Below are positions 1 through 44,953 of a stretch of 44,953 nt of DNA, one piece after another. A program made the translations under genes and the position numbers. Below the pieces are notes generated by a model, which was not told the origin of the DNA, searched no databases, and saw only the letters and a list, made by a program, of their open reading frames with translations. The stretch is from assembly GCA_014879845.1 (NCBI GenBank), contig JACSRI010000108.1:1-44953 (forward strand), written 5' to 3'. Within the stretch, counting starts at the first letter, position 1. Every line of letters starts with the position of its first letter. The DNA is from Opitutaceae bacterium. GTDB lineage: Bacteria > Verrucomicrobiota > Verrucomicrobiia > Opitutales > Opitutaceae.

Positions 1-1089
1 CCGATCACCGCGCCCGGATACACCTACGTGCCGGCAGACAAGCGTGCTGCCACGCCGACTCCAATACCCGGCAGCGCCACCACCGCGCCATCACCCGACC
101 CCGCGATCCGCGCTCCGGCGCCGCCCGCTGCGCCCCTCGTGCCGCTGACCTACGCCGACCTGATCCGCCGCCCCGAACTCTGGCCGGCGCAGTGCACGGT
201 GAAGGCGATGATGCAGTTTCAGGGCGGCACCACCGTGAAGGCCGGCCAGACGGTGAAGGTCGACGGGCTCACCGCCCAGGAGGTCGAGCTCAGCACGCTC
301 GACAACAAGATCCAGTTCGCCGCCGCGCCCGACGAGACCGACGTGCTCGCTGTCGCCAACACAGAGTACGCCGCGCTCAGCCCCGCGCAGCGCGAGCTCA
401 CCTACGCCACGATCGCGCGCCGCAAGGAGCTGTGGCCCTACCGCCTGACGATCGGCCAGACCCTCGACCTCGGCCGCGGCCAGACGGTGAATCCCGGCGA
501 CACCGCGATCCTCGTGAAGTTCGATCGCGGCAACCCCTTCGTGATCGCGGAGAAATTCCGCACGAGCTTCACCATCTCGCCGCAGGCCACCGACCTGATG
601 ACGCAGGCACGGCGCTTCGTCGAGGCCGGCGACGCCGCACCCTCGCGCGTCGGCACCGAGCTCGACGGCAAACTCATCAGCTCCGTCACCGGCCAACCCA
701 CATCGATCGACGCGGCGTCGCCGCCGCGCTACTACGTGTTCTACCGCGGCTCGAGCACGTGCTCGATCACGCGGGGCTTCACGCCCTCGCTCGTCAAGTT
801 CTACAACGAGCAGCATCCGAAGCACCCGGTGTTCGAGATCATCTACATCATGACCGAGGCGCCCGCGGACACGGGCAGGTTCGCCCGCGAGGCCGGATTC
901 GCCTGGCTCGCCGTCGACTACGAGACGACCGGCCGCATGCCCGTGATGGGCGAGCCGTTCGGCTCGCTCCTGCCGCAGCTCGTGGTGATGGACCGCGCCG
1001 GCAACGTCCTCGCCAACGGTGTCCAGGGCACCGTGCCCGCCGCGCTGCAAACGCTGGACGCGCTCCTGAATCAACCCGCCGTGCGCTAG
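1..1089 (+). CDS. Partial secreted thioredoxin-fold protein with degenerate active site
   Basis: The reading frame is open to the left edge, so the start lies outside the window; the GTG at 28 is only the first start-like codon inside it. A Pro/Ala-rich linker is followed by a domain of about 190 residues and a thioredoxin-like C-terminal domain. The whole visible part aligns with the C-terminal third of the next gene (shared pieces include RPELWPAQCTV against RREARPATCTV, ETDVLAVAN against ETDILAVAN, and a late PQLVV motif). In that neighbour the redox motif is WCGPC; here the same place (about 750-770) reads STCSIT, so one cysteine remains and the second is replaced by threonine. A two-cysteine thiol-disulfide exchange is therefore unlikely, and a binding or structural role is more plausible. 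By analogy with the neighbour, the missing N-terminus probably holds a signal peptide and a propeller. Function unknown. Confidence 0.8.
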   Translation, partial: PITAPGYTYVPADKRAATPTPIPGSATTAPSPDPAIRAPAPPAAPLVPLTYADLIRRPELWPAQCTVKAMMQFQGGTTVKAGQTVKVDGLTAQEVELSTLDNKIQFAAAPDETDVLAVANTEYAALSPAQRELTYATIARRKELWPYRLTIGQTLDLGRGQTVNPGDTAILVKFDRGNPFVIAEKFRTSFTISPQATDLMTQARRFVEAGDAAPSRVGTELDGKLISSVTGQPTSIDAASPPRYYVFYRGSSTCSITRGFTPSLVKFYNEQHPKHPVFEIIYIMTEAPADTGRFAREAGFAWLAVDYETTGRMPVMGEPFGSLLPQLVVMDRAGNVLANGVQGTVPAALQTLDALLNQPAVR

Positions 1090-1215
1090 TCGCGATGAGT
1101 CCCACCCGACCTTCGCACGCGACTACCGCTCCGCTCTCCTAGTCGATCGAAACGCACGGACCATCCGGCCGACCTCCCTCGTCCTCTCACCCTTCTCCGA
1201 TCCGCCCAATCCACC

Positions 1216-4155
1216 ATGAATCGCTCCCGTTCGCCTCGCCTCCGCACCCCCGTGCTTGCCCTCGCGGCCGCCCTTGTGGCGCTGCCGTTCGCCCCGCTGT
1301 CCATCTTCGCCGCGCCCAAGGTCGAGTCGACCGTTGCCGGTCCACTCGGCGAGGTCGGCCACTACGTCATCTCCGAGCGCGGTGCCCACATCGCCTGGGC
1401 CGGCGCGAAGGCCAACGGCAAGTCTTCCGTCATCGTCGACGGCATCGAGGGACCGGAGTTTGACGCCCTGCTCCGCCCGACGGGCGAGCCGGTCGTCGAC
1501 ACGAAGAAGACGATCATCGGCCCCGCCTACCAGTCCACGACCGGACAATGGAACGAAGGCCCCGTGCTTATGAGCGTCGACGGCGAACACCATGCCTACC
1601 TCGCGCGCCAGGGCGCCGACATCGTCGTGATCCACGACGGCAAGGAGGTCGGCCGCGCGCCGGCCGACCGCTACTATTTCCAGAGCAATCCCCTCCGCAT
1701 CACCCCGAACGGCCGGCAGGTCTGCTGGACCGAGGTCGATCCATCGCAGACCGAGCTGCGTACCCGAGTCGTGGTGACCGGCAAGCCCGGCCCGTGGACG
1801 GCCGGCGTCGGGTCCAGCAGCGTCGTGTTCAGCGCCGACGAGTCGCGCCACGCCTACCGCTACACGACCACGGACAAGAAACACGCGCTCGCCGTCGACG
1901 GCAAGGACGCGGGTTACCTCGGCAACAACCCGACCTTCACCGCGGACGGCAAGCTGCTCATCACTTCGACGATGGAAGGCAAGGACGCCGTCATCCTCGT
2001 CAACGGCAAGGCCGTGGCCAAGGGCGCCCGCGCCGGCCGCATCGTCGCCGCCTCCAGCGGCGGCCGCTGGGCGGCGCTCCTCTACCGCAAGGACGCCCAG
2101 TACAACGACGTCTCCGTGCTCATCGTCGACGGCAAGGAGGTGCCCGACGGCGCGGAGACAGTGAACATCTGGTTCAGCCCCGATGGCAAACGCTACGCCG
2201 CCGCCAGTCACCATCACTTCAACCGCGGGCCGGATTACATGGTCGTCGATGGCAAACGCGGCACCGAGTTCCCGAACGTGACCCATGAGACCGCGCCATT
2301 CTGGTCGCCGGACTCCTCGACGCTGATCTACACGGCCAAGTCCGCGACTGGCCCGGAAATCGTCGCCGTGGCGGGCGGCCAGGAGACCGTGATCCCCGGC
2401 CGGCTCCAGGACGAGAGCCTCACCTTCTCCGCGCGCGGCGGGCACTACGCGCTCAGCACAGTCGATCCGCGACAGCAAAACCGCGTCGCCCACATCGTCG
2501 ACGGCAAGGAAGTGGCCACGGGACCATCCGTGAAGTCCGGCTCGTTTGTCTTCAGCGCGGACGGCGCGCGCCATGGCTACCTGTTGAACCAGCAGGGTAC
2601 GACCGCGTCGCTCGCGCTCGATGGCACGGTCGTGCCGGACTTCACCTCGGGATTTCTTGGCACCTGGTCGGGCGGAACGCGCGGCCCGTGGTTCAGCCTC
2701 AGCCCCAACGGCAAGAGCGTGGCCGCCTACGCACGCGACGCGGCCAACACGGTCGTCGGTCTGTGGCTCGACGGCAAGGTGGTGCACCCAACCAAGGGCA
2801 CGATCATGTATCCCACATTCACGCCTGACGGCAAACACCTCGCCTGGGCGGCGGATGGGCCGACGGGCACCGTCGTCTACGTCGACGGCGTGCCCGCTCT
2901 CCAGAACCAGGCGACCTTCCTGGGCCCCCGGCCCGACCGCTGGTCCATGGACCAGGACGGTGTTATCACTTTCCTCGGTGCCGAGGGCGAGGTCGCCAAA
3001 CGCTATCGCATCACACCGGCGGCCGACACGAGCCTGACCACGCTGCTGGCGAACGGCACCCAGACGCCGGCTGCGCCCACACCTGCCGCCACCCTGGCCG
3101 CGGCGCCTCCTCCCGCTCCGCCGCCGGCGCTCCGTCACGCTGCGGCCACTACACCCGCGCCCGCGGCTGCGGCCGTCCGTGCGACTCCCGCCGCGTCACC
3201 CGGCACGCCCACCCCACCGCCGGCTCCGTTGACCTGGAACGATCTCGTGCGCCGACGCGAAGCGCGGCCGGCCACCTGCACGGTGAACAAGGATTTTCGC
3301 TTCCAAAGCGGAGCCGTGGTCAAGGCCGGCACGCTCGTCAACGTCATCGAAGCCAGCGGCTCACAGCTCACGCTCGGCACGCTCGACGGCCAGATCAACT
3401 TCGGCGCGCGCCCGGAGGAGACCGACATCCTTGCCGTGGCCAACGCAGCCTGGGCCCAGCTCACGCCCGCGCAGCGCGACCTCACCTATCAGGCGCTCAA
3501 TCAGCGCATGGATCTCTGGCCGTACCACATCAAGCTCCTCGCCGCCTACACCTTTCAGAGCGGCCAGACGAAGTCCGGCGACTCCGCGCTCTTCCTCGGT
3601 TTCGAGGGCAGCCAGCCGCTCGTCATGCACGAGGCGACGAAGACCCTCTTCAACGTCGAGACGGTCGAGACCGACATCATGGCCCAGGCGCGCGCCACCC
3701 TTGTCTCCGAGGCCGGCACACCCGGCCGGCTCATGGAGGAGTTGGCCGGCAAACTCGTCAGTCCGCTCACCAACGAGTCCGTGGCGCTCGATCTGAATTC
3801 ACGACCCAAATACGTTGTGATGTATCGCGGCGCCGGATGGTGCGGGCCGTGCCAGGTGTTCTCGCCGCAGCTCGTGACGCTGCTCGACGACAAGGCGCCC
3901 GCCGCCAGCGACGTCGCGCTCATCTACATCTCCTCCGACCGGACCCCGGCCGAGGCCAAGGCCTACGTGACGAAGATCGGCATCGACTGGCCCACACTCT
4001 ACTACTCGCGCAACGACCAGCTACCGGCCTTCAACAAGTTCTTCGGCGACTCGATCCCGCAGCTCGTCGTGGCCGACCGCCACGGCAAGGTGCTGATCGA
4101 CAGTGCCCGCGTCGGCCAGGCGCAGGCGCTGCAGCAGCTCAGGAAGCTGCTATGA
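1216..4155 (+). CDS. Secreted beta-propeller protein with C-terminal thioredoxin-like domain
   Basis: 979 residues. A signal peptide occupies residues 1 to about 35 (Arg-rich start, hydrophobic run, cleavage near IFAAP). Residues about 40-610 form a repeat region in which each unit ends with a phrase such as VDGKE or VDGKDA and contains FSADG/FSPDGK, which is the look of a TolB/WD40-like propeller. A Pro/Ala linker follows (about 620-670). Then comes a domain shared with the upstream paralogue, and a thioredoxin-like domain with the motif WCGPC at C876/C879, IYISSD and the late cis-Pro segment IPQLVV, resembling nucleoredoxin/TlpA-type oxidoreductases. A role as an extracytoplasmic thiol-disulfide oxidoreductase fused to a binding propeller is an inference. 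ATG 1216 is chosen because the signal peptide begins there; no clear ribosome binding site is seen. The spacer to the upstream paralogue is 126 bp, which fits a tandem duplication. Confidence 0.85.
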   Translation: MNRSRSPRLRTPVLALAAALVALPFAPLSIFAAPKVESTVAGPLGEVGHYVISERGAHIAWAGAKANGKSSVIVDGIEGPEFDALLRPTGEPVVDTKKTIIGPAYQSTTGQWNEGPVLMSVDGEHHAYLARQGADIVVIHDGKEVGRAPADRYYFQSNPLRITPNGRQVCWTEVDPSQTELRTRVVVTGKPGPWTAGVGSSSVVFSADESRHAYRYTTTDKKHALAVDGKDAGYLGNNPTFTADGKLLITSTMEGKDAVILVNGKAVAKGARAGRIVAASSGGRWAALLYRKDAQYNDVSVLIVDGKEVPDGAETVNIWFSPDGKRYAAASHHHFNRGPDYMVVDGKRGTEFPNVTHETAPFWSPDSSTLIYTAKSATGPEIVAVAGGQETVIPGRLQDESLTFSARGGHYALSTVDPRQQNRVAHIVDGKEVATGPSVKSGSFVFSADGARHGYLLNQQGTTASLALDGTVVPDFTSGFLGTWSGGTRGPWFSLSPNGKSVAAYARDAANTVVGLWLDGKVVHPTKGTIMYPTFTPDGKHLAWAADGPTGTVVYVDGVPALQNQATFLGPRPDRWSMDQDGVITFLGAEGEVAKRYRITPAADTSLTTLLANGTQTPAAPTPAATLAAAPPPAPPPALRHAAATTPAPAAAAVRATPAASPGTPTPPPAPLTWNDLVRRREARPATCTVNKDFRFQSGAVVKAGTLVNVIEASGSQLTLGTLDGQINFGARPEETDILAVANAAWAQLTPAQRDLTYQALNQRMDLWPYHIKLLAAYTFQSGQTKSGDSALFLGFEGSQPLVMHEATKTLFNVETVETDIMAQARATLVSEAGTPGRLMEELAGKLVSPLTNESVALDLNSRPKYVVMYRGAGWCGPCQVFSPQLVTLLDDKAPAASDVALIYISSDRTPAEAKAYVTKIGIDWPTLYYSRNDQLPAFNKFFGDSIPQLVVADRHGKVLIDSARVGQAQALQQLRKLL

Positions 4156-4177
4156 TCCCAGAAAAGGCCTTCGGAGG

Positions 4178-4338
4178 TAACACAGAGGTCACGGAGATTT
4201 CAGCGGAGCTTCACAGAGTGAACTTCCGGAAGGATGCAGGCTCCGCATGCCCGTTCACCTTCTCGGTGTGACTTAGATTCGCAAGAAAGTGACGCGATGC
4301 TCTGTGGACTCTGTGTTCACCCAGTGCCCTCTGTGACT
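4178..4338. repeat. Intergenic repeat, CACAGAG family, copy 1
   Basis: The left arm contains ACACAGAGGTCACGGAG and CACAGAGTG; the right arm contains CTCTGTGGACTCTGTG and CCCTCTGTGACT, which is the reverse complement theme. A similar element lies at 32688-32785. It sits in the spacer between two convergent genes, where a folded transcript could end transcription, but no T-tract is present. Confidence 0.6.
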
Positions 4339-4405
4339 CCACTGCTCCGGTCAGGCTGATCCGCCATGCACTCAGCCCCCGCGGGGAGACGCCAACCGTC
4401 CGCCG

Positions 4406-5728
4406 TCACGCGCCCGAGATCACCACGCCGTCGAAGACCAGGCTCGGCGTGCGCCACGACCCGTAGGGCCACGGATCGTTCCCCACCTCGACGAGACGAT
4501 TCCAGAACTCGAGGTGATTGCCCGCGATGTTCATCTCGGCGATGTTCTGCACGACCTCGCCCTTGTCGAAGAGCGCTCCCGTGATGCCGATGGAGAAGTC
4601 GCCGGTGGTGGAGTTGGAATTGCCGCCGATGAAGCCGTTGACCACGACGCCCCGTCCGAGGTCGCGCATGATCTCGGCCACGCTGCGCGTGCCGGGCGCG
4701 ACGATGAGGTTGGACGCGCCGCCGGTCGTCGGCTCGACGCCGAGCTTCCGGCTGTAGTACCAGTCGATGAAGAACTCGCGCAGCACGCCGGCCTCGACCA
4801 TGACGCGGCGCTTGGCCGCCAGCCCCTCGCCGTCGAAGAGCCGGCTGCCGAGGCCGCCGACGAGCAGCGGGTCGTCGATGAGCGTGAGCTTGTCGCTCGC
4901 GAAACGCGCGCCGCGCTTGTCGGCGAGGAACGATTGCTTCTGCTGGATGTTGCGCCCGTTGAACGCGGCCATCAGCCCGCCGAGCGCGCGCGCCGCCTGC
5001 CAGTTCTCGATGATGATGGGCAGCGTCTCGGTCTTGATCTTCTTCGCGCGGGTCAGGCGCAGCGTCTCGTCCGCCGCGCGCGTACCGATCTCCTCGGGGC
5101 GCGGGATGCCGCCGCGCTGGTGGCTGGAGGCATACCAGTAGCCGTTGGCCCGCCGCTCGCCCTCGTCATGGACGGTGAGTTCGGCGGAGAGGTTGAAAAC
5201 CGTTCCCTCGTTCGCGCCCTCGAAGCCGTTGCTCGCGAGCGTGACGGTCTCGTAGCGTTCATCGCTGACCGAAGCCGTGGCGGAGATCACCGTGTCCCCG
5301 CCGCGCGCGAGGCAGGCCTCCTCGGCCGCACGCACGGCGGCATGCCGGTCGTCGGGCGTGAGCGCGGCGTAGGCCGGATCGGCCTGCGCGAGGTCGAGCG
5401 TGGCGCGGCCCGCGTAGAATTTTGGATCGGGCAGCGTGCGCAGCGGGTCCTCGGCGAGCAGGCGCGTCATCGCCACGGCCTGATTCACGAAGGTCGCGAG
5501 GACCTCGGGCCGCAGGTCGGAGGTGTGCTGCGTGGAGAAGCGGTCGTCGACGAAGAGCGCGAGGTTCAGGTCGAGGGTCGAGGCCTCCTTGATCGTCTCC
5601 GGTTTGTGGGCACGGTAGCTGATCTCGACCGAGCGGTCGCGGCTCACGTGCGCGCGGCAGGCGGAGGCGCCGGCGGCTTTGGCGAGGTCGAGGGCGCGGG
5701 AGGCGAGGTCATGCATCGGGGAAGTCAT
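4406..5728 (-). CDS. tldE: TldE/PmbA family protein, partner of TldD
   Basis: 440 residues, the usual length for TldE/PmbA. Family landmarks include GLGSRLFDGEGLAAKRR, GASNLIVAPGT, a Gly-rich segment (VVNGFIGGNSNSTTGDFS) and a C-terminal NIAGNHLEFWNRLVEVGND. TldE is the catalytically inactive half of the TldD-TldE heterodimeric metalloprotease, which degrades unstructured peptides and in some bacteria matures modified peptides. The gene follows tldD on the same strand after 19 bp, so the two are almost surely one transcript. ATG 5728 is used; an in-frame ATG at 5716 is possible, and neither has a strong Shine-Dalgarno sequence. Unlike its partner it shows no export signal. Confidence 0.92.
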   Translation of the reverse strand: MTSPMHDLASRALDLAKAAGASACRAHVSRDRSVEISYRAHKPETIKEASTLDLNLALFVDDRFSTQHTSDLRPEVLATFVNQAVAMTRLLAEDPLRTLPDPKFYAGRATLDLAQADPAYAALTPDDRHAAVRAAEEACLARGGDTVISATASVSDERYETVTLASNGFEGANEGTVFNLSAELTVHDEGERRANGYWYASSHQRGGIPRPEEIGTRAADETLRLTRAKKIKTETLPIIIENWQAARALGGLMAAFNGRNIQQKQSFLADKRGARFASDKLTLIDDPLLVGGLGSRLFDGEGLAAKRRVMVEAGVLREFFIDWYYSRKLGVEPTTGGASNLIVAPGTRSVAEIMRDLGRGVVVNGFIGGNSNSTTGDFSIGITGALFDKGEVVQNIAEMNIAGNHLEFWNRLVEVGNDPWPYGSWRTPSLVFDGVVISGA

Positions 5729-5747
5729 GAGGAAATTTCCAGGAGGT

Positions 5748-7286
5748 TCAGGCCTTCGAGCCGCCCACGGTGAGCGACTGCACGAGGATGGTGGGCTGTC
5801 CGAAAGAGACGGGCACGGCCTGCCCGCCCTTGCCGCACGCCCCGGGTCCGCCGGGATGGAGAACGAAGTCGTTGGCGACCATCGATACGTTCGTGAGCAT
5901 CCTCGGGCCGTTGCCCATGATGTTCACATCCTTGATCGGCGCGGTGAGCTTGCCGTCCTCGATGAGACGACCCGTGGTGACGAAGAAGGCGAAGTCGCCC
6001 TCGCCGATCTTCACCTGGCCGTTGCCCACGGCCTCGACGTAGATGCCGCGCTTGACGCTGCGGATCACCTCGTCGGGCGTGGACGGACCGCCGAGCATGT
6101 AGGTGTTGCGCATGCGCGGCTGCACGACGTGCTGGTAGCTCTCGCGGCGGCCGTTGCCGGTCGGCGCGACGCCGTAGTGGCGCGCGGAGATGCGGTCGTG
6201 CAGGTAGCCGATGAGGATGCCACGCTCGACCAGCACGGTACGCTGGCCGGGCACGCCCTCGTCGTCGACGTTGAGCGAGCCGCCGACGTGGGGATTGGTC
6301 CCGTCGTCGACGATCGTCACAGTCTCGTCGGCCACCGTCTTGCCGATCATGGTGCTGTAGGTGGACTCGTTCTTGCGGTTGAAGTCCGCCTCCATGCCGT
6401 GGCCGATCGCCTCGTGCAGGAGCACGCCGGTGACGCCGTTGCCGAGCACGACCGGCATCTCGCCGGCGGGCGGCTTGACGGCATCGAAGAGTGTGACGGC
6501 GCGGTCGACGGAGACCGACGCGATCTCGTCGAGCACCGCGGGCGTGTAGGCGGCGAACTCGCGCCGGCCCCCGTAGCTCCAGTTGGCGCGCTCGCGCCGT
6601 CCGTCCTTCTCGGCCGTCGCCGTCGCCATCAGGTAGGTACGCGGCTGGAGATCTTCCGTGCGCGCGCCATCACTCGTCACCACGAGGATGCGGCGCTCCT
6701 GGTCGTGCCACGTCGCGCTGACCTTGGCGACGAGCGGCGAACGCGCGAAGCAGCGGTTGTTGAGATCCTGCACGAGCGCGACCTTGCTCGCGAGCGGCGT
6801 GGTCGAGAGCGGCTGATCGAGCAGGTAGAACGAGCCGAGCGGCGGCGCGCTGAATGCGCCGGCGACCTTGCCCGCGCCGGCATCCGCAATGGAGGCGGCG
6901 ATCGAGGCGGCGCCGAGCATGGCGTCGAGCGTGAGTTCCTGCGTGAAGCCGTAGCCGACCTGGTCACCCTTGACCGTGCGGATGCCCACGCCGAGGGCGA
7001 CGTCGCCGCTCGCGCGGTTGACCTTGCCGTCCTCGAGCGAGACCCAGGTGCTGAGCGTGTGCTCGAAAAAGAGTTCGGCGAAATCGCCGCCGCGGGCCAG
7101 CGCGCGGGCCAGGACCTTGCGGCAGAGTTCGTCGCCGATGCCGAACTCGCGGGCGAAATAACCGCCCGCCTCGCCCCCGGCCGCCGGCGCGGCCAGGGCC
7201 CGCGCGCCGAGCCACGAACCTGCGGCGATGACCGCGGCACCTTTGGCCGTGGCCGACACGAATGAACGACGGGTGATGTGCGTCAT
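5748..7286 (-). CDS. tldD: TldD metalloprotease with twin-arginine-like signal
   Basis: 512 residues from the ATG at 7286, chosen because GAGGAGGT lies 6 bases upstream; a longer frame to 7388 would add 34 residues without homology character. The zinc motif HEAIGH is at H291-H295 (HExxxH of the TldD family), followed by GMEADFNRK. Other landmarks are VDDEGVPGQRTVLVERGILIGYL (read in pieces) and the C-terminal GPGACGKGGQAVPVSFGQP. The N-terminus reads THITRRSFVSATAKGAA, then a hydrophobic stretch ending in ALAAP, i.e. a twin-arginine (Tat) type signal. The catalytic subunit is thus probably exported to the periplasm, unlike the cytoplasmic TldD of enterobacteria (known family; location inferred). 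First gene of a two-gene operon with tldE. Confidence 0.93.
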   Translation of the reverse strand: MTHITRRSFVSATAKGAAVIAAGSWLGARALAAPAAGGEAGGYFAREFGIGDELCRKVLARALARGGDFAELFFEHTLSTWVSLEDGKVNRASGDVALGVGIRTVKGDQVGYGFTQELTLDAMLGAASIAASIADAGAGKVAGAFSAPPLGSFYLLDQPLSTTPLASKVALVQDLNNRCFARSPLVAKVSATWHDQERRILVVTSDGARTEDLQPRTYLMATATAEKDGRRERANWSYGGRREFAAYTPAVLDEIASVSVDRAVTLFDAVKPPAGEMPVVLGNGVTGVLLHEAIGHGMEADFNRKNESTYSTMIGKTVADETVTIVDDGTNPHVGGSLNVDDEGVPGQRTVLVERGILIGYLHDRISARHYGVAPTGNGRRESYQHVVQPRMRNTYMLGGPSTPDEVIRSVKRGIYVEAVGNGQVKIGEGDFAFFVTTGRLIEDGKLTAPIKDVNIMGNGPRMLTNVSMVANDFVLHPGGPGACGKGGQAVPVSFGQPTILVQSLTVGGSKA

Positions 7287-7470
7287 GGGGTGACCTCCTC
7301 CACTCGGCCGCATCCGCGACCGATGCCCGCGACCATGCCGCGCCTGCCCACCCCGCTCAACGACGCTCCCGACGGACGCCGCGACCATTAGGCCGCGCGC
7401 TCGGCCTCAGTAGAGAATTTTGCCGACCGCGCGTGACTCCGGCGCGAGTCTGAGTTTCCTCCCGGACACA

Positions 7471-8223
7471 ATGCCCGGCCGGACCTTTGCCATCGGCGAC
7501 ATCCACGGAGAACTGGGCCACCTCGGCGCGGTGCTCGCCCGCCTGCCTGCACTCGAGCGAAGCGACACGCTGGTCTTCCTCGGCGACTACGTGGACCGCG
7601 GGCCCGACTCGCGCGACGTCATCGAGTTCCTGCGGGAGCTGCCCGCGCACACGCCGGCGCGTGTGGTCTGCCTGCGCGGCAATCACGAGGACGCCTGGCT
7701 GCGCGTGATCGAGCACGGCTGGGACGAGTTTGTCCTGCCGCCGGCCAACGGCTGCCGCGCGACCGTGCACTCCTTCCTCGAAGATGCGCCGCCGATCGAC
7801 GGACGCGATCCGCACACCGCCGAGATGCTCGCGCTCACCACTGGTGCGTTCTTCCCACCCGAGGTCGTGGCGTGGATGCAGACGCTCCCGTTCTGGTACG
7901 AGGACGAGCATGGCATCTATGTGCACGCCGGCCTGCCGGCGGTCGACGGGCGCTTCGCGCATCCCGCGGAGGTGGAGAATCCCCTCGCGCTCATCTGGAC
8001 GCGCAAGGAGGCCTTCATCCGCGGCTACGAGGGCAAGCACGTGATCTTCGGGCACACGCCGACGCGTTTTCTCCCGCAGGAGCTTTCCGCTTTCACGCCC
8101 GACGACCCGACCGACCTCTGGTCCGGCCCGCACGCCACCGGCATCGACACCGGCTGCGGGGCGGGCGGATTCCTCACGGCGCTGGAGTTGCCTGCGATGA
8201 CTGTCTATGAATCGCGCGCGTAG
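7471..8223 (+). CDS. PPP-type metallophosphoesterase (serine/threonine phosphatase or Ap4A hydrolase-like)
   Basis: 250 residues from ATG 7471. The three signature motifs of the PPP phosphatase family are present near the N-terminus: GDIHGE, GDYVDRGPDSRDV and GNHED, followed by metal-binding histidines in YVHAG and FGHTPT. Bacterial members are protein phosphatases or bis(5'-nucleosyl)-tetraphosphatases, and the sequence alone does not decide which. The frame continues upstream to a TTG at 7420, but ATG 7471 places the first motif at residue 8, as is typical. It is divergent from tldD with a 184 bp spacer that holds the promoters of both. Confidence 0.88.
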   Translation: MPGRTFAIGDIHGELGHLGAVLARLPALERSDTLVFLGDYVDRGPDSRDVIEFLRELPAHTPARVVCLRGNHEDAWLRVIEHGWDEFVLPPANGCRATVHSFLEDAPPIDGRDPHTAEMLALTTGAFFPPEVVAWMQTLPFWYEDEHGIYVHAGLPAVDGRFAHPAEVENPLALIWTRKEAFIRGYEGKHVIFGHTPTRFLPQELSAFTPDDPTDLWSGPHATGIDTGCGAGGFLTALELPAMTVYESRA

Positions 8224-8248
8224 CGGACGCGCCGACGCGGAGCGCGGG

Positions 8249-9220
8249 TCAGGGCGTCTCCATCCGGGCTGCTTCGGCCTTGAGCGCCACATTGACCTCG
8301 CGTGCGTGCTTTCGCGCGGCGGCCTGGCGCGCGATCCGTTCGATCACCTCCATCTGGGAGTCCGCGAGCACGTCCTTCAAGGCGTCCTTCGCCCCTACCC
8401 AGTCGACATCCTCCGCGGCGACCGTCCTGGGACCGCCCCCGTAGGCGATAGCCAGGAGCCAGTCGCCCGAGGCACCGACCTTGGCGCCGGAGTGTTCCAT
8501 CAAGACCTCCTTCAGCGCGGCTGCGCTCGCCGCGGTCAGGGGCGCCCCGATCGCAGCGACCCGTGCGTTGACTGTCTCGGCGAGGCTCTGCGCTGAGACC
8601 TCCTGCTCATGCTTGACGTAGCGACGATAGCCCGCGTCGCCGAGGAGCGCCCTGAGATCGTCCTCCGAGGCGCGGACCGCTTCCCCATAAAGCGCCTGAA
8701 ACCCCGGGTCACCTCGCGCGAGGCCCTGCGCCTCGGCCGTGGCCACGAGATCCGAGATCGCCCAGAATCGTTTGGAAAGAACCGCTTCAAACCGCGCGAC
8801 CTGCTGGGGAGAGAGGGCCAACTCCTGGAAGAGCCCTGCATAGTGAAGCGGCAGGGCGGCCTTCATCTGCTCGAAATAGGCCTCTTGCATCGCCGGCGCC
8901 GTCGCGACGCGGCTCTCGATCCGAGCGACGCGCTTCGCACGATTCGCTTCCCACCACGCTATCATCCGCATCTGCTCGGCGTGCGTGGATGGGGCGTCGG
9001 GCGCCGCGGCAGCGGAAGATTGAGCCGCCGACTCCGGACGCGTGCTTCGTTCCGTCGCCTCCAGCAAACGCACGCGCGAGGCGAGGTGACGATTCTCTTC
9101 GCCAAGCTGTGCTCCCATGTGCTCGTGCGCCACGAGCGCGCGATACGTCACGATGTTCACAATCACGGACATCACGACGAGACCGCCCAGCACGGCGGTC
9201 ACAGCCTTGGGGTCTTTCAT
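8249..9220 (-). CDS. Membrane-anchored coiled-coil protein of unknown function
   Basis: 323 residues. After MKDPKAV comes one hydrophobic segment (about residues 8-28, VLGGLVVMSVIVNIVTY), then a short heptad-like region with leucines (about 35-55), an Ala/Ser-rich linker and a long, charged, mostly helical body. The segment LALSPQQVARFEAVL faintly resembles the LTxxQ phrase of Spy/CpxP-like periplasmic proteins, but this is too little to assign a family. Likely topology: N-terminal anchor with the rest in the periplasm. The start is supported by GGGAGGT 5 bases upstream of ATG 9220. The alpha/beta hydrolase gene lies 93 bp upstream on the same strand, so they may be cotranscribed. I do not recognise the gene. 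Confidence 0.75.
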   Translation of the reverse strand: MKDPKAVTAVLGGLVVMSVIVNIVTYRALVAHEHMGAQLGEENRHLASRVRLLEATERSTRPESAAQSSAAAAPDAPSTHAEQMRMIAWWEANRAKRVARIESRVATAPAMQEAYFEQMKAALPLHYAGLFQELALSPQQVARFEAVLSKRFWAISDLVATAEAQGLARGDPGFQALYGEAVRASEDDLRALLGDAGYRRYVKHEQEVSAQSLAETVNARVAAIGAPLTAASAAALKEVLMEHSGAKVGASGDWLLAIAYGGGPRTVAAEDVDWVGAKDALKDVLADSQMEVIERIARQAAARKHAREVNVALKAEAARMETP

Positions 9221-9313
9221 ACTACCTCCCGATGCTTGAACCTAAGTCGTTGTTTGTACCCGCCAGGTCGGCAGTCGAGGCGTCGGACGTTTCCTCGGCC
9301 TGACGTCGCGGTC

Positions 9314-10303
9314 TCACGATTCGCTCGACGCGGTCCCCGCCATAAACCTCAGCACATGCGCGGCCGTTTCCTCCGGCCGCTCCGACATCGGCACATGGCC
9401 GCAGTCGGGCAGAATCACCGCGGTGGCGCCGGCGATGCCGTTCTGGAGAACGGACACACTGGAGACGTCGCGCATCCGATCCCGCTCGCCCCACACGATC
9501 AACGTGCGGGCCCGGATGCGCCCGAGATCCGGCTCCAGCGCCTCCACCTCGGGGGTGGTTTGCGCGAGGATCGTCTCGTGCCGCGCCTGGCGGTCCAGCG
9601 CTTGCGCGACGAGGACGCGCTTGATGAATCCCGGGATCTCCGGCTGCCGCACGAAGAGATATTCCATGCGGTGGTCGAACTCCGTCACGGAGGCCACGAC
9701 CAGCGGGTTCGATTCACCGCGCCGGATCGCCGTCTCCATGTCGCCCATTTTTGGCGACTTCACTCCTGTGCAGTCCACCAGGACCAGCGACTGCACGCGC
9801 TCCGGGTAAAGCACCGCAAACTGCCCGGCGATCTGTCCGCCCATGGAGTTGCCGGCGAGGTGAAATCGCGCGATCCCGAGTGCGTCCGCGAAGGCGGCCA
9901 GCCTGCGTGCCTGATCGGCGATGCGGTAGGAGGCGCCTTCGACAAACGAGCTGTCGCCAAAGCCCGGCAGGTCGGGCGCGACGACGCGGTAGTGGGCTGT
10001 CAGATACCGCGCAAAGTGGGTCCAGTTGTCCTTCTCGGCCCCGAAGCCGTGCAGCAGGATGACGACCTCGCCGCTCCCGCCGTCGAGATACGCGATCTCA
10101 TGGTCCACGACCGCGATCTTGTGCAACTCGAGTCCCGCCGCCCTCCGTTCCGTGCGCACCGTCTGGCTCAACAGCCACCGCGGTCCGGCCACGACAGCCA
10201 CGACCGCGAACACGACGATACCGAGCGCCACGGCCACGGCCACGCGCGGCGCTCGACGCAGCCTTCGCCTTTCACGCACAGCGCCGACGGACGGTTCTTC
10301 CAT
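9314..10303 (-). CDS. Alpha/beta hydrolase with N-terminal membrane anchor
   Basis: 329 residues from ATG 10303; GGAG lies about 9 bases upstream, and the frame extension to 10345 is less likely. One hydrophobic segment (about residues 20-45) follows an Arg-rich start, so the enzyme is probably tethered with its catalytic domain outside the cytoplasm. The fold is clear: oxyanion motif HGFGAEKDNW, nucleophile elbow GNSMGG with S153, acid in VWGERDRM and base in DCGHVPMSERP near the C-terminus. The pattern resembles C-C bond hydrolases (MhpC/BphD-like) and lipase/esterase relatives. The substrate cannot be read from the sequence. It lies upstream of the gene at 8249-9220 on the same strand. Confidence 0.88.
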   Translation of the reverse strand: MEEPSVGAVRERRRLRRAPRVAVAVALGIVVFAVVAVVAGPRWLLSQTVRTERRAAGLELHKIAVVDHEIAYLDGGSGEVVILLHGFGAEKDNWTHFARYLTAHYRVVAPDLPGFGDSSFVEGASYRIADQARRLAAFADALGIARFHLAGNSMGGQIAGQFAVLYPERVQSLVLVDCTGVKSPKMGDMETAIRRGESNPLVVASVTEFDHRMEYLFVRQPEIPGFIKRVLVAQALDRQARHETILAQTTPEVEALEPDLGRIRARTLIVWGERDRMRDVSSVSVLQNGIAGATAVILPDCGHVPMSERPEETAAHVLRFMAGTASSES

Positions 10304-10598
10304 GGCACAACTCCACACCGCCGCCGCAGGGAGGTCAAAAGCCAAGCCGGAGGCCGATGCTCCGCAGGTTTGGTCGAGATCGCGGGAAGCGTGATGGCGG
10401 GCGCTCCTCGCGGGCCATGCACCCGAGGGATCGATTCACCCTGACCTGAAACCGACTCTGGATTCGTTCCGCGCGCATGCCGCATCCGATGGTCGGTATG
10501 CTGGCCCTCCACGGCAGGCGGTCCTTGGGGCGGGCTGGAGGCCTGCCATACGGCGAAGTGGAATCTGCCCATCCCACGGGCGCCCGTGAGCGGGCGGC
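10304..10598. other. Intergenic spacer with inverted repeats
   Basis: 295 bp between the alpha/beta hydrolase start and the protease stop. I see no gene. It holds a perfect 14 bp palindrome CACGGGCGCCCGTG at 10575-10588, just downstream of the protease stop codon, and a looser inverted pair GGCAGGC/GCCTGCC around 10513-10549. No T-tract follows, so a Rho-independent terminator cannot be claimed. Confidence 0.5.
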
Positions 10599-13500
10599 CT
10601 ACGGGACGAGGTACACTTCCACCAGCGCCACGCCCGTGGTTCCGCCCACGCCGCTGGCCTGCACGGTGTAAGCGCCCGGCGGGAGGGTGACGACGAAGGC
10701 GGCGTCCGCGCTGCCTGCGCTGAGCGAGAACGCGCTCACCTGCGCGGCGACGCTCGCCGTCGTGGCCGAGCCGGCGATGCCGTCCCAGTCGTCGTTGGTC
10801 AGGATCGGATCCGCGCCCCGGAAGACCGTAAGCTGCGGGTTGGCGAGCACCCCGGTGACGCCGAAACGCGCGAGCGACGGTCCCACCGCGCGGATGAGGA
10901 ACGTGCGCGAGCCTTCGCTCGAGACGACGAAGCCGGGGATCATGATCTCCCCGCCCACGCCGACGTAGCCGCGATTGGAGATGTTGACCATGCGCGCGGT
11001 CGGCGTGCCGGCGTCCGCATCGTAGAGTTCGACGATGGAGAGACCGTCGGCGCCGCCCTTGCCGTCGGCCACGACCGTGTAGCGACCCGGCGCGAGGTCG
11101 ACGAGCGCGGCGGCGTCGGTGCTGCCGGCATTGAGGGAAAAGGCATTGAGCGAGGACGCGGTCGACATGATCTCGGCCGCATTGGACGCGGTGCCCCAGT
11201 CGTCGTTGGTGAGCACGTCGACGTAGGCGTTGGTGCCGGCATCGAAGCGCTTGAGCACGAGCCGCGGGTCGGCGAGCGGGTTGGGCACACCGAGGCGGCC
11301 GAGCGTCGGGCCGACCGCGCGGATGAGCAGGCGCTTCGTGCCCGAGCCCTCGATGACAAATCCCGGGATGAGCGAATCGCCCGTCCGCGCGAGCGCGCGG
11401 GTGGAGAGGTTGAGCGGCCGGGCGTTCGAGGACGGCGCGGCGTTGACCGTGACGGTCGCGCCAGAACTCGTCGCCGAGGCACCGCCGGAACTCACGACGA
11501 CCGTGTAGGTGCCCGCGTGAAACGCCTGCACACTCGGTATCGTGTAGGTCGACCCGGTGGCGCCGGCGATGGCGACGCCGTCGCGGTACCATTGATACGT
11601 GAGTGTGCCCGAACCCGACGCGGCGACCGAAAGCGTGAGCGAGCCGCCCGCCGTGCCGGCGGTCGCGACCGGCTGAGTGCCGATTACCGGGGCGCTGTTG
11701 ACCGTGAGGGTCGCGACGTTCGACTCGACCGGAGACGTGCCCGCATAGCTGGCCACGCAGCGGAAGCGATCGCCGCTCATGCCCGCGGTCGTGCCCGCGA
11801 CGGTGAGCGCGGCGGTGGTCGCACCGGAGTAGGTGGCGTTGTTCGTGATGTCCGTCCAGGTCGAGCTGCCGGCCGGTGAACGCTGCCACTGGTAGGCGAG
11901 CGTGCCCGAGCCCGAGGCGGTGACGGAGAATTGGGCGGACTGGCCGGCGGCGACCGCGCGGTCCTGCGGATGCGCGGTGAACGACGGCGAGGCGAGCAGC
12001 GTGGAGCCGATGACCACGAGGTTGCACGAGTCGTTGGCGGCGAGCGCGGACACGCGCGAGAGCGCGACGGGCGGCTGGCCCGTGCTGCTCGTGTAGCCCC
12101 ACTGCACGACCGTGCCGTCGCCCTTGAGCGCGACGGAGTGGTAGGCGCTCGCCGCGACCGCCGTCACATCGGCGAGTCCGGCGGGCACGGTCGACTGCCC
12201 GTAGTTGTTGCTTCCCCACGCGACGACCGTGCCGTCGCCCTTGAGCGCGAGCACGTGCTGCGAGCCGGCGGCGAGGGCGATCACGCCGGACAGGCCGGCC
12301 GGCACCGAGCCGGAGGCGCCACCCCATTGCGTGACCGTGCCGTTCGAGCGCAGGGCGTAGCTGGAGTTGGTGCCGGCCGCCACGGCGGTCACGCCGGCCA
12401 GCCCGGAAGGCACGGTGGTCTCGCCGTGCGAGTTGTTGCCCCAGGCCACGACCGTGCCATCGGTCCTGACCGCGAGCACGTGGTCGCCGCCAACCGCGAG
12501 CCCACGCACACCCGCGAGTCCGGACGGAATGGAAGTCTGCCCGTAGGTGTTGTCTCCCCACAGCGCGACGGAGCCGTCGCTCGCGACCGCGCCGCTGACA
12601 CTGCCGCGGGCGGCTACCGACACGATGCCGGCGAGGCCGGAGGGCACGGACGATTGGCCCAGCGTGTTGCTGCCCCAGGCGATGACCGTGCCGTCGGTCT
12701 TGAGCGCGAGCGCGTGCTGCGAGCCGGCGGCGACGGCGCGCACGCCGGCGGTGCCCGCGGGCAGACCCGAGACGGCCTGCGTGCCGCCCCACCCCACGAC
12801 AAACGGGCTGGCGGGCTGCCCGAGCGTCACCTCGACATCGAGATACTCGTTCGGCGCCGTGCCACCCTTGGCGACCGGGCGGATCGCGATGCCGCGCGCC
12901 GTGTCGGTGAAGGTCACGCCCATGGCCAGGCCCGCGTCGTTGGCGCTGCTGCCCGGCGTGGTCATGTCGAGCAGTTGGCTCTGCGTGTTGTTCGCGAAGC
13001 CCCAGACGACATAGGCACCGTTGAAGAGCGACGAGTTGCTGGTGAAGTTCTGGCGGAACCCGACCCAGGTGGTGCGACGTCCGTCGCAGAAGACATTGAG
13101 CGCGAGATTCTGGCTCAGGGTGGTGGCCTTCGCGTCGAAGCGCGCGATACGGTACGTGCCGCTCGCCGTGACCGGGAGCACGCTGGCATCCGGCAGCCAG
13201 CCCATCCGGTTCTTGAACCACGGGTTGAAGTGGTGGCGCGAATCCGTCGAGCCGCCGCCCATGACGTCGAACGGATCAGCGTATTCGGTGCTCGAGCCGC
13301 TGGCCGAGGCGGGATTGCCGTCGGCGACCTGCCAGAGGTTGGCGTGATAGAGTCCGTAGTTGTGGCCGAGCTCGTGCGCAGTCACGCGGAAGTCGTAGTA
13401 GCCGTTGATCCACGTGCGCCCACCGCCGACCGAGCCGAGACCGGCCCAGGTGAACTTCGATCCGCTGATCGAGTTGAGCCGCGTGAAGAGGATCATCACG

Positions 13501-14783
13501 TGCTGGTAGTTCGCGATCGTGTAGTCCGCGCCCGCGGCGGTGGTGGCGTCGGTGTAGAGCTGGCTGGAGAGGTCCCCGGTCGCATAGGCCTCGCCCGTCT
13601 GCGGCATGCGGTAGGTCGTGGCCGTGACCGTGGGCGTGATCGAGGTGGTGCCGTAGCTCGCCGTGTCGTAGTACGGGCTGACCGAGTTGTTGATCAGGTC
13701 GAGCGCGGTCTGGTAGGCGACGGGGTCACCGGGCTTGTCGGAGAAATCGACGCGGATGATGAGCAGCGTCTTGTTGCCGGTCGTCCACGAAGTCGGCGGC
13801 AGCGGCAGCACGGACTCGCCGGCCATGACGGCCGGGACCGCCGGACCCGCCTGGTCCTCGGCGGCCACGAGGTCGGACTCGAGCGCGTCGATCATCGCCG
13901 CGGAGGCAAGTTGCCACAGACGGCCGTCCACCTCGACCACGGTGGCGGCGTCGAGATTGACCTCGCTCTCCGGCGCGACCGCGGCGACGGGCGCGCCCGA
14001 TACCGGGCAGCGGCCCGCCGCGATGCCGGCCGGCACGATCTCACCCGGCTCGAGCACGCGCAGCGGACTCTCGTGCACGGCCATGTGACCGTCGAGGGCG
14101 ATGCCGTGGAGCGACGCGCCCTCCTGCGAAGTCTGGCGCACGCGGCGGCCGTAGACATGCGCCTCGTAGCTGGCGCGGCCAAGCGTGACCCGATGGATCT
14201 GTTCCTCCGGACGCCGCGCCCCGATCGGTTGCACGGCCATGAGGATCTCGTAGTCGCCGCGTCCCGACACGCGGGTCTCCAGCTGCTCCTCGACCGCGGG
14301 CGGGAGGAGCGCGCGCAGCGCAGCCGGCACGGTCATGGCGAGCGCAAGTTCGGGATCCGACTCGATCAGCGACAGCATCTCCAAGCGTCGCTTCCGCGCC
14401 AGCGCGATGCCCTCGAGCTCGAGCAAGGCCTGGTCAAACGGCGTGGACGCATCCACATAGGCCATCGTCCAGTCGCGAAATGCCGCCATCGCCGGTGGAA
14501 AGGCCTCGTTCCACGCCTGCGCATAGGCGAGCGGGGACACACCGCCGGGCAGCCCGGCCCAGCGCGAAGCGCGATCCGCCGCCAGCAGGCCCTCGGAAGC
14601 GTCGGGTGCACCGACAGACCGGTCCTCAAGACCGCGAGTCGCCGGTTCGCCGCCCCGTCTCTCGGACGCCGGCGCAGCCACCGGCTCCGGCTGCTGGGTC
14701 GACGGGCGAAACAGACTCAGGGTCGAGACGCCGACGAGCGTCAGCAACGAGACAGCAATCAGGATCTTGGAACGACGGGACAT
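10599..14783 (-). CDS. Secreted metzincin-like metalloprotease with RCC1 propeller, Ig domains and paired C-terminal module
   Basis: 1394 residues from ATG 14783, where MSRRSKILIAVSLLTLVGVS gives an export signal or anchor; the frame to 14852 adds no such character. The protease domain (about 360-570) has the zinc motif HELGHNYGLYH (H470, E471, H474, H480) and a downstream FDVMGGG that fits the metzincin Met-turn, most like the gametolysin (M11) group. From about 660 to 925 come seven RCC1-type repeats (each with ALKxDGTVxxWG and a GLAGV phrase), consistent with one seven-bladed propeller. Two Ig-like domains follow (about 930-1120). The last about 275 residues are two copies of a module also found at the end of the pectinase gene in this window, closing with VALVEVYLVP. 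It is probably an extracellular protease; substrate unknown. It is a monocistronic-looking gene downstream of ilvN. Confidence 0.87.
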   Translation of the reverse strand: MSRRSKILIAVSLLTLVGVSTLSLFRPSTQQPEPVAAPASERRGGEPATRGLEDRSVGAPDASEGLLAADRASRWAGLPGGVSPLAYAQAWNEAFPPAMAAFRDWTMAYVDASTPFDQALLELEGIALARKRRLEMLSLIESDPELALAMTVPAALRALLPPAVEEQLETRVSGRGDYEILMAVQPIGARRPEEQIHRVTLGRASYEAHVYGRRVRQTSQEGASLHGIALDGHMAVHESPLRVLEPGEIVPAGIAAGRCPVSGAPVAAVAPESEVNLDAATVVEVDGRLWQLASAAMIDALESDLVAAEDQAGPAVPAVMAGESVLPLPPTSWTTGNKTLLIIRVDFSDKPGDPVAYQTALDLINNSVSPYYDTASYGTTSITPTVTATTYRMPQTGEAYATGDLSSQLYTDATTAAGADYTIANYQHVMILFTRLNSISGSKFTWAGLGSVGGGRTWINGYYDFRVTAHELGHNYGLYHANLWQVADGNPASASGSSTEYADPFDVMGGGSTDSRHHFNPWFKNRMGWLPDASVLPVTASGTYRIARFDAKATTLSQNLALNVFCDGRRTTWVGFRQNFTSNSSLFNGAYVVWGFANNTQSQLLDMTTPGSSANDAGLAMGVTFTDTARGIAIRPVAKGGTAPNEYLDVEVTLGQPASPFVVGWGGTQAVSGLPAGTAGVRAVAAGSQHALALKTDGTVIAWGSNTLGQSSVPSGLAGIVSVAARGSVSGAVASDGSVALWGDNTYGQTSIPSGLAGVRGLAVGGDHVLAVRTDGTVVAWGNNSHGETTVPSGLAGVTAVAAGTNSSYALRSNGTVTQWGGASGSVPAGLSGVIALAAGSQHVLALKGDGTVVAWGSNNYGQSTVPAGLADVTAVAASAYHSVALKGDGTVVQWGYTSSTGQPPVALSRVSALAANDSCNLVVIGSTLLASPSFTAHPQDRAVAAGQSAQFSVTASGSGTLAYQWQRSPAGSSTWTDITNNATYSGATTAALTVAGTTAGMSGDRFRCVASYAGTSPVESNVATLTVNSAPVIGTQPVATAGTAGGSLTLSVAASGSGTLTYQWYRDGVAIAGATGSTYTIPSVQAFHAGTYTVVVSSGGASATSSGATVTVNAAPSSNARPLNLSTRALARTGDSLIPGFVIEGSGTKRLLIRAVGPTLGRLGVPNPLADPRLVLKRFDAGTNAYVDVLTNDDWGTASNAAEIMSTASSLNAFSLNAGSTDAAALVDLAPGRYTVVADGKGGADGLSIVELYDADAGTPTARMVNISNRGYVGVGGEIMIPGFVVSSEGSRTFLIRAVGPSLARFGVTGVLANPQLTVFRGADPILTNDDWDGIAGSATTASVAAQVSAFSLSAGSADAAFVVTLPPGAYTVQASGVGGTTGVALVEVYLVP
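10602..11425 (-). repeat. Paired C-terminal module, copy in the metalloprotease
   Basis: Codes for two tandem units of about 130-140 residues. Each contains IPGFV, then (L/F)LIRAVGP, NDDW, GSxDAA, PGxYTV and ALVE or SIVELYD. The same pair, in the same order and at the very end of the protein, is encoded at 20410-21252. The family is not one I can name; export, sorting or surface retention is an inference from its position. Confidence 0.75.
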
Positions 14784-14918
14784 GGCGGCGCGGCCGCGCG
14801 AACCAGGTTGGGAGAGTCCGCGCGATCTTATCCACATCGGTGCCCGGCGCAACGACCCGCGCGGCCCGGCGGGCGGGCCGCACTTTGAGTCGGAATTTTA
14901 CCAGCAGCTTGGGGGGAA

Positions 14919-15254
14919 TCACCCAGCCACGGACGGCGCCGGGCGGAGCAGGCCCATGAAGTAATCCGCAGGCAGGTCCGGCCGCTGGCGGACGGCGAGC
15001 ACGTCGTGGAGCTTTTCGAGCTGTCGCTCGACCTGCTCGAGCCGCGGCTCATCCGCCACGCCGAGCAGCATCGTGCTGGTCGCACCCGCGTCGCCCGGAT
15101 CGGGCACGCAGAGGATCGCCTCAAGGTTGAACGCGCGGCGCGCGAACAGCCCGGTGATGTGCGACATCGCGCCGGGGTGGTTGCGCACCCGCAACTCGAG
15201 GACGGTGAGACGCGACGCGGTGGGCACGTCCCGGGAGGCCCGGATCTCAGGCAT
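14919..15254 (-). CDS. ilvN: Acetolactate synthase small (regulatory) subunit
   Basis: 111 residues from ATG 15254, which has GGGAGGT 6 bases upstream and overlaps the ilvB stop by 8 nt, so translation is coupled. The ACT domain starts with LTVLELRVRNHPGAMSHI and continues with GLFARRAFNLEAI. The small subunit activates the large one and gives valine feedback inhibition. This is a short form with the ACT domain and little more, closer in size to enterobacterial IlvN/IlvM than to the IlvH forms of about 160 residues. The frame open to 15305 would run far into ilvB and is rejected. Confidence 0.93.
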   Translation of the reverse strand: MPEIRASRDVPTASRLTVLELRVRNHPGAMSHITGLFARRAFNLEAILCVPDPGDAGATSTMLLGVADEPRLEQVERQLEKLHDVLAVRQRPDLPADYFMGLLRPAPSVAG

Positions 15255-16947
15255 GGGCCACCTCCCGCGTCGAAGTCTCCACGATCGTCTGATGATTGGC
15301 TGCACCGGGCGGCACCATCGGCAGGACGTTGAGCCCCTCGTGAATGGGCACGTCGATGAGGCACGGCCCGGGCGCCGCGAGCGCGGCCGCGAGGTCGCCG
15401 AGCGGGTCGCCCGCGAGCGGATCGATGCGCACGCCGCGGATGCCGAAGGCGCGGGCCAGCGCCGCGAAGTCGGGCGCCGCGTGGAAACGCGAGGCCTCGA
15501 AGCGGCGGTTGTAGAACAGCTCCTGCTGCTGACGCACCAGCCCGAGGTGGTCGTTGTTGAACAACACCACGGCCACGGGCAGGTCGAGCTCGGCCAGCGT
15601 CGCCAGTTCCTGGATATTCATCAGGATCGAGCCGTCGCCGCTCACGCAGACCACGCGGCGGCCGGGCGCGGCGAGGCTCGCGCCGATCGCCGCAGGCAGG
15701 CCGAAGCCCATCGTGCCGAGCCCGCCCGAGGTGAGGAAGGTGCGCGGACGCCGCACCGGGTAGGCCTGGGCCATCCACATCTGATGCTGGCCCACGTCGG
15801 TCGTCACGATTGCGTCGGGCGCAAGCGACTCGCCGAGGAAGCGGCAGACATTCACCGGATGCAGCGGGTCCTCCACGCATGGCGGATGGCGCAGCGGATG
15901 CGCCGCACGCAGGTGCGCCGCGCGCGCGCACCACGCCGGGCGCGGCGCGGGCTCGAGACGCGCGAGCAGGCGGCGCAGCACATCGGCCGCGTCACCCACG
16001 AGGCCGAGGAAGGGGCGCTTGATTTTGCCGATCTCGGCGCGGTCGATGTCGACGTGCGCGATCGTCGCGCGCGGACAGAACTCCGCGACCTTGCCGGTGG
16101 CGCGATCGTCGAAGCGCGCGCCGATGGCGAAGAGCAGATCGGCCTCCTCGAGCAGCTGGTTCGTGCCCTTCGTGCCGTGCATGCCGAGCATGCCCATGAA
16201 GAGCGGATCCTCCGGCGGCACGGCACCGAGGGCCATGAGCGTGCTCACGACCGGCGCGCAGGCGCGGTGCGCGAGTTCGCGGGCGAGATCGGCCGCGCCC
16301 GCGGCGATCACGCCGCCGCCGAGGTAGAGCACCGGCCGCTCGGCGCGCGCGAGCAACGAGGCAAGCTCGTCGATCGCCGCGTCGGCGCAGGCCGCGATCC
16401 CCTCGCGTCGGCCGGGCTCCGGCAGGTCGGAGGCCTCGAACTCGATCGTCGCATTCTGCACATCCTTCGGCACGTCGATGGCCACGGGCCCGGGCCGACC
16501 GGATTCGGCGATGGCAAAGGCCTGGGGCACCACGTCCATCAACTCGGCGGCCGAGCGCACGAGGAAGTTGTGCTTGGTGATCGGCAGCGTGAGCCCGTAG
16601 GCGTCGACCTCCTGGAAGGCATCGGTGCCTATGAGTGCCTGCGGCACCTGCCCGGTGATGGCGACGAGCGGAACCGAGTCGAGGCGCGCGTCGGCGATGG
16701 CGGTGATCAGGTTGGTCGCGCCCGGCCCGGAGGTCGCGAGCGCCACCGCGGCGCGGCCGGTGACGCGAGCCATGCCCTGCGCGATGAAGCCCGCACCCTG
16801 CTCGTGGCGTGTTAGGATATGGCGGATACGGCTGCGATGCAGCGCGTCGTAGAACGGCAGGATGGCCCCGCCGGGGATGCCCGCGATCGTGTCGATGCCC
16901 TGGCGTTCGAGCAGGATGCGCAGGAGGTTGGCTCCGTTGGTTTTCAT
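15247..16947 (-). CDS. ilvB: Acetolactate synthase large subunit
   Basis: 566 residues from ATG 16947 (MKTNGANLLRILLERQG). It catalyses the first shared step of valine, leucine and isoleucine synthesis from pyruvate, using thiamine diphosphate. Seen motifs: GIPGGAILPFYDAL at the start, RHEQGAGFIAQGMAR with the catalytic Glu that activates ThDP, SGPGATNLIT, and the ThDP-binding region GDGSILMNIQELATLAELDLPVAVV (read in pieces) with NNDHLG. Length is typical. It is the first structural gene of ilvBN and is preceded by a leader peptide and attenuator at 17031-17182, so expression is likely to respond to valyl-tRNA supply. The frame upstream to 17133 passes through the attenuator hairpin and is not coding. 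Confidence 0.96.
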   Translation of the reverse strand: MKTNGANLLRILLERQGIDTIAGIPGGAILPFYDALHRSRIRHILTRHEQGAGFIAQGMARVTGRAAVALATSGPGATNLITAIADARLDSVPLVAITGQVPQALIGTDAFQEVDAYGLTLPITKHNFLVRSAAELMDVVPQAFAIAESGRPGPVAIDVPKDVQNATIEFEASDLPEPGRREGIAACADAAIDELASLLARAERPVLYLGGGVIAAGAADLARELAHRACAPVVSTLMALGAVPPEDPLFMGMLGMHGTKGTNQLLEEADLLFAIGARFDDRATGKVAEFCPRATIAHVDIDRAEIGKIKRPFLGLVGDAADVLRRLLARLEPAPRPAWCARAAHLRAAHPLRHPPCVEDPLHPVNVCRFLGESLAPDAIVTTDVGQHQMWMAQAYPVRRPRTFLTSGGLGTMGFGLPAAIGASLAAPGRRVVCVSGDGSILMNIQELATLAELDLPVAVVLFNNDHLGLVRQQQELFYNRRFEASRFHAAPDFAALARAFGIRGVRIDPLAGDPLGDLAAALAAPGPCLIDVPIHEGLNVLPMVPPGAANHQTIVETSTREVAHA

Positions 16948-17030
16948 GACGGTCGTGTGGTCGTGGTGAGCGGCTGTGGTTGTCCGTGGTGGAGAAACCC
17001 GCTCCCGTGCGCTGGACCGGCCGGGGCCGA

Positions 17031-17068
17031 AACAAAAAGCCCCCTCCGGCATCGCACCGGAGGGGGCT
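17031..17068 (-). terminator. Attenuator terminator of ilvBN
   Basis: On the minus strand a perfect 12 bp stem (AGCCCCCTCCGG with its complement, 17057-17068 and 17038-17049) with an 8-base loop is followed by TTTTTGTT. It lies between the leader peptide stop (17084) and the ilvB start (16947). The 5' arm includes CCCCTC (minus strand, positions 17065-17060), which can instead pair with GAGGGG at 17094-17089 in the last leader codons, giving the alternative antiterminator fold. Confidence 0.9.
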
Positions 17069-17083
17069 TGGTTTGAAAGTGAA

Positions 17084-17182
17084 TCAGACCCCTCGCGGCG
17101 CGTTGGTAACGACGACGACGACAACGACCGCAAGGACGAGCGTGCGGATCGCGGCGAGGCTGGCGTTGCCGAAGGAGGTCAT
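17084..17182 (-). CDS. Valine-rich leader peptide of ilvBN
   Basis: 32 codons. It begins MTSFGNASLAAIRTL and continues with VLA, then seven valine codons in a row (17128-17108, mostly GTC), and ends TNAPRGV. This is the composition of the enterobacterial ivbL/ilvL leader peptides, whose stalling at branched-chain codons controls attenuation. The stop codon is 16 bases before the terminator stem. A ribosome reaching the stop would cover 17089-17094 and let the terminator form; one stalled on the valine codons would leave that segment free to form the antiterminator. No Shine-Dalgarno is seen. A weak promoter (TTGATC at 17221-17216, GATATC at 17199-17194) would place the transcript start only a few bases before the ATG, so near-leaderless translation is possible (inference). 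Confidence 0.85.
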   Translation of the reverse strand: MTSFGNASLAAIRTLVLAVVVVVVVTNAPRGV

Positions 17183-17378
17183 GTGCTGGTGGGGATATCG
17201 GTGACGGCGGGGCGTGATCAAGGACGAAATTTCCCGTCTCATGCCAGACCGCCGCGGGTCGAGCGGGAGCGCGCCCGGCTGCGGACGCACGAACGGACCC
17301 GAACCGGCTCCGCATTTTTTCTGCAACCTTTCGCGCGGTCGCCGGGTTGTTACGGACATCAACACCACACGCACGGCC

Positions 17379-17552
17379 ATGAAGACTGCCACCTTCTCCA
17401 TCCTCGCCATCACCGCGGCCCCGGCCGCCACATTTCTCCTCGGGCTGACCCGCCTCTCTCCTGAGACCTCGTTCGCCCTCGCCGCCTCGATCGCCATCGC
17501 CGCGTTCTCGATCGACGCCCTCTTTGCCCGCCCGGCTTCCAGTCGCGGCTGA
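17379..17552 (+). CDS. Small membrane protein of unknown function
   Basis: 57 residues from ATG 17379: MKTATFSILAITAAPAATF starts a first hydrophobic stretch, and FALAASIAIAAFSIDALF forms a second. The end is short and basic. It is followed by a good hairpin terminator on the same strand at 17591-17636, which supports a real transcript. It is divergent from the ilv leader. No family is recognised. Confidence 0.5.
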   Translation: MKTATFSILAITAAPAATFLLGLTRLSPETSFALAASIAIAAFSIDALFARPASSRG

Positions 17553-17590
17553 GTCGCCACCCTTTGCTCGTCAGCAGGAGCGAAATCGGG

Positions 17591-17636
17591 ACAGGCGGTC
17601 GGGGGCGCAGTGCCCCTGGCCGCCTGTTTGGCTTTT
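17591..17636 (+). terminator. Rho-independent terminator
   Basis: ACAGGCGG and CCGCCTGT form the outer stem and GGGGC/GCCCC the inner stem (17591-17627), with a few unpaired bases between; TTTGGCTTTT follows. It ends the transcript of the 57-residue membrane protein and may also help stop the convergent minus-strand gene ending at 17691. Confidence 0.75.
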
Positions 17637-17690
17637 CACCGACTCGGGCGGGATGCACGGCACGCGCGGGAGGCGCGGCCGGGCCGCCGG

Positions 17691-18374
17691 TCAGTTGAAC
17701 GCGAGCTTGAGCTGGCTCTCCTCGATCTTGGCGCTCGTCACGGCCTTCCACGAGGCCGCCGTGGCATCAGGAATCGGATACGCTGCACCGAGCTTCTCGA
17801 CCAGCATGGTGCCGAGCTTGCCCGGCAGCGGGCAGGAGCCGAGGTAGACCGTCGTCGGCACGAAGACGTGCCGGTCGCCCTGTTTCTCGAAATGACCGCG
17901 CGCCTGCGCGACGACGGACTTCTTGGATTCGCCCATGGCGCAGGCGAACTCGAAGCCCACCTGCATCTCGGCACCGTCGAGGCGGCAGAGCGGCGGGTGC
18001 GGCTCGATCACGAGGTCCACTTCCTTGATCTCGAACTTGCGGTCCGCGGCGCCGTAAGTGGTGGCGATCCAGCGGTTGAGATCGGTCTCGCTGATGGCGA
18101 CGCCGGGGGCCGTCCGATTGAGAAACGCCGTCTCGCGCACGCGCCATTGCTGGCCGCTCGGGTGCCCGGGGTTGCCCGGGACGTAGGCCACGACGTTGCG
18201 CTCGACGACCGCGCCCGTGTCCTTGGCGGCCTTGGCGGCGGCCTGCGCGTCCATCACCTTGACGGGCTTGAGCGCGAGATAGGCTCCCGCGATGAGCAGT
18301 CCGACGACCGCACCGGAGAGGATTTGCAGGATGATGCCGAACGGACCGGGGACTTCGTGATGATAGTGGCGCAT
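17691..18374 (-). CDS. Single-pass membrane protein of unknown function
   Basis: 227 residues from ATG 18374 (MRHYHHEVPGPFGIILQ). One hydrophobic segment (about residues 11-33) is followed by an extracytoplasmic domain with GxxWRVRETAFLN, DLNRWIATTYG and a beta-rich centre with two cysteines (CRLDGAEM, EFACAMG). It ends SAKIEESQLKLAFN. It lies 16 bp after the FmdB-type gene and is probably cotranscribed with it and the DUF4013-like gene. I cannot name the family. Confidence 0.75.
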   Translation of the reverse strand: MRHYHHEVPGPFGIILQILSGAVVGLLIAGAYLALKPVKVMDAQAAAKAAKDTGAVVERNVVAYVPGNPGHPSGQQWRVRETAFLNRTAPGVAISETDLNRWIATTYGAADRKFEIKEVDLVIEPHPPLCRLDGAEMQVGFEFACAMGESKKSVVAQARGHFEKQGDRHVFVPTTVYLGSCPLPGKLGTMLVEKLGAAYPIPDATAASWKAVTSAKIEESQLKLAFN

Positions 18375-18390
18375 GTGATGGAGCGACGGC

Positions 18391-18714
18391 TCAGCTGGCC
18401 GTGGATTTCGGAGCTGCAGATGAGCCCGAATTTCCACCGGCCGCTGGAGCACTCGCCCCACCGCTGCCTCCCGACGCACCGCTGGCCGGGGCGCTCGGGG
18501 CGGTGTCGCCACCGTCCTTCTTCGCCGTCGTCCGCCGGTAATCCGTCTCGTAGAAACCCGAGCCCTTGAAGATGATGCCGGCCCCACGACCGATGAGACG
18601 CTTCACTCCCGGCTGCCCGCATCTCGGGCAGTTCGTGAGCGGTGCGTCGCGCATCGACTGGAACGCCTCGACGACGTCCTCGCACGATGGGCACTCGTAT
18701 TCGTAGGTGGGCAT
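18391..18714 (-). CDS. FmdB-type zinc ribbon protein
   Basis: 107 residues. The N-terminus MPTYEYECPSCEDVVEAFQS is the hallmark of the FmdB/CxxC_CxxC_SSSS family; metal ligands are C8, C11, C29 and C32 (CPRCG). The conserved tail phrase GSGFYETDYRR follows, then a Ser/Ala/Gly-rich disordered end. FmdB-like proteins are called putative regulatory proteins, but their molecular role is not firmly established. It lies in a minus-strand run with membrane protein genes: 12 bp separate it from the DUF4013-like gene upstream and 16 bp from the gene downstream. Confidence 0.9.
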   Translation of the reverse strand: MPTYEYECPSCEDVVEAFQSMRDAPLTNCPRCGQPGVKRLIGRGAGIIFKGSGFYETDYRRTTAKKDGGDTAPSAPASGASGGSGGASAPAAGGNSGSSAAPKSTAS

Positions 18715-18726
18715 ATCTCGTTTCGA

Positions 18727-19380
18727 CTAGGTGTAACGGCGGACCACAGCCTGCGCTGAAACGTGAGTCCGTCGGGAACTCTCGATGTGACGGAAGACGG
18801 CCGACGAGTAGTAGAAAACCACCACGCCGCCGGTAAACAAAGCGTAAGGAAAGAGCGGAAACAGCGCCACGACCAGCCCGAGGAACCCGAGCGTGGGCAG
18901 CGCAAGCCGCCCCTTGGTCGCGACAATCATGCGCAGCAGCATGGGAACGCGGAAGGCCTCGCGAAACTCCTCCGCCCGCTGGAACCGATACAGGCCGGCC
19001 GCCGAGAGCGGATAGGCGAGGAAAAGCCCCGGCACGATCGGCAGGTAAAGAAACGGCGCCAGCATGTTGTAGAACGGGAGCGGCGCGAGCAACAGCCGGA
19101 GCGGCAGCGACACCAGCCAGCCCGCGACGATCGGCGCCACCGCGAGCCCCAAGAACAACGCGACCATGCGCAGCCCGTCGAACCACAGTGCGGGCCAATC
19201 CTCCCAATCCGGCAGATCCGGAGGCTCGCCCCGGCGGGCCATGGCGGAGACCCGGTAGATGTATCCGAAAGCAAAGACGAAGGGCACGGGGAAGAACATC
19301 AGCACCGCGCCCACCACGGTCTTCACGAACCAGTTCGGCTCGCTGAAGATGCGCTTCGACACTTGCTCCAGGGTCACCAT
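18727..19380 (-). CDS. DUF4013-like polytopic membrane protein
   Basis: 217 residues from ATG 19380 (MVTLEQVSKRIFSEPNWFVK). Five or so hydrophobic segments are visible, including VGAVLMFFPVPFVFAFGYIYR, LPFYNMLAPFLYLPIVPG and LGFLGLVVALFPLFPYALF (each read in part). The pattern SEPNWFVK...GYxxR at the start, with a loop rich in Pro and Asp (PPDLPDWEDW), is typical of the DUF4013 family, whose function is unknown. It is divergent from the prenyl synthase gene with only 29 bp between the starts, so the two promoters must overlap each other or the coding ends. Confidence 0.8.
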   Translation of the reverse strand: MVTLEQVSKRIFSEPNWFVKTVVGAVLMFFPVPFVFAFGYIYRVSAMARRGEPPDLPDWEDWPALWFDGLRMVALFLGLAVAPIVAGWLVSLPLRLLLAPLPFYNMLAPFLYLPIVPGLFLAYPLSAAGLYRFQRAEEFREAFRVPMLLRMIVATKGRLALPTLGFLGLVVALFPLFPYALFTGGVVVFYYSSAVFRHIESSRRTHVSAQAVVRRYT

Positions 19381-19409
19381 GTGGGATCGTCTGTAAGAGG
19401 CGCGACCGT

Positions 19410-20303
19410 ATGGCAAGCTCCCCGGACTTCAAAGTAAAACTCTCCTCCCTCGTGACCGAGGTCGAAGCCGGCCTGCGCGCACACCTGCCGCCCGCATCGA
19501 ACCGTCCCGCCCGCATCCACGAGGCGATGCGCTACAGCCTCGAAGCCGGCGGCAAGCGCCTGCGCCCCGTGCTCGCACTCGCCGCCGCCGACCTCTTCGG
19601 CGCGCGCGCCGCCGCCCTGCCCGCCGCTGTGGCGATCGAGTGCGTGCACACCTACTCGCTCATCCACGACGACCTGCCCGCCATGGACGACGACGACCTG
19701 CGCCGTGGCCGGCCGACCTGCCACCGGCAGTTCGATGAGGCCACGGCCATCCTCGCCGGCGATGCCCTGCTCACCCACGCCTTCGCGCTGCTCGCCACCG
19801 CCTACGCCGACCGCCCCGCCCTTGCCGTGGCGCTCGTGCGTGAGCTCGGCGAGGCCGCCGGCTCCACCCGCCTGATCGGCGGCCAGATGGAGGACATGCT
19901 CGGCGAGACGCGCGCCACGATCACGGCCGACGACCTCGACTTCATCCACCGCAACAAGACCGCCGCCATGATCGAACTCGCGCTCGTCGCCGGCGGCCGG
20001 TGCGGCGGCGCGTCCGATGCGGTCATCGCGACGCTGCGACGCGCGGGCGCCCAGCTCGGGCTCACCTTCCAGATCGTCGACGACATCCTCGACGCCACGC
20101 GCACCTCCGCCGAACTTGGAAAAACCGCCGGCAAGGACGCCGCCGCCGGCAAGGCGACGTACGTGAAAGTCCACGGCCTCGAGGCTTCGCGCGCCGCCGC
20201 CACGCGTTGCACCGAGGCGGCACTCGCGGCGTTGCGTGAGCTGCCGGGCGACACGACGTTTCTCACCGCCCTCGCGACCAGCATGCTCGCGCGGACGGCG
20301 TAA
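19410..20303 (+). CDS. ispA: Farnesyl diphosphate synthase (IspA type)
   Basis: 297 residues, the usual length. It condenses dimethylallyl or geranyl diphosphate with isopentenyl diphosphate. The first Asp-rich motif is DDLPAMD (D87, D88, D93) followed by DDDLRRGRPTCH; the second is DDILD (D224, D225, D228). Residues before the first motif, ECVHTYSLIH, with Tyr five residues upstream, match E. coli IspA and favour the C15 product. EAGGKRLRP near residue 46 binds isopentenyl diphosphate. The product supplies undecaprenyl and quinone side chains and hopanoids. Chain length is inferred from motifs only. Confidence 0.93.
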   Translation: MASSPDFKVKLSSLVTEVEAGLRAHLPPASNRPARIHEAMRYSLEAGGKRLRPVLALAAADLFGARAAALPAAVAIECVHTYSLIHDDLPAMDDDDLRRGRPTCHRQFDEATAILAGDALLTHAFALLATAYADRPALAVALVRELGEAAGSTRLIGGQMEDMLGETRATITADDLDFIHRNKTAAMIELALVAGGRCGGASDAVIATLRRAGAQLGLTFQIVDDILDATRTSAELGKTAGKDAAAGKATYVKVHGLEASRAAATRCTEAALAALRELPGDTTFLTALATSMLARTA

Positions 20304-20324
20304 GCGACCACATCGCTCTCGTCG

Positions 20325-20394
20325 AGTAGCGCAGACTTCCAGCCTGCCTCCGTCGCGGCACGACGTCACGGACGCAGGCCGGAAGCCTAAGCCA
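20325..20394. repeat. Intergenic inverted repeat, GTAGCGCAG-CTTCCAGCCTGC family, copy 1
   Basis: The left arm AGTAGCGCAGACTTCCAGCCTGC and right arm GCAGGCCGGAAGCCTAAGCC (each shown in near-full form) can fold imperfectly. A closely related element lies at 30328-30400. Both lie between convergent genes and may act as bidirectional transcription stops. Confidence 0.65.
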
Positions 20395-20406
20395 CGTCGC
20401 GCGAAT

Positions 20407-23400
20407 TCACGGTATCAAGTACACCTCGACCAACGCCACACCTGCGGCGCCATTCACGCCGCTGGCGTGCGCGGTGTAGAGCCCGGGCGGGAGCGTGGCT
20501 ATGAACGCCGCATCCTTGCTGCCCGAGGCGAGCGAGAACGCGCCGAGCTCGGCCGCGACCGCCGCGGTGTTAGCCGCGCCCGGGCCGGTGCCCCAGTCGT
20601 CGTTGGTCAGGAAGGCGTAGTCCTGGCGTGTATCCGGATCGCGGCGATACAGCACCACCTGCGGATCGACGAGCGCATCGGCGACGCCGCGGCTCGCCAG
20701 GCCCGGGCCGACCGCGCGAATCAGGAACGTGCGCGATCCCTCCTCCGAAACGACGAAGCCGGGAATCATGATCTGCCCGCCGGTCGAGACCTGGCCGCGG
20801 TTGGAGATATTGACCAGTCGGGCCGTGGCACCGGCAGGGTCGACATCGTAAAGTTCCACCAGAGCGATGCCCGTGCCTCCGTCGGCGCCGTCCGCCACGA
20901 CGGTGTACTGGCCGGGCCCGAGATCGGCGAGGATCGCCGCATCGAGGCTGCCGCTGGTCAGGCCGAACGCGCCAAGACCCGACGTGGTCGACGCGATCTC
21001 CGCGGCATTGGCCGCAGCGCCCCAGTCGTCGTTGCTCGCGAAATCGACGTACCTGTTCACGCCGGAGTCAAAGCGCTTGAGCACCATGCGCGGGTTGGCC
21101 AGCACGCCGTCGACCTGGAAGCGCGTCAGTGTCGGGCCGACCGCACGGACGAGCATGCGCTTCGTGCCGGTGCCCTGGATGAAGAAGCCTGGGATCATCA
21201 CCGCGTCGCCCGTGCCGGCGAGCGCGCGGGTGGAGAGATTGACCACGCGCGCCCCGGAGGCCGGAGCCGCCGCGACCGTCACCGTCGTGCCGGAGGACGT
21301 GATCGAGCCGCCGGCGTGCGTCACGACCACGCGATAGGTGCCGGCCTGAAACGCCTGCACGTGCGGCAGGGTGTAGGTGGCCGACGTCGCGCCCGCGATG
21401 TCGACGCCCTCGAACTGCCACTGATACCCGGTCGGCGTCACACCCGCGACCGCGGCGGCGAGCGTGAGCGCACCACCCGCCGTCGGCGTCGTCGACGAGG
21501 CCGACACGCTCGCGCCGGTCGCCTGCACCTCGAGGGCGAACGGCGTGCTCACCACCGCACCGCCGTCGGCGCGTCCGAGAACGACCGTGTAATGCCCGGC
21601 ATCCGACGCCTGCGCCGCAGCCAGAGCGCAGGTCGCCGCGGTGGCGCCCGCAATCACCTGGTTCTTGAAACGCCACTGGTAGGAGGCCGGGGTGAAACCC
21701 GACGGCACCGCGGTGAGCATCACGCTTCCGCCGGCGGCGACGGACGTGGTGGAACCGCTGATGGAGGCCGACGACCAGGCCGGCGCGTCGACCGCCGAGT
21801 TCCCGGCTCCCGCCTGGACGAGCGCGGGGACCAACGCGGTGGCGTCGAGCTCGTACGAATACGGCGGCACGAAGACCAGATCGCCGCTCACGAGCTGGCT
21901 GCCCGTGCAGTTGGTGAAGACGTTGCCGATGGTCATGAGCAGGCCGACATCGGTCGGGAGCGCCGTGCGCTTGCCGAGCGGATCATCGACGGCACTGTAG
22001 ACATTATGCTCGGAGAGCATCGCCGCGATGTTGCGCGACTCCGTGCAGTAGTCGTTGCCGCTGCAGTCCCAATAGTTGTTGAACATGTGGGAACTGCCGA
22101 AGCGGCAGGCGATCATGCGCTGCATCGCACCCGTCGACCACCAGTTGTGGTGCCAGGTCACGCGGTAGTTGGTGAGCCCGTCCCCGGCCCCGGTGTCGGT
22201 GTCGGACGAACCCACGAGGTTGGAGAAATTGTGGCCGTTGTCGCGCGTGTAGTAGAACTTGCACCACGAGATGGTCACGAGGTCGGAACCGTTGATCACG
22301 TCGAGGTTGCCATCGGTGCAGTCGTAGATCGTGCACTTGGTCACGAGCACGTTGGTCGACGCGGCGATGGTGACGCCGTCGTTGGTGGACGGCTCGCCGG
22401 TGTTGGCCGAGATGTTGAGGTTCGAGAGGATGACGTTGTCGGCCCCGTCGATCGTGACCGTGCCGAGGATCGTGGCGGTGACGTCGGCGCCCTTGATTGT
22501 CTTGTTCGACTTGGGACGCACCCGGCCGTTGGCGCCGAGGTCGATCGTGCCGGAGACGATGATGGTGTGCGGGTTCGTGGACTCCGCGTAGCTGCGCAGT
22601 TCGGCGGCGGTCGTGACCGTGACGGTCGTGCCGGCTGCGCCGCCGGTGACCGCGCCGGCATATCCGGACGGACCGCTCAGGCCCACGATCCTGACCACGA
22701 CCGTCGCGGCGGCGCTCGTCACCGAGCCCCCGGCGTTGGTCACGGTCACAGTGTAGTCGCCCGCGTCGCCGGACGCGGCGCCGGACAGGGTGTAGCTCGC
22801 TCCCGTCGCGCCGGAGATGGCGGCGCCGTTCTTGTTCCACTGGTAGCTGAGCGGAGCCGTGCCGGAGGCGGTGACAGTCAACGTCAGCGAACCGCCGAGC
22901 GCGACATCGCCCGAGGCGGGCGGCGTGATGATCGTCGGCGCGACCACCGTGCCGCTGACCGTGAGCGTGGCGGCCACGCTCGAGACTGTGCCGTTGGTGT
23001 TGGTCACCGTGACCGTGTATCCGGCTGCATCCGACGGCGCGACCGAGGCGATGGCATAGGTGGCCGAGGTGGCGCCGACGATGGGCGAGCCGTCCTTGGC
23101 CCACTGGTAGGTCGCGGCCGGCACGCCGACCACCACGACCGAGAATGCCGCGGGCTGCCCGGCGTCGACCGCCAGGGACGCAGGCTGCGTGACGATCAGC
23201 GGCGCAAGTGCGGGTGTCCACGTGCCGGTGACAGCGCCGGCGATGCTCGTGTTGAGCACCCAGGTGGCATCGCGGTAGTTCGCCTGCGTCGTCGCATCCG
23301 TGGGCATCTCGGTGAACGCCTCGCTGCTCGGGTCGTTCAGCGCTGCGCCGGTGCCGTCGAGATTTCCGCCGGCCCAATTGCGCACGGTCGTCGCGCCGGC

Positions 23401-26400
23401 CGCGGAGGAGGCGTTGTTGAGCAGCCACCAACCGGCGGCGTAGCTCGAGCCACTGATCCCGGTGGTGGTGGCGAGCAGGGCGTTGTTCGTCGCGTCGCCG
23501 ATCGCGGAATCAAGTACGACCACCTCGCTGTAGGGGAACGACGCCGGATCGATGCGGCCGAAGAAGGTGCCGGTGATTCCGGCGGGCGCGGTGAAGCGGC
23601 AGTTGCGGTAGACGAAACCGTGGCGGCTGCTGTCATTGCGGATCTGGGTGAAGTAGCCGGCCGTGCGGAGGATGCGGATGTCGCAGTTCTCAAAGAACGA
23701 CGGACCGTCGCCCCACATGAAGTCCACATCACCCTCGATCACCGTGTCGCTGATGTAGGTCTGCTTGTTGAACAGCACAGTGTCCTGGTAGCTGAAGAAC
23801 TTGCAGCGCGTGACCATGTTGCGGCTGGCCGTCGAACTGGAGCCGTTGATCACGATCGCCTCGGCCTGGGAGCCGTTCTGCGGCGTGGTGTTGCGGATGG
23901 TGAGGTTGGCGAGGGTAAAGTCGTGCACGGACTGCGCCACCATCACGGCCCGGTGGTAGATTCCGGAGACGTTGTTGAACGTGTTGTTGTTCGGATACGT
24001 GATGACCGTCTGGTCGACGTCCTCGCCAAGGATCGTGACGTAGTGCTTGGACTGGAAACCGATCTCCTCGAAGTAGGTGCCGTTCCTGAGATGGATGGTT
24101 GTCGGCACGGCATTGTTGGCCGGGATGAAGTCGAGGGCGGCCTGGAGGGTCACGAAATCGCCGGAGCCGTCGGGGGCGACGGTCAGGCTCGTCGCGCCCG
24201 CGGACGGGCCGGACGCCCGCGTGCCGAAGCGCCATGTCGTGGCATCGGTGATACCGGCAAACGACTCGCCCGCCGCGTTGACGAAGACGCCGGCGTCGAC
24301 CTTGACGTAGTAGGTCCGGCCGTAGGCGAGCACGCCGTTGCGCGGGTGGATCGTGGCGGTGTGGCCGGAGACGGTGATCGGGTAGTAGTTGAAGTTGTTC
24401 GCGATGCCGCCGATCGGCTTGTTTTGGACCGGGAGATTCTGCGTCGAGAGCGTGCTGCCGGCGCGCATGACATCGCGCGTCGCGGTGGCCGCCACGAGGT
24501 CGACCGTGTCGACGACGGAATCATCGGCGGCATCGTAGATGCGGATGTACCCGGACACACCGGGCGAGACCGCCTCGTTGAAGGTGAGCGTGAGCCGCGT
24601 GTCCGGGCTCAGGCCCGTCGCAGCGGCCGCGGGGTTCAGCGAGGAAGCAGCCATCGAGGGCGACACGACCACGACCGAGGCGGTCGCACTCGTCACCGAG
24701 CCCACGATATTGGTCACCGCCACGGTGTAGTTGCCGGCCTCGGCGCCCGTGGCTGCGGAGATGGCATAGCTGGCCGAGGTGGCACCGGCGATGGTCACGC
24801 CGTTCCTCTTCCACTGATACGTCGGGGCGGGCGTGCCCGTCGCGGTGACCGAGAGCGTGAGCGCAGCCCCGGGATTGATCGAGCCCCCGACCGGCTGCCC
24901 GCTGATCACCGGACCCTGCTGGACGGTGACCGTGGCGGCGGCGCTTGTGATCGAACCCTGGGAGTTGGTCACGGTCACGCGGTAGAGACCGGTGTCGGCA
25001 AGCTGCGCACTGCTGAGGGTGTAGCTGGCGCTCGTCGCACCGGAGATGTCGGCGTAGTTCGCGCCGCCGTCCGTGCTGCGCGCCCACTGGTAGCCGAGCG
25101 GCGTGGAGCCGCCGGCCACCACGCTCAGCGTGGTGGACCCATCGACGAGCACGGTGGTATCGGCCGGCGGCGTGACGATCGAGGGCGGGAGGGCATCGGA
25201 CGTGACCGAGACGTTTGCCGCCGTGCTGGTGCTACTGATCGAGACGGCGCCGCTGACCGCTCCTGTGTAGCTGGTGATGGCCTTGAGGCGATAGTGTCCA
25301 GCGTGGCTCGACTGCACATTGGCGATCGAGAGTGTCGTGGTCGCGGCCGACGCGTTGGCGCCCGCGTCGATGTCGGCGTAGTTCGTGCCGCCATCGGTGC
25401 TCAACTGCCACTGGTAGGTCGTCGTCGGCCCGCCCGTGACGCTGGCCGCGACGGGCGTGGCGGAGATCGTGAGCGTGCCGCCGCTCGTCGCCGTGATGGC
25501 GCTCGGCGGCTGGGTGGTGAAATAGGCGGGACCCATGAGGAAGGCGGTGCCGCCGCTGGTCGCGCCGTTGAGGTTGGCGAGCGTCAGCGTGACCGCGCTG
25601 GCCGAGCCGTTCTCGAAATAGAAGGCGAACTCGTTGAAACTCGCGGGACAGGTGAAGCCGTTGTTCGTCGTACTGGAGTAGACGGCCTGGTGGAAGTTGG
25701 TGCCTGCGGTGGCGTGATCGACCCAGACCGCGCCGGCCGACGCGTCGGGCGAGCTGCTGCTGCCGATCTGGGTCGTGCCGGCGGAGTTGCCGCGCACGCG
25801 GAAGGTGACGTCGTAGAGCGTGTCATCCGCGATGATGCCCGTGCCTGCGGCCCGCGACGTGCCGAGACCGAAGCCGGTCGCCGTCTGCAGGATGTTGCTG
25901 CTCGCGAGCTTGTAGTCGGAGCCCGAGGCAAACGAATAGCCGCTGGCATTGGGACTACCACAGGGTTTGCTTGCGTACGTCGTGGAGCCGTTGTTGTAGG
26001 CGGTCATCCACAAACCCGAATGCGTTGTGGCGTTGTTGGAAGTCGCGCTGGGCGCGCTGCCGTCCGGGAAATGGAAGAGACCGAAGTTCGCGTACTTGTT
26101 CAGCGTGCTGAACCCACCGGCCGACGACATCATCTGAAACGAAATGGACCGCACCACGTTGCCCGAGGCCGGCTTTTCCAGGTCGATCGGGATCAGGTTT
26201 GTCGTCACGAGCGTGACCGCGCTGTTCGCCGGGATGGTGAACGCGTAGCTGTTCGTGGCCGGATCGAAGGTCGCTGCCTGCTCGAAGGTCGTGCCCGCGA
26301 GCAGTCCGCCGGTCGCGGGGTCGTAGGCCGACCATTTCAACTGCGCGTGGGCCAGCGGCGCGGTGAGGAGCAGGCAGGCGGAGGAGAGGAGCAGGATTGG

Positions 26401-26406
26401 CTTCAT
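20407..26406 (-). CDS. Secreted bifunctional pectinase: pectin methylesterase (CE8) plus pectate lyase (PL1) with Ig domains
   Basis: 1999 residues from ATG 26406, where MKPILLLSSACLLLTAPLAHA is a clear signal peptide; the longer frame to 26838 is rejected. Order: an N-terminal beta domain (about 20-300); Ig-like domains with YQWxxxTDGG phrases (about 310-610); an SbsA-like Ig domain (LTFNEAVSPG); a pectin methylesterase domain (about 735-1050) with YQDTVL (D875) and GDVDFMWG (D895), the two catalytic Asp positions, and FFGR; two Ig-like domains; a family 1 pectate lyase domain (about 1240-1535) with DGNLDVINGSD, WHHNWW and QRMIACRFG (R1430, R1435); two Ig-like domains; and the paired C-terminal module. 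In PL1 enzymes the arginine segment usually reads RxPxxR; here the Pro is Ile, but both Arg remain. De-esterification and cleavage of pectin would thus be combined in one chain. Divergent to a sensor kinase. Confidence 0.92.
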   Translation of the reverse strand: MKPILLLSSACLLLTAPLAHAQLKWSAYDPATGGLLAGTTFEQAATFDPATNSYAFTIPANSAVTLVTTNLIPIDLEKPASGNVVRSISFQMMSSAGGFSTLNKYANFGLFHFPDGSAPSATSNNATTHSGLWMTAYNNGSTTYASKPCGSPNASGYSFASGSDYKLASSNILQTATGFGLGTSRAAGTGIIADDTLYDVTFRVRGNSAGTTQIGSSSSPDASAGAVWVDHATAGTNFHQAVYSSTTNNGFTCPASFNEFAFYFENGSASAVTLTLANLNGATSGGTAFLMGPAYFTTQPPSAITATSGGTLTISATPVAASVTGGPTTTYQWQLSTDGGTNYADIDAGANASAATTTLSIANVQSSHAGHYRLKAITSYTGAVSGAVSISSTSTAANVSVTSDALPPSIVTPPADTTVLVDGSTTLSVVAGGSTPLGYQWARSTDGGANYADISGATSASYTLSSAQLADTGLYRVTVTNSQGSITSAAATVTVQQGPVISGQPVGGSINPGAALTLSVTATGTPAPTYQWKRNGVTIAGATSASYAISAATGAEAGNYTVAVTNIVGSVTSATASVVVVSPSMAASSLNPAAAATGLSPDTRLTLTFNEAVSPGVSGYIRIYDAADDSVVDTVDLVAATATRDVMRAGSTLSTQNLPVQNKPIGGIANNFNYYPITVSGHTATIHPRNGVLAYGRTYYVKVDAGVFVNAAGESFAGITDATTWRFGTRASGPSAGATSLTVAPDGSGDFVTLQAALDFIPANNAVPTTIHLRNGTYFEEIGFQSKHYVTILGEDVDQTVITYPNNNTFNNVSGIYHRAVMVAQSVHDFTLANLTIRNTTPQNGSQAEAIVINGSSSTASRNMVTRCKFFSYQDTVLFNKQTYISDTVIEGDVDFMWGDGPSFFENCDIRILRTAGYFTQIRNDSSRHGFVYRNCRFTAPAGITGTFFGRIDPASFPYSEVVVLDSAIGDATNNALLATTTGISGSSYAAGWWLLNNASSAAGATTVRNWAGGNLDGTGAALNDPSSEAFTEMPTDATTQANYRDATWVLNTSIAGAVTGTWTPALAPLIVTQPASLAVDAGQPAAFSVVVVGVPAATYQWAKDGSPIVGATSATYAIASVAPSDAAGYTVTVTNTNGTVSSVAATLTVSGTVVAPTIITPPASGDVALGGSLTLTVTASGTAPLSYQWNKNGAAISGATGASYTLSGAASGDAGDYTVTVTNAGGSVTSAAATVVVRIVGLSGPSGYAGAVTGGAAGTTVTVTTAAELRSYAESTNPHTIIVSGTIDLGANGRVRPKSNKTIKGADVTATILGTVTIDGADNVILSNLNISANTGEPSTNDGVTIAASTNVLVTKCTIYDCTDGNLDVINGSDLVTISWCKFYYTRDNGHNFSNLVGSSDTDTGAGDGLTNYRVTWHHNWWSTGAMQRMIACRFGSSHMFNNYWDCSGNDYCTESRNIAAMLSEHNVYSAVDDPLGKRTALPTDVGLLMTIGNVFTNCTGSQLVSGDLVFVPPYSYELDATALVPALVQAGAGNSAVDAPAWSSASISGSTTSVAAGGSVMLTAVPSGFTPASYQWRFKNQVIAGATAATCALAAAQASDAGHYTVVLGRADGGAVVSTPFALEVQATGASVSASSTTPTAGGALTLAAAVAGVTPTGYQWQFEGVDIAGATSATYTLPHVQAFQAGTYRVVVTHAGGSITSSGTTVTVAAAPASGARVVNLSTRALAGTGDAVMIPGFFIQGTGTKRMLVRAVGPTLTRFQVDGVLANPRMVLKRFDSGVNRYVDFASNDDWGAAANAAEIASTTSGLGAFGLTSGSLDAAILADLGPGQYTVVADGADGGTGIALVELYDVDPAGATARLVNISNRGQVSTGGQIMIPGFVVSEEGSRTFLIRAVGPGLASRGVADALVDPQVVLYRRDPDTRQDYAFLTNDDWGTGPGAANTAAVAAELGAFSLASGSKDAAFIATLPPGLYTAHASGVNGAAGVALVEVYLIP
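20410..21252 (-). repeat. Paired C-terminal module, copy in the pectinase
   Basis: Codes for the last about 280 residues of the pectinase and is strongly similar to 10602-11425, including STRAL, IRAVGP, NDDWG, AAEI and the final VALVEVYLIP. Both copies lie in the same orientation about 10 kb apart, so they are potential recombination partners at DNA level. Confidence 0.75.
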
Positions 26407-26557
26407 GGGCGTGGCGCGCGCCGGATCGGGTGCGCGTCGGTGTGGGAAGTCTCGGGGAGTGGTGGGGCGATGGCACCGCGCTGAAAGCACACGCGCGGAT
26501 CCAGGGTATGGGGTGACGAGGGCGCGCCCACTATGCCGGATCGACGGCATCGCCGTC

Positions 26558-29500
26558 ATGTCGTCAAATCTCATGACACGCCCGACGTCGCAGACGGCAC
26601 CGGCGGCGTTGCCCCGCCCGCCGACGGCGTCCAAGATTGCGCCCGTGCCCGCGTCGGTCCTTTCACCCCAACCGTCCGCTGCCCGCGCGACGCTCGCGCT
26701 CGCGGTGTTGCTTGGCGCCGCCGCGATCGGCCGCGCCGAGTCCGCGACGAAGATTCCGCGGGAGTACACCCTGCGCGAATGGCACGAGAAAGCCGGCCTG
26801 CCGTCTGAGGAGCTGGCCGGCGTGGTCCAGGACGCCAAGGGTTATCTCTGGGTGGCGTCGAGCAGCGTCCTCACGCGCTTTGACGGGCGCACCTTCGCGC
26901 CGGTGCCCGTCCCCGACACTGGCGTGCCGCGCACGCTGACCGCGGCCGGGGCGAAGGTGCCCGCCATCGGTGGCACCGGCGGGTATTTCATTTTTCACGA
27001 CGGCACGGCTCGCTGGATCGCGGTCGAGCCGATCGCGGGAAAACCCGTGCGCACCCTATTCGCGGCACCGGACGGCGCGATCTGGCTCGGATGCGACGAC
27101 GGTACCGTGACCCGGCAGCAATCGAACGACGTCCGCGTGTTCGAGCCCATGGACGACCCGGCAAGCCGCAAGGTCCTGGCCTTCGCGCACGACGCCACGG
27201 GGCAGGTATGGATGATGCGGGGCAACCGGCTCTTCACGATCGCCGGCGCGGTCGCACACGAGGTGCCGCTCGTCCGCCCCGAGCCCGAACTCCGCATCGC
27301 CTCGAGCCAACGTGGTGGGATCTGGGTGTTCACCCGTTCCCACCTCCTGCGCTGGCAGGACGGCTCGCTCGAGACAATCACGCCGCTGCCCGAGCTGCTC
27401 GGCGCACACTTCGTGCAGGCCACGCTCGAGGATTCGCACGGCAGCCTCTGGATCGGCACGCGCTCGCAGGGCCTGTTCCGGATGAACGACCGCTCGCTCG
27501 AGCCGGTGCCCACCTCGAGTGAGAACATCGTCGCGCTGTGCGAGGACGTCGACGGCAACATCTGGGTCGCGACCGATGGCGGCGGCCTGACCCGGCTCCG
27601 CGCCAAGGCCCACCAACTCTACGACCAGTCCTCCGGCCTGAAGGATCCCTTCAGCTACACCGTCGCGGGCGACGCGACCGGCGCCATCTGGCTGGCCAAC
27701 CGCGACGGCGGTGTCGCCCGCGTCGTCGACGGGATCGTCGACACCGTCTCGCGGCGCGCGAACTGGCGCCAGTTCAGCGCGATGTCCGTCCACCCGGCAC
27801 CCGACGGCACGATCTGGATGACCAGCGGCATCGGCGTGTTCCGGTCCTCGGCCACCGCCCCGGAGTCGCTCGAGCGAGTCACCGCGCTCAACGCGCTGCG
27901 CGGCGCGCGCGCCACGTTTGTCGCGAGCAACGGCGACTACTGGCTCGCCGCCGATCCCGACCGGGTCGCGCGCTACCGTGATGGCGTGCTCACGATATTC
28001 GGCACCGCGGAGGGATTCGACGGCCGGGAGGTGCGCGCGTTCGCCGAGGACGCCACCGGGCGCATCTGGCTCGGCGCGGCCGACGGCGCCCTGTTCCGCT
28101 CCACCGGCGAGCGCTTTGAACGGCTCGTCCTCCCCGGCGCCGAACGCTACGGGACGGACAACTACGGAGCCCTGCAGGTCATCCGCTTCGAACCCGACGG
28201 GACCATCCTGATCGGGTCCACCCGCTGCGGCGTGGTCATCGTCCCGGAGGGTGACCTCGTCCGCACCCACGCGCTCTTCAGCGACCACGGCCTGCCGAGC
28301 AACAACGTCTCGCAGATCCTCGTCGACGACCACGAGCACCACTGGTTCGCCGCGCGCAATGGCGTTTTCTGGATACACAGTCGCGACGTCGGCGACTTCG
28401 CCCATGGCAGGATCGCCCACGTCCATGCCGTCGCCCTCGGCCGCGACGACGGTCTGCCCGAGCTGAGCTGCCTCGGCCTCTACCAGCCCGCCGCCTGGAA
28501 ATCGGCCGACGGCACGCTCTGGTTCACCACGCGCCGCGGCACCCTGCGCTCCGATCCCGTGCTCGTCGCGCCCGGGACGGCCACGCCGCCGCCCGTCTCG
28601 ATCATCTCGATCACCTGCGACGGGCAGGCCCGGCCGCTCGAGGCAACGCTCGAGATCGAGTCGACGGTGCGCCGTATCCAGATCGGCCTGTCCGCGCTGA
28701 ACCTCTCGGCGCCCGAGAGCGTGCAGGTGCGATTCCGGCTCGACGGGTTCGACACCGAGTGGGTCGTGCAGGAGAGCGATCGCCTCGCGACCTACCCGCG
28801 GTTGCCGCCCGGGCGCTATGTCTTCAGCACGATGGCGAGCGATGGCAGCGGGGTCTGGAGCAGCCAGCCCGCGCAGCTCACCATCGTCGTGACGCCGCCG
28901 TGGTGGCAGAGCACCTGGGCCCAGGCCGGCTACCTCCTCGCCCTCGTCGCCACGGTGACCGCCGTGGTGCGTGCCTGGTCGCACCGCCGCCTGCGCCTGC
29001 GCCTCGAGCGCGCCGAGCACGCGCGGGCGGTCGAACAGGAACGTGCCCGCATCGCGCGCAACATCCACGACGAAGTCGGCGCCAGCCTCACCCGCATCAG
29101 CCTGCTCACCCAGGCCGCGCTCGACGAGGACGCCGCGCACTCTCCCACCCTCGAGAAGATCTACGCGGCCACGCGCACGATCACACGCTCGATGGACGAG
29201 ATCGTCTGGGCCGTGAATCCCCGCCACGACAACACCGAGAGCCTCGTCTACTACCTCGGCAACTTCGCGCAGTCGTTCCTCGGCGCCGCCGGCATCCGCT
29301 GCAGGCTCGAGTCGCCACCCCGGCTCCCCGAGGCCACGCTTACCAGCCAGATCCGGCACCACGTGTTTCTCGCCTGCAAGGAGGCGCTGCACAACATCGT
29401 CAAGCACGCCGGGGCAACCGAAGCCGTCATCCGGATCACCGTGGAGGACGACGTCCTCGCGATCCGCATCACCGACGACGGCCGCGGCATCATCGATCCG

Positions 29501-29668
29501 GACACCGAGGCGGCGAAGGATCCGCAGACCGGCCGCTCCGGCGAGGGACTGCGCAACATGCGCCAGCGCATGGCCGAGATCCACGGCGCCTGCACGCTCG
29601 CGCGCGAACCTGCGGGCGGGACCACCGTGCTCTTCACCGTGCCGCTTCCCGATCCCTCCGCCGCATGA
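26558..29668 (+). CDS. Propeller-type sensor histidine kinase (Reg_prop, Y_Y_Y, HisKA_3)
   Basis: About 1036 residues from ATG 26558; ATG 26573 is equally possible, and neither has a clear ribosome site. A hydrophobic signal stretch (AARATLALAVLLGAAAIG) precedes a long extracytoplasmic region of about 12-14 Reg_prop-type repeats with phrases such as GSLWIGTRSQGL, GNIWVATDGGGL and GAIWLANRDGGV. Next come a Y_Y_Y-like domain (LDGFDTEWV, LPPGRYVF), one membrane segment (AGYLLALVATVTAVV) and a NarL-type kinase core: RIARNIHDEVG with the phospho-acceptor His at about 837, and an ATP site with DDGRGI and GEGLRNMRQRM. No receiver domain is fused; the cognate regulator follows after 10 bp. Such sensors in Bacteroidetes bind polysaccharide fragments. 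The divergent pectinase makes pectin oligomers a reasonable guess (inference). Confidence 0.92.
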   Translation: MSSNLMTRPTSQTAPAALPRPPTASKIAPVPASVLSPQPSAARATLALAVLLGAAAIGRAESATKIPREYTLREWHEKAGLPSEELAGVVQDAKGYLWVASSSVLTRFDGRTFAPVPVPDTGVPRTLTAAGAKVPAIGGTGGYFIFHDGTARWIAVEPIAGKPVRTLFAAPDGAIWLGCDDGTVTRQQSNDVRVFEPMDDPASRKVLAFAHDATGQVWMMRGNRLFTIAGAVAHEVPLVRPEPELRIASSQRGGIWVFTRSHLLRWQDGSLETITPLPELLGAHFVQATLEDSHGSLWIGTRSQGLFRMNDRSLEPVPTSSENIVALCEDVDGNIWVATDGGGLTRLRAKAHQLYDQSSGLKDPFSYTVAGDATGAIWLANRDGGVARVVDGIVDTVSRRANWRQFSAMSVHPAPDGTIWMTSGIGVFRSSATAPESLERVTALNALRGARATFVASNGDYWLAADPDRVARYRDGVLTIFGTAEGFDGREVRAFAEDATGRIWLGAADGALFRSTGERFERLVLPGAERYGTDNYGALQVIRFEPDGTILIGSTRCGVVIVPEGDLVRTHALFSDHGLPSNNVSQILVDDHEHHWFAARNGVFWIHSRDVGDFAHGRIAHVHAVALGRDDGLPELSCLGLYQPAAWKSADGTLWFTTRRGTLRSDPVLVAPGTATPPPVSIISITCDGQARPLEATLEIESTVRRIQIGLSALNLSAPESVQVRFRLDGFDTEWVVQESDRLATYPRLPPGRYVFSTMASDGSGVWSSQPAQLTIVVTPPWWQSTWAQAGYLLALVATVTAVVRAWSHRRLRLRLERAEHARAVEQERARIARNIHDEVGASLTRISLLTQAALDEDAAHSPTLEKIYAATRTITRSMDEIVWAVNPRHDNTESLVYYLGNFAQSFLGAAGIRCRLESPPRLPEATLTSQIRHHVFLACKEALHNIVKHAGATEAVIRITVEDDVLAIRITDDGRGIIDPDTEAAKDPQTGRSGEGLRNMRQRMAEIHGACTLAREPAGGTTVLFTVPLPDPSAA

Positions 29669-29678
29669 CATCACGCCG

Positions 29679-30320
29679 ATGACGACCCGCATTTCCATCA
29701 TCGAGGACGACGAGGAGACCCGCCAGATCCTGACGGGCATCATCGCGAGCGCGCCCGACCTCGAGCTTGCCAGCGCCTACCCGCTCGTTGCCCCCGCGAT
29801 CGATGGCATTCCCCGCGACCGCCCGAATGTCGTGCTCGTCGACATCAATCTGCCCGAGACCAACGGCGTCGAGGCCGTGCGCCGCCTCAAGCCCGTGCTG
29901 CCCGACACGCAGTTCATGATGCTCACGGTCTACGAGGACCCCGACCACATCTTCGCCGCACTCGCGGCCGGCGCGACGGGTTATCTCCTCAAGAGCACGC
30001 GCCGCGGCGAACTGCTCGAGGCCATCGCACAGATCGCGGGCGGCGGCTCGCCCATGAGCAGCGGCATCGCGCGGAAAGTCGTGCAATCGTTCGCCCGCCC
30101 TGCGTCGACGCCGAAACCGCAGACCGAGGTCGACGCATTGTCGCCGCGCGAACAAGCCGTCCTCGACCTGCTCAGCAAGGGCTACCTCTACAAGGAGATC
30201 GCCGACTCGCTGCACGTGAGCGTGCCGACGATCAACACCTACATCCGCCGCATCTACGAAAAACTCCAGGTGCACTCGCGCACGCAGGCGGTGAGCAAGT
30301 ACCTGCGCAAACAAGGGTGA
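29679..30320 (+). CDS. LuxR/NarL family response regulator
   Basis: 213 residues. The receiver domain has the acidic pocket ED(D)E near residues 9-12, phosphorylation site D55 in VLVDINLPE, and switch residues in MLTVYED and the Lys in YLLKST. The C-terminal LuxR-type helix-turn-helix (about 148-210) reads LSPREQAVLDLLSKGYLYKE, then IADSLHVSVPTINTYIRRIY. It begins 10 bp after the sensor kinase stop, so the two form one operon and a cognate pair. The likely target is the shared regulatory region upstream of the kinase and the divergent pectinase, which is an inference from position. Confidence 0.93.
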   Translation: MTTRISIIEDDEETRQILTGIIASAPDLELASAYPLVAPAIDGIPRDRPNVVLVDINLPETNGVEAVRRLKPVLPDTQFMMLTVYEDPDHIFAALAAGATGYLLKSTRRGELLEAIAQIAGGGSPMSSGIARKVVQSFARPASTPKPQTEVDALSPREQAVLDLLSKGYLYKEIADSLHVSVPTINTYIRRIYEKLQVHSRTQAVSKYLRKQG

Positions 30321-30327
30321 GAGACAG

Positions 30328-30400
30328 AGCGTAGCGCAGGCTTCCAGCCTGCTTCAGGCGCGGCGCACTCGGACGGGATCAGACTGGAAGCTTGCGCTAC
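30328..30400. repeat. Intergenic inverted repeat, GTAGCGCAG-CTTCCAGCCTGC family, copy 2
   Basis: GTAGCGCAGGCTTCCAGCCT (from 30331) pairs well with AGACTGGAAGCTTGCGCTAC (to 30400), giving a stem of about 18-20 bp with a loop of about 32 bases. It lies between the convergent response regulator and oxidoreductase genes. Confidence 0.75.
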
Positions 30401-30404
30401 CCCC

Positions 30405-31487
30405 CTACCTCCGTGCCTTCAATCGCACCGGTCGATCCGCGGCATCCGAAGCGAAACACGCGTCCAGCACCTGCTGCACGGCCGCGCCGCGGGCGAAGTC
30501 GGGTTGATCCTGGCGACCCGTGCGAATGCTGGTGATGAATCGCTGGTAGATGTTCGGCGTCGGCTTCGCTTTCACCTCCGTCCACTTCACCGCATCGAGA
30601 TCCTTGCCGGCGCAGAGGCGGAACGAGTCGACCGAGCGCTCGGAGTCGATCTCGACGGCGCCCTTCGTCCCCGAGATCTTGAGGAAGAGCCGGTTGGCAT
30701 GGCCGCTCGACCAGCGCGTGGTGTGGATCGTGCCGAGGGCGCCATTGGCGAACTCGACGTTGAGCACGGCGGAGTCGTTGGCATCGAGCACGTACTCGCC
30801 GATGCGGTCGCGTGGTGCCTTGGGAAAGGCCTTGAGCTGTGCATAGACCTTGCGGATGCCGCCGACCGGATACGTCGCGAAGTCGACGATGTGCACGCCG
30901 ATGTCGCCGAGCACGCCGTTGCTGCCGTGCCGTTTCGAGAGCCGCCAGAGCCAGGCCGGTGTCGTGTGCCAGTCGCCCCAGACTTTGCTCGTGAGCCAGG
31001 TCTGCAGGTAGTTCGCCTCCACGTGCACGATCGTACCGAGGTCGCCGCGCGCGATCAGCTCCGCCACGGCGTGGATGCACGGCCAGTTGCGGTAGCTGAA
31101 GTTGACCATGTTGATCGTCCCGGCGGCGCGTGCCGCCTTGACCATGCGCAGCGCGTCGCGGTGATTGAGCGCGAGCGGCTTTTCGCAGAGCACGTGTTTG
31201 CCCGCGCGCAGGCAGGCGATCGATGTCTCGGCGTGAAACGCGTCGGGGGTGACGATCGACACCGCGTCGAAGTCGGCGCGTGCGAGCAGTTCGCGCGTCG
31301 AGGCGAAGGCCGCCGGCACGCCGAACTCGAGGGCGAAGGCCGTGCGCCGCCCGATGTCCGGCTCGGCGATGGCGACGAGCTTTGCGCCGCGGATCGCCTG
31401 GAAGGATTTCGCATGCGTGCGCGCCATGCCCCCGGTGCCGATGATGGCGAGCCGCACGAGGCGACGTTTCGACTTTTCCATGCTCAT
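30405..31487 (-). CDS. Gfo/Idh/MocA family oxidoreductase
   Basis: 360 residues from ATG 31487 (a second ATG at 31481 is possible). The N-terminal Rossmann fold starts LVRLAIIGTGGMARTHAK; the family motif EKPLALN is present, as is the C-terminal sheet domain with NGVLGDIGVHIVDFATY, where Asp and His fit the catalytic positions. Members oxidise or reduce sugars and inositols with NAD(P). No Tat signal is seen, so it is cytoplasmic. The substrate cannot be told from the sequence. It is convergent with the response regulator and separated from it by an inverted repeat. Confidence 0.92.
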   Translation of the reverse strand: MSMEKSKRRLVRLAIIGTGGMARTHAKSFQAIRGAKLVAIAEPDIGRRTAFALEFGVPAAFASTRELLARADFDAVSIVTPDAFHAETSIACLRAGKHVLCEKPLALNHRDALRMVKAARAAGTINMVNFSYRNWPCIHAVAELIARGDLGTIVHVEANYLQTWLTSKVWGDWHTTPAWLWRLSKRHGSNGVLGDIGVHIVDFATYPVGGIRKVYAQLKAFPKAPRDRIGEYVLDANDSAVLNVEFANGALGTIHTTRWSSGHANRLFLKISGTKGAVEIDSERSVDSFRLCAGKDLDAVKWTEVKAKPTPNIYQRFITSIRTGRQDQPDFARGAAVQQVLDACFASDAADRPVRLKARR

Positions 31488-31843
31488 GGCGCGAGCCAAG
31501 CCGCGCAGACCGCGAAAGTCAGTCCGGATTCGAGCGAACCGCATCGCCCGCCGCGAGGCGCGACACGAGGACGCCCTCGTCCCACGAGGCCGCGAGCGAA
31601 CCGCTCGCGTGCGTCGCGAAGGTGACGGCATCGAGCGGAGAATGTGAAGGCGCCCGCGACATCCAGGACGCGAGAAAGCACCGCAATCGATACGCTCGCG
31701 TCTGCGCGAGGGGACAAACGCCGCGGCCGGCATACCGACGAGCCCGGATCCGTCGCGCACGACGTGGCACCCCAGGGTGAACGTCGCGCCGCGGCCGCGC
31801 GCTCCGACAAAGCGATAGCGTCCAGACCGGCCCCGACACGCAT
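31488..31843. other. Spacer without a supported gene
   Basis: 356 bp between the oxidoreductase start and the tpiA terminator. Minus-strand frames show protein-like pieces (for example SHSPLDAVTFATHASG and SLAASWDEGVLVSRL ending at a stop near 31519, and another piece in a different frame further upstream), which could be the frameshifted tail of a decayed gene, but there is no start or ribosome site to support one. It should contain the oxidoreductase promoter; I cannot place it. Confidence 0.35.
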
Positions 31844-31872
31844 GAAAAAGGCCGACCGTCTCCGGTCGGCCT
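31844..31872 (-). terminator. Rho-independent terminator after tpiA
   Basis: On the minus strand AGGCCGACCGGAGACGGTCGGCCT forms a 10-11 bp stem with a very short loop and is followed by TTTTT. It lies 27 bases after the tpiA stop and closes the gap-pgk-tpiA cluster. Confidence 0.9.
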
Positions 31873-31898
31873 GAGAACTTCCGGAAATCCGGGATCGC

Positions 31899-32669
31899 TC
31901 AGCTCGCGCCCTTGGCCGCCTTGACCAGGTCGATGAACGACGGAGCCTCGAGCGAGGCGCCGCCGATCAGGCCGCCGTCGATGTCCTCCTGCTTGAGCAG
32001 CTCGGGAGCGTTCGAGGGCTTCATCGAGCCGCCGTAGAGGATGCGCATCTTGCCGGCCACGGCCTTGTCGAAGCGCGTCGCGAGCCAGCCGCGGATGAAG
32101 GCGTGCACCTCCTGCGCCTGCTCGGTCGTCGCCACTTTGCCGGTACCGATCGCCCAGACGGGCTCGTAGGCGAGCACGACATTGACGGCGTCGGCCGCGC
32201 TCACGCCGGCGAGGCCGCCCTCGAGCTGCGTCTTCACCACCTCGAGCGTCCGGCCCGACTCGCGCTCGGCGAGGGTCTCGCCGATGCAGAGGATGGGCTT
32301 GAGGAGGTTCTTGAGCGCGGCCGCGACCTTCTCGTTGATGAAGGCGTCGGTCTCGCCGAAGTACTGGCGGCGCTCGGAGTGGCCGAGGATGACGTAGCTG
32401 GCGAAAAGCCCGCGCAGCATCTCGGCGGAGATCTCGCCGGTATAGGCGCCCGAGGCCTTCGGGTGCATGTTCTGCGCGCCGAGCTTGATGGCCGAACCGT
32501 CGAGCGCCTTGCTCACGCTCTCGAGCGCGGTGAACGGCGGGCACACGACCACGTCGACCTCGGTCTGAGGACCGACCGCGGCGACGATGTCCTTGACGAG
32601 GACGGCGCCGTCGGCGGCGGTCTTGTTCATCTTCCAGTTGCCAGCGATGAGAAACTTGCGGGACTTCAT
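31899..32669 (-). CDS. tpiA: Triose-phosphate isomerase
   Basis: 256 residues, typical. It interconverts dihydroxyacetone phosphate and glyceraldehyde 3-phosphate. Catalytic residues are seen at K13 (GNWKMN), H97 (LGHSERR) and E169 (AYEPVWAIGTG); the phosphate loop ILYGGSMKP and the late GGLIGGASL are intact. It is the last gene of the minus-strand order gap, pgk, tpiA and is followed by a strong terminator. The spacer from pgk (121 bp) holds a CACAGAG-family repeat. Confidence 0.97.
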   Translation of the reverse strand: MKSRKFLIAGNWKMNKTAADGAVLVKDIVAAVGPQTEVDVVVCPPFTALESVSKALDGSAIKLGAQNMHPKASGAYTGEISAEMLRGLFASYVILGHSERRQYFGETDAFINEKVAAALKNLLKPILCIGETLAERESGRTLEVVKTQLEGGLAGVSAADAVNVVLAYEPVWAIGTGKVATTEQAQEVHAFIRGWLATRFDKAVAGKMRILYGGSMKPSNAPELLKQEDIDGGLIGGASLEAPSFIDLVKAAKGAS

Positions 32670-32687
32670 TGTGAAAATCAGCGGTGG

Positions 32688-32785
32688 GTCACAGAGAGCA
32701 CAGAGGATCCACGGAGGCCACAGAGGAATTCAGAAAACACGGTTTCGCTCCGTGAACTCCGTGTCACCCCTGTGACCTCTGTGAC
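32688..32785. repeat. Intergenic repeat, CACAGAG family, copy 2
   Basis: The left arm has GTCACAGAGAGCACAGAGG and CCACAGAGG; the right arm has CTCCGTGTCACC and CTGTGACCTCTGTGAC. It shares words and mirrored layout with 4178-4338. Here it sits between two co-directional genes, pgk and tpiA, inside the glycolytic cluster. Confidence 0.65.
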
Positions 32786-32790
32786 GATGA

Positions 32791-34071
32791 TCAGGCGGTA
32801 AGGAACGCCACGCCCGGGAGCGTCTTGCCCTCGAGGAGCTCGAGACTCGCGCCGCCGCCGGTGGAGCAGTGCGTCACGACCTTTGCGACCTTGAACTTCT
32901 TGGCCGCGGTGGCGGTGTCGCCGCCGCCGACGACCGTGACCGCGCCGGCCGCGGTGGCCTTGGCGATCGCGTCGGCCATCGACTTCGTGCCCTCGGCGAA
33001 CTTGTCCACTTCGAACACGCCGGCCGGGCCGTTCCAGACAATCGTCTTGGAGCGGGCGATGACCGCGGCGAAGAGCTCACGGCTCTTCGGGCCGGCGTCG
33101 AGGCCCATCCAGCCGGCCGGGATGCCGGACTTGTCGTCGGCCACGCCGACCTTCACGGCCTCGATGTCCGCGGGCGAGCCCGGGAAACGGTCGGCGGTGA
33201 TGAAGTCCACGGGCAGCGTGATGGTCACACCCTTGGCCTTGGCCTTGTCGAAGAGTTCCTTGGCGATCTTCGCGCCCTCGGGGTCGAAGAGGGACGTGCC
33301 GATCTCCATGCCCTCAAGGACCTTCTTAAACGTGAAGGCCATGCCACCACCGATGATGATCTCGTTGGCCTTCTCGAGGAGGTTGTTGATGAGCGGAATC
33401 TTGTCGGCGATCTTGGCGCCGCCGAGGATGGCGAGGAGCGGGCGGGCCGGGGCGTCGATCACCTTGGCGAAGGCGTCGAGCTCGGCCTGCATGAGGAAGC
33501 CCGCGGCCTTGTCCTTGAGCATCACGCCGACCATCGAGCTGTGCGCGCGGTGGGCGGTGCCGAAGGCGTCATTGACGTAGACGTCGGCGAGCTTCGAAAG
33601 CGAGGCGCGGAAGGCCTCGACGTTTTTCGGGTCGGCCTTGATCGACTTCTCCGTGCCGTCGGGCTGCTTCTCCTTCACCTTGCCCTCTTCCTCGATGTGG
33701 AAGCGGAGGTTTTCGAGGAGCACCACGTCGCCGGCCTTGAGCGCGCCGGGCGCGCAGGCGGCCTCGACGGCGGGTCCGACGCAGTCATCGAGGAACTTCA
33801 CCGGCTTGGCGAGCAGCTTGGCGAGTTCCTCGGCGACGGGCTTGAGTGAATACTTGCCGATCTTCTTGCCGTCCGGGCGGCCGAGGTGGCTGGCGAGGAC
33901 GACGGACGCACCCTTCTCGAGGGCGTAGTTGATCGTGGGCAACGCAGCGGCGATGCGCGCGTTGTTCGTGATGGCGCCAGTCGCCTTGTCCTGCGGGACA
34001 TTGAAGTCCACGCGGATGAAGACGCGTTTGCCGGCGAGATCGAGGTCGCGGATGGATTTGAATTTGGCCAT
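32791..34071 (-). CDS. pgk: Phosphoglycerate kinase, eukaryote-like form
   Basis: 426 residues, longer than the usual bacterial 390-400. It transfers phosphate from 1,3-bisphosphoglycerate to ADP. Motifs: [84 protein letters not shown] and [14 protein letters not shown]. The segment after ENLRFH ([17 protein letters not shown]) is an insertion, and stretches such as [20 protein letters not shown] and [15 protein letters not shown] read very like animal PGK. It lies between gap and tpiA. Confidence 0.97.
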
Positions 34072-34080
34072 GGCGGAAAA

Positions 34081-34195
34081 GGAGCGAGTAGCGGGTAGAG
34101 AGCGGCGAGGATGCGCGCGGGGCGCGCAAAAAGAAACGAGGAGTGAGAGCGGCTTTGAGCGTGATGCTCGCTACTCGCTACTCACTCCTCGCTCC
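34081..34195. repeat. Intergenic inverted repeat between gap and pgk
   Basis: GGAGCGAGTAGCGGGTAG (34081-34098) and CTACTCGCTACTCACTCC with CTCGCTCC (34171-34195) are inverted copies; a second perfect pair, CGAGGAGTGAG (34137-34147) and CTCACTCCTCG (34181-34191), lies inside. The two pairs compete for the same right arm, so two alternative hairpins are possible. Confidence 0.7.
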
Positions 34196-34220
34196 ATTCA
34201 AGCGAAGCAGAGCTCCGCGA

Positions 34221-35560
<1,340 letters not shown>

Positions 35561-38014
35561 CTACCCACCTGCGATCCACAGCCCGCAGCTCAGGCCCGGA
35601 AGGAACACCTCGCCGTCGATCGGCAGGTCCGTGTCGGTCTCGCCCGGCGGGAAGAACCGTTCGTGGTCGGCGACCTGCTGCCAGGGCAGCGCGCCGTGTT
35701 CGCCGATCGAGACCGTGAGATCGTGCAGGTGCGGGTTGATGGCGAAGAGCACGCGCATCGGGCCGAGCGAGCCAGCGGCGTTGTAGACGGCGGCGAGCGC
35801 GCTGCACTCCGGCTGCTGCATGACGTGAAGGAACCCCTCCTCCGGCCGCGAGAAGTGCCGGAACATCCGCCCCCAGCGCCCGAGGCGGAAGCGTATCCAC
35901 GAGGCGAAGTACGCGTGCGTGCCGGGGAACCGGTAGAGCCGGCGGTAATCGAGCGCGTTGAGGTCACCGCGCTGGTAGGTGTTGGTCACGCCGTGCTTCG
36001 AGCGCAGGAAGTCCTGGCCGGCCTGCAGCATCGGGATGCCGATCGAGGCCATCATGAACGCGACCATGAGGTGCGTCCGGCGGATGTCGTTGGCCGTGGG
36101 GCTGTGCCCGTTGTTGTCGCCGTTCTCCGTGATGACGTCGATCCACACGCGGTCGTCATGCGACTCGGTGTAGTTGACCGTCTGCGCCGGCCAACGCGCG
36201 AAATACCACGGTGAGCCGCGCAGGAAATACGCGGCCGAGTCGCTGCTGGCCCCGCCGCGCACGTAGGCGCGCAGGAACTCGCGGTACCCGTCGTTCCACG
36301 ACGTGTAGCCCGTGTCGCGCAGGGCGCCGGCGATGTGCCCGCGAAAGCTCCACGGCTCGGCGATGAGCACGAGGTCGGGACGCGTGCGCTTGAGCGCCGC
36401 CTCGATCTCCTTCATCGCCTCGACGCCGATGAGCTCGGCCAGGTCGAAGCGGAAACCGTCCACCCCGTAGAAGCGCACGAGGTGCTGCAGGCTGTCGATG
36501 ACGAGGCGGCGCACCATGGCCGAGCCGAAGCGCAGGTCGTTGCCGCATCCGCTCCAGTTCGAGAGCGCCCCATCGGACCCGGCCTCGAAGTAATAGAGCC
36601 GGTCGATGTGGTAGAGATGGTTCGGCTCGCCGACATGGTTGTAGACCACGTCGAGGATCACGGCGAAGCCGTTACGGTGAAACGCCTCCACGCACGCCTG
36701 AAACTCCGTCACATGCGAGGCGCGCGCGGGATCGCGGCCGTAGCTCGACTCCGGTGAGAAGTAGTTCACCGGCATGTAGCCCCAGCCGTATTCCTCCGGT
36801 GTCGCGTTGTCGAACTCCTGGATCGGCTGCAGCTCGACCGCGTTGATCCCGAGTTTCTTGAAATAACAGTTCTTGTGATCGAGGAACTTGGTCAGGCCCG
36901 CGAAGGTGCGCCGCTCGACCGGGTCGGTGAGGATCGGACTCTTCGCCAGCAGGTCGCGCACATGCGCCTCACAGATGATGAGATCCTGCCAGGCCGGCGT
37001 CTTGAAGTAATCCTGCCGGATGCGCAGCCGCGCCGGATCCAGCACGATGCCCGGCCCCTGTCGATCGACGACGGCGAGCGCCCACGGGTCGACGATGGTG
37101 AACTCCGGATTGAATCCCGAGAAGCGCCCGCGCGGCCCGTCCAATCGATACCAGTAGTAGTGCCCGTGCAGGTCCTCCGGCACCGTGAGTTCCCACGCCC
37201 CGTCGGGCAGGCGCGCGAGCGGGCGCCAGGTGAGCGACTCCGGCGCCTTGGTTGACTCCAACGCATCGAACACCGCGACCTTGACCCATTGCGCGCGCGG
37301 CGCGAAGAGGCGAAACGTCGTCGCGCCCTCGCCCACGATCGCGCCGAGCGGCAGGTCGGTCTTCAGCTCGAAGAAGAAGCGGCCCGGTTGCAGGTCGGTC
37401 GCGTGCTCCGCGCCTGCGATCGACAGGATCACGGCCTGCTCGAGCGAGAGGTCGAGCGGCCGCGCCAGCGTGAAGTTGAATCGATGCCCACCCGTGCGGT
37501 GCGGCGTGAGCTCGTGGTTGCGGATGCCGTAGCCGTCGTGCACGGCGTTGGGCGCCGTCGCAGGCACGTCGAACCACACGTGCTCGCCGGTCACGAACTT
37601 GAACTGGTGGGGCGTCCCGTCCTGGAACAAACCGGTCGAACGCCCGGACCAGAGCAACACGGGCCGGCCGGCGAGCGTGTCGGGCCGCAGCCGCCACGCC
37701 TCGTTGCCGACGGCATGCTGCCAGCCGTTGAAGCTCCCCGCAACGTAGACCGGCGTGGTCTCCCACTCGGTCAGCTCCGGGTGCGCCGCCGGGTCGAAGC
37801 AGAAATAGACATGCCCCTTCCGGTTCGAGAAGAAGCCCGCCTCCAGCCCGAAGAGGTAGTCCGGCACCTGATGCAGCTCGAGAAACTGGTGCGGCTCCTG
37901 CGCAAGCCGCAGGTGCGGACGCCCGCGACCGTGCCAGTCGCCGCTCAGCTCGATGCGTCCGCTCGTCGCGGTGTCGAGGATGGCGCTGGCGATGCGCAAA
38001 TCACGGGTCTTCAT
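35561..38014 (-). CDS. GH13 glycoside hydrolase, pullulanase/glycogen debranching type
   Basis: 817 residues from ATG 38014 ([13 protein letters not shown]). An N-terminal starch-binding-like region is followed by a CBM48-like domain ([17 protein letters not shown]) at about 235-330 and a GH13 barrel. Conserved regions: [14 protein letters not shown] (region I), [11 protein letters not shown] with nucleophile D524 (II), LIAEPWSF with acid/base E553 (III) and TESHDD with D620 (IV). [21 protein letters not shown] before region I is the classic phrase of pullulanases and isoamylase-like debranching enzymes, which cut alpha-1,6 branches of glycogen or starch. No signal peptide is visible, so glycogen breakdown in the cytoplasm is likely. 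Divergent from mnmA. Confidence 0.9.
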
Positions 38015-38162
38015 GCTGCTTATATCGACGCCGGTGTGGTCCGGCACAGTGTCGCGTCCACCACGTCGACGTCACAAGCCGTTTCGAGGCCAAGTCCGTG
38101 ACGAAATCGCACAAACGTCGCGCGACTTGCCGCGACGAGTCGCCGCGTCTTTGCTGGTCCCA

Positions 38163-39293
38163 ATGGAACGCATCCTCGTGGCCATGTCCGGCGGCGTCGA
38201 CAGCGCCGTGGCCGCCCTGCTGCTCAAGCGCGCCGGCGCGGAGATCGAGGGTGCCTACATGAAGAACTGGATCAACGAGGACAACGTCCTCGGGGAGTGT
38301 CCGTGGCAGCAGGACATCGTCGACGCGCGCGCCGCCGCCGAGAAGCTCGGCATCCCGTTCCGCGTCGTGAACCTGATGCGCGAGTACCGCGAGCGCGTGG
38401 TCGAGTATCTGCTCGATGGTTACCGCCGCGGCATCACGCCGAACCCCGACACGATGTGCAACCGCGAGATCAAGTTCGGGGTGTTCCTCGACTACGCGCG
38501 GCGCGAGGGTTTTTCCGCGGTCGCCACCGGTCACTACGCCATCCGTCGCGAGGTGACTCCCGGCCGCTGGGGCGTGTTCGAGGGCGCCGACCCGAACAAG
38601 GACCAGAGCTACTTCCTCGCGCTCCTGCGCCCCGAGCAGGTCGCAGCCGCACGCTTCCCGGTCGGCCATCTGCTCAAGCCCGAGCTCCGCGTCCTCGCCC
38701 GCGAGGCCGGCCTGCCGGTCGCGGACAAGAAAGACAGCCAGGGCATCTGCTTCATCGGCAACGTGCGCATGCAGGATTTTCTGCGCCACTATGTGCCCGA
38801 CAACCCCGGCCCGATCGTGCGTGCGACCGATGGCACGGTGCTCGGCGCACATCGTGGACTGCACCTGTTCACCATCGGCCAGCGCCGCGGCATCGGCATC
38901 CCGTCAAACACCGACCACGAGAACTACGTCGTCGTCGGCCGCGACACCGTGCACAACCGGCTGCTCGTCGCGTTTGAAAGCGAGGCGGCCCCCGGTCTCT
39001 GGGCGCGCGAGTGTCTCGTCGCCGGTCTCTCATTTCTCGATGAGCCGCTCAACGGGGCGCAGCGCCTGCTCGTGCGCGCCCGCTACCGCGACCCGGCCGC
39101 GCCCGCACGGTTTGAACCGAGCGCGCAGATTCCGGGGCAGGCCAGCGTCGTGTTCGAAAAACCCCAGCGCGCGCTTGCGCCGGGCCAGGTGATTGCCCTC
39201 TACGCGGGAGACGGATCGGGCCGGCTCCTGGGCGGAGGTTTCTACGAACACATCTCGCCCCTGGTGCCGACGCCGGCTGCGGCGACGCGCTGA
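38163..39293 (+). CDS. mnmA: tRNA-specific 2-thiouridylase MnmA
   Basis: 376 residues from ATG 38163; the frame reaching back to 37953 crosses the divergent gene start and is rejected. The enzyme thiolates U34 of tRNAs for Lys, Glu and Gln using ATP and a sulfur relay. Seen: P-loop-like [29 protein letters not shown] with catalytic C99, GHYA, and DSQGICFIG with C196. The barrel end has [16 protein letters not shown]. It is convergent with the LacI-type gene with a 6 bp spacer. A tRNA-Lys gene lies 1.4 kb downstream; this one has anticodon CTT, whereas MnmA acts on UUU-type anticodons. Confidence 0.96.
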
Positions 39294-39299
39294 TCGCGG

Positions 39300-40433
39300 T
39301 CAACGCTGAGAGCCCGGCAGGACGCGCGCCGTCAGCGCGCGCAGAGGCATGCGCTTCTTGGGTGCCGTCGCGACCGAGGCCACGAGATCCGGCGCGATGA
39401 CCTCCCGCACACTCGGACCGACGACAAAATCGCTGTCGATCACGACGAGCTTGGGATAGGCGGGCACGCCCGTCTCGTTGTTCACCAACTGGCCGATGAG
39501 CAGGTCCGCGGCGGCGCCGCCGACGAGTCCGCTGTTTTGATTCATGCCGGCCCAATCCCGCATCTGCGGGTTCCAGTCGAGGTGGATGAGCCCGAGTTCC
39601 TCAGGCACGGCGATCTTCTGATCGCGCGCCCATTCCAGCACGGCGGTCTGCTCGGTGATGACCACGTCGGGCTTCTCCGCCTTGTGCCACCGCGCAAACT
39701 CGATCGCGTCGATGGGACTGGAGAGCAGCGGTGCCGCCGCACCGTCGGGCAGCAGCGTGGCGCGGTCCTGTACCGCGGCCGCAAAGCCTCCGGAGAGCCG
39801 CCGCTCGAGCAGCACATCGAGACGCGCGTCGACCACGAGGCCGGGCCGCCGATACCCGAGCCGGATCGCGGCATCGACTGCGGCGCGCGCGGTGCGGAAG
39901 AAGTTGTTAGCTGCGCGCGGCAGCACCGGATCCGTCCGTTCCGCCCCGACCGACGCGAAGCAGAACTCGTGGAAAAACTCGGTATGCCCGAGAAAGAGCG
40001 GCCGGGCCTCGCGCGCCGTCGCGACGAGGATGCCCTTGATGCTGCGCGCGTGCAGGATCTGGCGCAGGCGGCCGAGCGGCACCCCAGGCTCATCGGCCCA
40101 GAACTCCTCCACCCCGTAGCCGTTCTGGTCGGCGCGTTCGCGGATCCCGCGGCGAAACTCGGCGAAAGCCGGCGCATCGAAGAGCTGGCGATTCGGCGAA
40201 CAGTTGATCAGCGCAAAATTCGCCTGGAACCGCGGCGTCTGGCTCGCGCGCAGCTGCGACATGAGCGACGCGACAATCGGGTTCTTCCGATAACCCATCT
40301 GCTCGGCGATCTGTTGCACACGTCGCCGCGTCTCCAACGCCAATCGCGGATCATCGCGCAGCGCGAGCGACACGGCGGACTTGCTCACTCCGGCGGCATC
40401 AGCGACCTGCTGCATGTTGGGTCCGCGCGACAT
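39300..40433 (-). CDS. LacI family transcriptional regulator
   Basis: 377 residues. The N-terminal helix-turn-helix reads NMQQVADAAGVSKSAVSLAL, then RDDPRLALETRRRVQQIAEQ, followed by the hinge RKNPIVASLMSQLR, and then a periplasmic-binding-protein-like effector domain (GYGVEEFW, GILVATAREARPLF, PDVVITEQTAVLEWA). The layout matches LacI repressors common in Verrucomicrobiota, where many regulate sugar use. The operator and effector are unknown. The C-terminus is slightly extended with a basic tail. It is convergent with mnmA, and its promoter must lie in 40434-40713 next to the tRNA gene. Confidence 0.93.
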   Translation of the reverse strand: MSRGPNMQQVADAAGVSKSAVSLALRDDPRLALETRRRVQQIAEQMGYRKNPIVASLMSQLRASQTPRFQANFALINCSPNRQLFDAPAFAEFRRGIRERADQNGYGVEEFWADEPGVPLGRLRQILHARSIKGILVATAREARPLFLGHTEFFHEFCFASVGAERTDPVLPRAANNFFRTARAAVDAAIRLGYRRPGLVVDARLDVLLERRLSGGFAAAVQDRATLLPDGAAAPLLSSPIDAIEFARWHKAEKPDVVITEQTAVLEWARDQKIAVPEELGLIHLDWNPQMRDWAGMNQNSGLVGGAAADLLIGQLVNNETGVPAYPKLVVIDSDFVVGPSVREVIAPDLVASVATAPKKRMPLRALTARVLPGSQR

Positions 40434-40713
40434 CGGGTTTGTTCAACGGTCGAATCTGCCAGCGGCTGAGACGAATTCAACACCCACTTCTGGCGCCCGA
40501 GCACTTTCGCAAGTCGCTGACATCACCTAAGCGCTCACACTCAGGACACTGCGTGATCCTCGCGCACCCCACACGCGCGGGACCCGGTCGACCGAGGCGG
40601 CGAAGCCACCTGAAAAACCGACGATTCCACACTTTACATCGCCAGTCTGATTTGTCTCCTTTTCCCACTTCGCAGCTGCCGCCCACGCGGCGACAGACTG
40701 CGGGTGGTCAGTC
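40434..40713. other. Spacer between LacI-type gene and tRNA-Lys
   Basis: 280 bp with no convincing gene. It must contain the minus-strand promoter of the regulator and the plus-strand promoter of the tRNA. The AT-richer part around 40615-40660 (CACTTTACATCGCC and downstream TTTGTCTCC) is the likeliest tRNA promoter region, but I cannot assign boxes with certainty. Confidence 0.4.
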
Positions 40714-40788
<75 letters not shown>

Positions 40789-41332
40789 CCTCCACTTTCG
40801 ACGGAGACGCGCAGCACGTGCCTCCACGGGACGAGACTCGCGAGGTCTCACAGACAGCCAGGGAGCTTCGCTCCATTTCTCGCTTCATGCTGCGCAAGAA
40901 GCTGGCGAGGCGGGTCGCGGTCCAGCAGATCCGCGGCGGTGGTGCTCAAGGCACCGCTTCCGCGCTTCTCGCTGCGCAATAACGCTGGCGCGGGTCGCCG
41001 CCTGCTGCGCAAGCGGCTGGTGCCCGGGGTGGGGGTCGAATGCGTCCGAGGCTCGCTCTGGAAGTCGCTGTCAGAGTGATCGTTGTTGGAACGAGGACGA
41101 ACCCAACCGCACAAAACCGAGCCAAAGTCGTGAGGAATCCGTTAGGAATCCGAAGGTATTAGGAGGGCCACAAGAGACCCCCAGGGGCACGGGGGACATA
41201 GCGCACAACTCACCTCTCGAAAGGGTTCGCAGATTTTTCCCACCAACATCCGGGACGCAAACCCAAGCCGACACAGGTCCACTCCTATTTCCAGTTGGCT
41301 TCGCAATACGCTTCACACACACCTAGTGAGCG
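40789..41332. other. Non-coding border segment with short repeats, between tRNA-Lys and the methyltransferase fusion
   Basis: 544 bp without a supported gene. It contains a small hairpin GGAGC-TTC-GCTCC at 40862-40874, three imperfect copies of a unit starting CTGCGCAA and followed within a few bases by GCTGG (40890, 40972, 41005), and a tandem near-repeat GGAATCCGTTA/GGAATCCGAAG around 41134-41155. Base composition shifts toward lower GC from about 41060. I found no copy of the tRNA 3' end that would mark an attachment site. Confidence 0.5.
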
Positions 41333-43336
41333 ATGAAACCCCGGCGCAGCCTTCAGTCCCATGGGAATAACAGCAAGGTATACGTGCCTCTCCTCCTGAA
41401 GGTGTTCCGGAACAAATACCGAGAAGGGGCCGACGTTGTGGACTTTACGCTGGACGACCTGCGGGAGCAGGCCGCCGCTTCCGGACTACGGATCGCACGA
41501 AACTGGGCAGACATCATCTACAGGATGCGGGCCAGAACGAAACTGCCATCCGCTATACTAGTCAAAGGCTTCTACGTCCTGAGGCAGACTGGACGCGGCA
41601 AGTATCGATTCGAGAAGGCGGTCGACACGATCTTCACACTTCCGGACGATCGCGTTCAGGAAGCGCTCGACCTAACCCCGCTTCCCGTTCGTCGGCTGCT
41701 CCCGCTAGATCTAGCAGAGATCGATGAGCAGGGACTTCTCTCTGTAATTTGCTACTGCCAGCTCCTAGACCACTTCACTGGATTGAAGGTCTATCGCCTT
41801 CGCAGTCACGTGCGTAAGTCCGTCAAGAACGTAGGACAGGCGGAACTCGATGAGGTCGACGTGGGTGTGGCCTTAAGCGACGAGGAAGTGCCTGTTGTTT
41901 TCCCAATCGAGGCAAAGGCCATCGACGAGGCCGTTAACCGGGTTCAGATCGCCACGATGGTGCAATACTGCACCGAGTATTTCCCGGGGCTTCAGATTCG
42001 CCCGGTCGCAATCAAGCTAGACGAATCTGCACTCATTCACTTTCTCGAGTTCAACCCCACGGTAGTCGCTGCGGACCTCAAGATCATCAAGTCCGCGACC
42101 TATCGCCTGAAGATGTCCGACCAACAGAAGAAGCTCTTCCGACAACACAGCCAACCCGCTTCGCCAATCTCGGTCGTCAATGAGCCTCCCTCTCCACCTC
42201 CAACCGCAATAGAGCTATTCTCAGGTTGCGGCGGGCTCTCTACCGGTCTGCTGGATGCAGGCGTCCAGGTGGTCGCTGGTTTCGACAACGACGAGCGGTC
42301 GATTCAAGCCTTCGACTACAACCACACGTATCGAGGTGCACGTGGGTTTGTCGCCGACCTCTTTAACACCTCGGGGAAGGAAGTGCTGGCGAAAGCCGGC
42401 CTAAAGAAGGTCGACTTATTGGTTGGAGGTCCACCCTGTCAGCCATTCTCAATCGCAGGTAAACAAGGCGGGCTCCAAGACCGACGCGGAAACCTCGTAT
42501 TCGAGTTTGTCCGACTCGTCGGCGAAATCAACCCGCGTGCGGTTATCTTCGAAAACGTCGCGAATCTCGCCAAGATAGAAGGCGGCTCGATTCTGAAGGC
42601 GGTCGTCAAAGGACTGGAACGACTTGGCTATGACGTCCGAACAGCGCTCCTGAACGCGGCGGACTACGGCGTGCCTCAAAACAGGAAACGGCTCTTCGTG
42701 TGCGGCATCAGAGGGAAGGTTCCAACGTTCCCAAGACCAACCCATGCAGTCACGCCCATCGAGAACCTCTTCGACCCAATCTTTCGCCACGTCACATGCA
42801 AAGAAGCCATCGATGATCTGCCCGATGTCTCCGCAGCCGAGCACGAGTTGATCCACAACCACGAGGCCACTCTACACAGTCCACAGATGCTGGAGGCGTT
42901 TGCTGCGCTTCGTCACGGTGAGCGAGACAAGAAGAGCTTTCACGATCGACTGCATCCCGATCGCCCCAGCTTCACACTGCGCGCGGGAACGGGGAACTTC
43001 TCGCCGCTTCGGCCCGTTCATTACGCGCACGATCGTGTCCTGACCGTTCGAGAGTCCGCAAGGATTCAGACATTTTCAGACGACTTCATCTGGCCTGATT
43101 GGATACCAAGGCTTCAGCAGTATCGGCAGGTTGGGAACGCCGTTCCTCCATTGCTTGCGCGCCGTCTGGCAGAGCACATTGCGAAGATAGTTGGGTGGGG
43201 TCTCGATCCCAATCTCACTAAAGGCGATGCGAAGAATCGCCCTAGTCCAATACTCTACACACGCGAAGAGAAGGAACGAGCGCGACGAAGCCGGATGCGA
43301 GGGGCGTCACTGGGCGCTGTTGCCACCGGGAAGTGA
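41333..43336 (+). CDS. Candidate fused restriction enzyme: PD-(D/E)XK-like domain plus C5-cytosine methyltransferase
   Basis: 667 residues. The C-terminal part (about 290-630) is a full C5-cytosine methyltransferase: motif I FSGCGGLS (296-303), motif IV GGPPCQPFS with catalytic C369, motif VI FENVANL, motif VIII QNRKRLF, RESARIQTF and motif X QYRQVGNAVPPLLA. The target-recognition stretch between VIII and the late motifs is short (about 80-90 residues). The N-terminal about 280 residues are not part of a normal C5 methyltransferase. Residues 10-100 look like a winged helix (LDDLREQAAASGLRI, ending GFYVLRQTGRGKYRFEKA). Residues 171-195 read ELDEVD...PIEAK, giving D173/D176 and E193-x-K195, the PD-(D/E)XK nuclease pattern. 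The start is ATG 41333. Codon use and GC are unlike the host genes. Cleavage activity is inferred from motifs only; the domain could also serve recognition alone. Confidence 0.85.
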   Translation: MKPRRSLQSHGNNSKVYVPLLLKVFRNKYREGADVVDFTLDDLREQAAASGLRIARNWADIIYRMRARTKLPSAILVKGFYVLRQTGRGKYRFEKAVDTIFTLPDDRVQEALDLTPLPVRRLLPLDLAEIDEQGLLSVICYCQLLDHFTGLKVYRLRSHVRKSVKNVGQAELDEVDVGVALSDEEVPVVFPIEAKAIDEAVNRVQIATMVQYCTEYFPGLQIRPVAIKLDESALIHFLEFNPTVVAADLKIIKSATYRLKMSDQQKKLFRQHSQPASPISVVNEPPSPPPTAIELFSGCGGLSTGLLDAGVQVVAGFDNDERSIQAFDYNHTYRGARGFVADLFNTSGKEVLAKAGLKKVDLLVGGPPCQPFSIAGKQGGLQDRRGNLVFEFVRLVGEINPRAVIFENVANLAKIEGGSILKAVVKGLERLGYDVRTALLNAADYGVPQNRKRLFVCGIRGKVPTFPRPTHAVTPIENLFDPIFRHVTCKEAIDDLPDVSAAEHELIHNHEATLHSPQMLEAFAALRHGERDKKSFHDRLHPDRPSFTLRAGTGNFSPLRPVHYAHDRVLTVRESARIQTFSDDFIWPDWIPRLQQYRQVGNAVPPLLARRLAEHIAKIVGWGLDPNLTKGDAKNRPSPILYTREEKERARRSRMRGASLGAVATGK

Positions 43337-43440
43337 TCTTAGGAATCGGACGGCAACTGCCCCGGAAATAGAACTGATTCGCACACGTTTTGGCTGACAT
43401 TCAGAACGCCTCCAGTTCCTCCATACGCCCCCTCAGGTTG

Positions 43441-43497
43441 CGACGACCCCACCCCGAATGAAGGAAGGGAGGGGGCAGGCACAGGGCAGGGTCGTCG
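43441..43497. repeat. Inverted repeat between convergent accessory genes
   Basis: CGACGACCC (43441-43449) and GGGTCGTCG (43489-43497) are perfect inverted copies with about 39 bases between; the loop has further C-rich and G-rich runs that could extend pairing. An A-run follows on the plus strand, so on the minus strand a T-run precedes it. It may act as a transcript end for either gene, but it is not a standard terminator. Confidence 0.45.
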
Positions 43498-43541
43498 AAA
43501 AACTAAAGGGAATCGAAGAGAGGGCCGGCGCGACGTAACCG

Positions 43542-43964
43542 CTAGAATGGGATGTCGTCCTTGCTCGGCGGTCGTTCGTTCGCTTGAGCTTGCGCCAAGA
43601 GCGCCTCGACAACATTCCGCACATCCTTCGAGCCCAGAATGCTCCGGAGAACCTGAATGTAGCTTTCCTGATCTTCCGCATCGCGCCATTTCCCATCCCC
43701 GATCCGGTCCTGAATCTCAGTCGGATACAGTCTCAAACCATGGCGAACGCCTAGAACTTCGATTTCGTAGTTGTTCAGAGCACTAACGACAACACCAAGG
43801 CTGTGGTTCAGCATCTCGCCGTTGCTGTGGGTCTCCACTCTGCCCGCCAAAGCGCCGTCGGTGAGCTTCCCCAAAAGGTCGGCTTGTTCCTTCAGGATCG
43901 ATAGCGGAGTCCTAATGTTGGGCTTCTTCGGGATGTCGCCCCAAAAGTTTTCGGGTGTGCTCAT
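43542..43964 (-). CDS. Unknown 140-residue protein with SSB-like C-terminal tip
   Basis: 140 residues, MSTPENFWGDIPKKP at the start, then a helical LSILKEQADLLGKLT, a beta-rich centre (VVVSALNNYEIEVLGVRHGL) and the end SKDDIPF. The last five residues equal the conserved tip of bacterial single-stranded DNA-binding protein (DDIPF), which docks many repair and replication enzymes; no SSB OB-fold is visible otherwise. The start ATG overlaps the stop of the upstream EEP gene as ATGA, so translation is coupled and the two proteins probably act together. No family is recognised. GC is lower than in the host genes. Binding to SSB partners is an inference. Confidence 0.75.
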   Translation of the reverse strand: MSTPENFWGDIPKKPNIRTPLSILKEQADLLGKLTDGALAGRVETHSNGEMLNHSLGVVVSALNNYEIEVLGVRHGLRLYPTEIQDRIGDGKWRDAEDQESYIQVLRSILGSKDVRNVVEALLAQAQANERPPSKDDIPF

Positions 43965-44812
43965 GATTCAGAGGCTCCTTTCTTAAGGGTTAGCAGGATT
44001 GGAAAATGGTCCGAATACTCACGTCCTCGAGGTCGGCCCCTGTCATCGGCCAGTTTGTGATTTCGAGTCGAGCTTACAATCTGAACTCCGTTCTCGGGAA
44101 GAAACGGTATCAGTTCCGGGCGAACCAGACACTGGTCGAACATCTCCCAAAACTGAACATGATGCCCTGCGTCCGCCCGGTAGTAGGTAGCAGGAGGATC
44201 GGGTGGAGCGTCTCCGAGCAGATTCCACATCGGATTATAGAAAAACCTTCGATCCTCACCACGGACAGTCCGCGAACCGCGCAGCGCAATCCGCCTGTCG
44301 CATACGGCATGAAATGCGTCGGCAGCGACAACCCCCGGATCGAATGGGTTCATGTTGAAATCTCCGATCACCACCGTCCGTGTGTGTTGTGAAGTCCGTT
44401 CAGCTGCCTCAATCGCGTCGCGCATTCGCACTGCCCCAAACACCTGCTCGTCTTGGCTCTGGCTAACGCGACTCGGAAGGTGCACGCCGCCCACCAACAC
44501 CGACGGCCCGAGCGGAGGCGTAAAGTGCACAAACGAGAAATCGACCCCATCAGACGTCGGACGAAATCTGTCAAAAGGCAGTGCGGTAACCACGACAATC
44601 TTGCCCTTTGCCCAAGGGTTTGCACGGACGAACACTCTGCCTGTCGCTCGGTGCAGCGTTGTTAATAGGGTCCCAAGCTCGATCGCGGGCTCGGCCAGTA
44701 TGACGACGTCGACCAACCATTCAGCGCAGAGTTCTGCGAGCGGCTCCAAGACACGTCCTCGGCCGGTATTCCAAAACATTACCGTCAACATCGCCGGCCC
44801 ATTCTCTATCAT
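43961..44812 (-). CDS. Endonuclease/exonuclease/phosphatase (EEP) fold protein
   Basis: 283 residues from ATG 44812; ATG 44791 (MLTVMFWNTG) is also possible. The EEP active site is visible in order: N15 in FWNTGR, E41 in ILAEPA, VHLPSR with a His, GDFNMNP with D151 and N153, and the terminal SDH at S267-D268-H269. The family covers DNases, RNases, inositol phosphatases and sphingomyelinases. No signal peptide is seen, so an intracellular nuclease is the likeliest role. It is the first gene of a two-gene unit with the 140-residue protein (4 nt overlap). Its upstream region is cut by the contig end 141 bp away, so further operon members could be missing. Confidence 0.85.
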   Translation of the reverse strand: MIENGPAMLTVMFWNTGRGRVLEPLAELCAEWLVDVVILAEPAIELGTLLTTLHRATGRVFVRANPWAKGKIVVVTALPFDRFRPTSDGVDFSFVHFTPPLGPSVLVGGVHLPSRVSQSQDEQVFGAVRMRDAIEAAERTSQHTRTVVIGDFNMNPFDPGVVAADAFHAVCDRRIALRGSRTVRGEDRRFFYNPMWNLLGDAPPDPPATYYRADAGHHVQFWEMFDQCLVRPELIPFLPENGVQIVSSTRNHKLADDRGRPRGREYSDHFPILLTLKKGASES

Positions 44813-44939
44813 CGACCATTCAGGTCAATCTTCCAGCGATCGACCGAAAAGCTGCGGGACCCCGGAAAAAGAACAGGTCTCACGCTTTTAGAGCCGAACA
44901 TTTTAGGCCCGCATCCGCCCTTCCGATACGCCGCAGAGA

Positions 44940-44953
44940 CTGTCTCTTATACA
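44940..44953. other. Sequencing adapter remnant at contig end (Nextera transposase end)
   Basis: The last 14 bases read CTGTCTCTTATACA, which equals the first 14 bases of the Nextera read-through adapter (CTGTCTCTTATACACATCT). They are most likely not genomic and should be trimmed. They also show that the right edge is a raw contig end. Confidence 0.92.

What the first reader, a model, noticed from the sequence alone, without database searches (positions are those of the whole stretch)
41333..43336. Single-chain restriction-modification candidate with a C5-cytosine methyltransferase
Known one-chain restriction-modification enzymes mostly use adenine methyltransferases. Here a winged-helix-like region and a DEVD...EAK nuclease pattern (D176, E193, K195) precede a complete C5 methyltransferase. 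No separate endonuclease gene is next to it, which fits a fused enzyme, and the arrangement may be undescribed.
Basis: partly seen in the sequence, partly recalled or inferred. Interest (0 to 1): 0.75.

Follow-up and report, generated by a model that had tools for sequence, protein, structure and literature searches.

The report
Fused restriction enzyme with C5 methyltransferase
A bacterial gene joins a DNA-cutting enzyme and the enzyme that protects the cell's own DNA from it into one protein; the two halves are familiar, but their fusion in this order looks rare.

Summary
Window 41333-43336 (+) is one 667-residue ORF: an N-terminal restriction-endonuclease domain (PADLOC PDLC03404 'REase_II', residues 15-261, E 1.8e-40) followed by a complete C5-cytosine methyltransferase (PF00145, 291-617, E 1.9e-65). 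The AlphaFold2 model (pLDDT 87) reads as winged helix (12-96) plus PD-(D/E)XK core (112-260). One correction: the conserved Asp is D173, not D176. E132, E171, D173 and K195 are kept in 125 of 125 aligned relatives; 193 is Q in 118, E in 5, S in 2; 176 is Y in 122. Relatives are normally separate genes just downstream of a methyltransferase: of the 80 best loci, 26 follow a C5 gene, 51 an amino-type gene, 2 are fused methyltransferase-first, 1 lies at a contig edge. None of these 80 is fused nuclease-first or to a C5 enzyme. C5/nuclease fusions are not unique: C5-HaeIII and C5-BsuBI/PstI fusions exist in the same phylum. Most likely a single-chain (Type IIC) C5 restriction-modification enzyme on a tRNA-Lys-adjacent island: a new variant of a known kind. 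Recognition site and activity could not be tested.

The parts
41333..43336 (+). Fused restriction-modification ORF, 667 aa (nuclease domain, linker, C5 methyltransferase)
41366..41620 (+). Winged-helix-like N-terminal subdomain, residues 12-96
   Evidence: AlphaFold2 model and VIA-align matches over this range to linker histone H1 (Z 6.2), Rok (6.3), Fur/Zur (5.6-5.7) and part of FokI (5.4); LRRK2 (6.8) and MCM (6.7) rank above them; a common arrangement, not kinship
41666..42112 (+). PD-(D/E)XK nuclease subdomain, residues 112-260
   Evidence: VIA-align: EndoMS/NucS Z 7.4 and 7.2, a Holliday junction enzyme 6.8, BsaXI 6.8; canonical relative L105: EndoMS Z 8.2
41726..41728 (+). E132, predicted acid on the core helix
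   Evidence: 125 of 125 relatives; role inferred from the PD-QxK layout described in PMC11347163 (passages)
41849..41854 (+). D173 and E174, predicted catalytic acids on strand 168-179
   Evidence: D173 in 125 of 125, E174 in 124 of 125
41909..41917 (+). E193-A194-K195, the (D/E/Q)xK half-motif on strand 188-195
   Evidence: K195 in 125 of 125; 193 is Q in 118, E in 5, S in 2
42125..42196 (+). Pro-rich linker, residues 265-288
   Evidence: lies between the two domain matches; no in-frame start codon within it, the nearest being M261
42203..43183 (+). C5-cytosine methyltransferase domain, residues 291-617
   Evidence: PF00145 E 1.9e-65, TIGR00675 E 2.9e-60 over 293-616
42425..42451 (+). Methyltransferase motif IV GGPPCQPFS with Cys369
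   Evidence: catalytic role recalled
40714..40788 (+). tRNA-Lys (CTT), likely border of a low-GC island that carries the gene
   Evidence: ARAGORN; GC 0.64-0.70 between 36000 and about 40200, 0.55-0.58 from 41100 on

Best explanation
A single-chain Type II (Type IIC) restriction-modification enzyme. The C-terminal half methylates C5 of a cytosine in an unknown recognition site, using its own target-recognition region. The N-terminal half (winged helix plus PD-(D/E)XK core; predicted site E132, D173, E193, K195) binds the same site and cuts it when unmethylated, probably as a dimer. With both activities in one chain the ratio is fixed 1:1; a freshly made monomer could methylate before dimers form and cut, which would remove the need for a separate regulator. 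Shown: ORF, domain identities, model fold, conservation, habitual pairing of the nuclease family with methyltransferases. Inferred: catalysis, shared site, dimerisation, timing.
For: REase_II profile hit at E 1.8e-40; full C5 motif set; confident model with PD-(D/E)XK-type matches, repeated with a canonical relative at pLDDT 94.3; predicted catalytic residues invariant in 125 of 125 apart from position 193; the nuclease family lies within 300 bases of, or fused to, a methyltransferase in 79 of 80 loci (at one of these, L076, the partner is only an 80-aa fragment); 57 of 57 amino-type partners scored carry SPPY, the N4-cytosine signature per PMC10855626; the window's methyltransferase groups, SH-aLRT 91, with C5 enzymes that partner this nuclease family plus one plasmid enzyme (L184) (quick tree); an engineered C5 fusion of the same order keeps both activities (PMC3039593); the assembly-timing argument is made for Type IIC in PMC12707154 (passage).
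Against: The nuclease half is very divergent: 36% identity at best (best segment) among the 80 loci kept, 137 bits against 346-425 for the ten full-length phylum matches, and a very long tree branch (7.2 and 10 changes per column). No second nuclease-first fusion was found, so nothing shows that the fusion is maintained. No promoter-like site in 40750-44000. Foldseek gave no match at E 0.001 or better for either model, and the VIA Z values of 7-8 are modest. L184, inside the methyltransferase's group, has no annotated nuclease beside it.
Confidence: 0.78

Rival explanations
1. The nuclease half is degenerate, and the protein works as a solitary C5 methyltransferase with a vestigial or DNA-binding N-terminal domain.
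For: Long branch and low similarity of the nuclease half; remnant copies of this family do occur in the phylum, e.g. split or truncated genes in L020/L024, L022, L118 and L125.
Against: E132, D173, E174, E193 and K195 are all present and the ORF is intact; the nuclease part still models confidently.
Confidence: 0.13
2. The N-domain is a modification-dependent (Type IV-like) nuclease or sensor joined to a methyltransferase, not the restriction half of a Type II system.
For: Winged-helix nucleases and PD-QxK nucleases occur among modification-dependent enzymes, once together as a wH-Mrr catalytic domain-NTPase fusion (PMC11037411, PMC11347163, passages).
Against: The family sits beside or fused to a methyltransferase in 79 of 80 loci, the layout of methylation-blocked Type II systems; a nuclease that needs methylation beside its own methyltransferase would be self-destructive (inference).
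Confidence: 0.05
3. The joined ORF is an assembly or sequencing artefact that merges two genes.
For: Draft assembly of 277 contigs; single case.
Against: In the loci examined the order is methyltransferase then nuclease, so a lost stop codon in the usual operon could not give this nuclease-first protein; both halves share the same island GC (0.56 and 0.58); no internal stop.
Confidence: 0.04

Closest known systems
PADLOC PDLC03404 REase_II family (two-gene Type II systems)
   Same: Same nuclease domain over residues 15-261 and a methyltransferase partner
   Different: Relatives are mostly separate genes downstream of the methyltransferase; here the nuclease comes first and is fused
RM.Eco29kI, engineered fusion (PMC3039593, abstract and passages seen)
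   Same: Nuclease-first chain with a C5 methyltransferase, both activities kept; its authors expected undiscovered natural cases
   Different: Man-made; nuclease of another superfamily (GIY-YIG, per PMC10855626 on its relative R.DraR1 and recall)
Natural C5 methyltransferase-HaeIII and C5-BsuBI/PstI fusions (L170, L171, L174)
   Same: One chain, C5 methyltransferase plus Type II nuclease domain, same phylum
   Different: Methyltransferase first; other nuclease families
Methyltransferase-nuclease fusions of the same nuclease family (L040, L058)
   Same: Same nuclease family in one chain with its methyltransferase
   Different: Amino-type (SPPY) methyltransferase, methyltransferase first
Type IIG/IIB single-chain enzymes (BcgI, TstI, TspGWI and similar; recalled, and named in listings)
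   Same: Nuclease and methyltransferase in one chain
   Different: Those use adenine-type methyltransferases (recalled); here only PF00145 is found

Membership tests
Type IIC restriction-modification (REase and MTase in one polypeptide) | Both domains in one uninterrupted chain | tested here: met
Type IIC restriction-modification (REase and MTase in one polypeptide) | Both activities shown | not testable with these tools
   needs protein and DNA
PDLC03404 REase_II family | Profile match over nearly the whole length (positions 4-246 of 260) | tested here: met
   E 1.8e-40, 137 bits, well below the ten full-length phylum matches at 346-425 bits
PD-(D/E)XK nuclease superfamily | Core fold of the superfamily | tested here: met
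   model secondary structure; structural matches over 112-260 are mostly to this superfamily by my recall of the entries, at modest Z and with no Foldseek match under 0.001
PD-(D/E)XK nuclease superfamily | D on the second core strand and (D/E/Q)xK on the third | tested here: met
   D173, E193, K195; no coordinates were available to measure distances
C5-cytosine DNA methyltransferases (PF00145) | Motifs I, IV (Pro-Cys), VI, VIII, IX, X | tested here: met
Type IIG/IIB single-chain enzymes | Adenine-type (N6) methyltransferase domain | tested here: not met
   only PF00145 found in Pfam at E up to 1
Modification-dependent (Type IV) winged-helix nucleases | Cleavage requires modified DNA | not testable with these tools
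   genomic pairing argues against

The most novel reading that the evidence does not exclude
A naturally evolved, nuclease-first C5-cytosine Type IIC enzyme built from a winged-helix PD-(D/E)XK nuclease family that none of 17 members placed in Pfam or NCBIfam, whose stand-alone members are paired with either C5 or predicted N4-cytosine methyltransferases. It would be the natural counterpart of the engineered RM.Eco29kI and would hold back its own nuclease by assembly instead of by transcription.
Probability: 0.45. Interest if true: 0.5.

Novelty: new variant of a known kind. Interest (0 to 1): 0.36.

Why it matters
The well-known single-chain restriction-modification enzymes use adenine methyltransferases (recalled). 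One survey judged fusions of ordinary two-gene Type II systems rare (PMC4176335, passage: 0.9% of Type IIC systems shared over 50% similarity with two-gene ones), and PMC3039593 made such a C5 fusion by hand and predicted natural ones. This gene, with its two-gene relatives and methyltransferase-first fused cousins, offers a natural series for asking what fusion and domain order do to activity and timing. The nuclease family itself is common, matched by no Pfam or NCBIfam model in the 17 members scanned, and apparently blocked by either C5 or N4 cytosine methylation (inference), which would make it a useful test set for methyl-sensitivity.

Tried and rejected
D176 as the catalytic Asp: rejected, Tyr in 122 of 125 relatives.

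Partner switch (nuclease half taken from the N4-type lineage): suggested by the first tree, not kept. Holding the window's nuclease together with the C5-partnered rows is not rejected (AU p 0.897, and the held tree scored higher), and the window's methyltransferase is placed beside C5 partners. These are quick trees with long branches; the careful search did not finish.

A second nuclease-first fusion: not found. Searched: 57 genomes, own included, with the whole protein; PDLC03404 in 387 phylum, 252 family and 372 order genomes (15, 10 and 9 with a match, own included; the sets overlap), where the longest open frames after the window's 668 were 493 and 485 and held no methyltransferase in the same ORF; 80 genome-contig loci; 21 viral loci; plasmids, 63 records, of which I read the layout of 5 (one of them unannotated and read from ORFs); phages, none. 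One exception to 'no C5 fusion' is a remnant: a 167-aa ORF in L125 joins a short C5 piece to the last third of the nuclease. The 619-aa open frame at G027 is an overlapping two-gene pair.

Known specificity: the best full-length single alignment to a solved methyltransferase is M.HaeIII, but the last third aligns better to 3g7u, whose specificity I do not know, so no recognition site is proposed. A structural match to a named restriction enzyme: none stood out; absence proves nothing. Full-length model: abandoned because MAFFT misaligned methyltransferase-only rows onto the nuclease half. Island far end: besides the gene itself only two partial matches at 80-82%, which look like other tRNA genes (not checked with ARAGORN).

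Literature: eight searches listed no paper that I could recognise as describing a natural C5 single-chain enzyme of this architecture; most subscription journals and REBASE itself are not in the library. Seen only as passages, a section or an outline: PMC3039593, PMC4081073, PMC4176335, PMC12707154, PMC10855626 (abstract and section 2.1), PMC10609329, PMC11347163, PMC11037411, PMC6764390, PMC11473606, PMC8620254 and PMC12114051 (no passage matched); the last four were not useful.

Full report
What is there. The stretch 41333-43336 (+) is one ORF of 667 aa with an ATG start; in-frame TGA and TAG codons stand 2 and 3 codons upstream, so no further domain is lost in front. Residues 15-261 match the PADLOC profile PDLC03404 'REase_II' at E 1.8e-40 (N-terminal 286 aa alone); Pfam, NCBIfam and the PDB sequences give nothing credible for this part. 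Residues 291-617 are a C5-cytosine methyltransferase (PF00145 E 1.9e-65, TIGR00675 E 2.9e-60) with motifs I, IV (Cys369), VI, VIII, IX and X. A Pro-rich linker of about 25 residues joins them. The own genome gives one match to the nuclease profile and one to the whole protein, both this gene.

Fold and active site. AlphaFold2 with 69 relatives gave mean pLDDT 87.3 and pTM 0.78. Foldseek found no match at E 0.001 or better. VIA-align over 999 of Foldseek's best 1000 chains placed residues 112-260, or parts of them, on EndoMS/NucS (Z 7.4 and 7.2), an archaeal Holliday junction enzyme (6.8), BsaXI (6.8), ACE1 (6.3) and DrdV (5.8), and residues 12-96 on winged helices such as linker histone H1, Rok, Fur and part of FokI (Z 5.4-6.3); LRRK2 and MCM chains rank higher over the same range (6.8, 6.7). 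A canonical relative (L105) modelled at pLDDT 94.3; its structural list is, by my recall of the entries, dominated by PD-(D/E)XK enzymes, EndoMS first at Z 8.2, again without a Foldseek hit under 0.001. These Z values are modest, so the fold claim rests on the consistency of the list together with the motif. Over 125 relatives (two near-copy pairs identical) E132, E171, D173 and K195 are invariant, E174 is kept in 124, position 193 is Q in 118, E in 5 and S in 2, and position 176 is Y in 122. The layout (acid on the core helix, D on strand two, QxK or ExK on strand three) is the one described for PD-QxK enzymes in PMC11347163 (passages). The E at 193 is shared with L035, L083, L076, L120 and L094; the first four branch near the base of the midpoint-rooted tree.

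Family and partners. The genome-contig scan confirmed 557 stretches and kept the best 80 loci. Within 300 bases, 26 of 80 have an upstream C5 methyltransferase gene, 51 an upstream amino-type methyltransferase gene (at L076 only a fragment is left), 2 (L040, L058) are single-chain amino-type methyltransferase-nuclease fusions in that order, and 1 (L080) lies at a contig edge. Of the amino-type partners, the 57 that matched at E below 1e-40 (52 of these loci and 5 others, two of them the same contig under two names) all carry SPPY, which PMC10855626 gives as the N4-cytosine signature (section 2.1). Hence the family appears to restrict sites protected by cytosine methylation of either chemistry; that is inference. 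Members also lie on small Klebsiella and Salmonella plasmids (63 plasmid records; examples) and in IMG/VR viral contigs (21 loci), but none was found in the phage records. Across the searches listed under Tried and rejected, the window is the only nuclease-first case and the only whole C5 fusion of this nuclease family; a 167-aa remnant in L125 joins pieces of the two.

Origin of the fusion. The usual order, methyltransferase then nuclease with touching or overlapping ends, means that a simple lost stop codon in the ordinary operon cannot yield this protein; a rearrangement, or an ancestor with the nuclease gene first, is needed. The methyltransferase is placed next to C5 partners of this nuclease family (24 of 69 such loci used) and one plasmid enzyme without an annotated nuclease neighbour (L184) (SH-aLRT 91, quick tree), so the two halves may well descend from one such system. 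The nuclease tree first put the window near N4-partnered rows, but an AU test does not reject grouping with C5-partnered rows (p 0.897). Both halves have the same base composition (GC 0.56 and 0.58), below the neighbouring chromosome (0.64-0.70 between 36000 and about 40200), and the drop begins at about the tRNA-Lys at 40714-40788: an island is likely, though its far end is not on the contig. The host phylum is probably Verrucomicrobiota in the GTDB sense: contig G211:C4 ('same phylum') has the length and match of the Lentisphaerae record VGWJ01000004.1 (inference).

Comparison with what is known. Type IIC systems are common, but PMC4176335 found that only 0.9% had over 50% similarity with two-gene systems and concluded that such fusions are rare (passage). 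PMC3039593 built RM.Eco29kI, a nuclease-first C5 fusion that kept both activities with weaker restriction, and foresaw natural ones (abstract and passages). PMC10855626 reports a putative natural fused N4-cytosine system in Roseiflexus sp. RS-1 (section 2.1). The window is therefore a new variant of a known kind, not a new kind.

How it most likely works. The methyltransferase half marks the site; the nuclease half, with its own winged helix, cuts the unmarked site, probably as a dimer. PMC12707154 argues for Type IIC in general that monomers pass through a methylating, non-cutting phase, so that assembly times the nuclease (passage). That would suit a mobile, single-gene system without a controller protein. 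None of this was tested; the recognition site is unknown.

Noticed in passing
L170 (G197:C42), L171 (G165:C156), L174 (G208:C186): Natural single-chain C5 methyltransferase fusions with a HaeIII-type nuclease (PF09556) or BsuBI/PstI-type nucleases (PF06616), methyltransferase first.
   Followed up: partly
L040:2615-4768, L058:333-2459: SPPY-type methyltransferase fused in front of the same nuclease family as in the window, 718 and 709 aa.
   Followed up: partly
L168, L172, L176, L177, L181: C5 methyltransferases with unassigned N-terminal extensions (roughly 180 to 415 aa); no PADLOC match to the extensions and, for the four put through Pfam (L181 was not), no Pfam match in the extension. Possibly further fused systems.
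   Followed up: no
L057:1848-3950: A C5 partner of 701 aa whose methyltransferase match covers only residues 33-402, so it carries some 300 further residues before the nuclease gene.
   Followed up: no
L125:1315-1815: A 167-aa ORF that joins a short C5 methyltransferase piece to the last third of the nuclease: a decayed remnant of such a pair.
   Followed up: no
window 43542-43964 (-) and 43961-44812 (-): Two overlapping ORFs on the island: a 140-aa protein without family and an endonuclease/exonuclease/phosphatase-family protein (PF03372 E 1.2e-5), which also matches phrog_24714.
   Followed up: no
L132:817-1620 and L146:3887-4720: Highly divergent relatives of the nuclease in viral contigs, without a methyltransferase detected within 300 bases and with Ser at position 193.
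   Followed up: no
L025:1228-1686: A very short patch repair endonuclease gene precedes the C5 methyltransferase-nuclease pair on a Paracoccus seriniphilus plasmid.
   Followed up: no
L118/L122, L020/L024, L022: Broken or truncated copies of the nuclease gene in relatives' genomes, a sign of decay of these systems.
   Followed up: no
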